Origin: Natroniella sulfidigena
GTDB lineage: Bacteria > Bacillota > Halanaerobiia > Halobacteroidales > Halobacteroidaceae
NCBI RefSeq assembly: GCF_023223645.1
Contig: NZ_JALKBY010000005.1
Coordinates: forward strand, 62,001 to 126,000
Direction: 5' to 3'
Length of the DNA: 64,000 nucleotides
Shown: piece after piece, positions 1-64,000 of the stretch
Layout: the number at the start of each line of letters is the position of its first letter
How positions within the stretch are numbered: the stretch's first letter is position 1
Notes under the pieces: generated by a model
Seen by the model: only the letters and a program-made list of their open reading frames with translations
What the model was told of the DNA's origin: nothing
Databases searched by the model: none
Program-made: the position numbers and the translations under genes

Positions 1-1
1 A

Positions 2-637
2 ATTGTAGAGTATAAAGATGATGCTACCGCTTTTGATGGGGAGAAAAAGGGCCAAATTTTAGAAAAAGGTAGGTTGAATGCTAAAATCTCAACTATCTTT
101 TTTGAGTTGTTAGAAGAAAATGGCATTCCAACTCACTTGATTAAGGAGTTGACTGAAACTGAGGTATTAGTTAAGAAGTTAGATATTATTTTAGTAGAGG
201 TTGTAGTCAGAAATATAGCAACAGGTAGTTTGGCTGAACGGTTAGGTTTAGAAGAAGGGGTTGAATTAAATCAACCGGTCTTAGAGTTTTATTATAAGGA
301 TGATCAGTTGGGTGATCCATTAATTAATCGTTATCATATTTATGCTCAACAATTGGCAACTGCAGAAGAGATAGCAGAGATTGAAGAGTTGGCTTTAAAG
401 ATTAATCAGATTTTAATTGAGTTTTTAGCAGAGCGAGGGATTGATCTAATAGATTTTAAGTTGGAGTTTGGGAAAGATGAGGAAGGTCAGATTTATTTAG
501 CTGATGAAATTTCTCCAGATACTTGTCGTCTTTGGGATAGTGAGACCAAAAAGAAGCTGGATAAGGATCGTTTTCGACGTGATTTAGGAGAAGTAGAAGC
601 GGCTTATTATGAAATTTTAGAAAGAGTTAGCGGTTAG
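2..637 (+). CDS. purC: SAICAR synthetase (5'-truncated by window edge)
   Basis: PurC condenses CAIR with aspartate using ATP to give SAICAR in purine synthesis. The reading frame is open from base 2, so the gene starts before the window; about 211 residues are visible of a family length near 235. Family signatures can be read: [13 protein letters not shown] at the visible start, [22 protein letters not shown] and [13 protein letters not shown]. The TTG at 74 lies inside the conserved region and cannot be the start. It is followed by purF, purM, purN and purH on the same strand, the usual clostridial order. Identification is firm; only the N-terminus is missing. Confidence 0.97.
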
Positions 638-665
638 TAAAAAACAATGAATAGATAATAGTGAA

Positions 666-839
666 ATATTGTGGCACTTTTGTGCCACAATATAGTTGAC
701 AGTTTACGGTTTACAGTTTACAGTTAAAGGTCAAAACATTAAAAAATTAAGATCTCTAAAACTCTTATATAATCATTAGTAAGTTTTATGGTTTTAATGG
801 TCTTAACTGTCAACTGTCAACTGTTCACTGTATACTGAT
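666..839. repeat. Hairpin plus heptamer-armed inverted repeat between purC and purF
   Basis: A 12-bp perfect stem (666-677 with 82-93 of the same hundred, TTTT loop) is followed by two arms of degenerate 7-base units. The left arm at 694-727 repeats GTTTACA-like units, and the right arm at 803-839 repeats AACTGTC-like units, so the arms are roughly complementary across an AT-rich centre. The left arm runs into AAAGGTCAAAAC and the right arm is preceded by GTTTTAATGGTC, which also pair. There is no T-run, so simple termination is unlikely. It may affect processing or stability of pur mRNA. Confidence 0.7.
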
Positions 840-856
840 ATAAAGGGGAGGAAGAG

Positions 857-2278
857 ATGAAAAAAGATTATTCACTCCATAATAAAGATTTATCTGATAA
901 GATGGAAGAGGAATGTGGTGTCTTTGGAATCTATGCTAATAAAAAAGTGGATGTATCTAATTTAAGCTATTTAGGTCTTCATGCTTTACAGCATCGTGGC
1001 CAAGAGAGTGCAGGGATTTGTGTTAATCATAAAGGTGAATTTAGAAATTATAAAGATATGGGATTGGTTACTAATGTATTTGATGAAGAGAAGTTAGCAG
1101 AATTAACTGGGGAGATGGCAATTGGTCATGTCCGTTATTCAACGACAGGTTCTAGTTTATTAGCTAATGCTCAACCATTATTGATCAATTCGATCAAGGG
1201 AGATCTTGCTCTTGCTCATAATGGTAATTTGGTCAATAGTGCTGAAATGAGGGCTAACTTAGAACAACAAGGCTCTATTTTCCATTCAACGCTTGATACA
1301 GAGGTAATAGCTCATCTAGTAGCTCGTTCATTTAAAGATAACATTATAGAAGCTTTTACTCATAGCCTACAACAGATTAGAGGGGCGTACAGTATTGTTG
1401 CGATGACTGAAGATAGTTTAATAGCAGCTAGAGACCCGCATGGTTTTCGACCACTGTCTATAGGTAAGTTAGGGGATAGTTATGTTGTTGCTTCAGAAAG
1501 CTGTGCTTTTGATATTATTGGGGCTAAGTTAATCAGAGATGTTAATCCAGGAGAGATGGTAATTATCAATGAAGATGGGGTTAATAGTATCTATTATGGG
1601 GAGCGAGAGTTAAATAACTTCTGTGTCTTTGAATTTATCTATTTTGCTCGACCAGATAGTGTGATTGGAGGACAGAGTGTTCACTTGGCCCGTCGAGAGA
1701 TGGGGCGACAGTTGGCTAAGGAGATGGAAGTGGAAGCTGATTTAGTAATTCCTGTTCCTAGTTCTGGAATTCCAGCTGCATTAGGTTTTGCTGAGGAGTC
1801 AGGAATTCCTTATGAGCAAGGGATTTTAAGGAATAAGTATGTTGGTCGAACTTTTATCCAACCGACTCAAGAGATCAGAAATTTAAAGGTCAAGATCAAG
1901 TTAAATCCAATCAAGGAGATTATCAAAGGTAAGAAAGTTGTTTTAATAGATGATTCGATTGTGAGAGGAACAACGAGTAAACTAATTATTAAAGCTGTTA
2001 AAGCAGCAGGGGCTAAAGAAGTTCATATGGCAATTTCTTCTCCACCAGTAACTCATCCTTGTTTTTATGGTTTGGATACTTCCCGGCGGAAGGAATTGAT
2101 TGCTTCTAATAATAGCATAGAAGAAATCTGCAAGCATATTGGAGCTGATTCTCTAGGATATTTGAGCCAAGAAGGATTGGCTAAATCGATCAAGGCTAAT
2201 GGATATGATTTCTGCACAGCCTGTCTTGATGGAGATTATCCACTGGAGTTGGGCTCAGGGAAGTATGACTTTGAATAA
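857..2278 (+). CDS. purF: Amidophosphoribosyltransferase
   Basis: PurF transfers glutamine amide nitrogen to PRPP, the first committed step of purine synthesis. It has 473 residues. An N-terminal propeptide of 19 residues ends in EEE before Cys20 (CGVFG), the glutaminase nucleophile after self-processing. The PRPP-binding loop VVLIDDSIVRGTTS lies near residue 360. Cysteines in NNFCVFEF, THPCFYG and CTACLDG match the four ligands of the [4Fe-4S] cluster in the Bacillus-type enzyme, so it is the oxygen-labile form. The ATG follows GGGGAGGAAGAG. It lies between purC and purM in the pur cluster. Confidence 0.97.
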   Translation: MKKDYSLHNKDLSDKMEEECGVFGIYANKKVDVSNLSYLGLHALQHRGQESAGICVNHKGEFRNYKDMGLVTNVFDEEKLAELTGEMAIGHVRYSTTGSSLLANAQPLLINSIKGDLALAHNGNLVNSAEMRANLEQQGSIFHSTLDTEVIAHLVARSFKDNIIEAFTHSLQQIRGAYSIVAMTEDSLIAARDPHGFRPLSIGKLGDSYVVASESCAFDIIGAKLIRDVNPGEMVIINEDGVNSIYYGERELNNFCVFEFIYFARPDSVIGGQSVHLARREMGRQLAKEMEVEADLVIPVPSSGIPAALGFAEESGIPYEQGILRNKYVGRTFIQPTQEIRNLKVKIKLNPIKEIIKGKKVVLIDDSIVRGTTSKLIIKAVKAAGAKEVHMAISSPPVTHPCFYGLDTSRRKELIASNNSIEEICKHIGADSLGYLSQEGLAKSIKANGYDFCTACLDGDYPLELGSGKYDFE

Positions 2279-2398
2279 ATTCGCTATTGCGAATTTAGTT
2301 TAAGGTTAAGGCTGAGGTTAAGTAAGAGTACTTAAAAGAGAGTTTAATTTTTTGAATTTAACTGTCAATTGTCAATTATAAACTATTAACTGATTTCT
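2277..2398. repeat. Intergenic hairpin and hexamer/heptamer repeat between purF and purM
   Basis: An 8-bp hairpin (2277-2284 with 2289-2296, loop TATT) overlaps the purF stop. It is followed by hexamer units TTAAGG, TTAAGG, CTGAGG, TTAAGT at 2300-2323 and then heptamer-like AACTGTCAATTGTCAATT at about 2360-2377. This is the same style of element as in the other pur gaps, but with only one arm well formed. Confidence 0.55.
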
Positions 2399-2410
2399 GG
2401 GGGGATTGAG

Positions 2411-3448
2411 ATGGGATTATCTTATAAAGATGCAGGTGTTGATATTGAAGCAGGAGATAAAGCGGTAGCTAAATTGAAGGATGATGTGCAAGAGACCTTT
2501 GGCCCTGAAGTATTGACAGATTTAGGTGGTTTTGGAGCTTTATTTGCTCCAGATTTAAGTGATTATCAACAGCCAGTCTTTGTTTCAGGAACGGATGGGG
2601 TAGGAACTAAGCTTAAAGTAGCATTTATGATGGAGCAGCATGATACGGTTGGAATTGATTTAGTAGCGATGTGTGTCAATGATATTTTGGCCCAGGGTGC
2701 TAGGCCGTTATTCTTCTTAGATTATTTAGCAACTGGAAAGTTAGATCCTGATCATGTAGCTGAAATAGTCAAAGGGATTACTACTGGTTGTAAACAGTCT
2801 GAAGCTGCTTTGATTGGTGGAGAGACAGCTGAGATGCCGGATTTTTATCAAACTGGAGAGTATGATCTGGCAGGATTTGTAGTAGGAATTGTTGATAAGG
2901 ATAAGATTATTACTGGAGATGAGATTAAGCCAGGAGATAAGATTATCGGTTTAGGATCGAATGGGATTCATAGTAATGGTTATTCTTTGGCCCGGAAGGT
3001 CTTTTTTGAAAAAGCAGGGTATGAGGTCAATCAGCAAGTTGATGAATTAGAAACCACACTAGGTGAAGAGTTATTAAAACCGACTCGAATTTATGTCAAG
3101 CCAGTTTTGAAGTTATTAGAGCAGTATCAAGTTAAAGGGATTGCTCATATTACTGGAGGAGGATTGATTGAGAATTTACCACGAATCTTACCAGATGAGA
3201 CTAAGGCAGTAATCAAGCAAGATAGTTGGGAGGTACCATCAGTCTTTAATTTAATGCAGGAATTAGGGGCGATCGAAGAGAAAGAAATGTACCGTACCTT
3301 TAATATGGGGATAGGAATGGTCTTGGTAGTTCCAGAAGAGGAAGCAGAGCAAGTGATTGAGACTGCTCAAGAATTAGGTGAAGAAGCTTATTTGATCGGA
3401 GAAGTTAAGGCAGGGGAGAACAAAGTAGAGTTTACAGTTAACAGTTGA
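2411..3448 (+). CDS. purM: Phosphoribosylformylglycinamidine cyclo-ligase (AIR synthetase)
   Basis: PurM closes the imidazole ring, converting FGAM to AIR with ATP. At 345 residues it has the usual family length. Visible motifs include SGTDGVGTKLK near residue 59, the metal/ATP site GGETAEMPDFY near 136, LGSNGIHSNGYSL near 181 and AHITGGGLIENLPR near 244. The ATG at 2411 follows a GGGGGGATTGAG ribosome site. Its 3' end runs directly into the repeat element of the purM-purN gap, and the last residues (VNS) are encoded by repeat-like sequence. Confidence 0.97.
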   Translation: MGLSYKDAGVDIEAGDKAVAKLKDDVQETFGPEVLTDLGGFGALFAPDLSDYQQPVFVSGTDGVGTKLKVAFMMEQHDTVGIDLVAMCVNDILAQGARPLFFLDYLATGKLDPDHVAEIVKGITTGCKQSEAALIGGETAEMPDFYQTGEYDLAGFVVGIVDKDKIITGDEIKPGDKIIGLGSNGIHSNGYSLARKVFFEKAGYEVNQQVDELETTLGEELLKPTRIYVKPVLKLLEQYQVKGIAHITGGGLIENLPRILPDETKAVIKQDSWEVPSVFNLMQELGAIEEKEMYRTFNMGIGMVLVVPEEEAEQVIETAQELGEEAYLIGEVKAGENKVEFTVNS

Positions 3449-3717
3449 CAGTGTACAGTTAAAAATCAATTGATAGTTGATAATTGATAGTTAAAGGTCA
3501 AAAACTGGAAACTACGCGCCTTGAGGGAAGTGATCTTTATTTCCTGAAGAACTACTCTTGGGGTGAATTAACACTAATTAAGAGCAGTGAAGAGCTGCTA
3601 GTAGCAAATTGCAATTTTAAAGCAGTAAGTTGTCAATGCTCATGGAATAATTTTTGGGTTTATAAATTTCTTTGATTTTAATTGTAAATTGTACATTGTA
3701 AACTGTCAATTAGAATG
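3432..3717. repeat. Heptamer inverted repeat carrying a ~170-base insert, purM-purN gap
   Basis: The left arm (3432-3506) is made of TTTACAGTTAACAGTTGACAG-like units, and ends with AGTTAAAGGTCAAAA. The right arm (3676-3717) is TTTTAATTGTAAATTG-like and ends ACTGTCAATTAG. Between them lies about 170 bases of different, more GC-balanced sequence with several short self-complementary stretches. A 63-codon frame across it has no family resemblance and a start buried in repeat, so I do not call a gene. Confidence 0.55.
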
Positions 3718-3730
3718 GCGAGGTGATAAG

Positions 3731-4342
3731 ATGTTAAAGCTAGGTGTGTTAGCTTCAGGGCGTGGAACTAATCTACAATCGATTATTGATGCTGTCAAGG
3801 CAGGTGAGCTAGAAGCTGAGATCGAAGTTGTGATCAGTGATAATCAAGATGCTCAAGCACTAGAGCGGGCAGCTAAGCATCAGATCGAAGCTCGGTATGT
3901 TGGCCCGGGAAATTATGATAATATCCAGGATTTTGAGCAAGCTATTATTGATCAGTTAGAGCGAAATGATGTAGAGCTGGTGATCTTAGCTGGTTTTATG
4001 AAATTATTGAGTCCTTATTTTATTGAGTATTATCAGAGTAGAATTATGAATATACATCCATCCCTACTGCCTGCTTTTAAAGGGTTGCATGCTCAACAGC
4101 AGGCTTTAGATTATGGGGTTAAGGTTGCAGGCTGTACAGTTCATTTTGTTGATCAGGGTATGGATACAGGGCCAATCATCTTGCAAGCAGCAGTAGAAGT
4201 TAAGGAAGATGATACGGAAGAGAGCTTAGCTAGTAGGATCTTAGAAGAAGAGCATAGGATTTATCCCGCAGCGATTAAGCTTTATGCCGAAGGTAAGTTA
4301 GAAATTGAAGGTGGGAAAGTTAAGATTAAAGAATCATTATAA
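3731..4342 (+). CDS. purN: Phosphoribosylglycinamide formyltransferase (GAR transformylase)
   Basis: PurN transfers formyl from 10-formyl-THF to GAR. From the ATG at 3731 it has 203 residues, normal for the family. The start is fixed by GGCGAGGTGATAAG just upstream; the frame is open further upstream only through repeat sequence. Motifs are LASGRGTNLQSII at the N-terminus, MNIHPSLLPAFKGLHAQQQA with the catalytic Asn and His, and GCTVHFVDQGMDTGPII with the catalytic Asp. It is followed, after a hairpin repeat, by purH. Confidence 0.96.
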   Translation: MLKLGVLASGRGTNLQSIIDAVKAGELEAEIEVVISDNQDAQALERAAKHQIEARYVGPGNYDNIQDFEQAIIDQLERNDVELVILAGFMKLLSPYFIEYYQSRIMNIHPSLLPAFKGLHAQQQALDYGVKVAGCTVHFVDQGMDTGPIILQAAVEVKEDDTEESLASRILEEEHRIYPAAIKLYAEGKLEIEGGKVKIKESL

Positions 4343-4346
4343 TAAT

Positions 4347-4436
4347 GTGTCAGTTATGTGTGGGAGTGTGAGTAAGGTCAAAACCATAAGGACTAAGGTT
4401 TTGCTTTTACTCACACATACTACTCACACTGACACT
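4347..4436. repeat. MITE-like hairpin repeat, copy 1 (purN-purH gap)
   Basis: About 90 bases bounded by GTGTCAG and CTGACAC inverted ends. It is built of GTGTGAGT-like units on the left, a central AAGGTCAAAACCATAAGG block, and GTTTTG plus ACTCACAC-like units on the right, so nearly the whole element can fold into one hairpin. A second copy lies at 37330-37413 with about five substitutions and one 6-base gap. No coding capacity. Confidence 0.85.
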
Positions 4437-4464
4437 ATTTATTAATAAAGAGGGAGTGATCAAG

Positions 4465-6036
4465 ATGACAAAAATCCGTCAAGCACTACTCAGTGTTTCC
4501 AATAAAGAAGGGATTGTTGATTTTGCTAAGGGTTTACATAAATTAGGAGTGAGCTTGATTTCAACAGGTGGGACAGCTAAAAAGTTAAAGGAAGCAGGAC
4601 TGCCGGTAGTTGGGATCAGTCAGGTGACCGATTATCCAGAAATGATGGATGGGCGGGTTAAGACCTTACATCCTGCTGTTCATGGTGGGATCTTAGCTGT
4701 TAGGGAGAATGAAGAACACATGAGTGAACTAAAAAAGCAGGGGATTAAGCCGATTGATTTAGTTGTCTGTAACTTGTATCCTTTTGCAGAGACGATTGCT
4801 AAAGAAGATGTAACTTTACAAGAGGCGATTGAGAATATAGATATTGGCGGGCCAACAATGATCCGTTCTGCTGCTAAGAATAATCAAGATGTAGCAGTCG
4901 TTGTTGATAATGGTGATTATGATAGTATTTTAGCAGAGCTTGAAGCTAATGATACCGCTTTAACAGAGGAAAGAAGACTAAAGTTAGCGTATAAAGCTTT
5001 TAAACATACAGCTGAGTATGATCATTTAATTCAGGATTATTTAGCTAATATTGTTACAGAAGGTAAACAAAGTTTACCAGAAGCTATCCAAGATAACTAT
5101 ACTAAGAAGGCAGATTTAAGGTATGGAGAGAATCCTCATCAACAAGCTGCCTTTTATGAAGAACAGCAATCAAATGAACCATCAGTAACAACAGCTAAGC
5201 AACTACACGGAAAAGCATTATCCTTTAATAATATCAATGATACCAATGGAGCTTTAGAGTTGGTTAAAGAGTTTACAGAACAACCTGCAGTAGCAGTAAT
5301 TAAGCATGCTAACCCTTGTGGTATGGCAGTAGCAGATGACTTAGCAGAGGCTTATCAGAAGGCTCATGCTGGAGATCCTACTTCTGCTTTTGGTAGTATT
5401 GTAGCTTTAAACCAAGAGGTCAGTGCAGATGTAGCTCAAGAGATAGCAGGGGAGGATAAGTTTGTTGAGGTTGTGATTGCTCCAAGCTTTAGTGAAGAAG
5501 CTTTAGAAATTTTAAAAGAGCGATGGGAGAATGTTCGTTTACTGGAGACTGGCCCATTGAGTATAAATCGTAAACAGCCAGGTTATGATTTAAAGAAAGT
5601 GACTGGAGGTTTATTAGTCCAAGATCGTGATATTGTTGAACTTAAAGAAGACGAGTTAGAAGTTGTGACTGAGGTTGAACCGACAGCTCAGCAACTGAAG
5701 GACCTAATCTTTAGTTGGAAGGTAGTTAAACATGTCAACTCCAATGCCATTGTGATGGGCAAAGATGGGATGATAGTTGGTGTCGGAGCAGGACAGATGA
5801 GCCGAATTGATGCGATGATTATAGCTGCTCGGAAAGCAGATGGACGACAAGAGGGAGGAATTGTTGCCTCTGATGCTTTCTTCCCATTTCCTGATGCTAT
5901 CGAACAGGCAGCTAAGAAAGGGATTAAGGCAATTATCCAACCGGGTGGTTCAATGAGGGATGAAGAGGTAATTGAAGCTGCTAATGAACATGGAATTGCA
6001 ATGGTGTTTACGGGGCGTAGACATTTTAAACATTAA
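4465..6036 (+). CDS. purH: Bifunctional AICAR transformylase / IMP cyclohydrolase
   Basis: PurH carries out the last two steps to IMP. From ATG 4465 it has 523 residues. The upstream GTG at 4456 is less likely because the AGGGAG ribosome site sits right against it. The N-terminal MGS-like IMP cyclohydrolase domain (roughly 1-150) shows STGGTAKKLKEAGL, GRVKTLHPAVHGGIL and NLYPF. The AICAR transformylase domain shows RYGENPHQQA, KHANPCGMA and the C-terminal FTGRRHFKH. purD, which often follows, is absent here. Confidence 0.97.
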   Translation: MTKIRQALLSVSNKEGIVDFAKGLHKLGVSLISTGGTAKKLKEAGLPVVGISQVTDYPEMMDGRVKTLHPAVHGGILAVRENEEHMSELKKQGIKPIDLVVCNLYPFAETIAKEDVTLQEAIENIDIGGPTMIRSAAKNNQDVAVVVDNGDYDSILAELEANDTALTEERRLKLAYKAFKHTAEYDHLIQDYLANIVTEGKQSLPEAIQDNYTKKADLRYGENPHQQAAFYEEQQSNEPSVTTAKQLHGKALSFNNINDTNGALELVKEFTEQPAVAVIKHANPCGMAVADDLAEAYQKAHAGDPTSAFGSIVALNQEVSADVAQEIAGEDKFVEVVIAPSFSEEALEILKERWENVRLLETGPLSINRKQPGYDLKKVTGGLLVQDRDIVELKEDELEVVTEVEPTAQQLKDLIFSWKVVKHVNSNAIVMGKDGMIVGVGAGQMSRIDAMIIAARKADGRQEGGIVASDAFFPFPDAIEQAAKKGIKAIIQPGGSMRDEEVIEAANEHGIAMVFTGRRHFKH

Positions 6037-6167
6037 AGATAAGTTGATACATAACAGTTAGAAATATCCTATCTCTTAGATTTTCTAAATTAGTTACTCA
6101 ATATCCTGTTTGTTTATTGTCAAAGTATTTAATTAAATATTTCTAATCATAATATACGATAATATCC

Positions 6168-6196
6168 TTTCACTTGATTTAAAAATTTGTTATAAT
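6168..6196 (+). promoter_or_regulatory. Candidate sigma-A promoter of a short transcript
   Basis: TTTCAC (6168-6173), a 17-base spacer and a perfect TATAAT (6191-6196). It would start a transcript near 6203 that reaches a strong hairpin terminator at 6260-6294 before the vanY-like gene. Only the -10 box is strong. Confidence 0.5.
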
Positions 6197-6202
6197 GCTA
6201 GT

Positions 6203-6294
6203 AGAATGGTGCAAAGGGGAAACCTACTGCAAATTAAAAATTAATTATTTTGATCGCTAGACATATCATCGTTAGGGGATGGTATGTCTTTTTT
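6203..6294 (+). ncRNA. Possible short structured RNA or leader in the 349-base purH-vanY gap
   Basis: The gap 6037-6385 holds no reading frame of note. A -10 box at 6191-6196 and a terminator ending at 6294 define a transcript of about 90 bases. Its 5' part contains AGTAG and CTACT (around 6201-6226), which can pair around a loop with GCAAAGGGGAAAC, and a second GCAAA follows. This vaguely recalls GEMM-type riboswitch sequence, but the rest of that consensus is missing. It could be a riboswitch-like leader of the carboxypeptidase gene or a free small RNA. I do not recognise the class. Confidence 0.3.
6260..6294 (+). terminator. Intrinsic terminator upstream of the vanY-like gene
   Basis: An 11-bp stem GACATATCATC with GATGGTATGTC (one G-U pair), loop of seven, followed by six T residues. 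Confidence 0.75.
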
Positions 6295-6385
6295 ACATTA
6301 TCTAGGTTATTGAATAATTAAAGTTTTTAGTTGTAAAGTGGTGTTAATTAAGATATAAAATTAAATTATAAAGGAGTTAGAGTAG

Positions 6386-7156
6386 ATGCTAAAAAAGTAT
6401 TTAAGCCAGTCGATAATAGTAATTATAGTGATTGTTATTAGCTTATTGATATTTAATTTTGCTACTGAATTAAAGGGAGAGCAGGTTGGACTAGCTCAAG
6501 AAATATCTATTATAAACAATCCTTTAGATAGGTTGGTACTGGTTAATAAACAGCGTCGTTTGAAGTGGAATTTTAGTCCACCTGATTTGACAACAGTCAA
6601 TATTCCATTTACTGTTGTAGAGAATTCTTCGCGACAAAAGATGAGATTTGAAGCAGCTAAAATGTTAGAAAATCTTATTTTTCAGGCTCAACAGGAAGAA
6701 ATTGAGCTAATAGGAGTTTCTGGTTATCGTTCTTATCAACGCCAATTAGAGATCTTTCTAGAGAATGTAATCCTATTTGGAGACGATGATAGCTATTCAA
6801 GTGCTCGGCCAGGACATAGTGAACATCAAACAGGTTTGGCTATTGATCTAACCACTCCTGATCTAAATTATCAGTTGACAGAAGAACTTGGTCAACATCA
6901 AGCAGGGCAGTGGTTAGAAAAATGGGCTCCTAGTTATGGATTTATTGTGCGTTATCAACAAGGGAAAGAAGGAATTACTGGATATCAGTATGAACCATGG
7001 CATTTGAGATATGTAGGAGTAGAAGCTGCACTTGAAATAGTAGCTGATGATTTGACATTAGAAGAATATTTATTTGCTCAACCAGAAAAGCTATTAACTG
7101 GTAAAGCTAAGTTAGGGATTGAACCACCAAGATTGAGGTTTCCCTTCGAGAGTTAA
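6386..7156 (+). CDS. VanY-type D-alanyl-D-alanine carboxypeptidase, membrane-anchored
   Basis: A zinc peptidase that trims the terminal D-Ala from peptidoglycan peptides outside the membrane. The 256-residue protein has a hydrophobic N-terminal segment (about 8-27) acting as signal or anchor. The VanY/DacB signatures are clear: GVSGYRSYQRQ, ARPGHSEHQTGLAIDLT with the His and Asp zinc ligands, and EPWHLRYVG with the third ligand. The start has an AAAGGAGTTAGAGTAG ribosome site. It stands alone between purH and a LysR gene; a sporulation or cortex role is possible but not shown. Confidence 0.9.
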   Translation: MLKKYLSQSIIVIIVIVISLLIFNFATELKGEQVGLAQEISIINNPLDRLVLVNKQRRLKWNFSPPDLTTVNIPFTVVENSSRQKMRFEAAKMLENLIFQAQQEEIELIGVSGYRSYQRQLEIFLENVILFGDDDSYSSARPGHSEHQTGLAIDLTTPDLNYQLTEELGQHQAGQWLEKWAPSYGFIVRYQQGKEGITGYQYEPWHLRYVGVEAALEIVADDLTLEEYLFAQPEKLLTGKAKLGIEPPRLRFPFES

Positions 7157-7292
7157 AGAAATAGGATCATTAATTAATGTTGTTAAAACTTCAGTTCACT
7201 ATAATCAATGAATCTTTTATCTAAGTCATAAAATTTTAGGTAATTTTTTGTAGCTTTTTTACTCTAGGTTTCATTTTTTAATACATCAATGC

Positions 7293-8177
7293 TCACCTAT
7301 CAAGTAATAACTTCATAAATTTTTTACTGGCCAATGAGAAAGGAATCTTTTTATTGGTTATGATTGCTAAGTCTCTGTGGGGTAGCTCTTCTGTTAAGTT
7401 GACCTTAAATAACCCTGCTTCAGTATCCTGAAGGCAGTAATCAGGTACAAAAGAGATTCCTAGTCCTATCCTAGCCATCTCAACTAATAGATCTACACTA
7501 CCTAATTCCACTTCAGGTTGTAGATCAATGCTTAATTGATTGATTAACTCTTCAAAGAATTTTCTAGTAGTAGTCTTCTTTTCTAGCATTAATAAAGGAT
7601 AGTCACTTAAATCATGTAGAGAAACCTTCTTCTCTTTAAGTTGCTTGTATTTATCTCCACTGATCAGGATATCACTAAAGGTATAGACTTGTTCAACTTC
7701 CATAAAATCAGTAACTTCTTTATTGGGTAGATTACTGATAATCAGATCAACCTTACCTTGCTTTAGTAACTCGACACATTTGCTAGAGGTGCGATTAGTA
7801 ATCTGAATATGGATTTGGGGATAAAGTTGATGGAATTTCTTTAAGTAAGGTAATAAAAAGTATTTACAGATCGTATCGTTGGCCCCAAGATGAATCTCAC
7901 CTGCTTTAAAAGAGTTAATCTCTTGAATATTTCGCTCACCATTTTTGATCAGGTTAAAGGCAGGTTCAATATGTTTAAATAAAATTTCACCTTCTTTAGT
8001 CAAGGTAACTTGTTTGGTTGTTCTGATAAATAGAGTAGTATTCAACTCCTCTTCTAAGGATTTGATTGATTGGCTGACGGCCGATTGAGAGATAAAAAGC
8101 TCGTCAGCAGCTTGAGAAAAGTTTAGATGCTGTGCTACATAATAAAAAACTTTATAGAGTTCGTAATTAATACTCAT
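7293..8177 (-). CDS. LysR-family transcriptional regulator
   Basis: A 294-residue regulator with an N-terminal winged helix (about 1-60: NFSQAADELFISQSAVSQSIKSLEEELNTTLFIR) and a type 2 periplasmic-binding-like effector domain (about 90-294, GLGISFVPDYCL near the end). It is divergent from purL with about 200 bases between, including a repeat element. LysR proteins often control the divergent gene, but control of purL would be unusual and is not supported by an obvious T-N11-A dyad that I can defend. The effector is unknown. Confidence 0.92.
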   Translation of the reverse strand: MSINYELYKVFYYVAQHLNFSQAADELFISQSAVSQSIKSLEEELNTTLFIRTTKQVTLTKEGEILFKHIEPAFNLIKNGERNIQEINSFKAGEIHLGANDTICKYFLLPYLKKFHQLYPQIHIQITNRTSSKCVELLKQGKVDLIISNLPNKEVTDFMEVEQVYTFSDILISGDKYKQLKEKKVSLHDLSDYPLLMLEKKTTTRKFFEELINQLSIDLQPEVELGSVDLLVEMARIGLGISFVPDYCLQDTEAGLFKVNLTEELPHRDLAIITNKKIPFSLASKKFMKLLLDR

Positions 8178-8254
8178 TAATAACCACTCCTAATCAATAG
8201 CATAAGTAATATTAATTTTACTACTTAATTATATCACGGTATAATTAAAATAGC

Positions 8255-8372
8255 TAATTGACAGTTGATATGATTTTTATGGTTTTCACGGAGGGTCTTG
8301 ATAAAGACCCGTAGGGATAATTGATAATTAATAAATAAAGATCCAATTATAAATTGTAAATTAAAAACGAGG
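8255..8372. repeat. Heptamer-type repeat and hairpin in the purL leader
   Basis: GACAGTTGATATG-like units on the left, a hairpin GGGTCTT (8293-8299) with AAGACCC (8304-8310), then AATTGATAATTAATAA and AATTATAAATTGTAAATT on the right, ending just before the purL ribosome site. It belongs to the same loose family as the repeats in the purC-H gaps. Confidence 0.5.
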
Positions 8373-8381
8373 GGGCCAAAA

Positions 8382-11300
8382 ATGTCACAGATCAGAAGGG
8401 TTTATGTGGAGAAGAAAGAGGGCTATAATGTAGAGGCTAAACAGTTGTTAGAGGATTTTAAAGAAACTTTACAGTTAGAAGGATTAGAAGATTTAAGAAT
8501 TGTTAATCGCTACGATATAGCTGGGATGTCTGAAGAAGGATATCGACAAGCTTGTGATACAATCTTATCTGAACCGCCGGTAGATAAGTTGTCTGAGGAA
8601 GAGTTAGAACTAGCAGAAGATGAGGTAGCTTTTGGAGTGGAATACTTACCGGGCCAATATGATCAACGAGCAGACTCAGCTGAGCAGTGTATGCAGATTT
8701 TGAATGCTGAGGAGAGGCCAACTGTTAGAGCAGCAAGAATAATTGTCCTACAGGGAGATATAAGCACAACTGAGTTAGAAAAAATAAAGGATTATTATAT
8801 CAATCCTGTCGATTCACGAGAGGCAGAATTAGCTAAGCCAGATAGCTTAGAGATGGAATATGAAGTACCTGAAGAGGTAGATGTGATAGAGGAATTTATT
8901 GAATTAGATGAAGCAGGGTTGGAGGAGTTATTAGAAGAGCTAGGATTAGCGATGAGTAAAGAAGATTTACTCCATACCCAACGATACTTTAGAGAAGAAG
9001 AAAGAAGAGATCCTACAATTACAGAAATAAGGGTCTTGGATACTTATTGGTCTGATCATTGTCGTCATACGACATTCTTTACAAAGATAGAGGATGTCAA
9101 GATCGAAGAAGATAAGTATACTAGACCAATTGAGACTGCTTATCAGAAATATTTAACAGCACGAGAGAAAGTCTATTCATCTGATGAAAAGGATATCTGT
9201 TTAATGGATATAGCATTAATGGGAATGAAGGAGTTAAAAAAAGAGGGTAAACTGGAAGATTTAGAAGAATCTGATGAGGTGAATGCTTCTAGTATTATTG
9301 TTCCTGTAGATGTAGATGGTGAAGAAGAAGAATGGTTGGTTATGTTTAAAAATGAGACCCATAACCATCCAACAGAGATTGAACCTTTTGGTGGAGCAGC
9401 AACTTGTTTGGGGGGAGCTATTCGTGATCCTTTATCAGGACGCTCTTATGCTTATCAAGCAATGAGAATTACGGGCAGTGGGGATCCTAGAACGCCGATT
9501 GAGGAGACAATTCCTGGTAAATTACCACAAAAGAAGATTGCTCAAGAAGCTTCAGATGGATATAGCTCTTATGGAAATCAGATTGGGATAGCAACTGGAC
9601 AAGTAGAGGAAACTTATAATGAAAGATTTCTAGCTAAACATATGGAGATTGGAGCAGTGATTGCTGCAGCACCTAGAGAGAACGTAGTCAGAGGAGATGC
9701 TGAACCAGGAGATGTGATTATATTAGTAGGTGGTAAGACAGGACGTGATGGTTGTGGTGGTGCTACAGGTTCATCAAAAGCACATACCGAAGAATCTATC
9801 GAGGAATGTGGTGCAGAAGTACAAAAAGGTAACCCACCGACAGAAAGAAAGATCCAGCGCTTATTTAGAAATCCTGAAGCAAGTACGTTGATCAAGAAAT
9901 CTAATGACTTTGGTGCAGGGGGAGTATCAGTAGCAATCGGTGAACTTGCTGATGCATTAGAGATTGATTTAGATGTAGTACCGAAAAAGTATGAAGGATT
10001 AGATGGCACAGAGTTAGCAATTTCTGAGTCTCAAGAACGGATGGCAGTAGTAGTTGATAGGGAAGACGTAGAGAAATTTATTGAATTATCGGGGACAGAG
10101 AATTTGGAAGCAACAGTAGTAGCAGAAGTAAAGGATCATGGTAGATTGATTATGAACTGGAATGGAAATGATATAGTAAATTTAAGTAGAGATTTTTTAG
10201 ATACTAATGGAGCAAGTCAGAGTACAAAGGTAATAGTCAAGAAGCCACAACAGGAAGAGAATTACTTCAAGAGTGCACCTCAAAATAGGTTAGCACAAGA
10301 TGTAGAGTTGAAAGAAAAGTGGTTAGAAAATCTATCTGATATAAATGTCTGTAGCCAGAAAGGGTTAGTAGAAAAGTTTGATAGCTCAATAGGAGCAGGA
10401 AGTGTACTGATGCCTTATGGTGGAAAGTATCAATTGACACCAACCCAGGGTATGGTAGCTAAGATACCTGTTCTAGATGGAGATACAACAACGGGTACGA
10501 TCATGAGCCATGGTTACAATTCAAAATTATCAACGTGGAGTCCTTTTCATGGAGCATTGTATGCAGTAGTTGAGTCGGTAGCTAAGGTAGTAGCAACTGG
10601 AGGAAGCTATGAAAAGATCAGATTTACCTTCCAAGAATACTTTGAAAGATTAAATCAAGATTATGAAAGATGGGGTAAGCCTTTTAGTGCACTATTAGGT
10701 GCTTTTTATGCTCAACAAGAGTTTGGATTACCTGCTATAGGTGGTAAAGATAGTATGTCAGGAACATTTAATGATATTGATGTTCCACCGACATTAGTAT
10801 CCTTTGCTGTAGACACTGTTGACGTAAATAATGTAATCTCACCAGAATTTAAAGAGTCTGATAGTCAGATTGTATACGTCTATCCAGAAAAGGATGAAGC
10901 TGAAGTACCTGACTTTGAGCAGTTGAAGCTGAATTATCAGCGAGTAAACAGCTTGATCAAAGAGGGGTTAGTCTTATCAGCTCAAGCAGTAACAGTAGGT
11001 GGAGTTGCAGAAGCAGTAACTAAGATGTCCTTTGGGAATAAGATTGGAATAAACTTTGCCGAGCAAGTAGAAGATGAATTATTGTTTGGCCCAAATTATG
11101 GTTCACTTGTCTTAGAAGTAAAAGCAGATACAGAGGTAGAAGAATTGTTTAAAGGAGTAAACTATAAAGTATTAGGTACAACGACTGCAGAAGAGGCTAT
11201 TAAGGTAGATAATATGGAGCTTGCTATTGATGAAGCGATCGAGACTTGGGAGAAGCCTCTAGAGAAGATTTATCGTACTAAAGTAGAGCAAGAGGAAGAG

Positions 11301-12161
11301 ACCTTTGATTTTAAACCTTATGAAGCAGATGAGATCTATATCTGTAAAGAAAAGGTAGCAAAGCCAAAGGTGTTGATCCCTGTCTTCCCAGGAACGAACT
11401 GTGAATATGATACAGCAGAGCAGTTTAAAGCAGCAGGAGCAGAAGTGGAGACAGTGATCTTTAAGAACTTATTGCCACATCAGATTGAGGAATCGATTGA
11501 TGCTATGGTAGAAGCAATCAATAACTCTCAAATCATATCATTAGTTGGAGGGTTCAGTGCTGGAGATGAGCCTGAAGGTGCAGGTAAGTTTATAGCAACG
11601 GTATTTAGAAATCCTAAGATCAAAGAAGCTGTGATGAACTTACTAAACAAGCGAGATGGATTAATGATCGGGATCTGTAATGGTTTTCAAGCCTTAATTA
11701 AACTAGGTTTAGTACCTTATGGAGAGATCAGAGAGTTGACAGAGGATGCACCAACATTGACTTACAATAAGATCGGACGCCATGCATCTTGTATGGTAAA
11801 TACAAGAATTGTATCGAATAAATCACCATGGTTTACTAATGTAAACACAGGGGATATTCATACAATCCCTGCTTCACATGGAGAAGGGCGTTTTGTAGCA
11901 AGTGAAGAAATGGTAAACAGGTTGTTTAAAAACGGTCAAGTGGCAACCCAATATGTAGATTTAGATGGCAATCCAACATCTGATATAGCTTTCAACCCTA
12001 ATGGTTCAGTAGCTGCTATAGAGGGAATTACCAGTCCTGATGGACGGATCTTAGGAAAGATGGCACATTCAGAGCGGATTGGAAGTAATGTTGCCAAGAA
12101 TATAATCGGTGAACAAGAGCAAAAATTATTTAAAGCAGGAGTAGATTACTTTAAGAAATAA
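8382..12161 (+). CDS. purL: Phosphoribosylformylglycinamidine synthase, fused long form
   Basis: This enzyme converts FGAR to FGAM with glutamine and ATP. The 1259-residue chain joins the parts that many Bacilli encode separately as purS, purL and purQ: an N-terminal PurS-like region, two PurM-like synthase halves (DTYWSDHCRHTTF near 222, NETHNHPTEIEPFGG near 325, GGKDSMSGTF near 787) and a C-terminal glutaminase (PVFPGTNCEYDTA near 1003, nucleophile Cys in GICNGFQAL near 1099, SHGEGRF near 1165). It lies apart from purCFMNH, separated by vanY and lysR. The ATG follows GAGGGGGCC. Single-chain PurL also occurs in other clostridia. Confidence 0.97.
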   Translation: MSQIRRVYVEKKEGYNVEAKQLLEDFKETLQLEGLEDLRIVNRYDIAGMSEEGYRQACDTILSEPPVDKLSEEELELAEDEVAFGVEYLPGQYDQRADSAEQCMQILNAEERPTVRAARIIVLQGDISTTELEKIKDYYINPVDSREAELAKPDSLEMEYEVPEEVDVIEEFIELDEAGLEELLEELGLAMSKEDLLHTQRYFREEERRDPTITEIRVLDTYWSDHCRHTTFFTKIEDVKIEEDKYTRPIETAYQKYLTAREKVYSSDEKDICLMDIALMGMKELKKEGKLEDLEESDEVNASSIIVPVDVDGEEEEWLVMFKNETHNHPTEIEPFGGAATCLGGAIRDPLSGRSYAYQAMRITGSGDPRTPIEETIPGKLPQKKIAQEASDGYSSYGNQIGIATGQVEETYNERFLAKHMEIGAVIAAAPRENVVRGDAEPGDVIILVGGKTGRDGCGGATGSSKAHTEESIEECGAEVQKGNPPTERKIQRLFRNPEASTLIKKSNDFGAGGVSVAIGELADALEIDLDVVPKKYEGLDGTELAISESQERMAVVVDREDVEKFIELSGTENLEATVVAEVKDHGRLIMNWNGNDIVNLSRDFLDTNGASQSTKVIVKKPQQEENYFKSAPQNRLAQDVELKEKWLENLSDINVCSQKGLVEKFDSSIGAGSVLMPYGGKYQLTPTQGMVAKIPVLDGDTTTGTIMSHGYNSKLSTWSPFHGALYAVVESVAKVVATGGSYEKIRFTFQEYFERLNQDYERWGKPFSALLGAFYAQQEFGLPAIGGKDSMSGTFNDIDVPPTLVSFAVDTVDVNNVISPEFKESDSQIVYVYPEKDEAEVPDFEQLKLNYQRVNSLIKEGLVLSAQAVTVGGVAEAVTKMSFGNKIGINFAEQVEDELLFGPNYGSLVLEVKADTEVEELFKGVNYKVLGTTTAEEAIKVDNMELAIDEAIETWEKPLEKIYRTKVEQEEETFDFKPYEADEIYICKEKVAKPKVLIPVFPGTNCEYDTAEQFKAAGAEVETVIFKNLLPHQIEESIDAMVEAINNSQIISLVGGFSAGDEPEGAGKFIATVFRNPKIKEAVMNLLNKRDGLMIGICNGFQALIKLGLVPYGEIRELTEDAPTLTYNKIGRHASCMVNTRIVSNKSPWFTNVNTGDIHTIPASHGEGRFVASEEMVNRLFKNGQVATQYVDLDGNPTSDIAFNPNGSVAAIEGITSPDGRILGKMAHSERIGSNVAKNIIGEQEQKLFKAGVDYFKK

Positions 12162-12201
12162 ACTATTGTCTACAAAGATGTATACAGTTTAAACATTGCA
12201 A

Positions 12202-12229
12202 AAGAGCCCCGGATGGGGTTCTTTTTTTA
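12202..12229 (+). terminator. purL terminator
   Basis: GAGCCCC with GGGGTTC around a short GGAT loop, followed by seven T residues, 40 bases after the purL stop. Confidence 0.85.
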
Positions 12230-12345
12230 TCATTAAGAAAATCATGTTTTCTAGAGGTTGTGGATAACTTTTGCTGGTTTGTATTTGTTGGTTTTACTTA
12301 AACTCAATCTTAGACTTAAATTGAGTTACCGGAGGTAACTTTTTA
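12229..12345. repeat. 117-base dispersed repeat R2, copy A
   Basis: This block matches 18182-18298 with roughly 88% identity by eye. It starts at the T-run of a terminator (TTTATCATTAAG) and ends in a small terminator-like hairpin AGTTACC-GGA-GGTAACT with a T-run (12324-12345). An upstream AACTCAAT (12301-12308) can instead pair with ATTGAGTT (12320-12327), so two exclusive folds are possible. Confidence 0.85.
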
Positions 12346-12346
12346 T

Positions 12347-12375
12347 TTGACATAATTTTAAAGAATAGGTATAAT
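12347..12375 (+). promoter_or_regulatory. Consensus sigma-A promoter of the ferredoxin gene
   Basis: TTGACA (12347-12352), 17-base spacer, TATAAT (12370-12375): a perfect match to the vegetative consensus, placed immediately after the R2 repeat and 33 bases before the first ATG. Confidence 0.9.
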
Positions 12376-12407
12376 CACATAAACACCCCGCCATAGGAGG
12401 GGGTGAA

Positions 12408-12620
12408 ATGAAGCGGAGATATGGGAGGGATTGTTATATGATCAAGCGTGCTTATATTGATTTAGAAGTATGTAGCCAATCTGACGACTGTAGTGCTAGG
12501 CAACATTGTGCTAAAGAAGCTATAAACTTTGAGGATGGAAAGATTTATATTAATCAATACTGTAATGGTTGTGGGAAATGTATTAAACACTGTAGTAATC
12601 GGGCCATTAAATTGGTTTAA
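12408..12620 (+). CDS. Small ferredoxin-like 4Fe-4S protein
   Basis: A 70-residue protein (60 from the inner ATG at 12438). The C-terminal motif CNGCGKCIKHCSNRAIKLV is a classical CxxCxxCxxxC cluster site. An N-terminal group C-x6-C-x5-C (EVCSQSDDCSARQHCAKEAI) resembles a second, degenerate site. It is probably an electron carrier. Both ATGs have good ribosome sites: AGGAGGGGG before 12408, lying inside a CACCCC/GGGGTG stem, and GGGAGG before 12438. Homologues in this group that I recall begin near MIKRAYIDLEVC, which favours 12438. A consensus promoter precedes it, so it is a single-gene transcript. Confidence 0.85.
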   Translation: MKRRYGRDCYMIKRAYIDLEVCSQSDDCSARQHCAKEAINFEDGKIYINQYCNGCGKCIKHCSNRAIKLV

Positions 12621-12711
12621 GTATATTTTTGCAAGAAAGACTCACAGATCAACGTGGCTAATTATATGATAAGTATAAGCTTTTAAATTAGTTCAGAAAG
12701 GAGGTACTAAT

Positions 12712-13968
12712 TTGGAGGTCAACTTATCACTTAATGGTGGCGGAATTAAGGGGATTAGCCATGTAGGAGGTCTAAAGGCCTTAGAAGAAGAAGGAATAGA
12801 GATTAAAGCAATCGCTGGTAGTTCGGCTGGAGCAATTATAGCTGCTTTATATGGAGCAGGTTATAGTTGTGATGAATTAAAAGAAATTATGTATCAGGTT
12901 GATTTTAATAAGTTTAAAGATGGTTTATCCTTATTTAGATTGATTAGGGATTATGGTTTATATAGTGGTCATTATTTTTTGCGTTGGATTGAGGCTAAAT
13001 TAGCTGCTAAGGGTATTAATAAATTTAAAGATTTAAGAATTAATGTAAAAATTATAACTTCAGAGGTAACTTATAGTAAAGAGCAGGTCTTTTCTAAGAC
13101 TGAAACCCCAGAGGCTTCTGTAGCTGAAGCTGTGAGAATGTCAATTGGAATTCCTGTCTTTTATGTTCCTTATCGCTATCAATCTCAATTATATGTTGAT
13201 GGAGGAGTAATGAATAATCTCCCTTTAAATGTATTTAATGAAGCAGAAGAACCAGTCTTAGGCTTTTTACTACTAGAGCAAGAACAACAAGAACAGACTG
13301 AGATTAATAACTTTATAGATTATCTAACTACTCTAATGAATATGGTAATTTCGGTTAATGAGCTCCGGCAGATCGAATTATCTGATTCTTATATTATTTC
13401 AATTCCAACCGGTGATACTAAAGCTACTGATTTTTCTTTATCATTAGAAGAAAAAGAGGAGTTATACAAGTTAGGGTATCAGCGGGTAAAAGATGATTTA
13501 AAAAAGTTTACAGATAGACGATTAGGAGAAGCAAAGATATTTGAGCAGGGGGAGATTAGGGCTACAACTGTTGAGATAGAGGAGTTTAGTAGAGTGATGG
13601 TCAGTTATTTAAAGAAAAATTTTGAGCTTGAGCAGATTGATGGTATTGTTTCAATCACAGGTGATGATTATCTATTTTCTTATCTACTTGCTAAACAGTT
13701 GAACAAAAAGTTTACGGTCTTTAAACCAGAAGAGGTAGGATTGGATAATTGTCGCTATAATCAACTACAGCCAGGAGAAAGGGTTATAATTACAACCTTT
13801 TTACTGAAGGAAGATGAACAATTGGTTAAATTAGCAGCTCAGTTGAAAAAACTTGGCATTGAAGTGGAGGAGATGCTTACTTTAATTGGCCCTGAAGGTA
13901 CTCTTCAAGCTACTAAATCAGATAATGAGTTAGGTAGCACTAAATATCAGCCTCTTGATTTTGATTGA
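12712..13968 (+). CDS. Patatin-like phospholipase family protein
   Basis: The N-terminal half (about 1-270) is a patatin fold: oxyanion loop GGGIKG near 9, nucleophile Ser in GSSAG near 38, and the catalytic Asp in VDGGVMNNLP near 164. It probably hydrolyses lipid acyl esters at the inner membrane face. The remaining 150 residues are an extension with no motif I recognise. The TTG start at 12712 is supported by AAAGGAGG seven bases upstream, and no ATG is near. The tdk promoter overlaps its stop codon. Confidence 0.9.
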   Translation: MEVNLSLNGGGIKGISHVGGLKALEEEGIEIKAIAGSSAGAIIAALYGAGYSCDELKEIMYQVDFNKFKDGLSLFRLIRDYGLYSGHYFLRWIEAKLAAKGINKFKDLRINVKIITSEVTYSKEQVFSKTETPEASVAEAVRMSIGIPVFYVPYRYQSQLYVDGGVMNNLPLNVFNEAEEPVLGFLLLEQEQQEQTEINNFIDYLTTLMNMVISVNELRQIELSDSYIISIPTGDTKATDFSLSLEEKEELYKLGYQRVKDDLKKFTDRRLGEAKIFEQGEIRATTVEIEEFSRVMVSYLKKNFELEQIDGIVSITGDDYLFSYLLAKQLNKKFTVFKPEEVGLDNCRYNQLQPGERVIITTFLLKEDEQLVKLAAQLKKLGIEVEEMLTLIGPEGTLQATKSDNELGSTKYQPLDFD

Positions 13969-13993
13969 CAAAATTTTGAGTTTGTTATATTAT
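13965..13993 (+). promoter_or_regulatory. tdk promoter
   Basis: TTGACA (13965-13970, overlapping the previous stop codon), 17-base spacer, TATTAT (13988-13993). Confidence 0.8.
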
Positions 13994-14046
13994 TTGAATG
14001 GAGAAAATCAAGCTTGAAATGGAGTAACTTTGAAAGGAGCAAGTAA

Positions 14047-14676
14047 ATGCATGGTTATTATGGAGCTGTAAAGACAGGATGGTTAGAAGTAATTACTGGA
14101 GTTATGTTTTCAGGAAAGAGTAGTGAATTAATCAGAAGAGTAGAGCGAGCAATGATTGCTCAGCAGAATATAGTTGTTTTTAAACCTAGGTTAGATAAGC
14201 GATATAGTGAAACAGAGGTTGCTACCCATAATGGAATTACGATTAAGGCTCAAATTGTTGATTCAGTAGCAGAGATTAAGCAAAGAGTTGAAGAACATAG
14301 TAAAAAATCTAAATTAGATGTAATAGCAATTGATGAGGGCCAATTCTTTTCTAACAACTTAGTTCAATTGGCTGATCAACTGACTGAGGAAGGTTATCGA
14401 GTAATTATAGCAGGTTTGGATACCGATTTTGCTGGAAGAGGTTTTGAACCGATCCCGGAATTGATGGCTAGAGCAGAGTATGTAACTAAGTTACATGCTG
14501 TCTGTGTTAAATGTTCTAATCCAGCTACTAGAAATCAGAGATTGATCAATGGGGAGCCGGCTAGTATCAATGATCCGATTGTAGTTGTGGGAGCTGGAGT
14601 TGATAATGAAGCAGAAGAAAAAGAGGAATACTACGAGGCACGTTGTCGTAGTTGTCATCAAATAAGATATGATTAA
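14047..14676 (+). CDS. tdk: Thymidine kinase
   Basis: Phosphorylates thymidine with ATP for salvage. The 209-residue protein matches the type II bacterial family: P-loop GVMFSGKSSELIRR near 20, AIDEGQFF near 97 with the catalytic Glu, GLDTDFAGRGFEP lasso region, and a zinc site from CVKC and CRSC pairs near the C-terminus. The ATG follows AAAGGAGCAAGTAA. It has its own promoter. A 15-bp inverted repeat (14661-14697) starts within its last codons and may act as a terminator, although no T-run follows. Confidence 0.96.
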   Translation: MHGYYGAVKTGWLEVITGVMFSGKSSELIRRVERAMIAQQNIVVFKPRLDKRYSETEVATHNGITIKAQIVDSVAEIKQRVEEHSKKSKLDVIAIDEGQFFSNNLVQLADQLTEEGYRVIIAGLDTDFAGRGFEPIPELMARAEYVTKLHAVCVKCSNPATRNQRLINGEPASINDPIVVVGAGVDNEAEEKEEYYEARCRSCHQIRYD

Positions 14677-14762
14677 ATTATTTAATCATATCTTATTGTG
14701 AAAAATTTAACTGGTTAACAGGAATTTAAGTATCAAGTCGAGAACTATATAGTCAGTAGTAA

Positions 14763-15542
14763 TTATTTTTCATTTTTGTGATTATAATAACTAATAGCAA
14801 GACAGACTACAATAATAAAGATACTGATTAATTGTGCGACTCTAAAAGGGCCAAACATTAGGCTATCGGTTCTCATACCTTCAATAAAGAAACGACCTAG
14901 TGAATATAAACCAAGGTAACTTAAAAACAATTCACCGGGTTTTAAGAAATCTTTTTTATTCCAGTAGAAGAAAAGAAAGCAAAATACAACTAAATTCCAG
15001 AGTGATTCATATAAGAATGTTGGGTGATAATAAGTACCATCTATCCTCATCTGTTCAATAATCCAAGTTGGTAACTGAAGACTTTCTAGAAATGATCTAC
15101 TGACAGGGCCTCCATGGGCTTCTTGGTTCATAAAATTACCCCAGCGACCGATTGCTTGGCCCAAAATAATTCCGGGAGCTGTAATATCAGCTATTTTCCA
15201 GAAGTTGATCTTTTTTCGTTTAGTGAAGATAATTGCTACAATGATAGCAGCAATTAGACCACCATGAATTGCCAAACCACCACGACCAATTATTTGAGCT
15301 GGATATTGACTATAATAATCCCATCTAAAGATTACATAGTACGCTCTAGCTCCAATAATTGTGAAAGGGATAGTCCAGATAATTAAATCTAATATCAAAT
15401 CAGGATTGATATTTCTTCTTTTAGCTTCTTGAGTAGCAATTCCAATCCCAGCTAAGAAAGATAATGCAATAAAGATTCCATACCAAAAGATAGTAACAGG
15501 ACCAAATTGAAATGCAATTGGATCAATATAAGCTGAATCCAT
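14763..15542 (-). CDS. lgt: Prolipoprotein diacylglyceryl transferase
   Basis: Lgt attaches diacylglycerol from phosphatidylglycerol to the lipobox Cys of prelipoproteins in the membrane. The 259-residue protein has about seven hydrophobic segments. The Lgt signature GQAIGRWGNFMNQEAHGG lies near residue 128, GGLAIHGGLI near 87 and LYSLGRFFIEGMRTD near 217. Likely substrates in this window are the TRAP solute-binding protein and the GerAC protein, both with lipoboxes. It is a single gene on the minus strand facing tdk. Confidence 0.96.
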   Translation of the reverse strand: MDSAYIDPIAFQFGPVTIFWYGIFIALSFLAGIGIATQEAKRRNINPDLILDLIIWTIPFTIIGARAYYVIFRWDYYSQYPAQIIGRGGLAIHGGLIAAIIVAIIFTKRKKINFWKIADITAPGIILGQAIGRWGNFMNQEAHGGPVSRSFLESLQLPTWIIEQMRIDGTYYHPTFLYESLWNLVVFCFLFFYWNKKDFLKPGELFLSYLGLYSLGRFFIEGMRTDSLMFGPFRVAQLISIFIIVVCLAISYYNHKNEK

Positions 15543-15684
15543 CGTTAATTCCTCCTTTAAGCTTGCTTAAAACTACATTTAATAATATAATAGATAAAAA
15601 TAATAGTCAAATTTATATTATTTTGATTGTTTTTTAGTGATTATGTATAGTTATCCAATTTAAGGGTGAAAATTGTCTGACTAA

Positions 15685-15766
15685 CCCTAATTTTGAGTAA
15701 AAGCTGAATTAATGGTTATCTTAACCTTAGCTTTAGTCTTAGGCTTAAGCTATATATTACCCAAAA
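15685..15766. repeat. Hexamer repeat upstream of rex
   Basis: Five consecutive TTARNC-type hexamers (TTAACC, TTAGCT, TTAGTC, TTAGGC, TTAAGC) occupy 15721-15750. The first pairs with GGTTA just upstream, and AAGCT/AGCTT extend the stem. The same hexamer style appears in repeat R2 and after purF. Confidence 0.5.
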
Positions 15767-15799
15767 TAATAAATTTAATTTAGAAAGGAAGTGTATATA

Positions 15800-16438
15800 A
15801 TGAAAGGTATTGGAATACCAGCAACAACTATAGAGCGGTTACCTTTGTATTATCGTTCACTACAAAAGCTAGATAAACAAGATGTGGAGGTGATCTCTTC
15901 TAAAAAACTAGGAGAGAGACTAGGAATTCCTTCAACTCAGGTTAGAAAAGACTTATCTTATTATGGTGAATTTGGAAGAAGAGGTGTTGGCTATGAAGTT
16001 TCGGTCTTGATTAAACAATTAGAAAAGATCTTAGGATTAAATACAAACTGGGATCTCGCTTTAGTAGGAGCAGGTAACTTAGGACATGCATTACTTGATT
16101 ATCATGGCTTTAGAAAGCTCGGTTTGAATGTAAATTATGTCTTTGATCAAGACCAAGAAAAGATAGGTGAAGATTTTAATGGGGTTGAAATCAAAGATGT
16201 TGAAAAAATGGAAGAGATAATTAAGGAGGAAGAGATTAAGATTGCTATAATTGCAGTGCCAGCTGAAGCAGCTCAAGAGGTTGCTGATAGATTAGTAGCG
16301 GCAGGGGTTAAAGCAATTTGGAATTTTGCTCCAGTTTATTTACAACTACCAGAAGATGTAAAGCTGAAGAATGAAGATCTATCGATTGGGTTAGTTGGTT
16401 TGACTTATCATCTATCAGATTATTGGAGTGATAAATAA
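15800..16438 (+). CDS. rex: Redox-sensing transcriptional repressor Rex
   Basis: Rex binds DNA when NADH/NAD+ is low and releases on NADH binding, controlling fermentative and anaerobic genes. From ATG 15800 it has 212 residues. The N-terminal winged helix includes LPLYYRSLQ and LGERLGIPSTQVRKDLSYYGEFGRRGVGYEV. The Rossmann motif ALVGAGNLGHALLDY follows near 86. The in-frame GTG nine bases upstream is rejected because the GAAAGGAAG ribosome site abuts it. I did not find a convincing Rex site in this window. hflX follows at once. Confidence 0.96.
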   Translation: MKGIGIPATTIERLPLYYRSLQKLDKQDVEVISSKKLGERLGIPSTQVRKDLSYYGEFGRRGVGYEVSVLIKQLEKILGLNTNWDLALVGAGNLGHALLDYHGFRKLGLNVNYVFDQDQEKIGEDFNGVEIKDVEKMEEIIKEEEIKIAIIAVPAEAAQEVADRLVAAGVKAIWNFAPVYLQLPEDVKLKNEDLSIGLVGLTYHLSDYWSDK

Positions 16439-16554
16439 TTAAGCAAGTAAAAACTTTTGATCAGTGGAAGGAAGCTCTATATTCTAAATTAAGTCCTAAT
16501 AATTTAATTACTAAACAATTAATTACTGAGTTTGAAAATTCAGTTTTAGATCAG

Positions 16555-18141
16555 TTGAATTTAATTATCGATCGTAATGGAAAGATTATTAAAATTGAGC
16601 AAGAAGACCTAACTGCTGAGTTGTTAAGTGGGCTCAGAAGAAGAAAGAGTCAGAAGAGATTATCAGGAGTAAGAGTGATCAGTATTGCTAATGATCAACA
16701 GCTTACTTCTCGTCAGAAAAATTTAGTGGTAAGATTTAGACTTGATAATCTAGTTAAGGTTAGTTTGCAATCTAACTCTGTGGCATTAGTACTGCCTAAG
16801 ATTGTTGAAGGAAAATTGGCAGGAATAGAAGAGAGGAATCTGACTATTGATCAAGCAGTTGAATTTGATCAGTCAACTGTTGTAGCTCAATTAGAAGAAG
16901 ATTTAACTGAAGTGAATAATTATCGAGTAAAAAAAGACAGCCAACGAGCTATATTAATTGGTAAAGATGAAAAAGAACTGGAGGAATTAAATGGTTTAGC
17001 TACTACCGCTGGGGCTGAAGTAGTAGCTAAAGTCTTACAGAAACAAGAGCGAAAGAATCCTACTTATTATATTGGAACTGGTAAATTAGAAGAGTTAAAA
17101 GAGGCAGTCTTTAAGCAGCAAAGTGATTTAGTTATCTTTGATGATGAATTGACTCCAGCTCAACATAGTAATTTAGAAGAGGAGTTGGCTGTACAGGTTA
17201 CTGATAGGACTGAGTTAATCTTAGATATTTTTGCTCAGCATGCTCATACTAAAGAAGGTAAGATTCAAGTTGAGTTGGCCCAGTTAGATTATTTATTACC
17301 ACGTTTGACAGGAAGAGGAAAGCAGTTATCCCGTTTAGGTGGAGGAATTGGCACGAGAGGCCCCGGAGAGACCAAATTAGAAATTGATCGTCGTAAAATC
17401 AGAAAACGGATTCATAGATTAAAGGAGCAATTAGCAGAAGTCAGGCAGAATCGAGCTGTGCAGCGGCAAGGAAGAAGGAATCCTTTGATTACGTTAGTAG
17501 GTTATACTAATGCAGGAAAATCTACTTTAATGAATCTGCTGACTGCAGCTGATGTTAAGGTTGAAGATGAATTATTTGCTACTTTGGATTCGACTCTACG
17601 TCAAGCTAAATTACCGATCGGTCGGCAAGTTATTTTCAGTGATACTGTTGGATTTATCAAGAAGTTACCTCATCAGTTGGTAGCTGCTTTTCAAGCTACA
17701 TTAGAAGAGGTTCAGCAGGCAGATTTATTGTTACATGTAGTAGATAGTAGTCAAGCTCAACTGGAGGAGCGGATGGCTACTGTCCATCAGGTATTAGAAG
17801 AGTTGGGAGTGTTGAATAAGGAAATTATTACAGTCTTTAATAAAGCTGACTTAGTAGCAGATGATTATGTGGAGTTGTTACGACAAAATTATCCAAATAG
17901 TGTCGCAATTTCTGCCTTAACAGGTCAAGGAAAAGATGGATTATTGGATAAAATATCTAATATTATAGCTAGGGATATGGTAATTGTTGATCTGGAGTTG
18001 CCTTATGAGGCTGGTAAGTGGATTGATCAATTACATCAGGCTGGGCGAGTTTTAGAGGAAGAGTATGTGGCTAATAAGATCAAAATAACTGCTAATATAT
18101 CTAATAGGTTGGCCCGGCGATTAAAAGATTATCAAGTATAA
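16555..18141 (+). CDS. hflX: HflX-type ribosome-associated GTPase (start uncertain)
   Basis: HflX binds the 50S subunit and helps rescue or split stalled ribosomes. From TTG 16555 it has 528 residues. The family domain includes PTYYIGTGKLEELK, FDDELTPAQ, the RLGGGIGTRGPGETKLE signature near 264, G1 GYTNAGKSTL near 316, G3 DTVGF and G4 NKAD. The frame is open upstream to 16435, just after a stop at 16432-16434, and that stretch continues the expected N-terminal domain, but it contains no ATG, GTG or TTG. TTG 16555 has no ribosome site, so translation may begin at ATA 16435 or ATT 16438, overlapping the rex stop. Confidence 0.9.
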   Translation: MNLIIDRNGKIIKIEQEDLTAELLSGLRRRKSQKRLSGVRVISIANDQQLTSRQKNLVVRFRLDNLVKVSLQSNSVALVLPKIVEGKLAGIEERNLTIDQAVEFDQSTVVAQLEEDLTEVNNYRVKKDSQRAILIGKDEKELEELNGLATTAGAEVVAKVLQKQERKNPTYYIGTGKLEELKEAVFKQQSDLVIFDDELTPAQHSNLEEELAVQVTDRTELILDIFAQHAHTKEGKIQVELAQLDYLLPRLTGRGKQLSRLGGGIGTRGPGETKLEIDRRKIRKRIHRLKEQLAEVRQNRAVQRQGRRNPLITLVGYTNAGKSTLMNLLTAADVKVEDELFATLDSTLRQAKLPIGRQVIFSDTVGFIKKLPHQLVAAFQATLEEVQQADLLLHVVDSSQAQLEERMATVHQVLEELGVLNKEIITVFNKADLVADDYVELLRQNYPNSVAISALTGQGKDGLLDKISNIIARDMVIVDLELPYEAGKWIDQLHQAGRVLEEEYVANKIKITANISNRLARRLKDYQV

Positions 18142-18146
18142 GTAAT

Positions 18147-18182
18147 GTTAGAGATGGCAATTGCCATCTCTAACACTTTTTA
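18147..18182 (+). terminator. hflX terminator
   Basis: A perfect 14-bp stem (GTTAGAGATGGCAA with TTGCCATCTCTAAC) followed by CACTTTTTAT. Confidence 0.85.
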
Positions 18183-18298
18183 TCATTAAGGAAATTATGC
18201 TTTTTAGAGGTTGTGAATAACTTTTAATAGTTTGTATTTGTTGGTTTTACTTAAACTCAATCTTAGACTTAAACTGAGTTGCCGGAGGCAACTTTTTT
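18182..18298. repeat. 117-base dispersed repeat R2, copy B, overlapping the cheR 3' end
   Basis: Second copy of the block at 12229-12345. It also begins at the T-run of a terminator and ends in the hairpin GTTGCC-GGA-GGCAAC with six T residues. Its right end supplies the stop codon and the last nine codons or so of cheR on the minus strand. Confidence 0.85.
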
Positions 18299-19057
18299 AT
18301 AAAAGGATGTATAGACCTTTTTCAAATTGAATTTTTCCGGTTGAAGTAAATATTCAGTATTACCTAAAAATAAGATTCCATCTTTGGCTAATGCTCTACT
18401 CAATTTAGTAGTTAATTGCTCTTTGATCTCTTTTGTAAAATAAATAAAGACATTTCGGCATAAAATCAAATCTAAGTTAGAATCGTATCTATCAGTTAAT
18501 AAATTTAATCTATCAAATCTTACCTGGTTCATAATTTTATTATCCAGTTGATAATAATTCTTTTGTTTAGTAAAATATTTAGTGATAAGCTTCTGTTTTA
18601 CTTTCTTGAGTGAATTTTTCTTATACTTACCAGTTTTTGCTTCTTTTAAAATACTGGGATCTATATCTGTTGCTATGATTTGATAACGGCTAGGGTCAAT
18701 CTGTAATTCATTTAAAATAATAGCTAAAGTATAGGCTTCACAACCATTAGAAGCTGCTGCACTCCAGATTTTAACCTTCTTTTTTCTCTTAAAGAGCTCA
18801 GGCATGATCTTTTCTTTAAGATATTTAAAGTTATCAGGATTACGAAAGAATTCGGAAGTATTAATTGTCATATATTCTAAGAATTCTCTCTGGAATTCTT
18901 TGCTGTTATTTAATTTATCTATACAGGCTTGATAATCAGTAATGTCATGTTTTTTCATCAGGTTATTACTACGTCGCTTAACTCTTTTTTCTTTATAGCT
19001 GGTCAGGTCAATATCGATTTTACGTGAAACTTTATTGATGAAGTTTTGAAAATTCAT
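18269..19057 (-). CDS. cheR: CheR-type MCP glutamate methyltransferase
   Basis: CheR methylates chemoreceptor glutamates with S-adenosylmethionine during chemotactic adaptation. The 262-residue protein shows an N-terminal helical domain, then NTSEFFRNPDNFKYL near 89, the SAM-binding IWSAAASNGCEAYTLAI near 118, IIATDIDPSIL and LILCRNVFIYF. The final residues (KKVASGNSV) are encoded by the inserted R2 repeat, so the native C-terminus was probably replaced. No other che genes adjoin it; the chemoreceptor at 59.7 kb is a possible substrate. Confidence 0.93.
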   Translation of the reverse strand: MNFQNFINKVSRKIDIDLTSYKEKRVKRRSNNLMKKHDITDYQACIDKLNNSKEFQREFLEYMTINTSEFFRNPDNFKYLKEKIMPELFKRKKKVKIWSAAASNGCEAYTLAIILNELQIDPSRYQIIATDIDPSILKEAKTGKYKKNSLKKVKQKLITKYFTKQKNYYQLDNKIMNQVRFDRLNLLTDRYDSNLDLILCRNVFIYFTKEIKEQLTTKLSRALAKDGILFLGNTEYLLQPEKFNLKKVYTSFYKKVASGNSV

Positions 19058-19197
19058 TAATAAACTCCTCTCGGGTAATAATTTGGTCTTACAGTATAAG
19101 TAAGAACTATATTAATATTTCAGCTTTGATATAAAAATTCCTTTTTTAAAAGTAATTATTATTAAATGGAAAATAATCTAAGGTTAGTAACAGGGAG

Positions 19198-20001
19198 ATG
19201 ATAATAATCAGTTTACAGATATCAGTTTTAGCTAGTGGGAGTTCAGGGAATGCTATTTATGTTGAGTCGGAAGAAAAAAAGCTTTTGATTGATGCGGGTT
19301 TGAGTGGGAAGAAGATTAATAAGCGGTTACAAAAGATTAATTTAAGCGTTGGGGAGTTAGATGGTATCTTATTAACCCATGAACATACTGATCATATTCA
19401 GGGAGCGGGGGTATTAGCTAGAAGGTGTAAGATTCCATTGTATGCTACAGCTGGCACTTGGCAGATAGCAGCAGATAAGTTAGGGAAGTTAAAGTCACAA
19501 CAGAAATGTGTAGTTGATACTACTGCTTTTAGCCTGGGGGATTGTCAGATTAAACCCTTTAGTATCTCCCATGATGCTGAAGAACCAGTTGGCTATACAA
19601 TAACTTCTGGTGGGGCCAAAATGGCAGTTGCTACTGATCTGGGAGAGATGACAGAGCAGGTTAGAGCAGAGATTAGTGATTCAGATTTAGTTATTCTAGA
19701 AGCCAATCATGATTTGGAGATGTTGAAGATTGGCCCTTATCCCTGGTCTCTTAAGAAGAGGGTCATGGGTGTTAAAGGGCATTTATCTAATGATGATGCT
19801 GGAGCAGAGGTAGTAAAGTTAGCTAAAAATTCTGTCAGCCGTATATTATTAGCGCATCTTAGCAAAAATAATAATGTACCTGAACTGGCATTTCTAACGA
19901 TTAAAAACATGTTAGTTGAAGCAGGAATTAAATTAAATGAAGATATAAAATTAGATTTTACTTATCAAGAACAAGTAACTCCATTATATCAATTAGGCTA
20001 A
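19198..20001 (+). CDS. YycJ/WalJ-type metallo-beta-lactamase fold hydrolase
   Basis: The 267-residue protein has the metal-binding LTHEHTDHIQGAG near 60, VLASGSSGNAIYV at the N-terminus, and later SHDAEEPVGY and LLAHLSKNNN ligands. The family (YycJ/WalJ) are nucleases linked to cell-wall regulation and DNA repair. Next to an HtrA protease and rlmH, it matches the walJ-htrA-rlmH end of the walRK region in Firmicutes; the kinase genes are absent here. The ATG at 19198 is only just downstream of GGGAG, so initiation a few codons later is possible. Confidence 0.9.
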   Translation: MIIISLQISVLASGSSGNAIYVESEEKKLLIDAGLSGKKINKRLQKINLSVGELDGILLTHEHTDHIQGAGVLARRCKIPLYATAGTWQIAADKLGKLKSQQKCVVDTTAFSLGDCQIKPFSISHDAEEPVGYTITSGGAKMAVATDLGEMTEQVRAEISDSDLVILEANHDLEMLKIGPYPWSLKKRVMGVKGHLSNDDAGAEVVKLAKNSVSRILLAHLSKNNNVPELAFLTIKNMLVEAGIKLNEDIKLDFTYQEQVTPLYQLG

Positions 20002-20016
20002 CTTAGGGGGTAAATA

Positions 20017-21189
20017 ATGAGTTTTTTCTTTGCTGAAGATGACCAAGCTGGATTTAATCTGAGAACTTATTTAATTATTGTTATAATTAGTGGGTTGATT
20101 GGAGCAGGTATTTTATATTCTGTTCTATCTGCAGTTGAATTGGGCCAAAGAGAGGTAGAAAATGAGGAAGAGATAGTTCAAGATAAAGAAGAGGAGGAGA
20201 CAGATAGGAATTATCAGGAGGTTAGTTATCAAGATTTGGGACAAGGTCAAATTGTTGATGTAGTAAAGGATGTTGGCCCGGGGATTGTCAAAATAACTAC
20301 TGCTAAGGAAAGAGTTATGTATGATTTTTTTACTCGTAGAAGAGAAGAAAAAATTAGAGGCGAAGGGTCAGGAGTTATTTATAATGACGAAGGTTATATT
20401 ATTACTAATAATCATGTTATAGAAGGTGCTGAAGAGATTAATGTCTTTTTAGCTGAAGGAGAAAGGGAATATAAAGCGGAAGTAATTGGTAAGGATCCAA
20501 TTACTGACTTAGCTGTAATTAAGATTGATTCTGAAGGGGTTGAATTACCTGTTCCTAAATTAGGAGATTCAAAAAATTTAAATGTAGGTCAAAAGGCTAT
20601 AGCTATTGGAAATCCGTATGGGTTTTCTAACACTGTAACAGTAGGGGTAATCAGTGCTTTAGAGAGAAGGTTGCCGATTCAAGAGATAGCTGAATTAACA
20701 GATATGATTCAGACAGATGCAGCGATTAATCCAGGAAATAGTGGGGGAGGTCTATTAAATCAGCAAGGTGAAGTAATAGGAATCAATACCGCTATTATTG
20801 AACAGGCTCAAGGGATTGGATTTGCTATTCCAATTAATTTGGCTAAAGAAGTAGTAGCTGAATTAATTGCTGAAGGGAAGATAGTTAGACCTTGGATTGG
20901 AATTTATGGTGGAGATATTAACCATAATTTATTAGAAAGATATGAATTAGAAAAAGAGACTGGTATTTATATCTTTGAAATTATTGCTGAAAGTCCTGCT
21001 GCTAAGAGTGGATTGCAAGAAGGGGATATTATCTTAGAAATTGAGCAACAGAAAGTAACTAGTATGTCAGATTTAAAGGAGTTATTACAAGAGTATCAAG
21101 TAAATGATAGTCTTGAGTTATTAATTTATCGAGATGGGGACTTAATTACTACTAATTTAGAGTTAGAGGAAAGACCTATTAATCAATAA
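20017..21189 (+). CDS. HtrA/DegP-like serine protease, membrane-anchored
   Basis: An envelope quality-control protease of 390 residues. A single hydrophobic segment (about 18-40) anchors it, followed by a charged linker. The trypsin-like domain carries the triad: His in ITNNHVIEG near 133, Asp in ITDLAVIKID near 165, Ser in NPGNSGGGLL near 242. A C-terminal PDZ domain starts near 300 (GIYIFEIIAESPAAKSGLQEGDIIL). It begins 15 bases after the YycJ-type gene and is probably cotranscribed with it and with rlmH. Confidence 0.95.
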   Translation: MSFFFAEDDQAGFNLRTYLIIVIISGLIGAGILYSVLSAVELGQREVENEEEIVQDKEEEETDRNYQEVSYQDLGQGQIVDVVKDVGPGIVKITTAKERVMYDFFTRRREEKIRGEGSGVIYNDEGYIITNNHVIEGAEEINVFLAEGEREYKAEVIGKDPITDLAVIKIDSEGVELPVPKLGDSKNLNVGQKAIAIGNPYGFSNTVTVGVISALERRLPIQEIAELTDMIQTDAAINPGNSGGGLLNQQGEVIGINTAIIEQAQGIGFAIPINLAKEVVAELIAEGKIVRPWIGIYGGDINHNLLERYELEKETGIYIFEIIAESPAAKSGLQEGDIILEIEQQKVTSMSDLKELLQEYQVNDSLELLIYRDGDLITTNLELEERPINQ

Positions 21190-21237
21190 TAGTAATATTA
21201 GGTTTTTATAGGTTAGGTTTGAAGTGGAGGAGATAGT

Positions 21238-21717
21238 GTGAAAATTAGGATAATAACAGTAGGAAAGGTTAAAGAAAATTATATTAACCAAGGTATTGAC
21301 CAATTTTGCAAGCGGCTACAAGGTTACACTAAATTAGATATCTTAGAAGTTAAAGATGAAAAGATAGGTAATAACTTAAGTTCTGCTGAAGTGAAGCAAA
21401 TAAAAGAAGAAGAAGCAGAAAAGATCATGACTAAATTAGATGATAGAGCTTATACAATAGCTTTAGATCCTCAAGGTAAGCCAATGACTTCAGAAGGGCT
21501 GGCTAAATCAATCGGAAATTTACAGGTACAAGGTTATAGTACTATTGAGTTTATTATTGGTGGGGCTTTAGGTTTAGCTCAAAAAATTAGGAATATAGCT
21601 GACTATGTATTGACCTTTTCTCATATGACATTTACTCACCAGATGATTAGATTGATTTTGTTAGAACAGGTCTATCGAGCTTTTAAAATTTTGCGTAATG
21701 AGCCGTATCATCTGTAA
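21238..21717 (+). CDS. rlmH: 23S rRNA pseudouridine-1915 N3-methyltransferase
   Basis: RlmH methylates pseudouridine 1915 of helix 69 in assembled 70S ribosomes. At 159 residues it has the canonical length. Motifs are VGKVKENYINQGIDQF at the N-terminus, ALDPQGKPMTSEGLA near 80, the SAM-knot FIIGGALGLAQKI near 103, and the C-terminal FTHQMIRLILLEQVYRAFKI and EPYHL. The start is GTG with GGAGGAGATA upstream. Confidence 0.97.
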   Translation: MKIRIITVGKVKENYINQGIDQFCKRLQGYTKLDILEVKDEKIGNNLSSAEVKQIKEEEAEKIMTKLDDRAYTIALDPQGKPMTSEGLAKSIGNLQVQGYSTIEFIIGGALGLAQKIRNIADYVLTFSHMTFTHQMIRLILLEQVYRAFKILRNEPYHL

Positions 21718-21759
21718 TAAGATGTCTTGAGTGAAGAGTAGTTGAGAAGGAGCGAAAAT

Positions 21760-21951
21760 ATGAATCTTAAAGTTTCTAAAAATCATGTACAACATCAAGG
21801 GGGCAATTTTAATTGGCAGTGTAAGATTTGCGGTAAGGAGATCTGCCAACAAGATTTAATGAATAAAATTGGAAATGTATATTTGGAACATTATTGGAGT
21901 TGTACAGAATGTGGTGGCAAGTTAAAAAAAATAAATAAAACCTTAAAGTGA
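21760..21951 (+). CDS. Small zinc-ribbon-like protein of unknown function
   Basis: A 63-residue protein with two CxxC pairs, CKICGKEIC near 25 and CTECGG near 51, likely binding one zinc. The ATG at 21760 follows AGAAGGAGCG; an in-frame TTG upstream overlaps that site and is rejected. The function is unknown. It lies after rlmH and ends inside a 25-bp palindromic terminator shared with the convergent gene. Confidence 0.7.
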   Translation: MNLKVSKNHVQHQGGNFNWQCKICGKEICQQDLMNKIGNVYLEHYWSCTECGGKLKKINKTLK

Positions 21952-21978
21952 TATATCACTTTAAGGTTTTATTTATTT
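21929..21978. terminator. Perfect 25-bp palindromic bidirectional terminator
   Basis: A perfect inverted repeat of 50 bases centred at 21953/21954, with A-rich left and T-rich right ends. It overlaps the last codons of both convergent genes and can end transcription in both directions. Confidence 0.88.
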
Positions 21979-22261
21979 AATCTAACATTTGTTCAGGAAC
22001 ATGGCTAGCTTGATCTATTGCTTGTAAGGTAGCATCAGCTGCATCTAAGTACTTTTTGACTTTTTTAATATTCGTAGTCAAAAAGTTTAGGTGTTTTGAA
22101 AAAACATCTGTATTTTGAAAGAAAATGAATAAAATTATCAAAAGTAATAATAAATCACTATCAAGATAATCTAGGAGATTTTGTTGAAGATTATTATTAG
22201 ACTGGGAATTAGAACTACTATTTTTGCTATCCAAATCATCCATTTTTCTTTTATCTTCCAT
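21977..22261 (-). CDS. Unknown small membrane protein
   Basis: From the ATG at 22261 (AAAGGAGGG nine bases upstream) the protein has 94 residues. Residues 1-35 are polar and rich in Ser, Asn and Gln; a strongly hydrophobic run LLLLLIILFIFF follows, then a basic and amphipathic C-terminal region ending VPEQMLD. It does not match a family I recognise. It is divergent from another Asn/Gln-rich protein at 22425, and the shared style and 163-base gap suggest they are expressed together, possibly in sporulation. Confidence 0.6.
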   Translation of the reverse strand: MEDKRKMDDLDSKNSSSNSQSNNNLQQNLLDYLDSDLLLLLIILFIFFQNTDVFSKHLNFLTTNIKKVKKYLDAADATLQAIDQASHVPEQMLD

Positions 22262-22424
22262 CCTGACTAATCCCTCCTTTAATTGAAATATTAAAAATTT
22301 CAACTTCTCTAATTCAACTTTTTACAATATATACTACGAATTAGATAAAAGAAATGTGATTTTTTAAGAAACTTTTTATCTTTCCTTTAATATACTTATT
22401 AGTAGAAAAAGGAGGAGAGATAGT

Positions 22425-23009
22425 ATGTATCAGGATGATTACTTATTTTTTCCTGAAGCTCAGCTTGTTGATAAGTTATTGAGTGTTTTTAATATTCAGT
22501 CTCAACAGCAATTAGAACCCAATACAGTTGTTACAATTCTTGGGCTGTTGAATTTATTGAATATTGTCAACGTAATGCAAGAACAGCAAGGACAGAATGA
22601 TTTGTCTAATCAGCTAGCAAGTTTAGTAGGTAACTCGAATACTTCTAATAATTCCTTTGAAAATAATAATCAAACAGATAATTTACAACAGATTCAGCAG
22701 TTATTTAATAATACTACTGGTAATAACTCCAATGCTTCTAATGCAGGTGACATAGGTAGCCTTTTATCTAACTTTTTACAACAAGATAACAACCAAACGA
22801 ATTCAGCTTTAAATAATATTTTAGGAATGCTAGGAAATAATAATTCAGATGGTAAACTAGATCCAACTTTATTATTAAAATTGATGAATTTAATCAGCCA
22901 GATTAAAGAAAGTAAAGAGCAGAGTAAAGAAAGTGAAGCTCAAGAAACAAATCAACCAGTTAAGTCAGAACCCTATAATGATGAGGAGGGAAAAGAGGAA
23001 CAGGAGTAA
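22425..23009 (+). CDS. Unknown Asn/Gln-rich protein
   Basis: A 194-residue protein with a well-formed AAAGGAGGAGAGATAGT ribosome site. It starts with YQDDYLFFPEAQLVDKLLSVF, has a hydrophobic helix (TVVTILGLLNLLNIVNVM, about 38-55), then a low-complexity middle (about 60-140) rich in Asn, Gln and Ser, and an acidic tail (DEEGKEEQE). No signal peptide or enzyme motif is visible. Low-complexity Asn/Gln-rich proteins of this sort occur among spore surface proteins, but that is only a guess. Its mRNA ends at a hairpin shared with the convergent parM-RHH operon. Confidence 0.6.
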   Translation: MYQDDYLFFPEAQLVDKLLSVFNIQSQQQLEPNTVVTILGLLNLLNIVNVMQEQQGQNDLSNQLASLVGNSNTSNNSFENNNQTDNLQQIQQLFNNTTGNNSNASNAGDIGSLLSNFLQQDNNQTNSALNNILGMLGNNNSDGKLDPTLLLKLMNLISQIKESKEQSKESEAQETNQPVKSEPYNDEEGKEEQE

Positions 23010-23046
23010 AAAAGATATGCCAAGCCATATCACTATGGCTTGGCAT
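23008..23046 (-). terminator. Terminator of the parM-like/RHH operon
   Basis: A 12-bp perfect stem (23017-23028 with 23035-23046). Read on the minus strand it is followed by ATCTTTTTT. It also lies just after the stop of the plus-strand gene. Confidence 0.8.
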
Positions 23047-23047
23047 T

Positions 23048-23419
23048 CTAAAAATCATTCAACAGATTTAAAACTTGTTCTGTTTTTTGTTCTTGACTTC
23101 TACCTTCATAAATTTCTGAAGTTTTTTGAGTATAATTAGGATTAAAATTATTTTCGGTTAGTTCTTTTAATAAGAGTTGATTTTTCTTAATTAACTCTTT
23201 GATTTTTGTTATTTCTTTATCAGCTAGATATTTTTGCTTAACTACTTCAGGTTGTGGTAAAGAAGAGGAGGGCTTGTCTTGTTTGAGATAACTTTTAATT
23301 GCTTTTCTAATAAATTCTGATTTACTTTGACAAGCTTCTATCTCTTTTTCAATTGCTTTTATTTCTTCTTCTTCAAAAAACTTTTTAGTAATTCTAACGC
23401 TTAAAAATAATTTAGACAT
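23048..23419 (-). CDS. Ribbon-helix-helix protein, putative partner of the ParM-like actin
   Basis: A 123-residue protein whose N-terminal 50 residues (LFLSVRITKKF, then a helix and SKSEFIRKAIKSYL) read as a ribbon-helix-helix DNA-binding domain. The rest is a charged helical region. It begins 13 bases after the parM-like stop with AGGTGA as ribosome site; an upstream in-frame GTG overlaps that site. Position and fold match ParR-type adaptors that tie the actin filament to a centromere site. The assignment as ParR is inferred from context. Confidence 0.75.
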   Translation of the reverse strand: MSKLFLSVRITKKFFEEEEIKAIEKEIEACQSKSEFIRKAIKSYLKQDKPSSSLPQPEVVKQKYLADKEITKIKELIKKNQLLLKELTENNFNPNYTQKTSEIYEGRSQEQKTEQVLNLLNDF

Positions 23420-23432
23420 AATTATCACCTAA

Positions 23433-24599
23433 TTATCCTTCTTGAGCAGCAGCAGTATTTTTAATCGCTTTCAGTTTCCTTTCTTTGGCTTTTTCTTTTA
23501 ACTTGTTATGTCGCTTACGCTCTAGAGCTTTTCCTAATTTAACATAGCCTCTACAATTGCTCAATTGGGGATTTTTATTTACTCTTTCACATGGAAAGCC
23601 TTCTAAGTAAGTATCTAAGCTTTCAAATAGTAATACAGTAGCTCCACCAGTAATTAAAATTTTATCGATCATAAGATAAGATTCCCAACGATTTTTAATT
23701 TGTAAAGCAATATCATAAGCCAATTTATCAATAGCCTGTTCTTTGGTTCTTTGAAATTCATACTTTTCATTTCTAACTTTAATATAATCTTTCTCTTTTA
23801 GGATTTGATTTTTAATAATATCTTGAGAAACATCTATATCTAGAGAATCTTGAATCTTTTTAAAGATCCTTGTCTTAACTCCATCACTAAAAGAGATTGG
23901 TGAATCTTTAATTAGTTCCCCATCATTAAAAGCAACACAATCAATGGTCAACCCTCCTAAATCTACAATCCCAAAGCCACCTTCAATCTTTTTAGTAACT
24001 AATCCTTCTTTGTTCATTACAAAATCATAATAAGAAGCTAATCCCTGTGGAATTACTGTTGCCTTTCTGATTTCGATTTCTTTAGTAACAAATTGATTAT
24101 TTACATTTTTGATCTTGACTTTAAACTTATTTTCAAGTTTATTCTTAAATAAATCTTTATGATTTTCATAATACTTAATTGGTAATCCTGTAATTAAATG
24201 TTTTATATTGATCTTATCTGCTTTAGGAAATAGTAAACAAATACCTGATAGTAGCTTTGCAAATTCTTCTGGGTTTTTATATTTGTTATCTGATAGTGAA
24301 TAAGCAATTGAAGAGGAGTGTTGATTTAGGACATAATCTCCAACACGATAGCTAGTAAATTCAGGATTTTTAACCCCTTTAATTAGCTGGTCTTGAATCT
24401 TGATAATAATTTTTTGAGAATTAAATTCCCCAACTAACTCTTCTTCTTTTTTAATTACTTGAAATGATGTTTCAGATAAAACTCCTTGACCATCTTTTTC
24501 TGCTAAAGATGGAAAAACAATTTCTTGCTCATCATTAAGCATTTTAACTGAGTCATAACCTAAATCGACCCCAAGGACATTAACATTTTCTATTCTCAT
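23433..24599 (-). CDS. ParM/StbA-family actin-like ATPase
   Basis: The 388-residue protein has the actin-fold ATPase landmarks: phosphate-1 loop VLGVDLGYDSVKML near 9, phosphate-2 GIVDLGGLTIDCVAF near 207 and the adenosine motif ILITGGATVLLFESL near 315. ParM/StbA/Alp proteins form dynamic filaments that push plasmid copies apart, and some phages and chromosomes also carry them. Here it lies between ordinary chromosomal genes with an RHH partner and a consensus promoter. The C-terminus is very basic (KERKLKAIKN). Cargo unknown. Confidence 0.85.
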   Translation of the reverse strand: MRIENVNVLGVDLGYDSVKMLNDEQEIVFPSLAEKDGQGVLSETSFQVIKKEEELVGEFNSQKIIIKIQDQLIKGVKNPEFTSYRVGDYVLNQHSSSIAYSLSDNKYKNPEEFAKLLSGICLLFPKADKINIKHLITGLPIKYYENHKDLFKNKLENKFKVKIKNVNNQFVTKEIEIRKATVIPQGLASYYDFVMNKEGLVTKKIEGGFGIVDLGGLTIDCVAFNDGELIKDSPISFSDGVKTRIFKKIQDSLDIDVSQDIIKNQILKEKDYIKVRNEKYEFQRTKEQAIDKLAYDIALQIKNRWESYLMIDKILITGGATVLLFESLDTYLEGFPCERVNKNPQLSNCRGYVKLGKALERKRHNKLKEKAKERKLKAIKNTAAAQEG

Positions 24600-24671
24600 T
24601 GTTAATCTCTCCTTTTAAATTTTTAATCAATTACTTGTTTTAGTTACGGTTGTCCAAAAGCTTATATCAAT

Positions 24672-24700
24672 ATTATAACTCAAGTTACATTTTTTGTCAA
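24672..24700 (-). promoter_or_regulatory. Consensus promoter of the parM-like operon
   Basis: On the minus strand TTGACA (24695-24700), a 17-base spacer and TATAAT (24672-24677), a perfect vegetative promoter about 70 bases before the start codon. I saw no iterated direct repeats typical of a parC centromere around it. Confidence 0.85.
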
Positions 24701-24725
24701 ATGATAAATATTAATACATCAAATC

Positions 24726-24761
24726 AAAAAAAAGACGGTATCCATGGTGGATACCGTCTTT
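24726..24761 (-). terminator. Terminator of the excisionase-like gene
   Basis: A 14-bp stem (24731-24744 with 24748-24761) with a run of T on the minus strand. Confidence 0.85.
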
Positions 24762-24770
24762 CTTATTTTG

Positions 24771-24959
24771 TTAATTTTGTTGCTCAGCTAGTTTTTCATT
24801 TAGAAATTCATCTAAGTCTTTTTTTCTGATGATCCACTTTCCTCCAAGCTTAATGCCTGGTAGCTCATCATTATTTAGCATATTATATATTGTTGTTTCA
24901 GAGCGATTTAAGTATTCAGCCACGTCTTTTACAGTAAAGTTTTCTTTAGAATTACTCAT
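24771..24959 (-). CDS. Excisionase-type helix-turn-helix DNA-binding protein
   Basis: A 62-residue protein: FTVKDVAEYLNRSETTIYNMLNNDELPGIKLGGKWIIRKKDLDEFL, the compact winged HTH_17 (MerR/excisionase-like) fold. Such proteins are phage or integron excisionases, plasmid regulators or stand-alone repressors. The ATG at 24959 is chosen because GGAGGG abuts the earlier in-frame ATG at 24968. It is upstream of the ParM-like operon on the same strand but separated by its own terminator, and could regulate it. Confidence 0.82.
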   Translation of the reverse strand: MSNSKENFTVKDVAEYLNRSETTIYNMLNNDELPGIKLGGKWIIRKKDLDEFLNEKLAEQQN

Positions 24960-25326
24960 TTTAGTCATCCCTCCTTTTAAATAAATATTTTAGAGAAGAA
25001 TAATTTTTGAAGAAATTATAACTTGATCTATTTTCAGAAAATTTGCTAATTAGAAAGTATATCTTCGATACTTTATAGTAGTTCAACACTTTCTTGATAG
25101 AGCTAATAAAAACAAAAAGGTTTAAATAGTATTTAGTAACAAATAGGTAAAGGTAAAAAAATAGTACCTTTGCTTTATATTATACTAGAAAGTTGACTGA
25201 TTTTTCAATAATTTTGGACAAAAAAGTAAAGTTTTTTGAAATTTTGATTCAGTAGCAACACTCAGAAATTTTTTGGCTTATTTGTAAATCAAATCGAACC
25301 AGACTTTAAAGTCTGGTTCGATTTAA
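24960..25326. other. 367-base non-coding gap with a minus-strand promoter and a terminator palindrome
   Basis: On the minus strand TTGAAA (25203-25208), an 18-base spacer and TATAAT (25179-25184) could start the excisionase-like mRNA with a leader of about 210 bases. A 17-bp perfect palindrome at 25291-25324 follows the small gene at 25327 and probably ends that transcript. The rest is AT-rich with no reading frame that I can support. Confidence 0.5.
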
Positions 25327-25491
25327 TTAATGTTTATTTTTTCTTATATATCCACTACTTTTATTATTGTCTTCTGAAATAATAAGAATATCTTCTTTCT
25401 CTTTCAGTTTATTAGGTAAAAAATTAGCAGAAGGGTAACCGGAATTGTCATTAATAATATAATGAGTGGTTTTATCTGATTCCTTTCTCAT
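25327..25491 (-). CDS. Unrecognised 54-residue protein
   Basis: A short frame with a good ribosome site (AAGGAGTGATTAGT) starting 18 bases after the stop of the Clp-fold protease gene, so the two are almost certainly cotranscribed. It begins MRKESDKTTHYIINDN and continues with FLPNKLKEKEDILIISEDN and a basic end. It is polar, with no membrane segment or Cys. It ends two bases before a 17-bp palindrome. It could be a regulator or substrate of the protease; nothing in the sequence decides this. Confidence 0.6.
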   Translation of the reverse strand: MRKESDKTTHYIINDNSGYPSANFLPNKLKEKEDILIISEDNNKSSGYIRKNKH

Positions 25492-25509
25492 ACTAATCAC
25501 TCCTTAAGT

Positions 25510-26487
25510 TTATCTAATTAAGGGAATCCATTTTTGTTGAATTATATTGACTTCTGGTTCTTCCATCATTTTATCCTGATTTATTTTTCCTATAAATGTA
25601 AAAGAGTCTAAAGCTTTCTTACTCTCTATATAGCCTCCACTAACCTTAAACTGATTCTGTTCATCTGTATATTCTAAAGGTTGAAAGGGACGTTGTAATT
25701 CTAAATCTCTTTCATACTCTTCATATAAGCGCCAGATTAAGTCTTCTAGTTTAGAGTTAGGATATTTAACTGGTAATTTAATTTTATTAGCTTCTTGGCG
25801 GGAGATCATATAATTATGAGCATAAAGTTTTTCAGTTAAATAATTAATAATATTTTCAACAACTACTTCATCTTCTCCTAGTGGATGTAGAGATAGTAAT
25901 TTTTTAGCTGTAGATCTGATTAAGAGATAGTTACGATGAACATTGCCTAAAGCTAAGGGATGGACTTTATTAGCCAAATGTGAAAAGACTGTGATTAAGT
26001 TCTCTTCACTTTTTAAGTTGAATTTTTCTTGGGCCAAATTTAAATAAGAGCTAACATCTTCAACACTGATTGGGATTTTAGCTGTAGGATTATTTGGATT
26101 TTGTGGATTGAATGCATTAGCTACTGTAGGATCTATTGGCCCTAGCTCTCCCATCTTGCCCATTACTATTTCGTTGGCCCCTAAACAGATCAATGTGCCT
26201 GCACTATAGGCTCGAAAGGGAACTAATACACTGAAATGATCTGTATATTCTCTGATTAGATTGATTAAACGCCAGGGAGTTAATACATCTCCACCTCTAG
26301 TATAGATGAATAGATCGATCTTTTCTTTTGGAGAAATTTTTTCTAAATGTTGATAAATAACTTTAATAGCATCAGGTGCAATTCTAGTACTGATATTTTT
26401 TCTATCTCCAGTGACGTAGCTAAGCACAGTTGAGTTACGTAAACTGCTGATTTGATTTATGATCTTTAATCTATTTTCTCGGCCCAC
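25510..26487 (-). CDS. SDH-family Clp-fold serine proteinase
   Basis: A 325-residue protein of the serine dehydrogenase proteinase family (ClpP/SppA fold). Visible family motifs are DLFIYTRGGDVLTPWRL near 58, the nucleophile region RAYSAGTLICLGANEIVMG near 92 and MGELGPIDPTV near 112. It lacks a signal peptide and is presumably cytosolic. The physiological substrate is unknown in the family. It heads a two-gene unit with the 54-residue protein and is divergent from two Hsp20 genes, which suggests stress-related protein turnover. Confidence 0.88.
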   Translation of the reverse strand: MGRENRLKIINQISSLRNSTVLSYVTGDRKNISTRIAPDAIKVIYQHLEKISPKEKIDLFIYTRGGDVLTPWRLINLIREYTDHFSVLVPFRAYSAGTLICLGANEIVMGKMGELGPIDPTVANAFNPQNPNNPTAKIPISVEDVSSYLNLAQEKFNLKSEENLITVFSHLANKVHPLALGNVHRNYLLIRSTAKKLLSLHPLGEDEVVVENIINYLTEKLYAHNYMISRQEANKIKLPVKYPNSKLEDLIWRLYEEYERDLELQRPFQPLEYTDEQNQFKVSGGYIESKKALDSFTFIGKINQDKMMEEPEVNIIQQKWIPLIR

Positions 26488-26649
26488 AATAAAACTAGTC
26501 CTCCTTATTAAACTCTTTTTTGCTAGTATTTTAATTTAAGGTTCTTTTTATGTATCATTTGATTATAAATATTCAAATTTAAGCAATACTAAGTTTAAGG
26601 ATTTATTAATTAGTTGAAAAGGTTATGAGTTAAATTGGGAGGTCATAAA

Positions 26650-27012
26650 ATGGTTGATTTTGATCTGCAAAGTTCAGAGAATAAGTATTTAACAGGTGTT
26701 TCTAGTTATATGAAGCCAAAATATATTACACCACAAGTAGATATTTTAGAGGATAAGGAGCAGATCTATTATATCTATCAACTACCTGGGATTGAAGAAA
26801 AAGATTTAAATGTAGAATTATCTACAGATAAAGTATTTATCATGGCTGAAAGTAAAGATTATAAAGAAAAAGAAATTTTACACCAAGAATCCACTCGGGG
26901 AATCTTTTTTAGGGAATTATCCCTTCCTTTACAAGTAGAAGTAGATGCAGCGGAAGCAAATTTCAAAGCCGGATTGTTAGAAGTTACCTTTCCTAAAATC
27001 AAAAAATCCTGA
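26650..27012 (+). CDS. Hsp20-family small heat-shock protein
   Basis: A 120-residue alpha-crystallin-type chaperone that holds unfolding proteins. The domain covers about 25-120: VDILEDKEQIYYIYQLPGIEEKDLNVELSTDKVFIMAES, with FFRELSLPLQVEVDAAEANFKAGLLEVTFPK at the C-terminal end of the fold. The ATG at 26650 follows GGGAGGT; an in-frame TTG at 26635 lies before that site. It is followed 70 bases later by a second, divergent Hsp20-like gene. Confidence 0.92.
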   Translation: MVDFDLQSSENKYLTGVSSYMKPKYITPQVDILEDKEQIYYIYQLPGIEEKDLNVELSTDKVFIMAESKDYKEKEILHQESTRGIFFRELSLPLQVEVDAAEANFKAGLLEVTFPKIKKS

Positions 27013-27082
27013 ATACTTTTGCTAATTTAAGTAGATTATAACTAGTAGAGTTAAATACAAAATAAAGCAGGAGGTAAATTAT

Positions 27083-27613
27083 ATGCATCATACTCAAAAT
27101 CAGAGTCAGTTCTTAGGTCAAGGTCAAGCTTTTGTTGGTCAAAATTTACAAAGTGGAATGATGGGTTATAATCAAGGTTTTACATCTAATGCCTGGAATT
27201 ATCGCTTACAGCCAGTTGCTACTGCAATGAATACTGCTCAGCAAACTGGAGGACAATTCCAACAAAACAATAATCTTTCTGGTTCAGGTTCATATATGCA
27301 GGGAGGACAACAATCCATCTTTCAACCAAGTATAGATATTTCTGAAACACAAAATGATTTAGTGGTTGCATGTAGCATGCAAAATGCTAATCCTAATAAT
27401 ATTGATTTAACTGCGACAGAAGATTCTGTGTCTATTTCTGCTCAATCATTTATTGGAAATCAGACAAGCAGTCTTCATCGTACAATTCCTTTGCCAACTA
27501 CTATTAGAGCAGAAGCAATAGATGCTAGCTATTCTAATGGTGTTTTAAGAATTAGAATGCCTAAAAGAGAGACAAGTGCTCGTAAGCAATTGCAAGTAAA
27601 TGTTAATGAATAA
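27083..27613 (+). CDS. Hsp20-like protein with Gln/Asn/Gly-rich N-terminus
   Basis: The C-terminal half (about 85-175) is an alpha-crystallin-like domain: FQPSIDISETQNDLVVACSM, then RTIPLPTTIRAEAIDASYSNGVLRIRMPK. Residues 1-80 are low in charge and rich in Gln, Asn, Gly and Met. It resembles the CotM/CotP style of spore-coat Hsp20 proteins as well as ordinary chaperones. The ATG follows AGGAGGTAAATT. A strong terminator follows, so it ends the Hsp20 pair's transcript. Confidence 0.82.
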   Translation: MHHTQNQSQFLGQGQAFVGQNLQSGMMGYNQGFTSNAWNYRLQPVATAMNTAQQTGGQFQQNNNLSGSGSYMQGGQQSIFQPSIDISETQNDLVVACSMQNANPNNIDLTATEDSVSISAQSFIGNQTSSLHRTIPLPTTIRAEAIDASYSNGVLRIRMPKRETSARKQLQVNVNE

Positions 27614-27627
27614 TAAATAATTTTTTA

Positions 27628-27666
27628 AAGGGCCTTTAGCATTTGCTAAAGGCTCTTTTGTTTTTG
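27628..27666 (+). terminator. Terminator after the Hsp20 pair
   Basis: GCCTTTAGC (27632-27640) with GCTAAAGGC (27645-27653), loop ATTT, then CTCTTTTGTTTTT. Confidence 0.88.
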
Positions 27667-27881
27667 TTGAAAAAAGAAAAAGTCAATGCAACTGCAATTG
27701 AAATTGATAATTTGAATAAAAGTTATTATTTTTAGTTAGCTTATTCTATCTTGTTAGATATTTATTCAATGATTGGTTAGGAAATTCAAGGTTGCTGTAG
27801 CTTCTTGCAGGTTATTGTAGTAGTTATCTAGAAGTATAAACAGGGAAGAATTTAATTTAAATAAAGTGGTGATATATCAAG

Positions 27882-29822
27882 ATGGCACTAATAGATAATA
27901 AAGCAGAACGAGTTTTTCCAAAACAGATTATTGACAAAGAATTAGTTCAACAGTTTAAGGGTAATTTGAGCTTGCCAACTTATTTAATTGAAAATTTAAT
28001 CTTAACCTACCAAGATGATGAGACTAGCTTGGATGAAATTGAGCAACTATTGAACCAACAAGTGGTTAAGACTAAGGATGATTTAAAAGTTCAAAATAAG
28101 ATTAGACAAGCAGATCAGATGATTATAGATAAAATTATGGTTAAAATAAGAAATAAGGCTGAATACGAAGCTCAAGTATTGAACTTAGGTCTTAAAAAAG
28201 CAAAGATTAAACAAGAGGTTGTGAAAAAATATCCTGGTTTATTAGAGAATGGAGTATGGGCCAAAGTTTCTGTTAGCTATCTTGAGGATCAGAATAAATT
28301 TGAAATAACAGAGTTGACTCCTATTTATAATACTAATTTTGATTTAGAAGAATTTAAAGAGAAGCGAGAAGAGTTTACTGATTTTCAATGGCGTTGCTTT
28401 TTGCTTAGAAGTATTGGATTTGAACCGCTAGATCTCTCAGAGAGAAAGAAGTTGCTTTATTTAAGTAGATTAATTTCCTTTGTAGAAAAAAATTATAATT
28501 TTATTGAATTAGGCTCACGAGGAACGGGTAAATCTTATACTTATCGCCAATTATCTGAACAATCTATCCTGGTTTCGGGAGGTAAGACTACAGTCGCTAA
28601 TCTCTTTTATAATATGGGAACTAAGCAAGTAGGTTTAGTAGGCAAATGGGATGTAGTTGCTTTTGATGAAGTAGCTTATATTGATTTTAAAGATAAAACT
28701 GCAGTACAGATTTTAAAAGATTATATGGAATCAGGTTCCTTTAGTCGGGGCCAAGAAGAGATTGTTGCTGAGGCATCAATGGTCTTTTTAGGAAATATAA
28801 ATCAGGATATTTCTGTCTTAATAAATCAAAGCCATTTATTTAAGCCTTTGCCACAAGTAATGCAAGATATAGCCTTGATTGATCGTTTTCATTTTTATTT
28901 ACCTGGCTGGGAGATGGAGCGATTAAAAGAAGATTGCTTTACTACCCATTATGGCTTACAGAGTTCTTATCTAGCCCAAGCTTTAGCTGAATTGAGAGAG
29001 TTAGATTTCAAAGGAGTGTTAGATGAGCATTTTGAGTTTGATCAGAAGATGGATGTCCGTGATAAGCGAGCTGTCAAAAAGACTGTAGCTGGTTTTTTAA
29101 AATTACTACATCCGCATGGGAAATTTGATCAAAAAGATTTAAGAAGTTATTTAGATCTTGCTTTAGAAGGAAGAAAGAGGGTTAAAGAACAACTAATCAA
29201 GATGGCTCCGTTTGAATATGAAGAGACCAGTTTTAATTATGTAGAACAAGAGAGTGGACAACAATTTCATATTTATCTTCCTGAGCAGAGAATGGATACA
29301 GGGTATAGGCGTGAGTTAGCCAAGCCAGGAACAGTCTATATTGGCCAAATTCTTGAAAGCCAAAAATTTGCTCTGCTTAAATTAGAGATCAAGATAAAAG
29401 CAGGCCAGGGAAAGTTGCTTTTTACTGGTCAGTTAGATCATAACTTAAAAAAACAGATTAGAAAGACATTTCTTCATTTGAAAAATAGAAAGTTAAATCT
29501 AAGATTAAAAAATAAAGTTGAACAGAATGATTTTTATGTTAAGGTTACCTCTTTGATGCATCAAGTAACTGCTGATATTAGTAATGCTTTCTTAATTGCA
29601 GTGTATTCTTTGTTAAATAATAAATCAGTCCCTAATGGTTTATTAATTACAGAAGAGAGTAGTCTGTATCGTAAAGCAAAATCAAACTTTACTTTGAAAG
29701 CTTTAAAAGTAGAGAGTGAAACAGGAAAGGTTAAAACTTTATTGCCATTGCAAAAGGATAATATTTTTATTGAAGTTCCTAGTGAAGTGATTGCTTATGC
29801 TCCTTATTTTATTAAGGTCTGA
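27882..29822 (+). CDS. brxL: Orphan BrxL: Lon-like AAA+ protein of the BREX family
   Basis: A 646-residue protein matching the BrxL (TIGR02688) family. After an N-terminal domain of about 200 residues comes an AAA+ core: ELGSRGTGKSYTYRQLSEQ as Walker A near 211, VVAFDEVAYIDF as Walker B near 260, FLGNIN as sensor near 304. The C-terminal 130 residues resemble a Lon protease domain. In BREX phage defence BrxL acts with BrxA, BrxB, BrxC, PglX and PglZ; none of these is in the window. Single brxL-like genes are known, with undefined function. The ribosome site is weak (GTGGTGATATATCAAG). Neighbours are a Clp-fold protease, Hsp20 genes and a cold-shock protein. Confidence 0.85.
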   Translation: MALIDNKAERVFPKQIIDKELVQQFKGNLSLPTYLIENLILTYQDDETSLDEIEQLLNQQVVKTKDDLKVQNKIRQADQMIIDKIMVKIRNKAEYEAQVLNLGLKKAKIKQEVVKKYPGLLENGVWAKVSVSYLEDQNKFEITELTPIYNTNFDLEEFKEKREEFTDFQWRCFLLRSIGFEPLDLSERKKLLYLSRLISFVEKNYNFIELGSRGTGKSYTYRQLSEQSILVSGGKTTVANLFYNMGTKQVGLVGKWDVVAFDEVAYIDFKDKTAVQILKDYMESGSFSRGQEEIVAEASMVFLGNINQDISVLINQSHLFKPLPQVMQDIALIDRFHFYLPGWEMERLKEDCFTTHYGLQSSYLAQALAELRELDFKGVLDEHFEFDQKMDVRDKRAVKKTVAGFLKLLHPHGKFDQKDLRSYLDLALEGRKRVKEQLIKMAPFEYEETSFNYVEQESGQQFHIYLPEQRMDTGYRRELAKPGTVYIGQILESQKFALLKLEIKIKAGQGKLLFTGQLDHNLKKQIRKTFLHLKNRKLNLRLKNKVEQNDFYVKVTSLMHQVTADISNAFLIAVYSLLNNKSVPNGLLITEESSLYRKAKSNFTLKALKVESETGKVKTLLPLQKDNIFIEVPSEVIAYAPYFIKV

Positions 29823-29864
29823 TTATATTTTTTAGAACTTTATCAAAAAAATTGCTTAAATTAG

Positions 29865-29893
29865 TTGACAATTTAAAATTTAAATGTTATCAT
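29865..29893 (+). promoter_or_regulatory. Promoter of the cold-shock gene
   Basis: TTGACA (29865-29870), 17-base spacer, TATCAT (29888-29893), followed by an AT-rich leader of about 50 bases and an AGGAGGGATAGAT ribosome site. Confidence 0.88.
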
Positions 29894-29953
29894 TATACGA
29901 TGTAAACAATATTATAAACAATGTTAATCATTAGTTAAATAGGAGGGATAGAT

Positions 29954-30256
29954 ATGGCATCAATTATGGGAGATGCATTTGCTGACGCAGGTCTTGTTGA
30001 TGAAGAGGATGTAAAAGAGGTTGTAGCAGAATCTGAAGTTGAAAATGATATCGGTGGAACAACTGGAACTGTAAAGTGGTTCAACTCTGAAAAAGGATTT
30101 GGATTCATTGAGCAAGAAGATGGAGAAGATGTTTTTGTTCATTTTTCTGCAATTGAAGAAGATGGATTTAAAGACTTAGAAGAAGGCCAAGAAGTTCAGT
30201 TTTCAGTTGTAGAAACTGAAAAAGGTTTACAAGCTGAAAATGTATTTAAATTATAA
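29954..30256 (+). CDS. Cold-shock-domain protein with an acidic N-terminal extension
   Basis: The C-terminal 65 residues are a canonical CspA-type domain with RNP1 KGFGFIEQ and RNP2 VFVHFSAI. Unlike typical 65-70-residue CspA proteins it has about 35 extra N-terminal residues ([20 protein letters not shown]), acidic and probably helical. The extension is real because the only good ribosome site precedes the ATG at 29954 and there is no in-frame ATG before the domain. It binds single-stranded nucleic acid. It has its own promoter and terminator. Confidence 0.92.
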
Positions 30257-30271
30257 GAACATAGATTACTA

Positions 30272-30299
30272 AAACTCAGGTCTTGACCTGGGTTTTTTT
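30272..30299 (+). terminator. Terminator of the cold-shock gene
   Basis: ACTCAGGT with ACCTGGGT around a CTTG loop, then seven T residues. Confidence 0.88.
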
Positions 30300-30371
30300 G
30301 ATGGATAATTTTAGCTTGAATCTATAATTCAACTCTAGGATATGCTAGTTTTAAAGGAGGTTATAAGTTGC

Positions 30372-30887
30372 ATGTCTAGAATAAAGCATATCTCTAGTGA
30401 AGAAGCAACAGGAATTACTAAAGATATCTTTGCAGAGATTGAAGAGCAATTTCAGATGGTGCCTAATGTCTTTAAGGCGTTGGCCCATAAACCTGATATT
30501 CTACGGGCCAGTTGGAATAAAGTAACCAGTGTGATGAATAAAGGCGCATTATCAGTAGAACTTAAAAAGATGGTTGCTTTGCGTGTTTCAGTTATAAATC
30601 AGGCTGAATACTGTATTGCTAAGCACTATCAAGGTTTGGAAAGTTTAGGCTATTCTACAGAAGTTCTTGATCAGATTAAAGCTAGTGATTATAGTAATTT
30701 AGATGAGTTAGAGAGTAGAGTTTTGAGCTTTGTAGATCAAGCTACCAATAATTATCAGGAGCTAACCGATGATGATTTTAATCAATTAGGATTAGATGAA
30801 GAGGAATTATTAGAGGTAGTGGCTGTGATTGATCTCTTTTCTGGGTTTAATCGACTGACAGAAATATTAGCTATTGATCTAGATTAA
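30372..30887 (+). CDS. AhpD/carboxymuconolactone decarboxylase-like protein
   Basis: A 171-residue alpha-helical protein of the peroxidase-related CMD/AhpD family (FQMVPNVFKALAHKPDILRASW, then LSVELKKMVALRVSVINQAEYCIAKHYQGLESLGYS). In active AhpD members the motif is CxxCxxxH; here the first Cys is Ala (AEYCIAKH), so the disulfide chemistry is probably lost or altered. The start at 30372 is set by AAAGGAGG; an in-frame ATG upstream overlaps that site. A terminator-like hairpin follows at its stop codon. Confidence 0.88.
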   Translation: MSRIKHISSEEATGITKDIFAEIEEQFQMVPNVFKALAHKPDILRASWNKVTSVMNKGALSVELKKMVALRVSVINQAEYCIAKHYQGLESLGYSTEVLDQIKASDYSNLDELESRVLSFVDQATNNYQELTDDDFNQLGLDEEELLEVVAVIDLFSGFNRLTEILAIDLD

Positions 30888-30911
30888 AACCTCACTTTGT
30901 GGGGTTTTAAT
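30884..30911 (+). terminator. Terminator of the AhpD-like gene
   Basis: AAAACCTCA with TGGGGTTTT around CTTTG, overlapping the stop codon; the T-run is short. Confidence 0.65.
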
Positions 30912-30928
30912 CTTAATAGGAATAATTC

Positions 30929-30957
30929 TTGACAAAAGTAAACTGATTTAGTATACT
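30929..30957 (+). promoter_or_regulatory. Promoter of the Rrf2 gene
   Basis: TTGACA (30929-30934), 17-base spacer, TATACT (30952-30957). The -10 region reads TTTAGTATACT and shares TTAGTATA with the palindrome after the gene, so it may be autoregulated. Confidence 0.85.
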
Positions 30958-31005
30958 TAAAATAAGCTAAATTATTAACTATAACTAGGAGATGAAGTAA
31001 TAATT

Positions 31006-31410
31006 ATGAAATTAAGCCAAGCAACAGATTATGCCTTTCGAGCTATCTTATATTTGGCCCGGCAGGGAGTAGGAGAGAAGGTAGATGCTCAAACTATTTC
31101 TGAGGCTGAAGTTATTCCTAAGCGTTTTTTACTTAAGATCTTTAGAAAGTTAGTTCAAGCAGGAGTAGTCGAATCCTATCGAGGAAAGTATGGAGGTTAT
31201 GCTTTAGCAGTTGATCCAGCTAAAATTACTTTAAAAGATATTGTAGAGATAGTAGAGGGTAAGATTACAGTCAATCGTTGTTTAATTGATCCAGATGAAT
31301 GTAATAAACGAGCTACCAATAGATGTAAGATTCATAATGCTCTAGCTGAGATTCAGCAGGAAGTTAATCAGAAGCTAGCAGAGTATAATTTTGCTCAATT
31401 TTTGGATTAA
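31006..31410 (+). CDS. Rrf2-family regulator, probable Fe-S sensor
   Basis: A 134-residue winged-helix regulator: LSQATDYAFRAILYLA at the start, the recognition region VIPKRFLLKIFRKLVQAG and the wing SYRGKYGGYALA. Three cysteines follow (RCLIDPDECNKRATNRCKIH, near 90-107) in the C-x5-9-C-x5-9-C arrangement that binds an Fe-S cluster in IscR and NsrR. It lies 88 bases upstream of cooS with a long palindrome between, which makes control of cooS the simplest reading. The signal (CO, NO, oxygen or iron) is not visible. Confidence 0.9.
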   Translation: MKLSQATDYAFRAILYLARQGVGEKVDAQTISEAEVIPKRFLLKIFRKLVQAGVVESYRGKYGGYALAVDPAKITLKDIVEIVEGKITVNRCLIDPDECNKRATNRCKIHNALAEIQQEVNQKLAEYNFAQFLD

Positions 31411-31416
31411 TTTTTT

Positions 31417-31451
31417 AACTTTAACTATACTAAATTAGTATAGTTAAAGTT
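31417..31451. promoter_or_regulatory. 35-base perfect palindrome between rrf2 and cooS
   Basis: Arms of 17 bases around a central A (31434), containing ACTATACTAAATTAGTATAGT. It may be an operator for the Rrf2 protein, a weak terminator, or both. A related CTAAAACAGTATAC lies further down at about 31467-31480, just before the cooS ribosome site. Confidence 0.75.
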
Positions 31452-31497
31452 TTAGTTTAAAGTCTACTAAAACAGTATACAAACAGGAGGGGTTAAA

Positions 31498-33375
31498 ATG
31501 GAAATGTGTCAGTCAGCTGATTGTAAACTATGTGATTTTATGGAAGGTAAGAAGGAGCTAGAAACATCCTTTAATAGGCAGGTACAGCAAGCTAATAAGT
31601 GTAAATTTGGTCGACAAGGTGTCTGTTGTAGGTTATGTGCTAATGGCCCATGTCGAATTACACCTAAGAGTCCCCGAGGAGTCTGTGGGGCAGATGCTGA
31701 TACTATTGTAGCTCGTAACTTCCTACGCCAAGTTGCTGCAGGAGCAGGTTGTTATTTACATGTATTAGAAACGACAGCTCAGAACTTAAAGGAGATTGGA
31801 GAAGGAAAGTATGCTACTGAATTGAAAGGGTTAGAGATGTTAGATGAGTTGGCCGAATTGTTAGAGGTTGAAGCAGAGAGTCCAAAGCAAAAGGCTGTTG
31901 AGGTAGCAGATAAGGTACTGGCAGATTTATATAAACCTAGGTTTGAGAAGATGGAGTTAGTTGATAAGTTGGCATATCAACCGCGATTAGAAGAATGGAA
32001 TCAGTTAGATATTATTCCAGGTGGGGCCAAATCTGAAGTATTCGATGCGGTGGTTAAGACTAGTACTAACTTAGCAAGTGATCCTGTTGATATGCTAATG
32101 CAGGTCTTAAATTTAGGAGTTGCTACTGGATTGTATGGTTTACATCTGACTAATCTCTTAAATGATGTTATTGTAGGAGAGCCAGAAATTACTCAAGAAG
32201 AAGTAGGATTTAAGGTTGTTGATCAAGATTATATTAATATTGTAGTAACTGGCCATCAACAGAGTATGATTGCTCACTTACAAGATGCTTTAATTTCAGA
32301 AGAAGCAATAAAGAGGGCTCAAAAACTGGGAGCAAAAGGATTTAAAATTGTAGGTTCTACTTGTGTTGGTCAGGATTTACAAGCACGAGGTAGCCATTAT
32401 AAGCAAGTCTTTGCTGGTCATGCTGGTAATAACTTTACTAGTGAAGCATTATTAGCAACTGGAGGAATTGATTTAGTTATCTCTGAGTTTAATTGTACAC
32501 TACCAGGCTTAGAAGAGATAGCTAAAGACTATCAGGTCAAGATGTTAGCAATCGATGATGTAGCTAAGAAAGCAACTGCCGATTTGATTGATTTTAAGCC
32601 TGAAGAAGCTGAGGAAATTACAGAAGAGATTATTAATCAGGCACTAATTAGTTATCAGCAGCGGAGAGGCCAAGTTGAGATTGATATTCCAACTGAGCAT
32701 GGCTTTGATGATGTTGTAGCTGGAGTCAGCGAAAGATCTTTGCGTGGCTTTTTAGGTGGCAATTATCAACCTCTACTTGAGTTGATCGCTGAAGGAAAGA
32801 TCAAGGGGGTTGCAGCAGTAGTTGGTTGTTCTAACTTAGAAGGAGAAGGGCATGATATCTTTACTGTAGAGATGACTAAAGAGTTGATTAAACGAGATAT
32901 CTTGGTCTTATCAGCTGGCTGTACAACAGGAGGTTTACAAAATTGTGGTTTAGTATCTCCAACTGCAGCAGAATTTGCTGGTGATAATTTGCAGGCTGTC
33001 TGTGAAGAGCTAGGAATTCCACCGGTCTTAAACTTTGGCCCGTGTTTATCTATTGGAAGAATTGAGCAGGTAGCAGTTGAGATTGCTAAAGAGTTAGAAG
33101 TTGATCTACCACAATTACCTGTAGTATTATCTGCTCCTCAATGGTTAGAAGAGCAGGCTTTAGCTGATGGTGCATTTGGATTGGCTTTAGGGTTACCATT
33201 ACACCTTGCTACACCTCCTTTTGTAACAGGGAGTGAAGTGATTGTTGAAACTTTAACAGAGAAATTACCAGAGATTACTGGAGGGCAGTTAATCATTGAT
33301 GGTGAAGTAGAGAGTACGGTCAATCGCTTAGAAGACATTATTAATGATCGTAGAGTTGGATTAGACTTAGTGTAA
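31498..33375 (+). CDS. cooS: Anaerobic Ni-containing carbon monoxide dehydrogenase catalytic subunit
   Basis: CooS oxidises CO to CO2 reversibly at a Ni-Fe-S cluster. The 625-residue protein shows the N-terminal cluster cysteines (CQSADCKLCDF, then CKFGRQGVCCRLCANGPCRI and GVCGADADTIVARN) and later catalytic-site regions such as VGSTCVGQDLQARG, EFNCTLPGLEEIA, VVGCSNLEGEGHD, LSAGCTTGGLQNCG and NFGPCLSIGRIE. The length is normal. No acetyl-CoA synthase, cooF, cooC or hydrogenase gene is nearby, so this is a stand-alone CODH, perhaps for detoxification or redox balance with ferredoxin. AGGAGGGG precedes the ATG. Confidence 0.96.
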   Translation: MEMCQSADCKLCDFMEGKKELETSFNRQVQQANKCKFGRQGVCCRLCANGPCRITPKSPRGVCGADADTIVARNFLRQVAAGAGCYLHVLETTAQNLKEIGEGKYATELKGLEMLDELAELLEVEAESPKQKAVEVADKVLADLYKPRFEKMELVDKLAYQPRLEEWNQLDIIPGGAKSEVFDAVVKTSTNLASDPVDMLMQVLNLGVATGLYGLHLTNLLNDVIVGEPEITQEEVGFKVVDQDYINIVVTGHQQSMIAHLQDALISEEAIKRAQKLGAKGFKIVGSTCVGQDLQARGSHYKQVFAGHAGNNFTSEALLATGGIDLVISEFNCTLPGLEEIAKDYQVKMLAIDDVAKKATADLIDFKPEEAEEITEEIINQALISYQQRRGQVEIDIPTEHGFDDVVAGVSERSLRGFLGGNYQPLLELIAEGKIKGVAAVVGCSNLEGEGHDIFTVEMTKELIKRDILVLSAGCTTGGLQNCGLVSPTAAEFAGDNLQAVCEELGIPPVLNFGPCLSIGRIEQVAVEIAKELEVDLPQLPVVLSAPQWLEEQALADGAFGLALGLPLHLATPPFVTGSEVIVETLTEKLPEITGGQLIIDGEVESTVNRLEDIINDRRVGLDLV

Positions 33376-33422
33376 AAAGCGTTGGTTTTTGCCTTTTGAT
33401 TCTAATTTTATAATTATATCTT

Positions 33423-33470
33423 AAAGCACTTACTGGATAAATTTATCCAGTAAGTGCTTTTTCTTTTTTT
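33423..33470 (+). terminator. cooS terminator
   Basis: An 18-base arm (AAAGCACTTACTGGATAA) with its complement at 33443-33460, followed by a T-rich run. Confidence 0.92.
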
Positions 33471-33555
33471 GAGAAAAAATTTCTAAAATTAAATGTATAT
33501 TTCTGGATAATACTGTTAATAATAGGTGATAGAAATAGAGCAAAGGGGTGTTGGT

Positions 33556-34335
33556 ATGGGATCTGTTGAGTTAACTGGAGTAGATACTTCAAAGTTACCT
33601 GTATTATCTAATGAAGAGATGATGGAGCTTTTTGAACAAATGAATGCTGGAGAGCAAGAAGCGAGAAGAAAATTAATCAGTAGTAATTTAAAATTAGTAT
33701 TGAGTGTTTTACAGCGTTATCGAAATACTAATCATCCGGTAGATGACTTATTTCAGGTTGGTTGTGTAGGATTAGTGAAAGCAGTTGATAATTTTGATCT
33801 GAGTAAAGGAGTTAGATTCTCTACTTATGCTGTACCAATGATTATTGGAGAGATAAAACGTTATCTACGGGATAATCGTGAAATAAGAATTAGTCGTTCT
33901 TTGAGAAATACAGCTTATCGGGCTATGCAATTAAAAGAGAGGTTGAGAAAGAAGAATGCTGAAGAACCAACTCTAGATCAAATTGCAGAGAAATTAGATA
34001 TGTCAAGAGAAGAGGTTGTTTATGCCTTAGAAGCTACTAAAAGTCCTATTTCATTATTTAAGCCTGTTTTTGAAGATGAAGGTGAACCAATTAGATTAGT
34101 TGACCAACTTAGCGAAGAAGAAAACTTGGAGTTGACAGATGAGATTAATGTTAGAGAAGCACTTAAGGTTTTAACAGCTCGAGAAAGATTGATTATTAAA
34201 CTTAGGTTTTATCAAGGGAGAACTCAAGCTGAAGTAGCAGAGCGAATTGGTGTTTCACAAGCACAGATTTCTAGGCTACAAAAACGGGCAATTAACAAAT
34301 TACATAAGGCTGCTGCAACTAAGGAGGAAAAATAA
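33556..34335 (+). CDS. sigG: Sporulation sigma factor SigG
   Basis: The forespore late sigma factor. From ATG 33556 it has 259 residues, the usual length, with an AAAGGGG ribosome site; a GTG ten codons upstream is poorly placed. The N-terminal VELTGVDTSKLPVLSNEEM is a SigG hallmark. Region 2 is DLFQVGCVGLVKAVDNFD with RFSTYAVPMIIGEIKRYLRD, and region 4.2 is TQAEVAERIGVSQAQISRLQKRAI. spoIIR overlaps its stop by one base, so the two are translationally coupled. Confidence 0.95.
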   Translation: MGSVELTGVDTSKLPVLSNEEMMELFEQMNAGEQEARRKLISSNLKLVLSVLQRYRNTNHPVDDLFQVGCVGLVKAVDNFDLSKGVRFSTYAVPMIIGEIKRYLRDNREIRISRSLRNTAYRAMQLKERLRKKNAEEPTLDQIAEKLDMSREEVVYALEATKSPISLFKPVFEDEGEPIRLVDQLSEEENLELTDEINVREALKVLTARERLIIKLRFYQGRTQAEVAERIGVSQAQISRLQKRAINKLHKAAATKEEK

Positions 34336-34973
34336 TGAAGCGAGTTAGATTAGTAATCAGTGTAAGTATTATTCTAGTAGTATTAATTTTGTGGGCTAGT
34401 AGTCAAGCTTTTGTTTTGGTAGATGATGATTATCAAAAGGAAGATTTATTAAGGTTACATATTGTTCCTAATAGTAATTCTATTGCTGATCAAGTATTGA
34501 AACGTGAGATAAAAGAGCAAATAACAACTATGACCCAAAACTTATTAAAAGAGGAAACAGATGTAAGTCAGGCCCAAGAAAAATTAGTCAATAATCAAGC
34601 AGAATTGACAGGGTTGATAGAAGAGAATATTCAAGCTAAAGGCTATGATTATCAAGTTGATTTAAATATAACAGAGCTTTTTTTTCCGACTAGGACTTAT
34701 GGAAATTTAACTTTAGATGAAGGAAATTATAAAGCATTAGAAATAACAATTGGACAAGGGGATGGGGAGAATTGGTGGTGTGTCTTATTTCCTCCATTAT
34801 GTTTCATTGACTCAACTAAATCTAATGAAAAAGAATTTAATAATTCAGGTGATGATGAGCTTGATTTTGAATTTAAATTAAAATCAGTAGAGTATTTAGA
34901 AGAGAATCATCAATGGGTTAAAGATAGATTAAGCTCAATTAATTTAGCTAATATACTTAGCGCTGATAATTAA
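34335..34973 (+). CDS. spoIIR: Stage II sporulation protein R
   Basis: SpoIIR is made in the forespore and secreted to trigger the SpoIIGA protease that activates pro-SigE in the mother cell. The 212-residue protein has a signal/anchor segment (about 5-25), then the family motifs LLRLHIVPNSNSIADQVLKREIK near 37, LFFPTRTYGNLTLDEGNYKALEITIG and GENWWCVLFPPLCFID near 141. Its ATG shares the A of the sigG stop (TAATG). Sequence identity to the family is clear. Confidence 0.94.
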   Translation: MKRVRLVISVSIILVVLILWASSQAFVLVDDDYQKEDLLRLHIVPNSNSIADQVLKREIKEQITTMTQNLLKEETDVSQAQEKLVNNQAELTGLIEENIQAKGYDYQVDLNITELFFPTRTYGNLTLDEGNYKALEITIGQGDGENWWCVLFPPLCFIDSTKSNEKEFNNSGDDELDFEFKLKSVEYLEENHQWVKDRLSSINLANILSADN

Positions 34974-35051
34974 ATTAAATCTGCACTAATTGCTAATTAT
35001 TACATATAATAATAATAAATTATTTGAATAATTAGTGAAAGGAGCGGAATT

Positions 35052-35474
35052 ATGACTAGGAAATTTGATGATAAAATAGGAGAAATAGTCAATAAATATC
35101 GTAACATTCCTTATAAACATAACGGACGTTCTTTAAGGGGTTTAGACTGTTTGGGTCTGATTATCTTTTTTTATCAAGAGTTTGGGATTGATCTTTCTGA
35201 GAAGGATAGAACATATTCTAGAGAGTGGTATCGAGAAGATCCTAGTATTTATTTAAGAGAGTTATTAAAAGTAGGAAGGGCAGTTGATTTTGATGATTTA
35301 CAGGCACTAGATCTGGTCTACTTTGAATTATTGCCTGATGTAGTAACCCATTCAGGGGTAATGATTAATGATAGTGAATTCATCCATATTTTACAGAAAA
35401 GAAATGTAGAGGTTGCTTCATTTAATCGCTTCTGGCGCAAGAAGTTTGCTGGAGCAAGAAGGTTGATCAAATAA
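35052..35474 (+). CDS. NlpC/P60-family cysteine peptidase-like protein
   Basis: A 140-residue single-domain protein. The catalytic Cys lies in LRGLDCLGLIIFFYQEFGI near 32 and the His in DVVTHSGVMINDSEFIH near 96, as in NlpC/P60 peptidoglycan or peptide hydrolases. There is no signal peptide or substrate-binding repeat, so it is either cytosolic or forespore-located, or exported in another way. The AAAGGAGCGGAATT ribosome site is strong. It follows sigG-spoIIR and precedes a PAP2 phosphatase. Confidence 0.88.
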   Translation: MTRKFDDKIGEIVNKYRNIPYKHNGRSLRGLDCLGLIIFFYQEFGIDLSEKDRTYSREWYREDPSIYLRELLKVGRAVDFDDLQALDLVYFELLPDVVTHSGVMINDSEFIHILQKRNVEVASFNRFWRKKFAGARRLIK

Positions 35475-35557
35475 ATTAAGATAATTTTGAATTTAATATT
35501 GAGTCTGAGTGAGAAATATAATATAATATGTAGTATCAAGAAGAGAGGTGCATATGG

Positions 35558-36082
35558 ATGAGAATGTTATTACAGAGGATTATTAATGGGGATATCGAGT
35601 TATTTTATTTATTTAACCATAAATTAAAGTGTAAACTATTGGACTTAATAATGCCTCGAATAACTCATTTAGGGGGAGCATTGTTTACTTGTAGCTTAAC
35701 AATTTTTCTGGTTGCTTTCGGTGATGGAAGATTAAAAGAGACTGGATGGCAAGTTTTGTTAGCTTTAGTGAGTAGTGGAATAGTAGTCCAAGTGATTAAG
35801 ATGATCGTTGACCGAAATCGACCGTATAAAGCATTAAAAGAGGTAAATCTAGTCAACCCACCATTTTGTATGCGTTCTTTTCCTTCTGGTCATACGACAG
35901 CTATCTTTTCAGTAGCAATTGTTTTGGGATTTAATTTTCCTGATTTCAGCTTATGGTTTAAAATGATTGCTGGATTAGTTGGTGTTTCTAGAGCTTATAT
36001 TGGAGTACATTATCCTTCTGATATATTAACTGGGGCAGCAATTGGTATTTATTTTTCAAAGTGGGCCTATGCTTTAATTTAA
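35558..36082 (+). CDS. PAP2-family membrane phosphatase
   Basis: A 174-residue membrane protein with about five hydrophobic segments. The three phosphatase motifs are present: KMIVDRNRPY near 87, RSFPSGHTT near 107 and GVSRAYIGVHYPSDILTGA near 141. It may recycle undecaprenyl pyrophosphate or dephosphorylate phosphatidylglycerol phosphate. The AGAGGTG site favours ATG 35558. An overlapping ATG at 35554 opens a 10-codon frame that ends just inside the gene and is probably incidental. Confidence 0.9.
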   Translation: MRMLLQRIINGDIELFYLFNHKLKCKLLDLIMPRITHLGGALFTCSLTIFLVAFGDGRLKETGWQVLLALVSSGIVVQVIKMIVDRNRPYKALKEVNLVNPPFCMRSFPSGHTTAIFSVAIVLGFNFPDFSLWFKMIAGLVGVSRAYIGVHYPSDILTGAAIGIYFSKWAYALI

Positions 36083-36097
36083 AATGAATTTTTAATT

Positions 36098-36124
36098 GGC
36101 TAACCTGAGGGTTAGCTTTTTTTA
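36098..36124 (+). terminator. Terminator of the PAP2 gene
   Basis: GCTAACC (36099-36105) with GGTTAGC (36110-36116), then seven T residues. Confidence 0.88.
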
Positions 36125-36200
36125 TTTTACTTCTGTAACTTATTAGTTGGCTGATTTGAGCATAGCAATTAATAAGAGAATAAAAATGGAGGTAAAATTA

Positions 36201-37325
36201 ATGAAGGTAGCTATATTTACTGATACCTTTTTACCACAGATTAATGGGGTAACTAAGACCTTAAGTAGGATGATTGATTATTTTGAACAAGCAGGGGTTG
36301 ATTATATAATCTTTGGCCCTGATAATGATCAAAAGCCGCTAGAGCTTGAAGAGAATATTCAGAGAATACTCAGCTTTAACTTTTTCTTATATCCAGAGTG
36401 TAAACTAGCTGTTCCTAATTATTTTAAGATCAAAGATAAATTAGCAACTTATCAGCCTGATTTAATTCATTTAATAACCCCTTTTAATTTAGGTCTGTTT
36501 GGTTTGAAGTATGCTATTAGTCATGATGTTCCAGTAGTAGCTTCTTATCATACTAGTTTTATAAAATATCTTGATTATTATCATCTTGATTTTTTAGCAG
36601 GGCCAATCTGGAAATTTTTCAGGTGGTTTCACAGCCATTGTCAATGTAATTTCTGTCCCTCTCAAGACACCTTACAAAAGTTAGCCGAACAAGGAATTAA
36701 AGATTTAAAGCTCTGGGAGCGAGGAATCGATACTGAGTTATTTTCACCTCAGCTGGAAGATGAAAGATTAAAAGAGGTTTACCAGTTAAAAGATAAGTTA
36801 ACCTTGTTATATGTAGGTCGTTTAGCTTTAGAGAAGAATCTAGAATTACTATTTAAGAGTTTAAGAGAGTTAAATGAAGATTATCAAGAGCAGATTGAAT
36901 TGGTTATCACAGGAGATGGCCCGTTGAATGAAAAGTTAAAACAAGACGCTCCTAACAATGTTACCTTTACTGGCTATTTAACCGGTAAGAAGTTGAGAAA
37001 GATCTATGCTACTGCTGATATCTTTGTTTTCCCTTCTGTAACTGAAACTTATGGTAATGTTGTTTTAGAAGCTATGGCTTCAGGATTACCGGTTGTTGGT
37101 ATTTGGGCAGGTGGTGTTAAGGAAAATTTGATTGATAATTATAATGGCTTAGCTTGTCAAGAAAATTGCAGTCAAGAGTTTACAGCTAAGTTAAAATTGT
37201 TGATTGAGAAGGAGCAGTTACGAGATAAATTGGCTACAAATGCTAGAGAATACTCACTTAGTAAGTCTTGGGAGGAAGTATTTAATAAGTTGGTGGCTGA
37301 TTATCAGGAAGCGATAGATAGATAA
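36201..37325 (+). CDS. Glycosyltransferase family 4 (GT-B)
   Basis: A 374-residue glycosyltransferase. The N-terminal acceptor domain starts KVAIFTDTFLPQINGVTKTL and includes DLIHLITPFNLGLFG and the SYHTSF motif; the C-terminal nucleotide-sugar domain has LLYVGRLALEKNLELL near 213, ITGDGPL and the ExxxE motif PSVTETYGNVVLEAMASGLPVV. It most resembles alpha-mannosyl or glucosyl transferases acting on glycolipids. The ATG at 36201 follows GGAGGTAAAATTA; earlier in-frame starts lack a site. The cargo lipid is unknown. Confidence 0.9.
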   Translation: MKVAIFTDTFLPQINGVTKTLSRMIDYFEQAGVDYIIFGPDNDQKPLELEENIQRILSFNFFLYPECKLAVPNYFKIKDKLATYQPDLIHLITPFNLGLFGLKYAISHDVPVVASYHTSFIKYLDYYHLDFLAGPIWKFFRWFHSHCQCNFCPSQDTLQKLAEQGIKDLKLWERGIDTELFSPQLEDERLKEVYQLKDKLTLLYVGRLALEKNLELLFKSLRELNEDYQEQIELVITGDGPLNEKLKQDAPNNVTFTGYLTGKKLRKIYATADIFVFPSVTETYGNVVLEAMASGLPVVGIWAGGVKENLIDNYNGLACQENCSQEFTAKLKLLIEKEQLRDKLATNAREYSLSKSWEEVFNKLVADYQEAIDR

Positions 37326-37329
37326 AAAA

Positions 37330-37413
37330 GTGTCAGTCATGTGTGTGAGTGAGGTCAAAACCATAAGGTCTAATGTTTTGCTTTTACTCACACACACTAC
37401 TCACACTGACACT
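37330..37413. repeat. MITE-like hairpin repeat, copy 2
   Basis: Second copy of the element at 4347-4436, here between the GT4 gene and convergent cotJC. It is bounded by AGTGTCAG and CTGACACT (37329-37413), with the same central GAGGTCAAAACCATAAGG block. It is 6 bases shorter on the left arm. No clear target-site duplication is visible. Confidence 0.85.
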
Positions 37414-37422
37414 AAATATCAA

Positions 37423-37989
37423 TTACCCTTCATTGTCAAGATAATCTCGAACAATATTCAAAGCCTCTCCGAAGCGTTGAAAATGAACTACTTCCCTTTT
37501 TCTTAGGAAAGTAAGGGTGTCAATTACTCCAGCATCATTACTTAAATCAATTAAATTTTCATAAGTTGCTCTTGCTTTCTGTTCAGCAGCCATATTTTCA
37601 TGTAAAGTAGCTATAGGGTCTTCATGAGCTTGGATGTAAGATGCTGTCCAGGGTACGCCTGTAGCATCGCTAGGATAGATTGCTCGCCCATGTTGGGCAT
37701 AATCAGCTCCTAGACCTGCTCTGCGTAACCTTTGCACAGGAACTCCTTCAGTTAGTTTATAGATTAGTGTACCAATAATTTCCCAATGGGCCAACTCCTC
37801 TGTCCCTATATCGGTCAAGATTGCTTTAGCCTCATCAGTTGGAATCACATACCTTTGGGTTAAGTATCTAAGTCCTGCTGATAACTCACTATCTGGACCA
37901 CCATATTGAGCAGATAATAATTTAGCTAAGCTTAAGTCAGTTCTTGAAACCCTGACTGGATATTGAAGTATCTTTTCATATCTCCACAT
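37423..37989 (-). CDS. cotJC: Spore coat protein CotJC (manganese-catalase fold)
   Basis: A 188-residue member of the CotJC family, related to dimanganese catalases. Metal-ligand type Glu and His residues appear in DIGTEELAHWEIIGTLI near 60 and EQKARATYENLIDL and REVVHFQRFGEAL later. It begins MWRYEKILQYPVRVSRTDLSLAKLLSAQYGGPDSELSAGLRYL, typical of the family. It is the last gene of the cotJABC operon, made in the mother cell during sporulation. Catalase activity is not proven. Confidence 0.95.
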   Translation of the reverse strand: MWRYEKILQYPVRVSRTDLSLAKLLSAQYGGPDSELSAGLRYLTQRYVIPTDEAKAILTDIGTEELAHWEIIGTLIYKLTEGVPVQRLRRAGLGADYAQHGRAIYPSDATGVPWTASYIQAHEDPIATLHENMAAEQKARATYENLIDLSNDAGVIDTLTFLRKREVVHFQRFGEALNIVRDYLDNEG

Positions 37990-38004
37990 TCTTTTTCCTC
38001 CTTT

Positions 38005-38256
38005 TTAATATTCAATTTGCCATGGCCATGGACTTTCTGGATACTCCCATGGATAGTCACTAGGATGCATAATATGCAATGGGCCATATCTGTCTTGATA
38101 CTCCATTCGCGCCTCTCTAAGCTGTTGAGCATAGTCATTATACTCTTCTAATGCAGCTTGATCGTCTAAGTGAGTATCTAAATATAAAGCAAATTCAAGA
38201 ACAGTAAATTCTAATGCTTGAATTTCTCTAAGTAGTCTAAGCTCTTCTCGAGTCAT
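38005..38256 (-). CDS. cotJB: Spore coat protein CotJB
   Basis: An 83-residue CotJB: REELRLLREIQALEFTVLEFALYLDTHLDDQAALEEYNDYAQQL, then a Pro/Trp/Tyr-rich end (YGPLHIMHPSDYPWEYPESPWPWQIEY), which is typical. It is required with CotJA and CotJC for that coat layer. The gaps to cotJA and cotJC are short and each start has a GGAGG-type site. Confidence 0.94.
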   Translation of the reverse strand: MTREELRLLREIQALEFTVLEFALYLDTHLDDQAALEEYNDYAQQLREARMEYQDRYGPLHIMHPSDYPWEYPESPWPWQIEY

Positions 38257-38289
38257 TATTTCACCTCCAATTCAAATTAAAAGTAGTCA

Positions 38290-38454
38290 TTATTTTCTCA
38301 TATAAGGTAGATCGAGCTCAGGAAAGATTGTTCCTTGTCTTAAGCCCTTTCCTGGTGAATAATGTTCTTCGTAAGTTTGAAATGGAACATATGCCTCAGC
38401 TAATCTTAACTCTAAGTGTTCCTCATTTACTAATTTTCCTCTACTTAGTACCAT
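38290..38454 (-). CDS. cotJA: Spore coat associated protein CotJA
   Basis: A 54-residue protein, short enough to be missed by length filters. The core LAEAYVPFQTYEEHYSPGKGLRQGTIFPELDLPY is the CotJA signature. GGAGGGTAACTA precedes the ATG at 38454. First gene of the cotJ operon; a mother-cell sigma-E or sigma-K promoter is expected upstream (38455-38589), but I could not place one with confidence. Confidence 0.92.
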   Translation of the reverse strand: MVLSRGKLVNEEHLELRLAEAYVPFQTYEEHYSPGKGLRQGTIFPELDLPYMRK

Positions 38455-38589
38455 TAGTTACCCTCCTTGAAATAATTTAGTACATCATATTCACTAAATC
38501 ATCAAAGTGTTAACTAAATTTTTTAGAATAAATAAATGGTATATTATTTTTTCTTTTTCAAATAATAAATTTGTAAGGGGGGAAGAGCA

Positions 38590-38745
38590 ATGACATTAGA
38601 TAATGTAAAATGTAATGTAAGCAACTGTAGGTATTGGGAACAAGAACACTGTACAGCTTCAGCGATAGAGGTTAATGTGGATGATGGTGGAAATCAAGCA
38701 GAGCGATTTGAAAAGACTAATTGTCAGACTTTTGAAAATCAATAA
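38590..38745 (+). CDS. DUF1540-type small cysteine-rich protein
   Basis: A 51-residue protein with VKCNVSNCRYWEQEHCTASAIEV and, at the end, TNCQTF, the conserved four-Cys layout of DUF1540 domains, probably a metal site. The function is unknown, though members are common in spore-formers. GGGGGGAAGAGCA precedes the ATG. It is divergent from the cotJ operon and convergent with the ger operon, sharing a terminator hairpin with the latter. Confidence 0.85.
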   Translation: MTLDNVKCNVSNCRYWEQEHCTASAIEVNVDDGGNQAERFEKTNCQTFENQ

Positions 38746-38754
38746 GCTTTTGAT

Positions 38755-38784
38755 TAAAGGTCACAGTTAAAATTGTGGCCTTTA
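38755..38784. terminator. Shared hairpin between DUF1540 gene and gerAB
   Basis: An 11-bp stem TAAAGGTCACA with TGTGGCCTTTA, A-rich before and TTTAAATAATTT after; it probably serves both convergent genes. Confidence 0.7.
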
Positions 38785-38793
38785 AATAATTTG

Positions 38794-39879
38794 TCAATCC
38801 AAACCTCTAAGTTTAATAATGGTTAAAAAGAGTAGTGGAATTCCGAAGGTTAAAGCGAGTCCTACCGTAGCTATGAGTTCCATGAAGCTGAATATCTCCA
38901 ATAGATTTTTAGGGAAGAAAGCAACGAAAGCAATAATCGGAAGTAGAATGAAACTACTGTAGTTTTGATGCTTGAAATTGAATAGATCAGCTAAGCCATA
39001 GCTACTTATATAAAAGTAAGGAGCAAAGCTAGTAAAGGCAATAGCAATCCATAAGAAGAAGAAAAAGAACTCTAATCGACCAAAGAACGGAACATTTAAT
39101 GCTTTAAGTATACTAAGAGTAGGCCAAGTAATATATTGGATGGCCTCTATTCCATAAAAGCCCACTACCAAGACTGTGATGAAAAGATAGGTCAAAGTAA
39201 CAATAAATAATCCAATTAATGATGATTTTAAAGCCTTTTTTTGTTCTTCGACAAAGGGAAAGATAATAAACATGATATCAACTGCCAGAAAACTATACAT
39301 TGTAAGATATGTAGCTTCTATAATCTCAAGAGGCTCACTTTGGAACATTGGTCGAAAATTGATCCAATCAACATTAAAAGCCATCGGAGCTAAGACAAGA
39401 AAGAGGGGCGTTAAACCAAAAAAGAGAAACTCATCCAATCTAGCTAAAGCCTTGGTTCCTTGGCTAACCAAATAAAACCCTGTGAATAAAAAGAGGCTTA
39501 ATGTAACTGGTATGGGTGTGTCAGGTAGATTGACACTGGCTAAGACGGTCATAGAAATTCTTGCGATAAGGCCTGTTACTAATGTAGCATATAGAATATA
39601 ACTGAGGCTGATTATCTTACCAAGATACGGGCCAACAATCTTATCACTATAACCAACCAGTGTATCATTAGGAAATTTGATCGCCAGTTTATAAATCAGA
39701 AAGAAGCCACCACTCCAGAGTATCCCGGATATAATGACTGGTAACCAGCTATCACGTTGGGCTACTTCAGCTAAAGAGCGTGGTAGAGATAAGAATCCTG
39801 TTCCCACAGCATTATGAATAATAATGAAGATCAATTGTCGATTTGAGATCTGTTCTCTTTTTATCTTACTAAGTTCCAT
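38794..39879 (-). CDS. Spore germination permease, GerAB type
   Basis: A 361-residue integral membrane protein of the GerAB/endospore permease family (APC fold, about ten segments), starting KREQISNRQLIFIIIHNAVGTGFLSLPRSLAEVA. It forms the germinant-binding subunit in the spore inner membrane with GerAA and GerAC. ATG 39879 is chosen for AAAGGAGGAGTAGT just upstream; an earlier in-frame start overlaps gerAC. The operon order here is A-C-B. Confidence 0.93.
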   Translation of the reverse strand: MELSKIKREQISNRQLIFIIIHNAVGTGFLSLPRSLAEVAQRDSWLPVIISGILWSGGFFLIYKLAIKFPNDTLVGYSDKIVGPYLGKIISLSYILYATLVTGLIARISMTVLASVNLPDTPIPVTLSLFLFTGFYLVSQGTKALARLDEFLFFGLTPLFLVLAPMAFNVDWINFRPMFQSEPLEIIEATYLTMYSFLAVDIMFIIFPFVEEQKKALKSSLIGLFIVTLTYLFITVLVVGFYGIEAIQYITWPTLSILKALNVPFFGRLEFFFFFLWIAIAFTSFAPYFYISSYGLADLFNFKHQNYSSFILLPIIAFVAFFPKNLLEIFSFMELIATVGLALTFGIPLLFLTIIKLRGLD

Positions 39880-39904
39880 ACTACTCCTCCTTTGCTCAAT
39901 AAAT

Positions 39905-40990
39905 TTAAGTAGCAATTCCTAACCGTCTGATTCTAGAGTTGATATCAACCTCTATCTCTGCTCTACTAAAATCTTGTCTCCACTCATCGGGATCAAATAA
40001 GTCGAAACGTTTGGCCCGTGTGATTTGACCTAAGCCTATAGGATCGCTCTTTAATTCTTGTAAAGTATCAAATAAAAGGTAGATTTCTCTTTTTAAATTT
40101 GAGTTTAACTCCTCTTCTAATCTTTCAATAGTCGAAGGGCTATCAATCAATCGTCTAAAGTTGGTATCTTCATCAATATCAACATCTAAGGTCAATTCAA
40201 TCTGGAATTTAAGTCGACCATCTTTTGAGCTAGGCTCGATCTTAGCTCTATTATTTTGGATATAATAGTTGACAATCTCATCTTCAACCTTGATTTCGAT
40301 TTCTCCTTTAAGACCTTTTTCTTTAACCAGTGTCAAAGCCCGTACCTCTTTTTCACTTAATTGACCAACCATTCGATCGTTTTGAAAGATACCTGCCCCT
40401 TTAACTTCCATATCATCTGTCCCATATTTAAGTAAGGGGATGATCGGATCAACTCCTGTAGTCAGCAGTGAAATAAAGAAATCATTTAATGTTGTCTCTA
40501 GTAAGATTAGATCATCAGTGCCTCCATTAAATAGCAACTCTAAATATTCGCCGATATCATTAGTAGGAGCAACCTCAATATCAATAATTTCGTCAGCTCT
40601 GCCAGGAGTAATTGCAAATAATGTACTACCTGGTATAACTGGATCCCTTAAAAAAGTATCAAGGTGAGGCTTAAGTCCTTCTTGAGCTACGGCTTCACTA
40701 AAGATTGCTATTCTTAACAGTGCTAATGAGATCTTACCCATGACTCTAGGTTGTAGATCTTTAAATCCAGAATAAAAAGAAGGACCACTGAATCTGAAAT
40801 TACTAACATCTTCAGGGGCTTCCTCCTTCAAAACAGGAATTTTGGTTGAAAAGCGATAAACATCATCAGCTTTCTGGTCAAATGTAATATAGGTTGGAAA
40901 CCTTGTCCGATCTATCTCGCTAACATCCCAACAGCCTACTATTAGCATTAGAATTAAAAGTAAGGTTATGATTTTGATTTTATTTTGCAT
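39905..40990 (-). CDS. Spore germination lipoprotein, GerAC type
   Basis: A 361-residue Ger(x)C family lipoprotein. The signal peptide ends in the lipobox LIVGC with Cys20, followed by WDVSEIDRTRFPTYITFD, typical of the family; VVNYYIQNN-like and ELKSDPIGLGQITR regions occur near the C-terminus. It is anchored by Lgt-dependent lipid on the outer face of the spore inner membrane. AAAGGAAG eight bases before ATG 40990 sets the start. Confidence 0.93.
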   Translation of the reverse strand: MQNKIKIITLLLILMLIVGCWDVSEIDRTRFPTYITFDQKADDVYRFSTKIPVLKEEAPEDVSNFRFSGPSFYSGFKDLQPRVMGKISLALLRIAIFSEAVAQEGLKPHLDTFLRDPVIPGSTLFAITPGRADEIIDIEVAPTNDIGEYLELLFNGGTDDLILLETTLNDFFISLLTTGVDPIIPLLKYGTDDMEVKGAGIFQNDRMVGQLSEKEVRALTLVKEKGLKGEIEIKVEDEIVNYYIQNNRAKIEPSSKDGRLKFQIELTLDVDIDEDTNFRRLIDSPSTIERLEEELNSNLKREIYLLFDTLQELKSDPIGLGQITRAKRFDLFDPDEWRQDFSRAEIEVDINSRIRRLGIAT

Positions 40991-41025
40991 AGACAAATCT
41001 TCCTTTCATACTAACTGGTAGTGGA

Positions 41026-42579
41026 TCATTCTTTGTCAGGTTGCCTTTTTTTCTGTTGAGTAGGAGTCGATTCAGGTCTTTTACCCATAAACTTAAGAGG
41101 GAATTTGATGAAACTATCCTTTAGATCAGTCAGCTTAATTGGAGCAAAGGGAGCAAAATAGGGTACTCCAAGGCTTTCTAAGCTACAAAGATGGATCAAG
41201 ATCAAAAGCCATCCAATCATTAAACCATAGGTACTAAATACAGCAGCCAATAACATCATTGAAAATCTCAATAACCTAAGTGGGATTGTTGCAGAGTAGC
41301 TAGGAATAACAAAAGAAGCGATTGCTGTTAGGGCAACCACAATTACCATCGGAGGACTGACCAGCCCTGCATCTACTGCAGCTTCTCCTAAGATTAAACC
41401 ACCTACAATTCCAATCGTCTGTCCAATTGGCCCGGGCAATCTAATCCCTGCTTCCCGTAAAAACTCTAAGCTTATCTCCATAATAAATGCTTCCAAAACT
41501 GAAGGAAAAGGAACCCCTTCCCTTGCTGTAGCAAGCGATAATGCTAGCTCTCTCGGTAAAAGCTCATGGTGGAAAGAAACCAAAGAGATATAGATCGCAG
41601 GAAGACTGATTGTTATAAAAGTAGCAGCTACTCGAAAGAGTCGCAATAAACTAGCAATATAAAAGTGATCATAATAATCCTCAGGTGATTGAAGAAATTG
41701 AATAAAGGTTGTTGGCATAATACTGGCAAAAGGTGATCCATCCAATAATAAGACTACCTTTCCCTCTAACAGATTAGCTAATGCTTTATCAGGGCGTTCT
41801 GTCGTCTGAAATTGTGGGAAAGGTGATGCCCAGTTATCTCGAAAAGATTGATTGATATAGCCGATTTCTAAGACTCCATCAATCTCAATACTCTCCAATC
41901 TATCCCTGACTTTTTTAATTATATCTTGATCTACTATGTCATCAATATAGATGATAGCTAGATCGGTTTTGGTTCGTTCTCCAATCTGTTTAATATCGAT
42001 CATCAGATTATTATCTTTTATTCTTCTCCTAATCAAAGAGATATTGGTTGATAAAGGTTCAATAAATGATTCTTGAGGGCCTCTAGTAACAGCTTCTATC
42101 TGTGGAGTTTGTACCTCTCTTTTTTCTAATTCTTTAATCCCTAAAATAAAGGTTTTAGGGATTCCTTCAATGAATAAGATAACATCCCCACTAAGAAGTT
42201 GTTCAAGTGCTTTAGTTAAAGATTGAGTAGTTTCAAGCTCTCCAATTGGAATAGTTGAATTGATCAGGGTATCATTGATCTCTTTTTTAATTGTTCTATT
42301 ACTACAATCAAGTTCCAAGTCAAACATCAATGATCTTAAAACCTCTTTTTGTAAGATATCTGCATTAATAAGCTCATTAAAATAGATTATCTCAGCATCA
42401 ATTTCTTTCTTTTGGCCAATATGAAAGCTTCTAAAGACTAGATCACTACTAGGAGCTAAGTTATCCTTAAGATAATCAATATTAGCTTCAAGGTTACTGC
42501 TGACTTTTTCTTCTGCTTCAAGGTCTAAGCGGTTTATAAAATTATTTGATTTAAAAAAATCTTTTATTTTATCCCACAT
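41026..42579 (-). CDS. Spore germination protein, GerAA type
   Basis: A 517-residue GerAA family protein: a large cytosolic N-terminal domain (about 1-290, with RGPQESFIEPLSTNISLIRRRIK and DIVDQDIIKKVRDRL), then a conserved membrane region starting LLLDGSPFASIMPTTF and including PAIYISLVSFHHELLPRELALSLATAREGVPFPSVLEA and GxIGGLILGEAAV-like sequence. Recent structural work treats this subunit as the ion channel of the germinant receptor. It is the first gene of the ger operon. Confidence 0.93.
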   Translation of the reverse strand: MWDKIKDFFKSNNFINRLDLEAEEKVSSNLEANIDYLKDNLAPSSDLVFRSFHIGQKKEIDAEIIYFNELINADILQKEVLRSLMFDLELDCSNRTIKKEINDTLINSTIPIGELETTQSLTKALEQLLSGDVILFIEGIPKTFILGIKELEKREVQTPQIEAVTRGPQESFIEPLSTNISLIRRRIKDNNLMIDIKQIGERTKTDLAIIYIDDIVDQDIIKKVRDRLESIEIDGVLEIGYINQSFRDNWASPFPQFQTTERPDKALANLLEGKVVLLLDGSPFASIMPTTFIQFLQSPEDYYDHFYIASLLRLFRVAATFITISLPAIYISLVSFHHELLPRELALSLATAREGVPFPSVLEAFIMEISLEFLREAGIRLPGPIGQTIGIVGGLILGEAAVDAGLVSPPMVIVVALTAIASFVIPSYSATIPLRLLRFSMMLLAAVFSTYGLMIGWLLILIHLCSLESLGVPYFAPFAPIKLTDLKDSFIKFPLKFMGKRPESTPTQQKKRQPDKE

Positions 42580-42682
42580 GTGTAATTACCTTTCTATAAG
42601 TACTTATTTTTCTAGCTAGTTAATAGTATATACTATTGGGACAATTTTAAACGCCCTATCTTGGAATTATATTACAATGTTA

Positions 42683-42797
42683 TGTAACAATTGAGAGTTG
42701 ATAATTGATAATTGAGAGTTGAAGATCAAGCCCATAAGTTCAAAGTTTTTGAAGGTTTTTAACTACCAATTTTAAACTATCAATTATCAATTGAAGT
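42683..42797. repeat. Heptamer-armed inverted repeat between gerAA and a divergent gene
   Basis: The left arm is AATTGAG-AGTTGAT-AATTGAT-AATTGAG-type heptamers (42690-42722). The right arm is AACTATCAATTATCAATTGAAG (42773-42794) plus TTTTAAC-like units, complementary to the left. The centre is AAGCCCATAAGTTC. It is the same family as the pur-gap elements. The remaining gap to 42872 contains only AT-rich sequence. Confidence 0.65.
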
Positions 42798-42872
42798 TAC
42801 GCTTTATATCAATTAGCCAAGGTTTTTGTTTAAGATCAATTTAGTAGGGTACTTTAATAATAAGGAGGCAAG

Positions 42873-43331
42873 ATGTTAATGACATTTAATACTGATCAAT
42901 TTGACAAGCAAGGAGAGAAGATTGATTGTAAAGAAGCAGTTAATTTTTTAAATAGCTTAACTACTTTAGAGCAAGGGCTCTTATTTGATTGTGTTGTACC
43001 AGGGATTAGAAGTGAAGATTATCCCTGTGGAATCTCTAAACCGATTCCATTCTTAAGGGCAGTTAGCTATCAAGAGAAGTTGATGTTGATTATAGTTGAA
43101 TATCAACTATATCTTGATCAATCCGATCAAGGACAAGAGTTAGCTTTAGAGATTCCTCACAATGAGCTTGAAATTTATAAAACTGAAGATTCTTTGAACT
43201 TGTTTACTAAAGCTGGAGAGCAATTACAGATTAAATTACATAGTACATTTGATTTTGCTTACCAGCTTAAAACAGATATTTCATTACCGACATATCCCCT
43301 ATTAGATTGGTTAGCAAGTCCCTTTATTTAA
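42873..43331 (+). CDS. Hypothetical protein
   Basis: A 152-residue soluble protein with an AAGGAGGCAAG ribosome site (an ATG two codons later at 42879 is also possible). It is acidic, predicted mixed alpha/beta, with fragments such as LLFDCVVPGIRSEDYPCGISKPIPFL and SLPTYPLLDWLASPFI. I recognise no family motif. It is preceded by the repeat element and followed by the nadE promoter. Confidence 0.7.
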   Translation: MLMTFNTDQFDKQGEKIDCKEAVNFLNSLTTLEQGLLFDCVVPGIRSEDYPCGISKPIPFLRAVSYQEKLMLIIVEYQLYLDQSDQGQELALEIPHNELEIYKTEDSLNLFTKAGEQLQIKLHSTFDFAYQLKTDISLPTYPLLDWLASPFI

Positions 43332-43419
43332 TCTGATTATACTTAAAATAACAAACTGCTTATGATATAATTGACTCAGGCTAAAAATTAAAGGTTATAG
43401 TTTGTTTTGGAGGGATAAT

Positions 43420-44151
43420 ATGATAAATAGGAATTATACCAAACTAGAAGGGCAATTAGTAGATTGGATTCGAGAGCGAGTAGAAGAGGCAGGTTGTCAG
43501 GGTACTGTAGTTGGTTTGAGTGGAGGAATTGATTCAGCAGTAACTGCAGTATTATGCCAACAGGCCTTTCCAGAAAATAATTTAGGTTTGATCTTACCTT
43601 GCTATAGTGATCCTCAAGATGCTGAAGATGCTAAGAAGTTAGCAGGTGAATTTGAGATTAATTATCAAGTCTTTGATTTAGCAGCTACATTTGATCAATT
43701 ATTAACGACGGTTGAAGGGGAGCAAGAGGTAACTAAGGATATGGCTGTAGCTAATATTAAGCCACGCTTGCGAATGACAACCCTTTATTATTATGCTAGT
43801 AAGAGAAATAGTTTAGTAGTAGGTACTGATAATCGTAGTGAATTGAAGATTGGTTATTTTACAAAGCATGGAGATGGAGGGGTTGATATCGCTCCTTTAG
43901 GTAATTTAGTCAAATTAGAAGTGCGGGAATTGGCCAAAGAACTAGGAGTTCCTAAAGAAATTATTAGCAAGCCACCTTCTGCAGGATTATGGTCAGGTCA
44001 GACTGACGAAGAGGAACTAGGTATCAGTTACGAACAATTGGATAATTATATCTTGACAGGAGAAGCTGAAGCAGAGGTAAAAGAAAAAGTAGAACGGTTA
44101 GCAGTTCAGAATAAGCATAAATTACAAGCACCTCCGATTCCTAAATTTTAG
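43420..44151 (+). CDS. nadE: Ammonia-dependent NAD synthetase
   Basis: NadE amidates nicotinic acid adenine dinucleotide to NAD with ATP and ammonia. The 243-residue form lacks a glutaminase domain. The P-loop VVGLSGGIDSAVTAVL lies near 30, then VGTDNRSELKIGYFTKHGDGGVDIAPLGNLVKLEVRELAKELGVP and PSAGLWSGQTDEEELG, all typical. ATG 43420 follows TGGAGGGATA. An extended -10 (TGATATAAT, 43363-43371) lies about 50 bases upstream. Confidence 0.95.
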   Translation: MINRNYTKLEGQLVDWIRERVEEAGCQGTVVGLSGGIDSAVTAVLCQQAFPENNLGLILPCYSDPQDAEDAKKLAGEFEINYQVFDLAATFDQLLTTVEGEQEVTKDMAVANIKPRLRMTTLYYYASKRNSLVVGTDNRSELKIGYFTKHGDGGVDIAPLGNLVKLEVRELAKELGVPKEIISKPPSAGLWSGQTDEEELGISYEQLDNYILTGEAEAEVKEKVERLAVQNKHKLQAPPIPKF

Positions 44152-44216
44152 TTACTTTTTATTTAGGAAAGACTATGATATAATGAATTTCATAATCTAA
44201 AATTGGGGGGCTGAGA

Positions 44217-44984
44217 ATGGCAAGCAAAATAGTACAATCTGTAGATAGAGCTTTAGATATTTTAGAAATTTTGGTTGAGGTACAACGACCTATTACATTA
44301 AGTGAAATTAGTAAGAAAGCTGAGCTAAATATCAGTACAGCTCATCGTTTATTGAATACATTGGTAATGCGAGGATTTGCTGCTCAAGAAGAGAGTGGTA
44401 AATATAAACTAGGTTTGCATTTATTTGAGATAGCAGGTACTCTAGAAAATTCGATGGATCTAAAGACGGTAGTTAAACCTTACTTAGAAGAGATTGTAGA
44501 AGAATGTAATGAAACAGTTAATTTGGTTATTTTAGATCAGGGTGAAGTCTTATACGTAGATCAGGTAGAATCTACTAATATGATTAGGATGTTTGCTAAT
44601 GTTGGCAGTAGAGGGCCAGCTCATTCACTAGGAGCAGGAAAAGTATTATTAGCTTACTTAGGTGAGGAGCAATTAGAGCAAGTATTAGATCAAATTGAGT
44701 TAACCGAATTTACTGCTAATACAATTACTGATCCTACTGAGTTGAAAGAAGAGTTGATTAAGATTAGAAAGCAAGGTTATGCTATTGACTTTGAAGAGAT
44801 GGAAGAAGGGGTTCGCTGTGTAGCTGCTCCAATTAGGGATAGTAACGAGAAGGTAGTGGCTGCAATTAGTGTTTCTGGTCCTAATATTAGAATTACAGAA
44901 GAGGTTCTATATGAGGAAATGGTTCCGTTGGTTACAGCTAAGGCTGAAGAAATATCTAATAAATTAGCCAATCTAGGTTTATAA
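44217..44984 (+). CDS. IclR-family transcriptional regulator
   Basis: A 255-residue IclR protein: an N-terminal winged helix (VQSVDRALDILEILVEVQRPITLSEISKKAELNISTAHRLLNTLVMRGF) and a C-terminal effector domain (VDQVESTNMIRMFANVGSRGPAHSLGAGKVLLAYL and EEMEEGVRCVAAPI). It is about as long as, and clearly related to, the IclR regulator at 50954. It lies 63 bases before the HPr-fused sigma-54 activator. An extended -10 (TGATATAAT) at 44176-44184 gives it a promoter. Target genes are unknown. Confidence 0.92.
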   Translation: MASKIVQSVDRALDILEILVEVQRPITLSEISKKAELNISTAHRLLNTLVMRGFAAQEESGKYKLGLHLFEIAGTLENSMDLKTVVKPYLEEIVEECNETVNLVILDQGEVLYVDQVESTNMIRMFANVGSRGPAHSLGAGKVLLAYLGEEQLEQVLDQIELTEFTANTITDPTELKEELIKIRKQGYAIDFEEMEEGVRCVAAPIRDSNEKVVAAISVSGPNIRITEEVLYEEMVPLVTAKAEEISNKLANLGL

Positions 44985-45047
44985 GTCATTCAACTTTAAA
45001 ATCAGATTTATATTAAATTTGGATGACTATAATAGAGGGGGAGAAAA

Positions 45048-47075
45048 ATGGAAGTAAAGGAATGGATGGTTTTTCAACATCAGAAAGGCCTCCATGCTCG
45101 GATAGCAGCTATAATTGTCAGAGAAGCAACAAAGATTCAGAATAAATATCAAGATAAACTATTTATTGGTAAAGATGAAACCAAGCTTCTTCCTGCTAGT
45201 AGCTTAATCTCATTGACTTCCTCAAATATTAGATATCAAGATCAAATGTTAGTAGTAAGTAAAGGCTCTAATGCTCCAGAGTCTTTAGCTGAATTCATGC
45301 AATTTTTAGCAGGTGAGTTTAATTTAGAGGGTAAACAGGTACAAGATGAAGTAGATCAACTCTTGCAGCAGACTACTTTAACTGTAGAAAAGGTATTTAA
45401 TAATATTGCTAATGGAGTAATTATTGTTGATCATAAAGGGAGAATAACAACTTTTAATCGGGCAGCAGAAGAGATTACTGGTTTATCTAGCCAGCAAGTA
45501 ATGGGGGAAGATATAACTGATATTATCCCAAACTCTAGGTTGAAAGAGGTTATTCAAGCTGCAACGCCTGAACTTGGTAGGCGTCTAGAGATCAATCAGG
45601 CTATAATTATAACCAATAGAACACCAATTATCGTTAATGGACAGGTGGTAGGTGGGATTGCTGTTTTTCAGGATGTTTCTACACTGGAAAAGTTATCTGG
45701 AGAATTAAGAGAGGTAAAGGCCTTAAAAGAGCGGCTTGATCTGATTTTAGAATCGGTTCAAGATGGTATCTGTGTGATTAATCAAGTTGGTAAGATTGAT
45801 TATGTTAATCCAAGCTATGCGGAATTAATTGGAATAGAGCAACAAGAGATTGTTGGTTGTTCAATCCAAGAGATTAGTGATAGTCAAGCTTATCAGCAGG
45901 TATTAGAGACAGGTCAGGGGGTCTTTGGAGTTGTAACTGAAAAAGATGATGGTTTAGTTATTATTTCTAATATCTATCCATTGCAGGTTGATGGAGAGGT
46001 TGAAGGGGTAGTAGTAGTTGCTAAAAAGAAGACTGAAGTAGAGAAATTAGCTAATAGATTAAATGAGTTATCAGCTAAAGCGGAATACTTAGAGCAGGAG
46101 TTAAAGCGGGAGCGGGGAGTAGATAAATCCTTCCAAAGAATTGTCGGGAATAGTGGTGTTTTAAAGGAGGCGTTGGTTAGGGCAACTAAGGCAGCAGAAA
46201 CGACTTCGACCGTTTTGATCAGAGGAGAGAGTGGAACTGGTAAGGAGTTAGTTGCAGAGGCGATTCATTATGCTAGTGCCCGTAAGGATGGGCCTTTTAT
46301 CCGGGTTAATTGTGCTGCTATACCCCCTAATTTGATTGAAAGTGAGTTGTTTGGTCATAGGCAAGGTGCTTTTACAGGAGCAGTTAATAATAAGATCGGT
46401 AAGTTCGAATTGGCAGATGGTGGGACGATTTTTTTGGATGAGATAGGGGAGTTACCGGTTGAATTACAGGTTAAATTATTGCGTGTCTTACAGGAGCGAA
46501 GTTTTGAGCGGGTTGGTGGAGTAGAAACTATTGAGGTTGATATCAGAATTATTACTGCGACTAATCGTGATTTAGAGCAGATGATGGAAGAAGGAGAGTT
46601 TAGAGAAGATTTATATTATCGTTTAAATGTAATTCCAATCGTTTTACCAGCGCTGCGGGAGCGAAAAGAGGATATCCCTTTATTGGCTGAACATTTTTTG
46701 ACTAAGCTAGCAGCTAAGTTGGACCAGAAGGTTGATAGTATTTCTCAAGCTGCTTTGCAGTTGTTAGCTGAATATTGTTGGCCCGGAAATGTAAGGGAGT
46801 TACAGAATATAATTGAGCGGGCAATCAACTTTACAGAAACAGCTCAAATTACAGTAGATAATCTACCAGATTACTTAAAACAAGGTTATCAAGGGGCTGA
46901 TGCTTTAGTCAGTTTACAAGCAGATGGAGAAGTAGCTACTTGGCAAGATTATGAAAAAGAGGTTATTAAGTTGGCTTTAGAGAAGCATCATAGCTTTAAT
47001 GCTGCTGGTAAGGCGTTAGGTATTACCCATAAGACCGTTGCTGCTAAGGCTAGAAAGTATGGCTTAGTTGATTGA
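45048..47075 (+). CDS. Sigma-54 activator with N-terminal HPr-like domain and two PAS domains
   Basis: A 675-residue enhancer-binding protein of unusual architecture. Residues 1-88 form an HPr-like domain with the phosphorylatable His in [13 protein letters not shown] (His16) and a Ser46-like residue in LPASSLISL (Ser52). Two PAS domains follow (about 115-220 and 228-325), then a short coiled coil, the AAA+ core ([15 protein letters not shown], loop [16 protein letters not shown] that contacts sigma-54, [13 protein letters not shown], arginine finger region) and a C-terminal Fis-type HTH ([22 protein letters not shown]). A strong terminator separates it from ptsH-ptsI, whose sigma-54 promoter it probably activates, with PTS phosphorylation of His16 as a possible signal. 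Confidence 0.9.
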
Positions 47076-47081
47076 CCTGAT

Positions 47082-47132
47082 AAAAAAGAACAACCACTTG
47101 GTAAAAAGTATCAAGTGGTTGTTCTTTTTTTC
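47082..47132 (+). terminator. Terminator of the sigma-54 activator gene
   Basis: A 19-base arm (AAAAAAGAACAACCACTTG) with its complement at 47112-47130, ending in a long T-run. Confidence 0.92.
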
Positions 47133-47224
47133 TTGCAAATTAGTGATGTGAGGTCTAATAATTGATAGCTTTTTTAAAAACATTACAATTAAGCTGGTAT
47201 TAGACTTTTGATCATGATTAGAAG

Positions 47225-47281
47225 CAATTAATTGAATATAACTCTTTAATTATACCCATAATAAACATAATCATTAATTAT
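47225..47281 (+). promoter_or_regulatory. Candidate upstream activator-binding dyads for ptsH
   Basis: CAATTAATTG (47225-47234) and ATAAT-CATTA-ATTAT (47267-47281) are short inverted repeats 20-75 bases upstream of the sigma-54 promoter, where enhancer sites would be expected. AT-rich dyads arise easily by chance here, so this is tentative. Confidence 0.3.
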
Positions 47282-47298
47282 TGTCTTTACAAATCAGG

Positions 47299-47316
47299 TT
47301 GGAATTTAACTTGCAT
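47299..47316 (+). promoter_or_regulatory. Sigma-54 (-24/-12) promoter of ptsH-ptsI
   Basis: TTGGAATTTAACTTGCAT: GG at 47301-47302 and GC at 47313-47314 with exactly ten bases between, and the flanking TTGG and TTGCA match the consensus. It lies 48 bases upstream of the ptsH start, between an HPr-fused sigma-54 activator and rpoN. Confidence 0.82.
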
Positions 47317-47363
47317 AATCTAAAAGTAGAAAAGACAAAATTAAAATTTATGGAGGGAATAAG

Positions 47364-47627
47364 ATGACTGAACAACAAGTTATGGTTACTAGTAGTGCTG
47401 GACTTCATGCTCGTCCTGCTTCTTTAATTGTCCAAGAGGCGAATAATTATCAATCTGAAATCAAACTGGCTAAAGATAATAATGAAGTGAATGCTAAAAG
47501 TATTATGGGAATTATGGGCTTAGGTGTCAGTCAGCAGACAGAAATTACTGTTAAGGCTGAAGGTGAGGATGAAGAGGAGGCAGTTGCTGCTGTAGTAAAG
47601 TTGATTGAAAGTGGATTTGATGAGTAA
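47364..47627 (+). CDS. ptsH: Phosphocarrier protein HPr
   Basis: HPr carries phosphate from enzyme I to sugar-specific EII components. The 87-residue protein has the active-site His in SSAGLHARPASLIVQEA (His15 type) and the regulatory Ser in NAKSIMGIMGLGV (Ser46 type), so it can be both a PTS carrier and an HPrK target. ATG follows TGGAGGGAATAAG. First gene of the ptsHI operon, behind a sigma-54 promoter, which is not the usual arrangement. Confidence 0.96.
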   Translation: MTEQQVMVTSSAGLHARPASLIVQEANNYQSEIKLAKDNNEVNAKSIMGIMGLGVSQQTEITVKAEGEDEEEAVAAVVKLIESGFDE

Positions 47628-47641
47628 GGAGAGGATATAAA

Positions 47642-49342
47642 TTGATTAAACTAACTGGAGTTGCAGCATCACCTGGGATTGCTATTGGTGAAGTATTGCT
47701 ATTAGAAGAAGAACTCTCTTATGATAAGGTTAAGGTTGAAGATATTGCAGAAGAAAAAGATAGATTAAAAGAAGCATTATTAGCTTCTAAAGAACAATTG
47801 ATAGCTATTAAGAAGAAAGTAGAAGAAGAGATGGGTAGTGACAAGGCTGAAATATTTCAAGCCCATTTAATGGTCTTAGATGATCCGGAGCTGACTTCAG
47901 CTATTGAGAATAAGCTTGAAGCTGAAGCAATTAATGTTGAAGCAGCCTTAGAGGAGGCTATTGAAGGGTTTGCTAGTATGTTTGCTAATATGGATGATGA
48001 CTATATGAAAGAGCGGGCCAGCGATATTCGAGATGTTGGTGATCGGATTTTACGAAATTTATTGGGGGTTGAAGCTCAATCTTTGGCTCAACTAGAACGG
48101 GAAGTTATTCTGATTGCTGATGACTTGACTCCATCTGATACAGCCCAAGTTGATAAGGAGCAAGTCTTAGGATTTGCTACTAAGATTGGAGGACGAACTT
48201 CTCATACTGCGATTATGGCTCGCTCATTAGGGATTCCAGCTGTTGTAGGGGCTAAAGAGATTTTAGAGGCTGTAGAGACAGGAACTACTGTGATAGTCGA
48301 TGGGATTGCTGGAGTTGTAATTGTTGATCCTACTGAGGAGCAACTAACAGAGTATCAACAAAAATTAGCAGATTATCAGAAGCGACAAGAGAAGTTAGCT
48401 GAACTGAAAGATCTACCTGCTGAAACTGAAGATGGTCATCGGGTGGAACTTGCAGCAAATATTGGAACTCCTGCTGATGTGACCAGTGCCTTAGAAAATG
48501 GTGCTGAGGGAATTGGTCTTTATCGTAGTGAGTTTTTGTATATGGATCGTGATTCATTACCTACAGAAGAGGAGCAATTTGAGGCTTATAAGGAAGTTGC
48601 AGAAAGAATAGACGGGCCAACGGTGATTAGAACCTTGGATATTGGTGGCGATAAGGAGCTTCCCTACTTGGATTTGCCAGATGAGATGAATCCATTCCTT
48701 GGTTATCGAGCGATTAGAATCTCTTTAGAGCGGGTAGATATCTTTAAGACACAACTACGGGCAATTTTACGAGCTAGTAAATATGGACAAGTCAAGATTA
48801 TGTATCCTATGATTTCATCATTAGAAGAACTACAAGCTGCTAATCAGATTTTAGCAGAGGTTAAAGAAGATTTGACTAAGGAAGGGGTCGAATTCAATTC
48901 AGAGCTTGAAGTAGGAATGATGATTGAAGTTCCTGCTGCAGCAATGATTGCCGATTTATTGGCTAAGGAGGTTGACTTTTTCAGTATTGGAACCAATGAT
49001 TTGATCCAATATACTACTGCTACTGACCGAATGAATGAACAGGTGGCTGATCTATACCAGCCTTTCCATCCAGCAGTATTAAGGTTGATTAAACGGGTAG
49101 TTGAAGCTGCTCATAAGCATGATAGCTGGGTTGGGATGTGTGGTGAGATGGCTGGAGATAGAAGGTTGGCTCCATTTTTAGTAGGGATTGGATTGGATGA
49201 ATTTAGTATGAGTGCAGTCTCTATTGCTGAGGTTAAAGAGGTTATTAGGAGTTTAACCTTGCAGCAGGCTGAAGAAGTAGTCGATCAGGTGTTGGCCCTA
49301 TCTACTGCTAAACAAATTGAAGATCTACTAGCTAAATATTAG
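47642..49342 (+). CDS. ptsI: Phosphoenolpyruvate-protein phosphotransferase (enzyme I)
   Basis: Enzyme I autophosphorylates with PEP and passes phosphate to HPr. The 566-residue protein begins IKLTGVAASPGIAIGEVLL; the active-site His is in GGRTSHTAIMARSLGIPAVVG near 187; the PEP-binding barrel shows GIGLYRSEFLYMDRD, RTLDIGGDKELPYL, NPFLGYRAIR, FSIGTNDLIQYT and WVGMCGEMAGD. It starts with TTG 15 bases after the ptsH stop, with AGGAGAGG upstream. No EII permease gene is in the window. Confidence 0.96.
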   Translation: MIKLTGVAASPGIAIGEVLLLEEELSYDKVKVEDIAEEKDRLKEALLASKEQLIAIKKKVEEEMGSDKAEIFQAHLMVLDDPELTSAIENKLEAEAINVEAALEEAIEGFASMFANMDDDYMKERASDIRDVGDRILRNLLGVEAQSLAQLEREVILIADDLTPSDTAQVDKEQVLGFATKIGGRTSHTAIMARSLGIPAVVGAKEILEAVETGTTVIVDGIAGVVIVDPTEEQLTEYQQKLADYQKRQEKLAELKDLPAETEDGHRVELAANIGTPADVTSALENGAEGIGLYRSEFLYMDRDSLPTEEEQFEAYKEVAERIDGPTVIRTLDIGGDKELPYLDLPDEMNPFLGYRAIRISLERVDIFKTQLRAILRASKYGQVKIMYPMISSLEELQAANQILAEVKEDLTKEGVEFNSELEVGMMIEVPAAAMIADLLAKEVDFFSIGTNDLIQYTTATDRMNEQVADLYQPFHPAVLRLIKRVVEAAHKHDSWVGMCGEMAGDRRLAPFLVGIGLDEFSMSAVSIAEVKEVIRSLTLQQAEEVVDQVLALSTAKQIEDLLAKY

Positions 49343-49354
49343 TTAATTATTGGT

Positions 49355-49389
49355 AACAACTACTCAGACTTGAGTAGTTGTTTTTTTTA
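49355..49389 (+). terminator. ptsI terminator
   Basis: AACAACTACTCA (49355-49366) with TGAGTAGTTGTT (49371-49382), loop GACT, T-run to 49388. Confidence 0.92.
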
Positions 49390-49429
49390 TAGTAAACTAT
49401 AAGTAAAGAACTGAAAGAGGTGAGTAAAG

Positions 49430-50758
49430 ATGATGGAATTAAATTATGGATTAGATGTTAAGCAAGAACAGCAATTAGTGATGACTCCTAAGTTACAGCA
49501 GGCGATAGAGCTGTTACAACTTTCCTCTTTAGAATTAAAGGATTATATAGATGAAGAAATGTTGGAGAATCCTTTATTGGAACTAGAGGATGATTATGAT
49601 TCCTCTGCAACTGATTATGCTAATTATACTGCTGATCAAGATGAGTTCAATTATGAAAATTTTGTTGCTAAAGAGTTGACGCTAGATGAGTATTTAAGGC
49701 AACAGTTAAAATTGGTTGTTACTAATTCTTCTGAAGAAGAGATTGGGAAGCAGATAATCGGCAATTTAGATCAATCTGGGTTCTTTAATGATACTGCTAG
49801 ATTAGCTACAGAATTAGAAGTAGCTGTCAGCCAGATTGAGGTTGTTTTAGAGAAGATAAAGAGATTCGATCCGATAGGAATAGCTACTTCAGGGATGGAA
49901 GAAGCATTGCTAACACAATTAGAAGAATTAAAAAGTAAGAAAAACAAACAGGAAATTGAACTGGCTAAAGAGGTTGTTGATACTCATTTGGAAGAAGTAA
50001 GTAAAAACCAGGTCAGAAAAATTGCGAAAAGTTTAAAGATTAAGCCGATTCATGCTCAACAAGTAATTGATTTAATCAAGACGTTAGATCCTGTTCCTGC
50101 TAATAAATTCAGGAAAGAAATTACTGATAATAGTTATATAGAACCTGATATTGTTGTAAGGAAGGTCAATGATAGGTATGTGACTATCTTAAATGATTTT
50201 AGTTTTCCTACCTTACGAATTAGTAAGTACTACAAAAAATTATTAGCTAAGAATAAATCTAAAGACGAATTACAAGGGTATATGGAAGAGAAATTAGAAT
50301 CTGCCTTGTGGTTGGTTAAGAGTATAGAACAAAGAAGAAGAACGGTTTATAATATAGTTCAAGAGTTAATAGATGTCCAACATGAATTTTTGGAAAAGGG
50401 ATTGAAGTATTTAAAGCCATTGACTATGAAAGAGGTTGCTGAGCGGATTGAGATGCATGAATCTACAGTCAGTAGAGCTACTAGCAATAAGTATATTCAG
50501 ACTCCTTACGGCTTATTTTCAATGAAGTTTTTATTCAGTGGTAGTATTAAGACTAAGGGTGGTCAAGTATCGGCAGTAAGTGTCAAACAGCAGTTACAAG
50601 AAGTAGTTGATAATGAAGATCCTAATAAACCATTGAGTGATCAAAAGATCAGCCAGAAATTAGCAGAAAGAGGCATAGATATTTCACGAAGAACGGTTGC
50701 AAAATATAGAAAAGAGTTGAAGATTCCTAGTTCGAGAATGAGAAAGAGATATAACTAA
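49430..50758 (+). CDS. rpoN: RNA polymerase sigma-54 factor
   Basis: RpoN directs polymerase to -24/-12 promoters and needs an ATP-hydrolysing activator. The 442-residue protein has the Gln/Leu-rich region I (VKQEQQLVMTPKLQQAIELLQLSSLELKDYI), an acidic region, the core-binding domain and the C-terminal RpoN box (ISRRTVAKYRKELKIPSS, about 420-437). Two adjacent ATGs (49430, 49433) follow AGAGGTGAG. It lies right after ptsI, so activator, target promoter and sigma factor form one block. Confidence 0.96.
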   Translation: MMELNYGLDVKQEQQLVMTPKLQQAIELLQLSSLELKDYIDEEMLENPLLELEDDYDSSATDYANYTADQDEFNYENFVAKELTLDEYLRQQLKLVVTNSSEEEIGKQIIGNLDQSGFFNDTARLATELEVAVSQIEVVLEKIKRFDPIGIATSGMEEALLTQLEELKSKKNKQEIELAKEVVDTHLEEVSKNQVRKIAKSLKIKPIHAQQVIDLIKTLDPVPANKFRKEITDNSYIEPDIVVRKVNDRYVTILNDFSFPTLRISKYYKKLLAKNKSKDELQGYMEEKLESALWLVKSIEQRRRTVYNIVQELIDVQHEFLEKGLKYLKPLTMKEVAERIEMHESTVSRATSNKYIQTPYGLFSMKFLFSGSIKTKGGQVSAVSVKQQLQEVVDNEDPNKPLSDQKISQKLAERGIDISRRTVAKYRKELKIPSSRMRKRYN

Positions 50759-50767
50759 TTATTGAAA

Positions 50768-50797
50768 AGATCAGATTATTTAATCTGGTCTCTTTTA
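50768..50797 (+). terminator. rpoN terminator
   Basis: AGATCAGATTA with TAATCTGGTCT (one G-U pair), then CTTTTATT. Confidence 0.75.
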
Positions 50798-50894
50798 TTA
50801 TGGATTCAAATAATAACCTCTGTAATTTATAATTAAAATATGATAAGATCTAGTTTAGAAGCAGGAATTTTCAGATTTTTGTTGAATTTTAACT

Positions 50895-50907
50895 AAAACA
50901 GAGTTTT
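50895..50907. promoter_or_regulatory. IclR/KdgR-type operator O1, upstream of its own gene
   Basis: AAAAC-AGA-GTTTT, followed by GTAATT, 47 bases before the regulator's ATG. It shares its pattern with sites at 51840, 51902 and 57236, which suggests autoregulation. Confidence 0.6.
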
Positions 50908-50953
50908 GTAATTAGAAATAAGTAGCATAAGTTTTAGAAGGGGATGATTGTTA

Positions 50954-51745
50954 ATGAAGAAGAGACCAAGTAATTTAGTCAAATCTGTAGATCGCTCAAT
51001 CAATATTCTTGAAGAGTTAGCAAAGTACGAAGAGGGATTAGGAGTAACAGAATTAGGAAATAGATTAGATATTCATAAAAGTTCGGTTCATAGATTATTA
51101 TCAACTTTAGTTTATCGAGGGTTAGTAGAGCAAGATTCTAAAACTGGAAATTATAAACTTGGTTTAAAGATCTTTGAATTAGGGAGTAAAATTTTTAATG
51201 ATTTAGAAATTAGAGAATATGCTAAGCTATATTTAGAAGAGTTGGTTGAAGAGACTGGAGAAGCAGTTCACTTAGCAGTACTTGATCAAGGAGAGATTAT
51301 CTATATCGATAAAGTTGAGAGTTCTAATACAATCAGAATGTATTCCCAAGTGGGCAAGAGAGCACCTGTTCATTGCACAGGTTTAGGCAAGGCAATCTTA
51401 GCTTATCTATCTGAAGAAGAAGTAGATCGGATAATAGAAACTAAAGGTTTACCAGAATATACCGAAAATACAATCACTGATCCTGAGCAGTTTAAGGAAC
51501 GGTTGGCTTTAATTAGAAATAGAGGTTATGCTATGGATGAGATTGAACATGAATTAGGGATTCGTTGTGTAGCGGCACCAATCTTTAATTATAATGATGA
51601 AGCAGTAGCTGCCGTTAGTGTTTCCGGGCCAACAATGAGGGTCAGCAAAGATAGAATTGATGAATTATCTAAGTTAGTTAAAGAGATAGGACTTAAGATT
51701 TCTCAGCGGTTAGGGTATAATCCTAGACAATTAAATAATTATTAA
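50954..51745 (+). CDS. IclR-family (KdgR-like) regulator of the sugar-acid cluster
   Basis: From ATG 50954 (AAGGGGAT upstream) the protein has 263 residues. The winged helix is SNLVKSVDRSINILEELAKYEEGLGVTELGNRLDIHKSSVHRLLSTLVYRGL; the effector domain contains VHLAVLDQGEIIYIDKVESSNTIRMYSQVGKRAPVHCTGLGKAILAYL and ELGIRCVAAPIF. IclR proteins such as KdgR sense 2-keto-3-deoxygluconate. Downstream lie a TRAP transporter, kdgK and eda, and matching dyads precede this gene, the transporter and kdgK. A decayed copy of its 5' end is found at 59533-59640. Confidence 0.92.
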   Translation: MKKRPSNLVKSVDRSINILEELAKYEEGLGVTELGNRLDIHKSSVHRLLSTLVYRGLVEQDSKTGNYKLGLKIFELGSKIFNDLEIREYAKLYLEELVEETGEAVHLAVLDQGEIIYIDKVESSNTIRMYSQVGKRAPVHCTGLGKAILAYLSEEEVDRIIETKGLPEYTENTITDPEQFKERLALIRNRGYAMDEIEHELGIRCVAAPIFNYNDEAVAAVSVSGPTMRVSKDRIDELSKLVKEIGLKISQRLGYNPRQLNNY

Positions 51746-51839
51746 TTTTAAAAAAATTTAATATTTTTGCAGGAATTTTAGATTTAATCTTTAATAAGTA
51801 TAGTATAAGATGACATAAGTCAATATAAGCCGATATAAC

Positions 51840-51852
51840 AAAACTTTGTTTT
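51840..51852. promoter_or_regulatory. IclR/KdgR-type operator O2, upstream of the TRAP operon
   Basis: AAAAC-TTT-GTTTT within TAACAAAACTTTGTTTTGGT, about 220 bases before the dctP-type gene. Confidence 0.6.
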
Positions 51853-51901
51853 GGTATAAGAAACATAATTATTGATTGCTTTTTTTATTTTCCTAGATAC
51901 A

Positions 51902-51914
51902 AAAACGATGTTTT
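51902..51914. promoter_or_regulatory. IclR/KdgR-type operator O3, upstream of the TRAP operon
   Basis: AAAAC-GAT-GTTTT within TACAAAAACGATGTTTTGTA, the longest of the dyads. The 328-base gap 51746-52073 otherwise holds AT-rich sequence and a 17-codon frame (51990-52043, MMEVIKVQLNG...) that might be a leader peptide but has only a weak ribosome site. Confidence 0.65.
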
Positions 51915-52073
51915 GTAATCAAAAACAAGTTTAATAAGTTTATAAGTACGGGATTTTTTATGGGAGGTAGAGTTATGGAGTGATTTAAAATGATGGAGGT
52001 GATAAAAGTTCAACTGAATGGTTTTAAAGCATTTAAAAATTAAATTTTAAAGAATTAAGGGGGATATAATAAA

Positions 52074-53084
52074 ATGTTTAATAAAAAATCTATGGTGATA
52101 GCATTAGTTTTATCGTTAAGTATGATGTTTTTAGTTGTTGGGTGTTCTTCTACAGAGGAGGAAGAGGTCACTTTAAGAATTGCTAATTATTATGCTACAG
52201 ATCATCCAGTAAATCAGAACTTAGAAGAAACATTTAAAACAATGGTAGAAGAAGAAACAGAAGGTAGAGTAGAGGTAGAAATTTATCCTAATAATCAATT
52301 AGGATCTGAGCAAGAGTTTATTGAAGGAGTACAAATGGGAAGTGTTGAAATGGCGATGACAGGAAACATGTGGGAGAATACTATTCCAGAATTCAGAATT
52401 ATGCAAATGCCTTACATGTTTGTTGATTATGACCATGCAGATGAAGTATTAAATGGTCCAATTGGAGCAGAGGTTTATGAATACCTAGAAGATTTAGATG
52501 TTAAAGTATTAAACTCTTTTCCAAATGGTTTTAGAGTTATCTCAAATAACGAAAGAGCAATCGAATCGGTTGAGGATGCTGAAGGAATTGACTTACGAGT
52601 CTTTGAAGGTGAAACAATTATAGATATGATGGATAGATTAGGATTTGATACTACTGTCATGGCAATGGATGAGGTCTTTACTTCATTACAACAGGGTGTA
52701 ATCGATGGACAAGATAACCCACTTGCTACTAGTTATGATGCAGGATGGTATGAAGTTCAAGATCATGTAGCTATAACTAATCATATGTATAGTCCAGGAT
52801 ATATTGTGATTAACAAAGGTATCTGGAATGGACTTGCAGAGGAAGATCAGGAAGTTGTTCAGAGAGCTGCTGAACTTGCAGGAGAACAAATTAGAGATGA
52901 TGTAATGGCTAATGATGAAGAAATCATTGAAGAAATTACTGAAGATGGAGTAGAAGTAACTTATCCAGAGCTTGAACCATTTATGGAGAAAGTTCAACCA
53001 ATTATTGGTGAATTCATTGAAGAATATCCACATACTGAAGATATAATTAATGAGATTCAAGAAAAAGCTGAAGACTATCTCTAA
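52074..53084 (+). CDS. TRAP transporter solute-binding lipoprotein (DctP family)
   Basis: The extracytoplasmic receptor that delivers an organic acid to the DctQM membrane proteins. The 336-residue protein has a lipoprotein signal peptide with lipobox LVVGC (Cys24). DctP-fold regions include YATDHPVNQNLEETFK, PNNQLGSEQEFIEGVQMGSVEMAMTG, VLNSFPNGFRVISNNERAIESVEDAEGIDLRV and TSLQQGVIDGQDNP, the last containing the Arg-rich ligand region before it. Context with kdgK and eda suggests a sugar acid such as KDG, gluconate or a uronate. Confidence 0.93.
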   Translation: MFNKKSMVIALVLSLSMMFLVVGCSSTEEEEVTLRIANYYATDHPVNQNLEETFKTMVEEETEGRVEVEIYPNNQLGSEQEFIEGVQMGSVEMAMTGNMWENTIPEFRIMQMPYMFVDYDHADEVLNGPIGAEVYEYLEDLDVKVLNSFPNGFRVISNNERAIESVEDAEGIDLRVFEGETIIDMMDRLGFDTTVMAMDEVFTSLQQGVIDGQDNPLATSYDAGWYEVQDHVAITNHMYSPGYIVINKGIWNGLAEEDQEVVQRAAELAGEQIRDDVMANDEEIIEEITEDGVEVTYPELEPFMEKVQPIIGEFIEEYPHTEDIINEIQEKAEDYL

Positions 53085-53094
53085 TTAGTATTGA

Positions 53095-53120
53095 ATATGG
53101 GGGCAGGATTGCTCCCATAT
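53095..53120 (+). terminator. Intercistronic hairpin between dctP-type and dctQ-type genes
   Basis: An 11-bp stem ATATGGGGGCA with TGCTCCCATAT around GGAT, with only a short AT-rich tail. It probably stabilises the receptor mRNA or attenuates transcription so that the receptor is made in excess over the permease. Confidence 0.65.
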
Positions 53121-53150
53121 ATTTAATAACTAAAATGAAAGGGATGAATT

Positions 53151-53651
53151 ATGAATAAACTTTTAAGTTATGTATATAAAGGGATAGAAATTTTGATGAT
53201 GGGACTGTTAGTATTTTTGGTAGGTATAATCTTTACTAATATAGTTTCTCGTAGATTTTTTGGTGGATCTCTTGTTTGGATTGATGAAGTCAGTAGATTA
53301 GTATTTGTTTGGATTTCTTTTATAGCAATAGCTATTGGTTTTAGGAAAAGTTCACATCCATCTTTTTCAGTTTTGTTAGAGAAATTAGATGAAGAAAAAG
53401 CCAAGAAACTATTGATAGTGATTAATATTTTAGTTTCAATCTTTTTATTTTATTTACTACAAGGTGGTATTGATTATGTTTTAAGGTCGCAAGTACAAAG
53501 AACATCTATTTTAGGTATTTCTGTTGCTTGGAAGTATGCTGCAGTCCCTGTAGCTACAGCTATAATGTTTGTTGAATGTATAATTAAAACTATAAGTTTA
53601 TTTAAGAAAGATGAATTAAAAATAGAACATGAAACTAATGAGGTGATTTAA
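53151..53651 (+). CDS. TRAP transporter small membrane subunit (DctQ family)
   Basis: A 166-residue protein with four hydrophobic segments and the DctQ motif SLVWIDEVSRLVFVWISFIAIAIGFRKSSHPSF (about 40-73). It pairs with the DctM subunit as the scaffold of the sodium-coupled TRAP transporter. Its stop codon is immediately followed by the TTG start of the DctM gene. Confidence 0.93.
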   Translation: MNKLLSYVYKGIEILMMGLLVFLVGIIFTNIVSRRFFGGSLVWIDEVSRLVFVWISFIAIAIGFRKSSHPSFSVLLEKLDEEKAKKLLIVINILVSIFLFYLLQGGIDYVLRSQVQRTSILGISVAWKYAAVPVATAIMFVECIIKTISLFKKDELKIEHETNEVI

Positions 53652-54926
53652 TTGGCTGAACTTATTATCTTTTTATCTTCTTTAATAAGCTTTACAGTTA
53701 TCGGAGTTCCTGTTGGTTTTGCAATTGGCTTAACTAGCCTTATATTGATGTTCTTTATGGGGATGAGTAATCCAATGATATTAGCAAGGAGAATGGTAAC
53801 AGGAATTGATTCGTATACCTTATTAGCTATACCATTTTTCATGTTGGCTGGAGAAATTATGAATAAAGCTGGTATAGTTCGTGATATACTAAGGTTTGCT
53901 AATGCTATAGTTGGTCGTTTAAAAGGTGGATTAGCTTATGTAAATATAGTAGGGAGTATGTTATTTGCAGGGATTAGTGGTTCAGCTGTGGCAGATACTT
54001 CTGCATTGGGTTCTTTGATAATTCCTATGATGGAGGAAGATGGATATGACAAGTCTTTTTCTTCAGCAATTACTTCTTCTTCCGCAATTATTGGCCCTAT
54101 AATTCCACCAAGTATTCCGATGATTATTTTTGGTTCTATTGCACAAGTATCTATTGCTAGATTGTTTTTAGGGGGGGCTATACCAGGTATATTAGTCGGT
54201 CTTTCTTTAATGGGGGTAGCATACTTTACTGCTACAAAAAGAGATTACCCAGTCAGTGATAAGATCAGTTTGAAAGAATTTTTAGAAGTTTGCAAGAAGA
54301 CTATCTGGGCTTTAATCTTACCAATGATTATCTTATTTGGAATAGTAGGAGGAATATTTACTGCAACTGAGGCTGGAGCAGTAGCTGTTGTCTATGGTGT
54401 TGTAATATCTTTTGTTGTTTATGATTTAACACTAGAAGATGTACCGGAGATATTGAGAGGGGCATCTTTAAATACAGGAATAGTAATGCTGATTTGTGCT
54501 ACTGCAATGGCTTTAACGTGGTATCTTGCTACAGCTCAAGTTCCTCAAAATTTAACTCAGTTTTTGACAAGCCTTACTGAAAGTAGATTGGTCTTCTTAT
54601 TTATATTGAATGTATTATTATTCTTAGTTGGGATGGTTATTGATTTAACTCCTGCTTTATTTTTATTAGTACCAATCCTATTACCTGTTAGTGCAACTTA
54701 TGGGGTTGATCCTATTCATTTTGGAATAATTATGGTTGCTAATCTATGTGTTGGCCTTACAACACCCCCAGTAGGCACTGTATTATATGTTACTACCTCA
54801 ATTTCTAAAATTAATTTAGAAGAGTTGGTTAAAGAGTTATTACCAATGTATATTGTATTATTTATTGTATTGTTGTTGATAACTTATGTTCCAGAAATAG
54901 TACTATGGCTGCCATCATTAATTTAG
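53652..54926 (+). CDS. TRAP transporter large permease subunit (DctM family)
   Basis: A 424-residue permease with about eleven to twelve hydrophobic segments. DctM signatures are GVPVGFAIGLTSL near 17, AIPFFMLAGEIMNKAGI near 58, MLFAGISGSAVADTSALGSLIIPMM near 103, PPSIPMIIFGS and NLCVGLTTPPVGTVLYV near 373. It starts with TTG directly after the dctQ-type stop, with GAGGTGATT as ribosome site inside the preceding gene. The substrate is inferred from context only. Confidence 0.94.
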   Translation: MAELIIFLSSLISFTVIGVPVGFAIGLTSLILMFFMGMSNPMILARRMVTGIDSYTLLAIPFFMLAGEIMNKAGIVRDILRFANAIVGRLKGGLAYVNIVGSMLFAGISGSAVADTSALGSLIIPMMEEDGYDKSFSSAITSSSAIIGPIIPPSIPMIIFGSIAQVSIARLFLGGAIPGILVGLSLMGVAYFTATKRDYPVSDKISLKEFLEVCKKTIWALILPMIILFGIVGGIFTATEAGAVAVVYGVVISFVVYDLTLEDVPEILRGASLNTGIVMLICATAMALTWYLATAQVPQNLTQFLTSLTESRLVFLFILNVLLFLVGMVIDLTPALFLLVPILLPVSATYGVDPIHFGIIMVANLCVGLTTPPVGTVLYVTTSISKINLEELVKELLPMYIVLFIVLLLITYVPEIVLWLPSLI

Positions 54927-54938
54927 GAAGTGATATGA

Positions 54939-56201
54939 ATGGAATTAGAATTTTATTACTCAGATATTGAAGGTGTTGAAATACCTACTGACAATTTTTT
55001 TGGTGTATTTAAACCTAAGAAAAATGAAGATGATTTTGCTCTTGATGAATTGGTTTCAAAAGCTCTAGAAGAACCTATTGGTACTAATAGACTGAATCAA
55101 GAATTAAAACCAGGGGATGAAGTAGTAATTTTATCTGATGATAATACCCGCGCTACGCCAGTTGATCAAATTTTACAGGTTTTATTACCTAAGCTTCACC
55201 AGCTAGGGATTAAGAAAGAAGATATTACTATTTTGATGGCTTTAGGGACTCATCGACCGATGGAACATGATGAATTAGTTGCTAAATTAGGTGTAGAAAT
55301 AGTTGAAGATTATAATGTAATCAATCATTTATGGGATGAAGAGGATCAAAATATCTATTATGGAAAGACTTCTAAGGGGATAGAAGTTTGGGGCAATAGA
55401 TTATTAAAAGAGTCTGATTATGTAATTGGAATTGGCCATATAGTTCCACATCGGGTAGCTGGTTTTTCTGGTGGTGGAAAGATTGCTCAACCAGGAGTAT
55501 GTACTGGTCAAACTACTGGAGAAACCCATTGGCTTAGTGCTTTAGTACCAGGGACTGATATTATGGGCCAAAGGGATAATTCAGTCAGAAAACAGATAGA
55601 TGAATCAGCTAGACTAATGGGTTTAGATTTTATTATTAATGTGGTTCAAGATTTAAAAGAAGAAGTAGTAGGAGTATTTGCTGGCGATTTAGTCGAAGCT
55701 CATCGGGCAGGTTGTGAATTAGCTAAAGATGTTTATGGGGTTGAGATACCTAAAGCTGATATTGTAATTACTGATTCTTATCCAGCTGATATTGAGTTAT
55801 GGCAGGCTGCTAAAGGGGTTTATTCTTCCGATTTAGTAGTTAAAGAAGATGGTTATATTATTTTAGTAACACCTTGTCCTGAAGGAGTAGCAAAGACTCA
55901 TCCAGAGATTGAAAAGTTTGGTTATTTATCTTTAGAAGATACAGAAGAGCTTATAGAAAATAAAGAGTTAGAAGAAATGAGTGTAGCTGCTCATCTAGTT
56001 CATGTAGGTAGAGCTATTAAAGAAAAGGCAAATGGAATTCTGGTTTGTCCAAATATTTCTAAAGAAGTTAAAGAAGGATTAGGTTTTATTCCAGCTGATT
56101 CTGTACAAGAAGCACTAGAATTTGCTTTAGATAAGAAAGGTAAAGATGCTTCAATTATTGCTATGTTACATGCTGGAGAAATTTTGCCGATTAACAAATG
56201 A
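54939..56201 (+). CDS. LarA-family nickel-pincer racemase/epimerase
   Basis: A 420-residue homologue of lactate racemase LarA. The residues that act on substrate and bind the nickel pincer nucleotide can be read: His in LMALGTHRPM near 107, and IGHIVPHRVAGFSGGGKIAQPGVCTGQTTGETHW (about 167-200) with His, the Lys that anchors the cofactor, and the Ni-binding His. LarA homologues racemise or epimerise various 2-hydroxy acids. The position after a TRAP transporter and before a hydroxyacid dehydrogenase and kdgK points to a sugar-acid 2-epimerase. Cofactor genes larB, larC and larE are not in the window. Confidence 0.9.
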   Translation: MELEFYYSDIEGVEIPTDNFFGVFKPKKNEDDFALDELVSKALEEPIGTNRLNQELKPGDEVVILSDDNTRATPVDQILQVLLPKLHQLGIKKEDITILMALGTHRPMEHDELVAKLGVEIVEDYNVINHLWDEEDQNIYYGKTSKGIEVWGNRLLKESDYVIGIGHIVPHRVAGFSGGGKIAQPGVCTGQTTGETHWLSALVPGTDIMGQRDNSVRKQIDESARLMGLDFIINVVQDLKEEVVGVFAGDLVEAHRAGCELAKDVYGVEIPKADIVITDSYPADIELWQAAKGVYSSDLVVKEDGYIILVTPCPEGVAKTHPEIEKFGYLSLEDTEELIENKELEEMSVAAHLVHVGRAIKEKANGILVCPNISKEVKEGLGFIPADSVQEALEFALDKKGKDASIIAMLHAGEILPINK

Positions 56202-56238
56202 GCTTTGAGATAGATAAAATTTTTAAGGAGGAATAAAT

Positions 56239-57213
56239 ATGTCTAAATTTAAAGTATTAGTAACTGATTATGAATATGAAACTTTACAGTATGAAGAGGA
56301 AGTGTTAAATGAGATTGATGCGGAATTTTTAAAAGCACAATGTAAGACAGAAGAAGATGTGATTGAAGCAGCTCAAGGTGTAGATGGTTTATTAGTTCAA
56401 TATGCTCCAATTAGTAAAAAGGTCTTTGCAGCATTACCAGACTTAAAGGTAGTAGCTCGTTATGGAGTAGGGGTTGATGTAGTTGATTTAGAAGCAGCTA
56501 CTGAGCATGGAGTTGCTGTAGTTAATGTTCCTGATTATTGTGAAGATGAAGTTTCAGATCAAGCATTTGCTTTATTAATGGCTTGTGCTAGAAAGACTGT
56601 CTTACTCAATAATGATGTCAAATCAGGGAATTGGGACTTCAATGTTGGTAAACCAATCCATCGTTTACGAGGGAGTACTTTAGGAATTGTTGGCTTTGGG
56701 AAGATACCACGTAAATTAGCAGAGAAAGCTAAGGTGTTTGGATTTGAAATGTTAGTTTATGATCCTTTCGTTGAGCAAGAGGTAGAGGAAGAGTACGGTG
56801 TTCAATTAGTAGAGTTAGATGAGCTAATGAAGAGATCAGATTATGTCTCTGTTCATGTACCACTAAATGAGCATACTAAGCATCTGATTGGAGCTGAGGA
56901 ATTTGAATTGATGAAGGAGTCAGCTTTTATAATCAATACTGCACGTGGTGCTGTGCTAGATGAAGCAGCTTTAGTTACAGCATTAGACAATGGTCAATTG
57001 GCAGGAGCTGGATTAGATGTAACAGAGGAAGAGCCGATTGCTAAAGATAGCCCATTATTAGAGATGGATAATGTAATCATCAACCCACATGTTGGTTGGT
57101 ACTCTGAAGAAGCTCAGGTTGAATTACAGACTAAAGCCGCTCAAGGAGTAGCAGATGTACTGACTGGAAAAGGAGCTAAGTATCTAGTTAATCAAGAAGT
57201 AGTGATCGATTAA
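56239..57213 (+). CDS. D-isomer-specific 2-hydroxyacid dehydrogenase (CtBP-like)
   Basis: A 324-residue NAD-dependent dehydrogenase that interconverts 2-hydroxy and 2-keto acids. Motifs are VARYGVGVDVVDLEAA near 74, the nucleotide loop LGIVGFGKIPRKLAEKAKVFG near 148 (Pro replaces the third Gly), FIINTARGAVLDEAAL with the catalytic Arg, the Glu in EEEP, and NPHVGWYSEEA with the catalytic His near 281. It belongs to the branch with CtBP and SerA-like enzymes. Its partner is probably the product or substrate of the LarA-type enzyme just upstream. Confidence 0.92.
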   Translation: MSKFKVLVTDYEYETLQYEEEVLNEIDAEFLKAQCKTEEDVIEAAQGVDGLLVQYAPISKKVFAALPDLKVVARYGVGVDVVDLEAATEHGVAVVNVPDYCEDEVSDQAFALLMACARKTVLLNNDVKSGNWDFNVGKPIHRLRGSTLGIVGFGKIPRKLAEKAKVFGFEMLVYDPFVEQEVEEEYGVQLVELDELMKRSDYVSVHVPLNEHTKHLIGAEEFELMKESAFIINTARGAVLDEAALVTALDNGQLAGAGLDVTEEEPIAKDSPLLEMDNVIINPHVGWYSEEAQVELQTKAAQGVADVLTGKGAKYLVNQEVVID

Positions 57214-57235
57214 ATTATTTTTTTGCTAATTAACT

Positions 57236-57248
57236 GAAACAGCGTTTC
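57236..57248. promoter_or_regulatory. IclR/KdgR-type operator O4, upstream of kdgK
   Basis: GAAAC-AGC-GTTTC within ACTGAAACAGCGTTTCATAT, 36 bases before kdgK. It closely resembles the TGAAACnnnGTTTCA core of known KdgR sites in enterobacteria and the dyads at O1-O3. Confidence 0.65.
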
Positions 57249-57284
57249 ATATATAAAAACAAACTATAAAATGAGGTGATGGCT

Positions 57285-58235
57285 ATGTTAGAAGTAGTAA
57301 CACTAGGTGAAACGATGGTAATGATGAACCCTGAAGAGACGGGTGATTTAAAGTATATTTATAATTATAAAAAGCAGCTAGGCGGGGCAGAGAGTAATTT
57401 TGCGATTGGACTAAATAGATTAGACCATCAAGTAGGTTGGATCAGTAAATTGGGTGCTGATCCCCATGGAGAATATGTTAAATCATTCATACAAGGAGAA
57501 GGGGTAGATGTCTCCCAAGTTAAGTTGAGCGATGATGCTCCAACAGGGTTGTTTTTTAAAGAAAGAAGAGAGCTAGGAGAGAGTAAGGTCTATTATTATC
57601 GTCATGATTCAGCAGCAAGCAGAATGAATCCTGCTGATTTAGATGAGGACTATATTGCTCAAGCTAAGTATCTGCATTTGACTGGCATTACGCCTGCCTT
57701 AAGTGAGTCATGTTATCAGACTATTTTAGAGGCAATTGAGATTGCCCAAGAAAATGATGTCAAGATTTCTTTAGACCCTAACTTACGTTTGAAATTATGG
57801 AGTAAAGAACGGATGAGAGAAGTAATGTTAGAGCTATTTAAAGAAGCTGATATTGTCTTACCAGGTATTGAAGAAGGTGAGATCTTATTAGGAACGGATG
57901 ATCCTACTGAGATCGCTCAGCAGATCTTAGATTTAGGAGCAGAGCTTGTAGTAGTTAAACTAGGAGCTGAAGGTGCTTTGGTAGCAACTGAAGATATTAT
58001 CGAAAAAGTGCCAGGTTATCCAGTAGAAAGGGTCGTTGATCCAATTGGAGCTGGAGATGGTTTTGCGGCTGGATTTATTGCTGGACAGTTGAAAGAATAT
58101 GATTTGGTTGAATCAACTAAATTAGCCAATGCTGTAGGTGCCTTTGCTACGACAGTGATTGGAGATGTAGAAGGTTTACCGACGATGGAGCAAGTCAAGA
58201 TCTTTACTGGGCAAAAGAACGGAATAGATAGATAA
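57285..58235 (+). CDS. kdgK: 2-keto-3-deoxygluconate kinase (PfkB family)
   Basis: KdgK phosphorylates KDG to KDPG. From ATG 57285 (GAGGTGATGGCT upstream, which excludes the earlier GTG and ATG) it has 316 residues. The PfkB fold is seen in VVTLGETMVMMNPEETG, LGGAESNFAIGLNRLDHQVGWISKLGADPHGEYV, DPNLRLKLWS and the catalytic signature DPIGAGDGFAAGFIAG near 246 with the base Asp. eda follows 16 bases later, and an IclR-type operator precedes it. Confidence 0.94.
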   Translation: MLEVVTLGETMVMMNPEETGDLKYIYNYKKQLGGAESNFAIGLNRLDHQVGWISKLGADPHGEYVKSFIQGEGVDVSQVKLSDDAPTGLFFKERRELGESKVYYYRHDSAASRMNPADLDEDYIAQAKYLHLTGITPALSESCYQTILEAIEIAQENDVKISLDPNLRLKLWSKERMREVMLELFKEADIVLPGIEEGEILLGTDDPTEIAQQILDLGAELVVVKLGAEGALVATEDIIEKVPGYPVERVVDPIGAGDGFAAGFIAGQLKEYDLVESTKLANAVGAFATTVIGDVEGLPTMEQVKIFTGQKNGIDR

Positions 58236-58251
58236 ATTAGGGGGTAAAAAG

Positions 58252-58908
58252 ATGAAGAAACAAGAAAATTTAGAGACCATTCTTGAGAGTGGAGTTATAG
58301 CAGTAATTAGGGGTACTGAAGTTGATAAGATGGTAAAGATTGTTGAAGCTTTACAAGAAGGTGGCATCAAAGCTTTGGAGGTTACTTTAAATACCCCTGG
58401 TGCATTAGATATGATTAAAGAATTAGCAGTTAAGTTAGAGGATACAGATGTAGTTGTTGGGGCTGGAACTGTATTAGATGGAGAGACAGCTCGAGCTGCT
58501 ATCTTAGCTGGGGCAGAGTTTGTTTTTGCTCCTAATTTAAATTACGATGTGATTGAAGTCTGTAACCGCTACGGGAAGATAGTGATTCCTGGAGTAATGA
58601 CCCCAACAGAGATTGTTAATGCTTATCAAGCTGGAGCCGATTTGGTTAAGGTTTTTCCTGCTAAGGTTGTTGGCCCAGGATTTATTAAGAGTGTAAAAGG
58701 GCCATTAGATCATATTCCAATGATGCCTACAGGTGGAGTAAACTTAGATAATGCAGCAGACTTTATTGAAGCAGGTTCAGTTGCTTTAGGAGTTGGGGGT
58801 TCACTACTTGACCAAGAAGCAATTGATAATGAAGATTATGAAGTTTTAACTGAAAAGGCTAAGCAATTTGTGCAGGTTGTAGAGGAGACTAGAGAGTCCT
58901 TAGCCTAA
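58252..58908 (+). CDS. eda: KDPG aldolase
   Basis: Cleaves 2-keto-3-deoxy-6-phosphogluconate to pyruvate and glyceraldehyde-3-phosphate. The 218-residue class I aldolase shows GVIAVIRGTEVDKMVKIVEAL, the Glu in ALEVTLNTPGA near 43, VGAGTVLD, FAPNLN and the Schiff-base Lys in GADLVKVFPAKVVGPGFIK near 132. TTAGGGGGTAAAAAG precedes the ATG. It forms a unit with kdgK. Confidence 0.95.
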   Translation: MKKQENLETILESGVIAVIRGTEVDKMVKIVEALQEGGIKALEVTLNTPGALDMIKELAVKLEDTDVVVGAGTVLDGETARAAILAGAEFVFAPNLNYDVIEVCNRYGKIVIPGVMTPTEIVNAYQAGADLVKVFPAKVVGPGFIKSVKGPLDHIPMMPTGGVNLDNAADFIEAGSVALGVGGSLLDQEAIDNEDYEVLTEKAKQFVQVVEETRESLA

Positions 58909-58929
58909 CTTGGATAAGGAGGAAGAGCG

Positions 58930-59379
58930 ATGATTATTGATAGTTTAGAAAATGTTACTGATTATAATATAACTGAAAGGTTAGAGCAAGCTTTTGTTTA
59001 CTTAGAGGAGAATGATTTTAAAGAATTAGAAGATAGCAAGTATGAAGTAGATGGAGAAGAAATTTTTGCGATAGTTGATTCATACCAACCTAAAGCTAAA
59101 GAGGATGGATTTTGGGAAGGGCATCGTCAGTATATTGATATTCAATATCTTGTCGAAGGAACTGAATTGATCGGTTATTCTAACCTGGAGCGAATGAACT
59201 TTCAAAAATATGATGCAGATAAAGACTTAGCAGTATTTGAAGGAGAAGGTGATTTTCTAACTTTAGAAGCAGGTGATTTTATGCTTCTTAGACCACAAGA
59301 TATTCATATGCCTGGGATTGCTGTTAATGATGATACTCAAAGAGTAAAGAAAGTTATTGTCAAGATCAAAGTGGATTAA
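58930..59379 (+). CDS. YhcH/YjgK/YiaL (DUF386) family protein
   Basis: A 149-residue single-domain cupin-like protein. Family features are EIFAIVDSYQPKAKEDGFWEGHRQYIDIQYLVEGTELIGY and the metal-ligand type HMPGIAV region RPQDIHMPG near 121. Members sit in sialic acid, uronate and xylulose operons and probably assist sugar anomer or isomer interconversion. It ends the sugar-acid operon, with a terminator downstream. Confidence 0.9.
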   Translation: MIIDSLENVTDYNITERLEQAFVYLEENDFKELEDSKYEVDGEEIFAIVDSYQPKAKEDGFWEGHRQYIDIQYLVEGTELIGYSNLERMNFQKYDADKDLAVFEGEGDFLTLEAGDFMLLRPQDIHMPGIAVNDDTQRVKKVIVKIKVD

Positions 59380-59425
59380 ATAGAAATATCAATAATTTTT
59401 CTGATTATAATTATAAAGTGAGTTT

Positions 59426-59472
59426 AAGGACATTTGTTAGCTTTTAATTAAGCAAATGTCCTTTATTTCTTT
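59426..59472 (+). terminator. Terminator of the kdgK-eda-yhcH unit
   Basis: AAGGACATTTG (59426-59436) with CAAATGTCCTT (59453-59463) followed by TATTTCTTTAT. Confidence 0.8.
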
Positions 59473-59532
59473 ATGGGTATATCTCTCTGTTAAAATTAGT
59501 AAAAAAGTATCTCCTTCCTTTTTTTCGATCAT

Positions 59533-59640
59533 TTATTGAATTTAATTAAAATAGAATTTTGTAATTAGAAGCAAGAACTATAAGTTTTAGGAAGATTATT
59601 ACCGAATAAAAGAGTGAGTAATTTAGTTAAATCCATATTT
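59533..59640 (+). pseudogene. Decayed copy of the promoter and 5' end of the IclR/KdgR-like gene
   Basis: This stretch aligns with 50880-50990: TTGAATTTTAACTAAAACAG against TTGAATTTAATTAAAATAG, TTTTGTAATTAGAA in both, ATAAGTTTTAG in both, and AGTAATTTAGTTAAATCC against AGTAATTTAGTCAAATCT, which encodes SNLVKS. The start codon is lost and there are frame stops. The operator has changed to AAAAT-AGA-ATTTT. It lies in the 336-base gap 59380-59715, which otherwise holds only a terminator and AT-rich sequence. Confidence 0.75.
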
Positions 59641-59715
59641 GAAAGAAAATTTAGTATAAATAAGCATAATTAAGTGCTTAGAAAAATCAAGAAATTTTAA
59701 AAACAAGGTGGTATA

Positions 59716-61344
59716 ATGGAGAAATTAAAGAATTTATTTTCATTAAGTAAAGACAAATCAAAGGTATCTGATGGTAATTTAGGTACCTTTCTTTCTAAAG
59801 TAAGTATAATTAAACAGTTACATTTTGGTTTTGGAACTTTACTATTATTAATTATTTTTAGTGGAAGCATTATTTTTTATAATAATTATCATATTAATAA
59901 TCAAATTGAAGAATTGAATCAGAGAATAATTCCAGTAGTAGAGGTTAATGAAGAAATTAGTCAGGAATTGAATCAGAAGGAAAATAGTATTTATCGTTGG
60001 CAAGCAGGTTTAGGGCCTTTAGATTTAGAGCAAGGAAGATTAGAAGATAGTTTCAAAAGGCTCGAAGAGCAGATAGAGGACCCAGATCTAGTTGGAGTTA
60101 TAGATGACCTTTATCAATCTACTAATGAGCTAGAAGAAGAAATTCAAAATTTATACTCCTCTGAAGCCAATTCTACAGCAAGAAGTAATATTCTGTCTAA
60201 TATAAGTAGGCTAAATTATAGGATTGACCATCTTAATACTCGCTTAAGTAATTATAATTGGAGTAGGTTGGAGAATATAGCAGATTATATTCTTTATGCT
60301 TCCAATCAAGGTAGAGCTATTGTCATAATTTTAACTTTAGTTAGTCTTATAATTGGCGTTAGTATAGGTCTTCTTATTAATCGTGGTGTTAATAATATAA
60401 CATCTAATGTACAGGATAAGACTTTTGATACTTCAACTAAGATAGAAGAGGTATCTAGTTCTGCTCAGGATATGAAGAAGATCGCTGATGAGGTGAATGA
60501 TGATTTAACTAAAGCAGTAGCTACGATTCAAAATTTAGCGGTTGGAAATGATGAAGTAGCAAAAGCAAGTAATGAGGTATCAATTTCTATTCAAGAGGTA
60601 TCTAAGAGGATAGAGCAGTTATCTAGTCAGTCAGAGGTTATTTCTCAGGCTGGTCATAATACTTATCGGATAATTAAAGAAACAAATGATGGTATTGATA
60701 TGGTAGAGGAATCTATAAATAATACTGTTGGAGTAATTCAAGAATTAGATCAAAGTATTGATAAGATTAGTGATATTTCTGATGAGATTATGAAAATAGC
60801 AGACCAGACTAATTTATTAGCCTTAAATGCAGCAATTGAAGCTGCAAGGGCAGGAGAAGATGGAGAAGGATTTACAGTGGTAGCAGAAGAGGTTAAAGAT
60901 TTAGCAGATGAGAGTATTCAAGCAACTAAAGAAGTGCAGTCTATTATCTCTGAAGTGGAAAAGGCATCAAACAAGGTAATATCAGCAATGATTACAGGAG
61001 ATGGCTTAAAGAATAAGAGTATAGTAGATACTTTTGCTAAGGTTAAAAACTTGTTTAAACAAGTTAGCAATAATATGGATGATGTTATTGAATCTACTGA
61101 AGTTCAAGTTACTGCTACCCAAGAGATAAGTGCTTTATCCCAACAGATTTCAGCTTCTAGTGAAGAGGTTGCAGCTCAGACTCAAGAATCTTTAAGTTCA
61201 ACTGAGAATCTAACAGAGTTAATAGAAGAGGTTAATAACCTAAATGCTGAATTATACTTAAAGATTAAGGAGCAGGTTAAAAAGTCCCAAGAGCAACAAA
61301 GCTTAATTGAGCAGGTAATAAAAATAAATCAAAGACTGAGTTAG
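59716..61344 (+). CDS. Methyl-accepting chemotaxis protein
   Basis: A 542-residue chemoreceptor. The first membrane segment is about 36-57 and the second about 193-216; the extracytoplasmic part between them (about 135 residues) is helical and fits a four-helix-bundle sensor. The cytoplasmic coiled coil contains the conserved hairpin tip [40 protein letters not shown] near 360. A HAMP domain is not obvious. The ligand is unknown; the neighbouring sugar-acid genes make those compounds candidates. Confidence 0.93.
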
Positions 61345-61438
61345 TTTTAAGATGTTTTATATACCTGAATCCACTTAGTTACCAACAATATATTAAGTTG
61401 ACTTAGATGAGATATAATATTAATTATGAGGTGATAAG

Positions 61439-63160
61439 ATGCTAAAAAGTCAGCGGTTAAGGAAAATAGGACCGGAGATAGATGCTTTACGATTAGGAAC
61501 AGGTTGGAAAGAAGATGAACTGTCTCAACCACAAATTTTGGTAGATAGTACTTATGGGGCAAGCCATCCTGGAAGTGTCCACTTGGATCAAGTGGTTGCT
61601 AAAATATCTGAAGGCATCAAGAAAGTGGATGCTAAACCAGCTGAATTTACTGTAACTGATATTTGTGATGGAGTAGCACAGGGTCATGATGGGATGAATT
61701 ACTCTCTGGTTTCCCGAGAAATGATTGCTAATATGGTAGAGATTCACGCGTTGGCCCATCCTTATGATGGAGTGGTTTTATCTTCTTCTTGTGATAAGGC
61801 CATTCCTGCCCATTTGATGGCAGCAGCCAGAATCGATATGCCAACAATTCATGTACCAGGTGGTACTATGAGTCCAGGGCAAGGTGGTTTGACCTTAGAA
61901 AAGGTTGGAACTTATGCTGTTCAACTAGAACGAGAAGAGATCAGTGCAGAGGAATTTACGAAGATACAGGCAGAAGCTTGCCCTAACTGTGGTTCTTGTC
62001 AGTTTATGGGTACAGCTAATACAATGCAGGTGATTGCTGAAGCATTAGGTCTAGCTCTACCTGGTTCTGCTTTGGCCCCTACTCAAGATGAGATAGTTGA
62101 TAATTTTGCTTACAAAGCAGGAGAGCAGATTTTAGAGTTAATTGAGGAGGATATTAAACCGAGTGATATTTTGACTAAAGAGTCCTTTGAAAATGCAATT
62201 GTTCTCCATGCAGCGGTAGCAGGTTCAACCAATGCTTTATTACATCTACCAGCAATTGCTCATGAAGCTGGAATTGAGATCGAACTAGAATTATTTGATC
62301 AAATCCATCGTCAAACGCCTCATTTAGCTAATGTAATTCCAAGTGGTGAGTATGCTTGTGAGTTATTATGGTATGCTGGTGGGGTTCCAGCGATAATGGA
62401 AGAGCTTAAAGAATTATTACATCTTGATGTGATGACCGTTACAGGTAAAACTTTAGGTCAAAATTTAGCTGAGCTTAAAGAAGTTGGTTTCATTGAAAAG
62501 TGTCGAGTTCAATTTAAAGAAAATTATGATTTAGAGGTAAGTAATGTATTGAAGAGTAGGGAAGAAGCTATATCTGATGAAGGAGCAATAGCTATTCTGA
62601 CAGGAAATTTGGCCCCTGAAGGAGCTGTTGTTAAGCATTCAGCAGTTGCTGAAGAGATGCATCAGCATGTTGGCCCAGCTCGGGTCTTTGATTGTGAAGA
62701 GGATGCTAAAGAAGCAATTATTACTAGAGAAATTGAACCAGGGGATGTAATCTTTATTCGTTATGAAGGGCCAAAAGGTAGCGGAATGCCTGAGATGTTT
62801 TATACAACAGAAGCCCTTGCCTCTGATCCTGAACTAGTATCTACAACGGCATTGATTACAGATGGTCGCTATTCTGGTGCTACTAGAGGGCCAGCAATTG
62901 GCCATGTTTCACCAGAAGCAGCTGCTGGCGGGCCAATAGCATTAATAGAAGATGGAGATTTAATTAAGATCGATATACCTGCTCGAAAATTAGAGATTGT
63001 GGGGATAGCAGGAGAAGAAATTTCTTCAGCAGGGATAACTAAAACTCTGGCTCAGCGGAAGGAAGAATGGACAAAACCAAATTTAGGGACTAAAAAAGGT
63101 GTGTTGGCCCAATATGCTAAATTAGCAACTTCACCAATGAAAGGTGGTTATATGGAGTAA
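61439..63160 (+). CDS. IlvD/Edd-family dehydratase, possibly a sugar-acid dehydratase
   Basis: A 573-residue Fe-S dehydratase. Cluster and active-site motifs are TDICDGVAQGHDGMNYSL near 68, VVLSSSCDKAIPAHLMAAARIDMP near 115, CPNCGSCQFMGTANTMQV near 181 and ITDGRYSGATRGPAIGHVSPEAAAGGPIALIEDGDLIKID near 475. The family includes dihydroxyacid dehydratase, 6-phosphogluconate dehydratase and sugar-acid dehydratases, which cannot be separated by eye. No ilv genes adjoin it, while kdgK and eda lie 3 kb upstream, so conversion of an aldonate to KDG is an attractive reading. GAGGTGATAAG precedes the ATG. Confidence 0.88.
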   Translation: MLKSQRLRKIGPEIDALRLGTGWKEDELSQPQILVDSTYGASHPGSVHLDQVVAKISEGIKKVDAKPAEFTVTDICDGVAQGHDGMNYSLVSREMIANMVEIHALAHPYDGVVLSSSCDKAIPAHLMAAARIDMPTIHVPGGTMSPGQGGLTLEKVGTYAVQLEREEISAEEFTKIQAEACPNCGSCQFMGTANTMQVIAEALGLALPGSALAPTQDEIVDNFAYKAGEQILELIEEDIKPSDILTKESFENAIVLHAAVAGSTNALLHLPAIAHEAGIEIELELFDQIHRQTPHLANVIPSGEYACELLWYAGGVPAIMEELKELLHLDVMTVTGKTLGQNLAELKEVGFIEKCRVQFKENYDLEVSNVLKSREEAISDEGAIAILTGNLAPEGAVVKHSAVAEEMHQHVGPARVFDCEEDAKEAIITREIEPGDVIFIRYEGPKGSGMPEMFYTTEALASDPELVSTTALITDGRYSGATRGPAIGHVSPEAAAGGPIALIEDGDLIKIDIPARKLEIVGIAGEEISSAGITKTLAQRKEEWTKPNLGTKKGVLAQYAKLATSPMKGGYME

Positions 63161-63203
63161 ATTAGCTGTAAAAAGAAAAGTCAAAATAAAACTTGACATA
63201 GAC

Positions 63204-63232
63204 TTGACACCCACTATTTTCTTTGTTAAGAT
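63204..63232 (+). promoter_or_regulatory. glnA promoter
   Basis: TTGACA (63204-63209), 17-base spacer, TAAGAT (63227-63232). A second TTGACA starts at 63193. A dyad TGTTAA-GA-TTAACA (63224-63237) overlaps the -10 box. Confidence 0.8.
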
Positions 63233-63273
63233 TAACATTATGAAGTTAATATGAATTTCAAGGAGGAAATAGT

Positions 63274-64000
63274 GTGAGTAAGTTGAGTAAAGAAGATATA
63301 TTGCAACAAGCTAAAGAGTTAAATGTTAAATTTATAAGATTACAATTTACTGATATTTTGGGGATTATTAAGAATGTAGCGATTACAGTTGAACAATTAG
63401 AGGAAGCATTAGATGGAGAAATTATGTTTGATGGATCATCAATTGATGGTTTTACTCGAATTCAAGAGTCTGATATGTACTTAAAACCAGATTATGATAC
63501 ATTTACTGTCTTTCCGTGGCGACCTAAAGAAGGAGGAGCAGTAGCTCGGTTGATCTGTGATGTTTATACTACAGGTGGAAAGCCATTTGAAGGTGGGCCA
63601 CGAAATGTCTTGAAAAAAGTCTTAAAAGAAGCAGAAGAGATGGGTTATACGATGTATGTTGGCCCGGAACCAGAATTTTTCTTGTTTGAGAAGGATGAAA
63701 ATGGAGCTCCAACTACAATTACTAATGATCAAGGTGGTTACTTCGATTTAGGGCCATCAGATTTAGGACAAGATACTAGGCGAGATATTGTATTAGCATT
63801 AGAGAAGATGGGTTTTGATGTAGAAGCTTCGCACCATGAAGTAGCACCTGGTCAACATGAGATTGACTTTAAATACTCAGATGCTTTAACTGCAGCAGAT
63901 AATATTGCCACTTTTAGATTTGTTACTAAAGCAATTGCTAATGAGCATGATTTACATGCGACTTTTATGCCTAAGCCGATCTTTGGTGAAGCTGGCTCAG
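63274..64000 (+). CDS. glnA: Type I glutamine synthetase (3'-truncated by window edge)
   Basis: GlnA makes glutamine from glutamate, ammonia and ATP. About 242 residues are visible of a family length near 445. The GTG at 63274 follows AAGGAGGAAATA. The sequence reads [20 protein letters not shown], then [21 protein letters not shown] near 49, [10 protein letters not shown], the metal-site [10 protein letters not shown] near 131 and [17 protein letters not shown], all typical of the GlnA family. It has its own promoter and ends outside the window. Confidence 0.96.

Follow-up and report, generated by a model that had tools for sequence, protein, structure and literature searches.

The ParM gene of this locus is the actin of a conserved five-gene cassette, ordered HTH-ParM-RHH-B-A, which is under purifying selection, switches between plasmids and chromosomes, and includes two small genes, A and B. 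With moderate confidence, we read the locus as an intact ParMR filament operon within a cassette that has been passed down in the family Halobacteroidaceae, residing on Rep_3 plasmids in one branch and on the chromosome in the others. The window, i.e., the whole 64,000-nt stretch analysed, covers bases 62001-126000 of a 136.5-kb contig from the 2.63-Mb genome of a salt- and alkali-loving member of this family, whose nearest relative within the named genome collection is Natroniella acetigena Z-7937. Since the contig carries purH, purL, hflX, rlmH and rpoN, it is chromosomal; plasmid or chromid status is thereby ruled out, and the core-gene surroundings described for the operon in a first-pass annotation are real. 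That annotation also placed its open reading frames correctly but missed A and B, which belong with ParM, RHH and HTH. The features of the locus are:

21977..22243, minus strand: gene A, 88 aa, membrane-anchor-like, remote homologues beside cotJABC, SASP or gpr
22244..22424, no strand: divergent A/B control region
22425..23009, plus strand: gene B, N/Q-rich protein of 194 aa in convergent orientation to parR, with remote homologues next to sleB or rsmA/ksgA
23017..23046, no strand: perfect 13-bp inverted repeat, terminator-like, between the convergent parR and B
23048..23419, minus strand: ParR-like adaptor, called from RHH pattern, position and conservation; alternative start GTG at 23428
23433..24599, minus strand: ParM-type actin-like ATPase, 388 aa, supported by Pfam, phrog_691 and solved ParMs
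24671..24700, minus strand: sigma-A-type promoter of parM-parR, TTGACA-17 bp-TATAAT, starting 101 bp upstream of the parM ATG
24728..24764, minus strand: terminator-like inverted repeat between HTH and parM
24771..24968, minus strand: HTH_17/'excise'-type DNA-binding protein, 65 aa, upstream of parM in 8/8 genomes

Judged by its nucleotide-binding motifs and its similarity to solved ParMs, the predicted actin is a member of the ParM family, as had been proposed for this position. It matches the Pfam models ALP_N (E-value 2.7e-20) and MreB-like_C (5.7e-9), each exceeding the gathering score, the phage partition-protein family phrog_691 (6e-43), and the solved ParMs of pCBH (1e-14), chromosomal Dh-cParM1 (9e-14) and pSK41 (1e-7). 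The motifs GVDLGYD, PQGLA, VDLGGLTID and ITGGA are invariant or nearly so among the eight orthologues. AlphaFold models, built from 7-8 sequences, were weak (pLDDT 55 for ParM, 69 for the RHH protein); the fold matches of the weak ParM model were nevertheless headed by ParMs, with Dh-cParM1 at the top, and the Foldseek matches also included a cyanobacterial CorM filament. No close relatives were found among the plasmids and phages of PLSDB and INPHARED, where matches reached about 20-28% identity. The perfect promoter reported in front of parM was confirmed; it is kept in 6/8 family genomes, one with TTAACA.

In type II partition systems, ParM filaments work together with an RHH adaptor. The RHH gene was indeed found 13 bp behind parM, taking ATG 23419 as its start. 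Its match to Pfam RHH_1 (E-value 0.013) lies below the gathering score, so that the assignment is based on pattern, position and conservation, the gene being conserved in 7/7 relatives in which it is readable. The protein consists of an N-terminal RHH (SVRIT ribbon, KSEFIRKAIKSYLK helix), a variable linker and a conserved C-terminal tail (Y.G..Q..TEQxLNLLNQF). Hydrophobic tails resembling this one are encoded downstream of several other ParMs, which would fit a filament-binding end. A search of the PDB with the RHH structure model (pLDDT 69) yielded no useful match. Mean column identity among family orthologues is 77% for ParM vs 55% for the RHH protein, as expected for an actin paired with a fast-evolving adaptor.

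The gene upstream of parM encodes an excisionase-like protein, with scores above the cut-off for both HTH_17 (E-value 2e-17) and TIGR01764 'excise' (48.3 bits, cut-off 28.8). Taken alone, however, it says little about mobility, contrary to what had been suggested: it is a family-wide HTH gene, no integrase was seen beside the chromosomal cassettes read in G002 and G004, and the scaffold G005:C8 is the only one of the copies read with an integrase gene near the cassette. Repeat searches for a parC array near the promoter, in the window and in the plasmid copies gave nothing convincing, in agreement with the first-pass annotation, which had seen no centromere-like repeat array near the promoter; short or degenerate sites could escape such searches. 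Since the plasmid copies show no array either, its absence is uninformative and not a mark of loss.

A ParM orthologue (66-90% identity) is present in all eight genomes of the family, which answers the earlier question of its presence in sister genomes, and is absent from the other ~93 relatives searched. Likewise, profile searches with ParM, RHH, A and B across about 101 genomes gave orthologue-level matches in these eight and nowhere else. The five-gene block is retained in 8/8 while nearly all of its surroundings change: the wider chromosomal neighbourhood is common only to the Natroniella pair, and the neighbours differ in the other six genomes. In the window, an SDH-type ClpP-like serine protease gene (25510-26487, minus strand), 93% conserved between both Natroniella genomes, lies directly upstream of the cassette. 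A BrxL-like Lon-related protein is encoded at 27882-29822 (plus strand); no other BREX gene was recognised among the neighbouring genes tested.

Between the two Natroniella genomes, G000 (the source of the window) and G001, ParM has the lowest dN/dS (0.049) of the 12 genes compared, followed by values such as 0.053 for HTH, 0.057 for the Clp-SDH gene, 0.086 for A, 0.089 for B, 0.10 for rlmH, 0.16 for htrA and 0.20 for RHH; these ratios are approximate, as dS nears or exceeds 1 for some genes. ParM is under strong purifying selection and decay is excluded. The ParM tree broadly matches the RpoB tree, in which the plasmid-bearing species form one clade, and we conclude that inheritance has been mainly vertical; the position of Natroniella, which is weakly supported, differs between the trees.

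The cassette is chromosomal in G000, G001, G002 and G004. In four other relatives, including the Orenia-type ones, it is carried by Rep_3 plasmid-like contigs (G003, G005, G006, G007), which bears out the proposal that a plasmid-type ParMR of mobile ancestry resides on the chromosome. One of them is the 7629-bp contig G006:C51, in which a Rep_3 initiator gene adjoins the cassette; a 95-nt stretch of 21-bp iterons recurs at both of its ends, as expected of a circular plasmid, here of 7.5 kb. On G007:C11 (6990 bp), the RHH gene spans the contig ends once the frame is corrected by one base where they meet. On the 31.7-kb contig G003:C4, a Rep_3 initiator gene likewise adjoins the cassette, and the contig has three Rep_3-type genes in all as well as transposase-like genes; G005:C8 holds it together with ParA-like and integrase genes and, elsewhere on the scaffold, Rep_3; G005:C8 and G007:C11 are gapped scaffolds. 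The Rep family of G006 was not detected in G000, G001, G002 and G004, exactly the genomes with chromosomal copies. In G004, the cassette splits the xseA-xseB pair, whose two genes adjoin each other in G000, G001, G002 and the outgroup G011; thus, the cassette moved as a unit. No convincing flanking duplications were found at the cassettes of G004, G002 and the window.

The two forms also differ in gene content. All plasmid-form cassettes have a gene X of about 120 aa, with weak DUF6788 similarity, between HTH and parM (L038:3044-3409; L039:5135-5500; L037:8991-9341; L035:9356-9727), which the chromosomal ones lack. Inserted in the G004 cassette are a group II intron reverse transcriptase gene and a winged-helix-like gene (L036:6576-7655). 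Independently of the cassette, G000 harbours a circular 25-kb element (G000:C16; L040, L146) with its own intact ParM, only 35% identical to that of the cassette, and a small downstream gene; hence, a plasmid-type ParMR also exists separately in the same genome. This element appears phage-plasmid-like, with a D5-type primase and a tape-measure-like ORF.

A and B accompany ParMR in all family genomes (8/8), and no convincing second copy of either was found in these genomes. Protein A has one strongly hydrophobic segment (DSDLLLLLIILFIFF) and a helix-like C-terminus. Outside the family, cotJ adjoins A-like genes in seven of about 16 good loci, mostly with SASP, and gpr does so in one; five loci with B-like genes have sleB close by, and others have rsmA/ksgA. 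Relatives of A also occur without any ParM neighbour. By comparison, among 70 control loci that had been retrieved for unrelated purposes, none showed spore genes of the kind adjoining the A/B homologues. Among 113 non-family genomes, 11 have both genes, 3 only A, 11 only B and 88 neither (Fisher p = 3e-7, indicative only, as the genomes are related). Spo0A does not discriminate, since it is present in all these genomes, including those without A/B. The remote homology of A and B rests on short low-complexity proteins, and neighbouring genes alone do not prove a spore role.

Upstream of A, the motif AC-N15/17-C(A/G)TANNNT, a pattern picked after viewing the alignment, was found in two versions, which cover 5/8 and 6/8 cassettes each on its own and 8/8 together. 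For the version with a terminal TA, the count of 6/8 compares with an average of 0.08 in 500 shuffles and a highest value of 2, and 12/14 unrelated A loci carry this version as well. The motif resembles late mother-cell (sigma-K-type) promoters. In contrast, the parM promoter is vegetative-type, with no regulation seen in common with A. Small membrane-type proteins were noticed (L157, L158, L159, L160, L072, L073, L076, L069, L070), a number of them beside cotJ, SASP or ksgA, with an upstream motif resembling GTAACAAAG-N-CGTATSATA. They may form a candidate late-sporulation family, whose member in the window has no Pfam or NCBIfam model. The suggestion that the filament system was recruited for spore or cell biology is, therefore, supported only indirectly, through the linked genes A and B and not through ParM itself; a narrow literature search for a link between ParM and sporulation also returned nothing relevant.

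Our preferred reading would work as follows. ParM probably polymerises with ATP, while a dimer of the RHH protein is likely to bind a site in cis, probably including the promoter, and to hold the filament ends with its conserved C-terminal tail. On plasmids, ParMR would separate sister copies; on the chromosome, where the operon remains under strong selection, its most likely role is still to bind the DNA surrounding its locus and to position it. The cassette would carry A and B as a sporulation-type gene pair on behalf of the entire family, and this would account for the fact that neither plasmid nor integrated copies are ever lost. A more far-reaching version, which we put forward as speculation and rate as rather improbable, makes HTH, ParM, ParR, B and A one functional unit linking DNA segregation to sporulation, in which ParMR would place the replicon for entry into the spore and A/B would act in the mother cell or spore envelope. 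If so, the replicon entering the spore would be the plasmid or the chromosomal region bearing the cassette.

Selection could instead act on A and B for their spore function, with ParMR as mainly a passenger that came from a plasmid and perhaps still aids the segregation of related plasmids. Each family genome has one detected copy of A and one of B, both in the cassette, and the circular element with its own ParM is still present in G000; these findings would fit. On the other hand, a passenger should decay first, whereas ParM has a lower dN/dS within Natroniella than A and B and the lowest of all 12 genes, and the ParM of the resident element is only distantly similar; we therefore consider this explanation unlikely, if worth keeping in mind. 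Doubtful to a greater degree is the recruitment of ParMR to a non-DNA cytoskeleton for cell shape or membrane, comparable to what is reported for FcmBC of cyanobacteria; A might then serve as a membrane anchor. The FcmBC precedent (PMC12645912), the CorM filament in the Foldseek list and the membrane-type segment in A speak for it. However, the RHH ribbon and helices are retained, a replication gene adjoins plasmid copies of the same orthologue, and relatives of A stand next to spore genes without a ParM neighbour. A limited literature search on the Anabaena CorMR system found nothing relevant. That the operon is a decaying relic of an integrated plasmid, one of the options of the first-pass annotation, is very improbable: the chromosomal copies do lack the Rep gene and gene X of the plasmid copies, but intact frames, a conserved promoter, invariant nucleotide-binding motifs, retention in 8/8 genomes and the strong purifying selection seen in the dN/dS of 0.049 contradict it.

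Chromosomal ParMs have only recently been described, and the family offers a natural experiment, with the same orthologous ParMR on plasmids vs chromosomes; such pairs allow a direct comparison of the changes upon domestication. Further, single-copy, spore-type A and B suggest a concrete reason for a small plasmid to persist throughout a bacterial family. Among known systems, type II partition (ParMRC of R1 and pSK41; pCBH ParM) shares the gene order, the actin fold and a putative RHH adaptor, and the cassettes of relatives lie on Rep_3 plasmid-like contigs. In contrast to type II ParMRC, no parC array was detected, the Natroniella copy is chromosomal, and identity to R1-, pSK41- or pCBH-type ParMs is only about 12-20% (fold alignments with the weak model). 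Nguyen et al. (2025) described FcmBC, which controls cell shape in filamentous cyanobacteria and likewise consists of a plasmid-type ParM with a ParR-like partner, fixed on the chromosomes of a clade (PMC12645912); unlike FcmBC, the cassette keeps the RHH pattern, plasmid forms persist, and the linked genes point to sporulation. Chromosome-encoded ParMR (Dh-cParM1, Cb-cParM) was reported by Ali et al. (2025; PMC12270681). It is similar in having, in Firmicutes, a chromosomal ParM with a downstream RHH ParR, conserved within a clade; Dh-cParM1 ranks first among the fold matches of the Natroniella ParM and belongs to its best sequence matches. The Natroniella-type operon is likewise chromosomal and conserved among related chromosomes, yet it is plasmid-borne in half of the relatives and, in contrast to cParMR as presented there, is kept family-wide on both kinds of replicon, joined to HTH, A and B in one block. 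A family-wide ParM orthologue alternating between plasmid and chromosome together with spore-type genes does not appear in the accessible parts of Ali et al. (2025) and Nguyen et al. (2025). Thus, while chromosomal ParMs as such are already known, a replicon-switching cassette that carries spore-type genes represents a new form of such a system.
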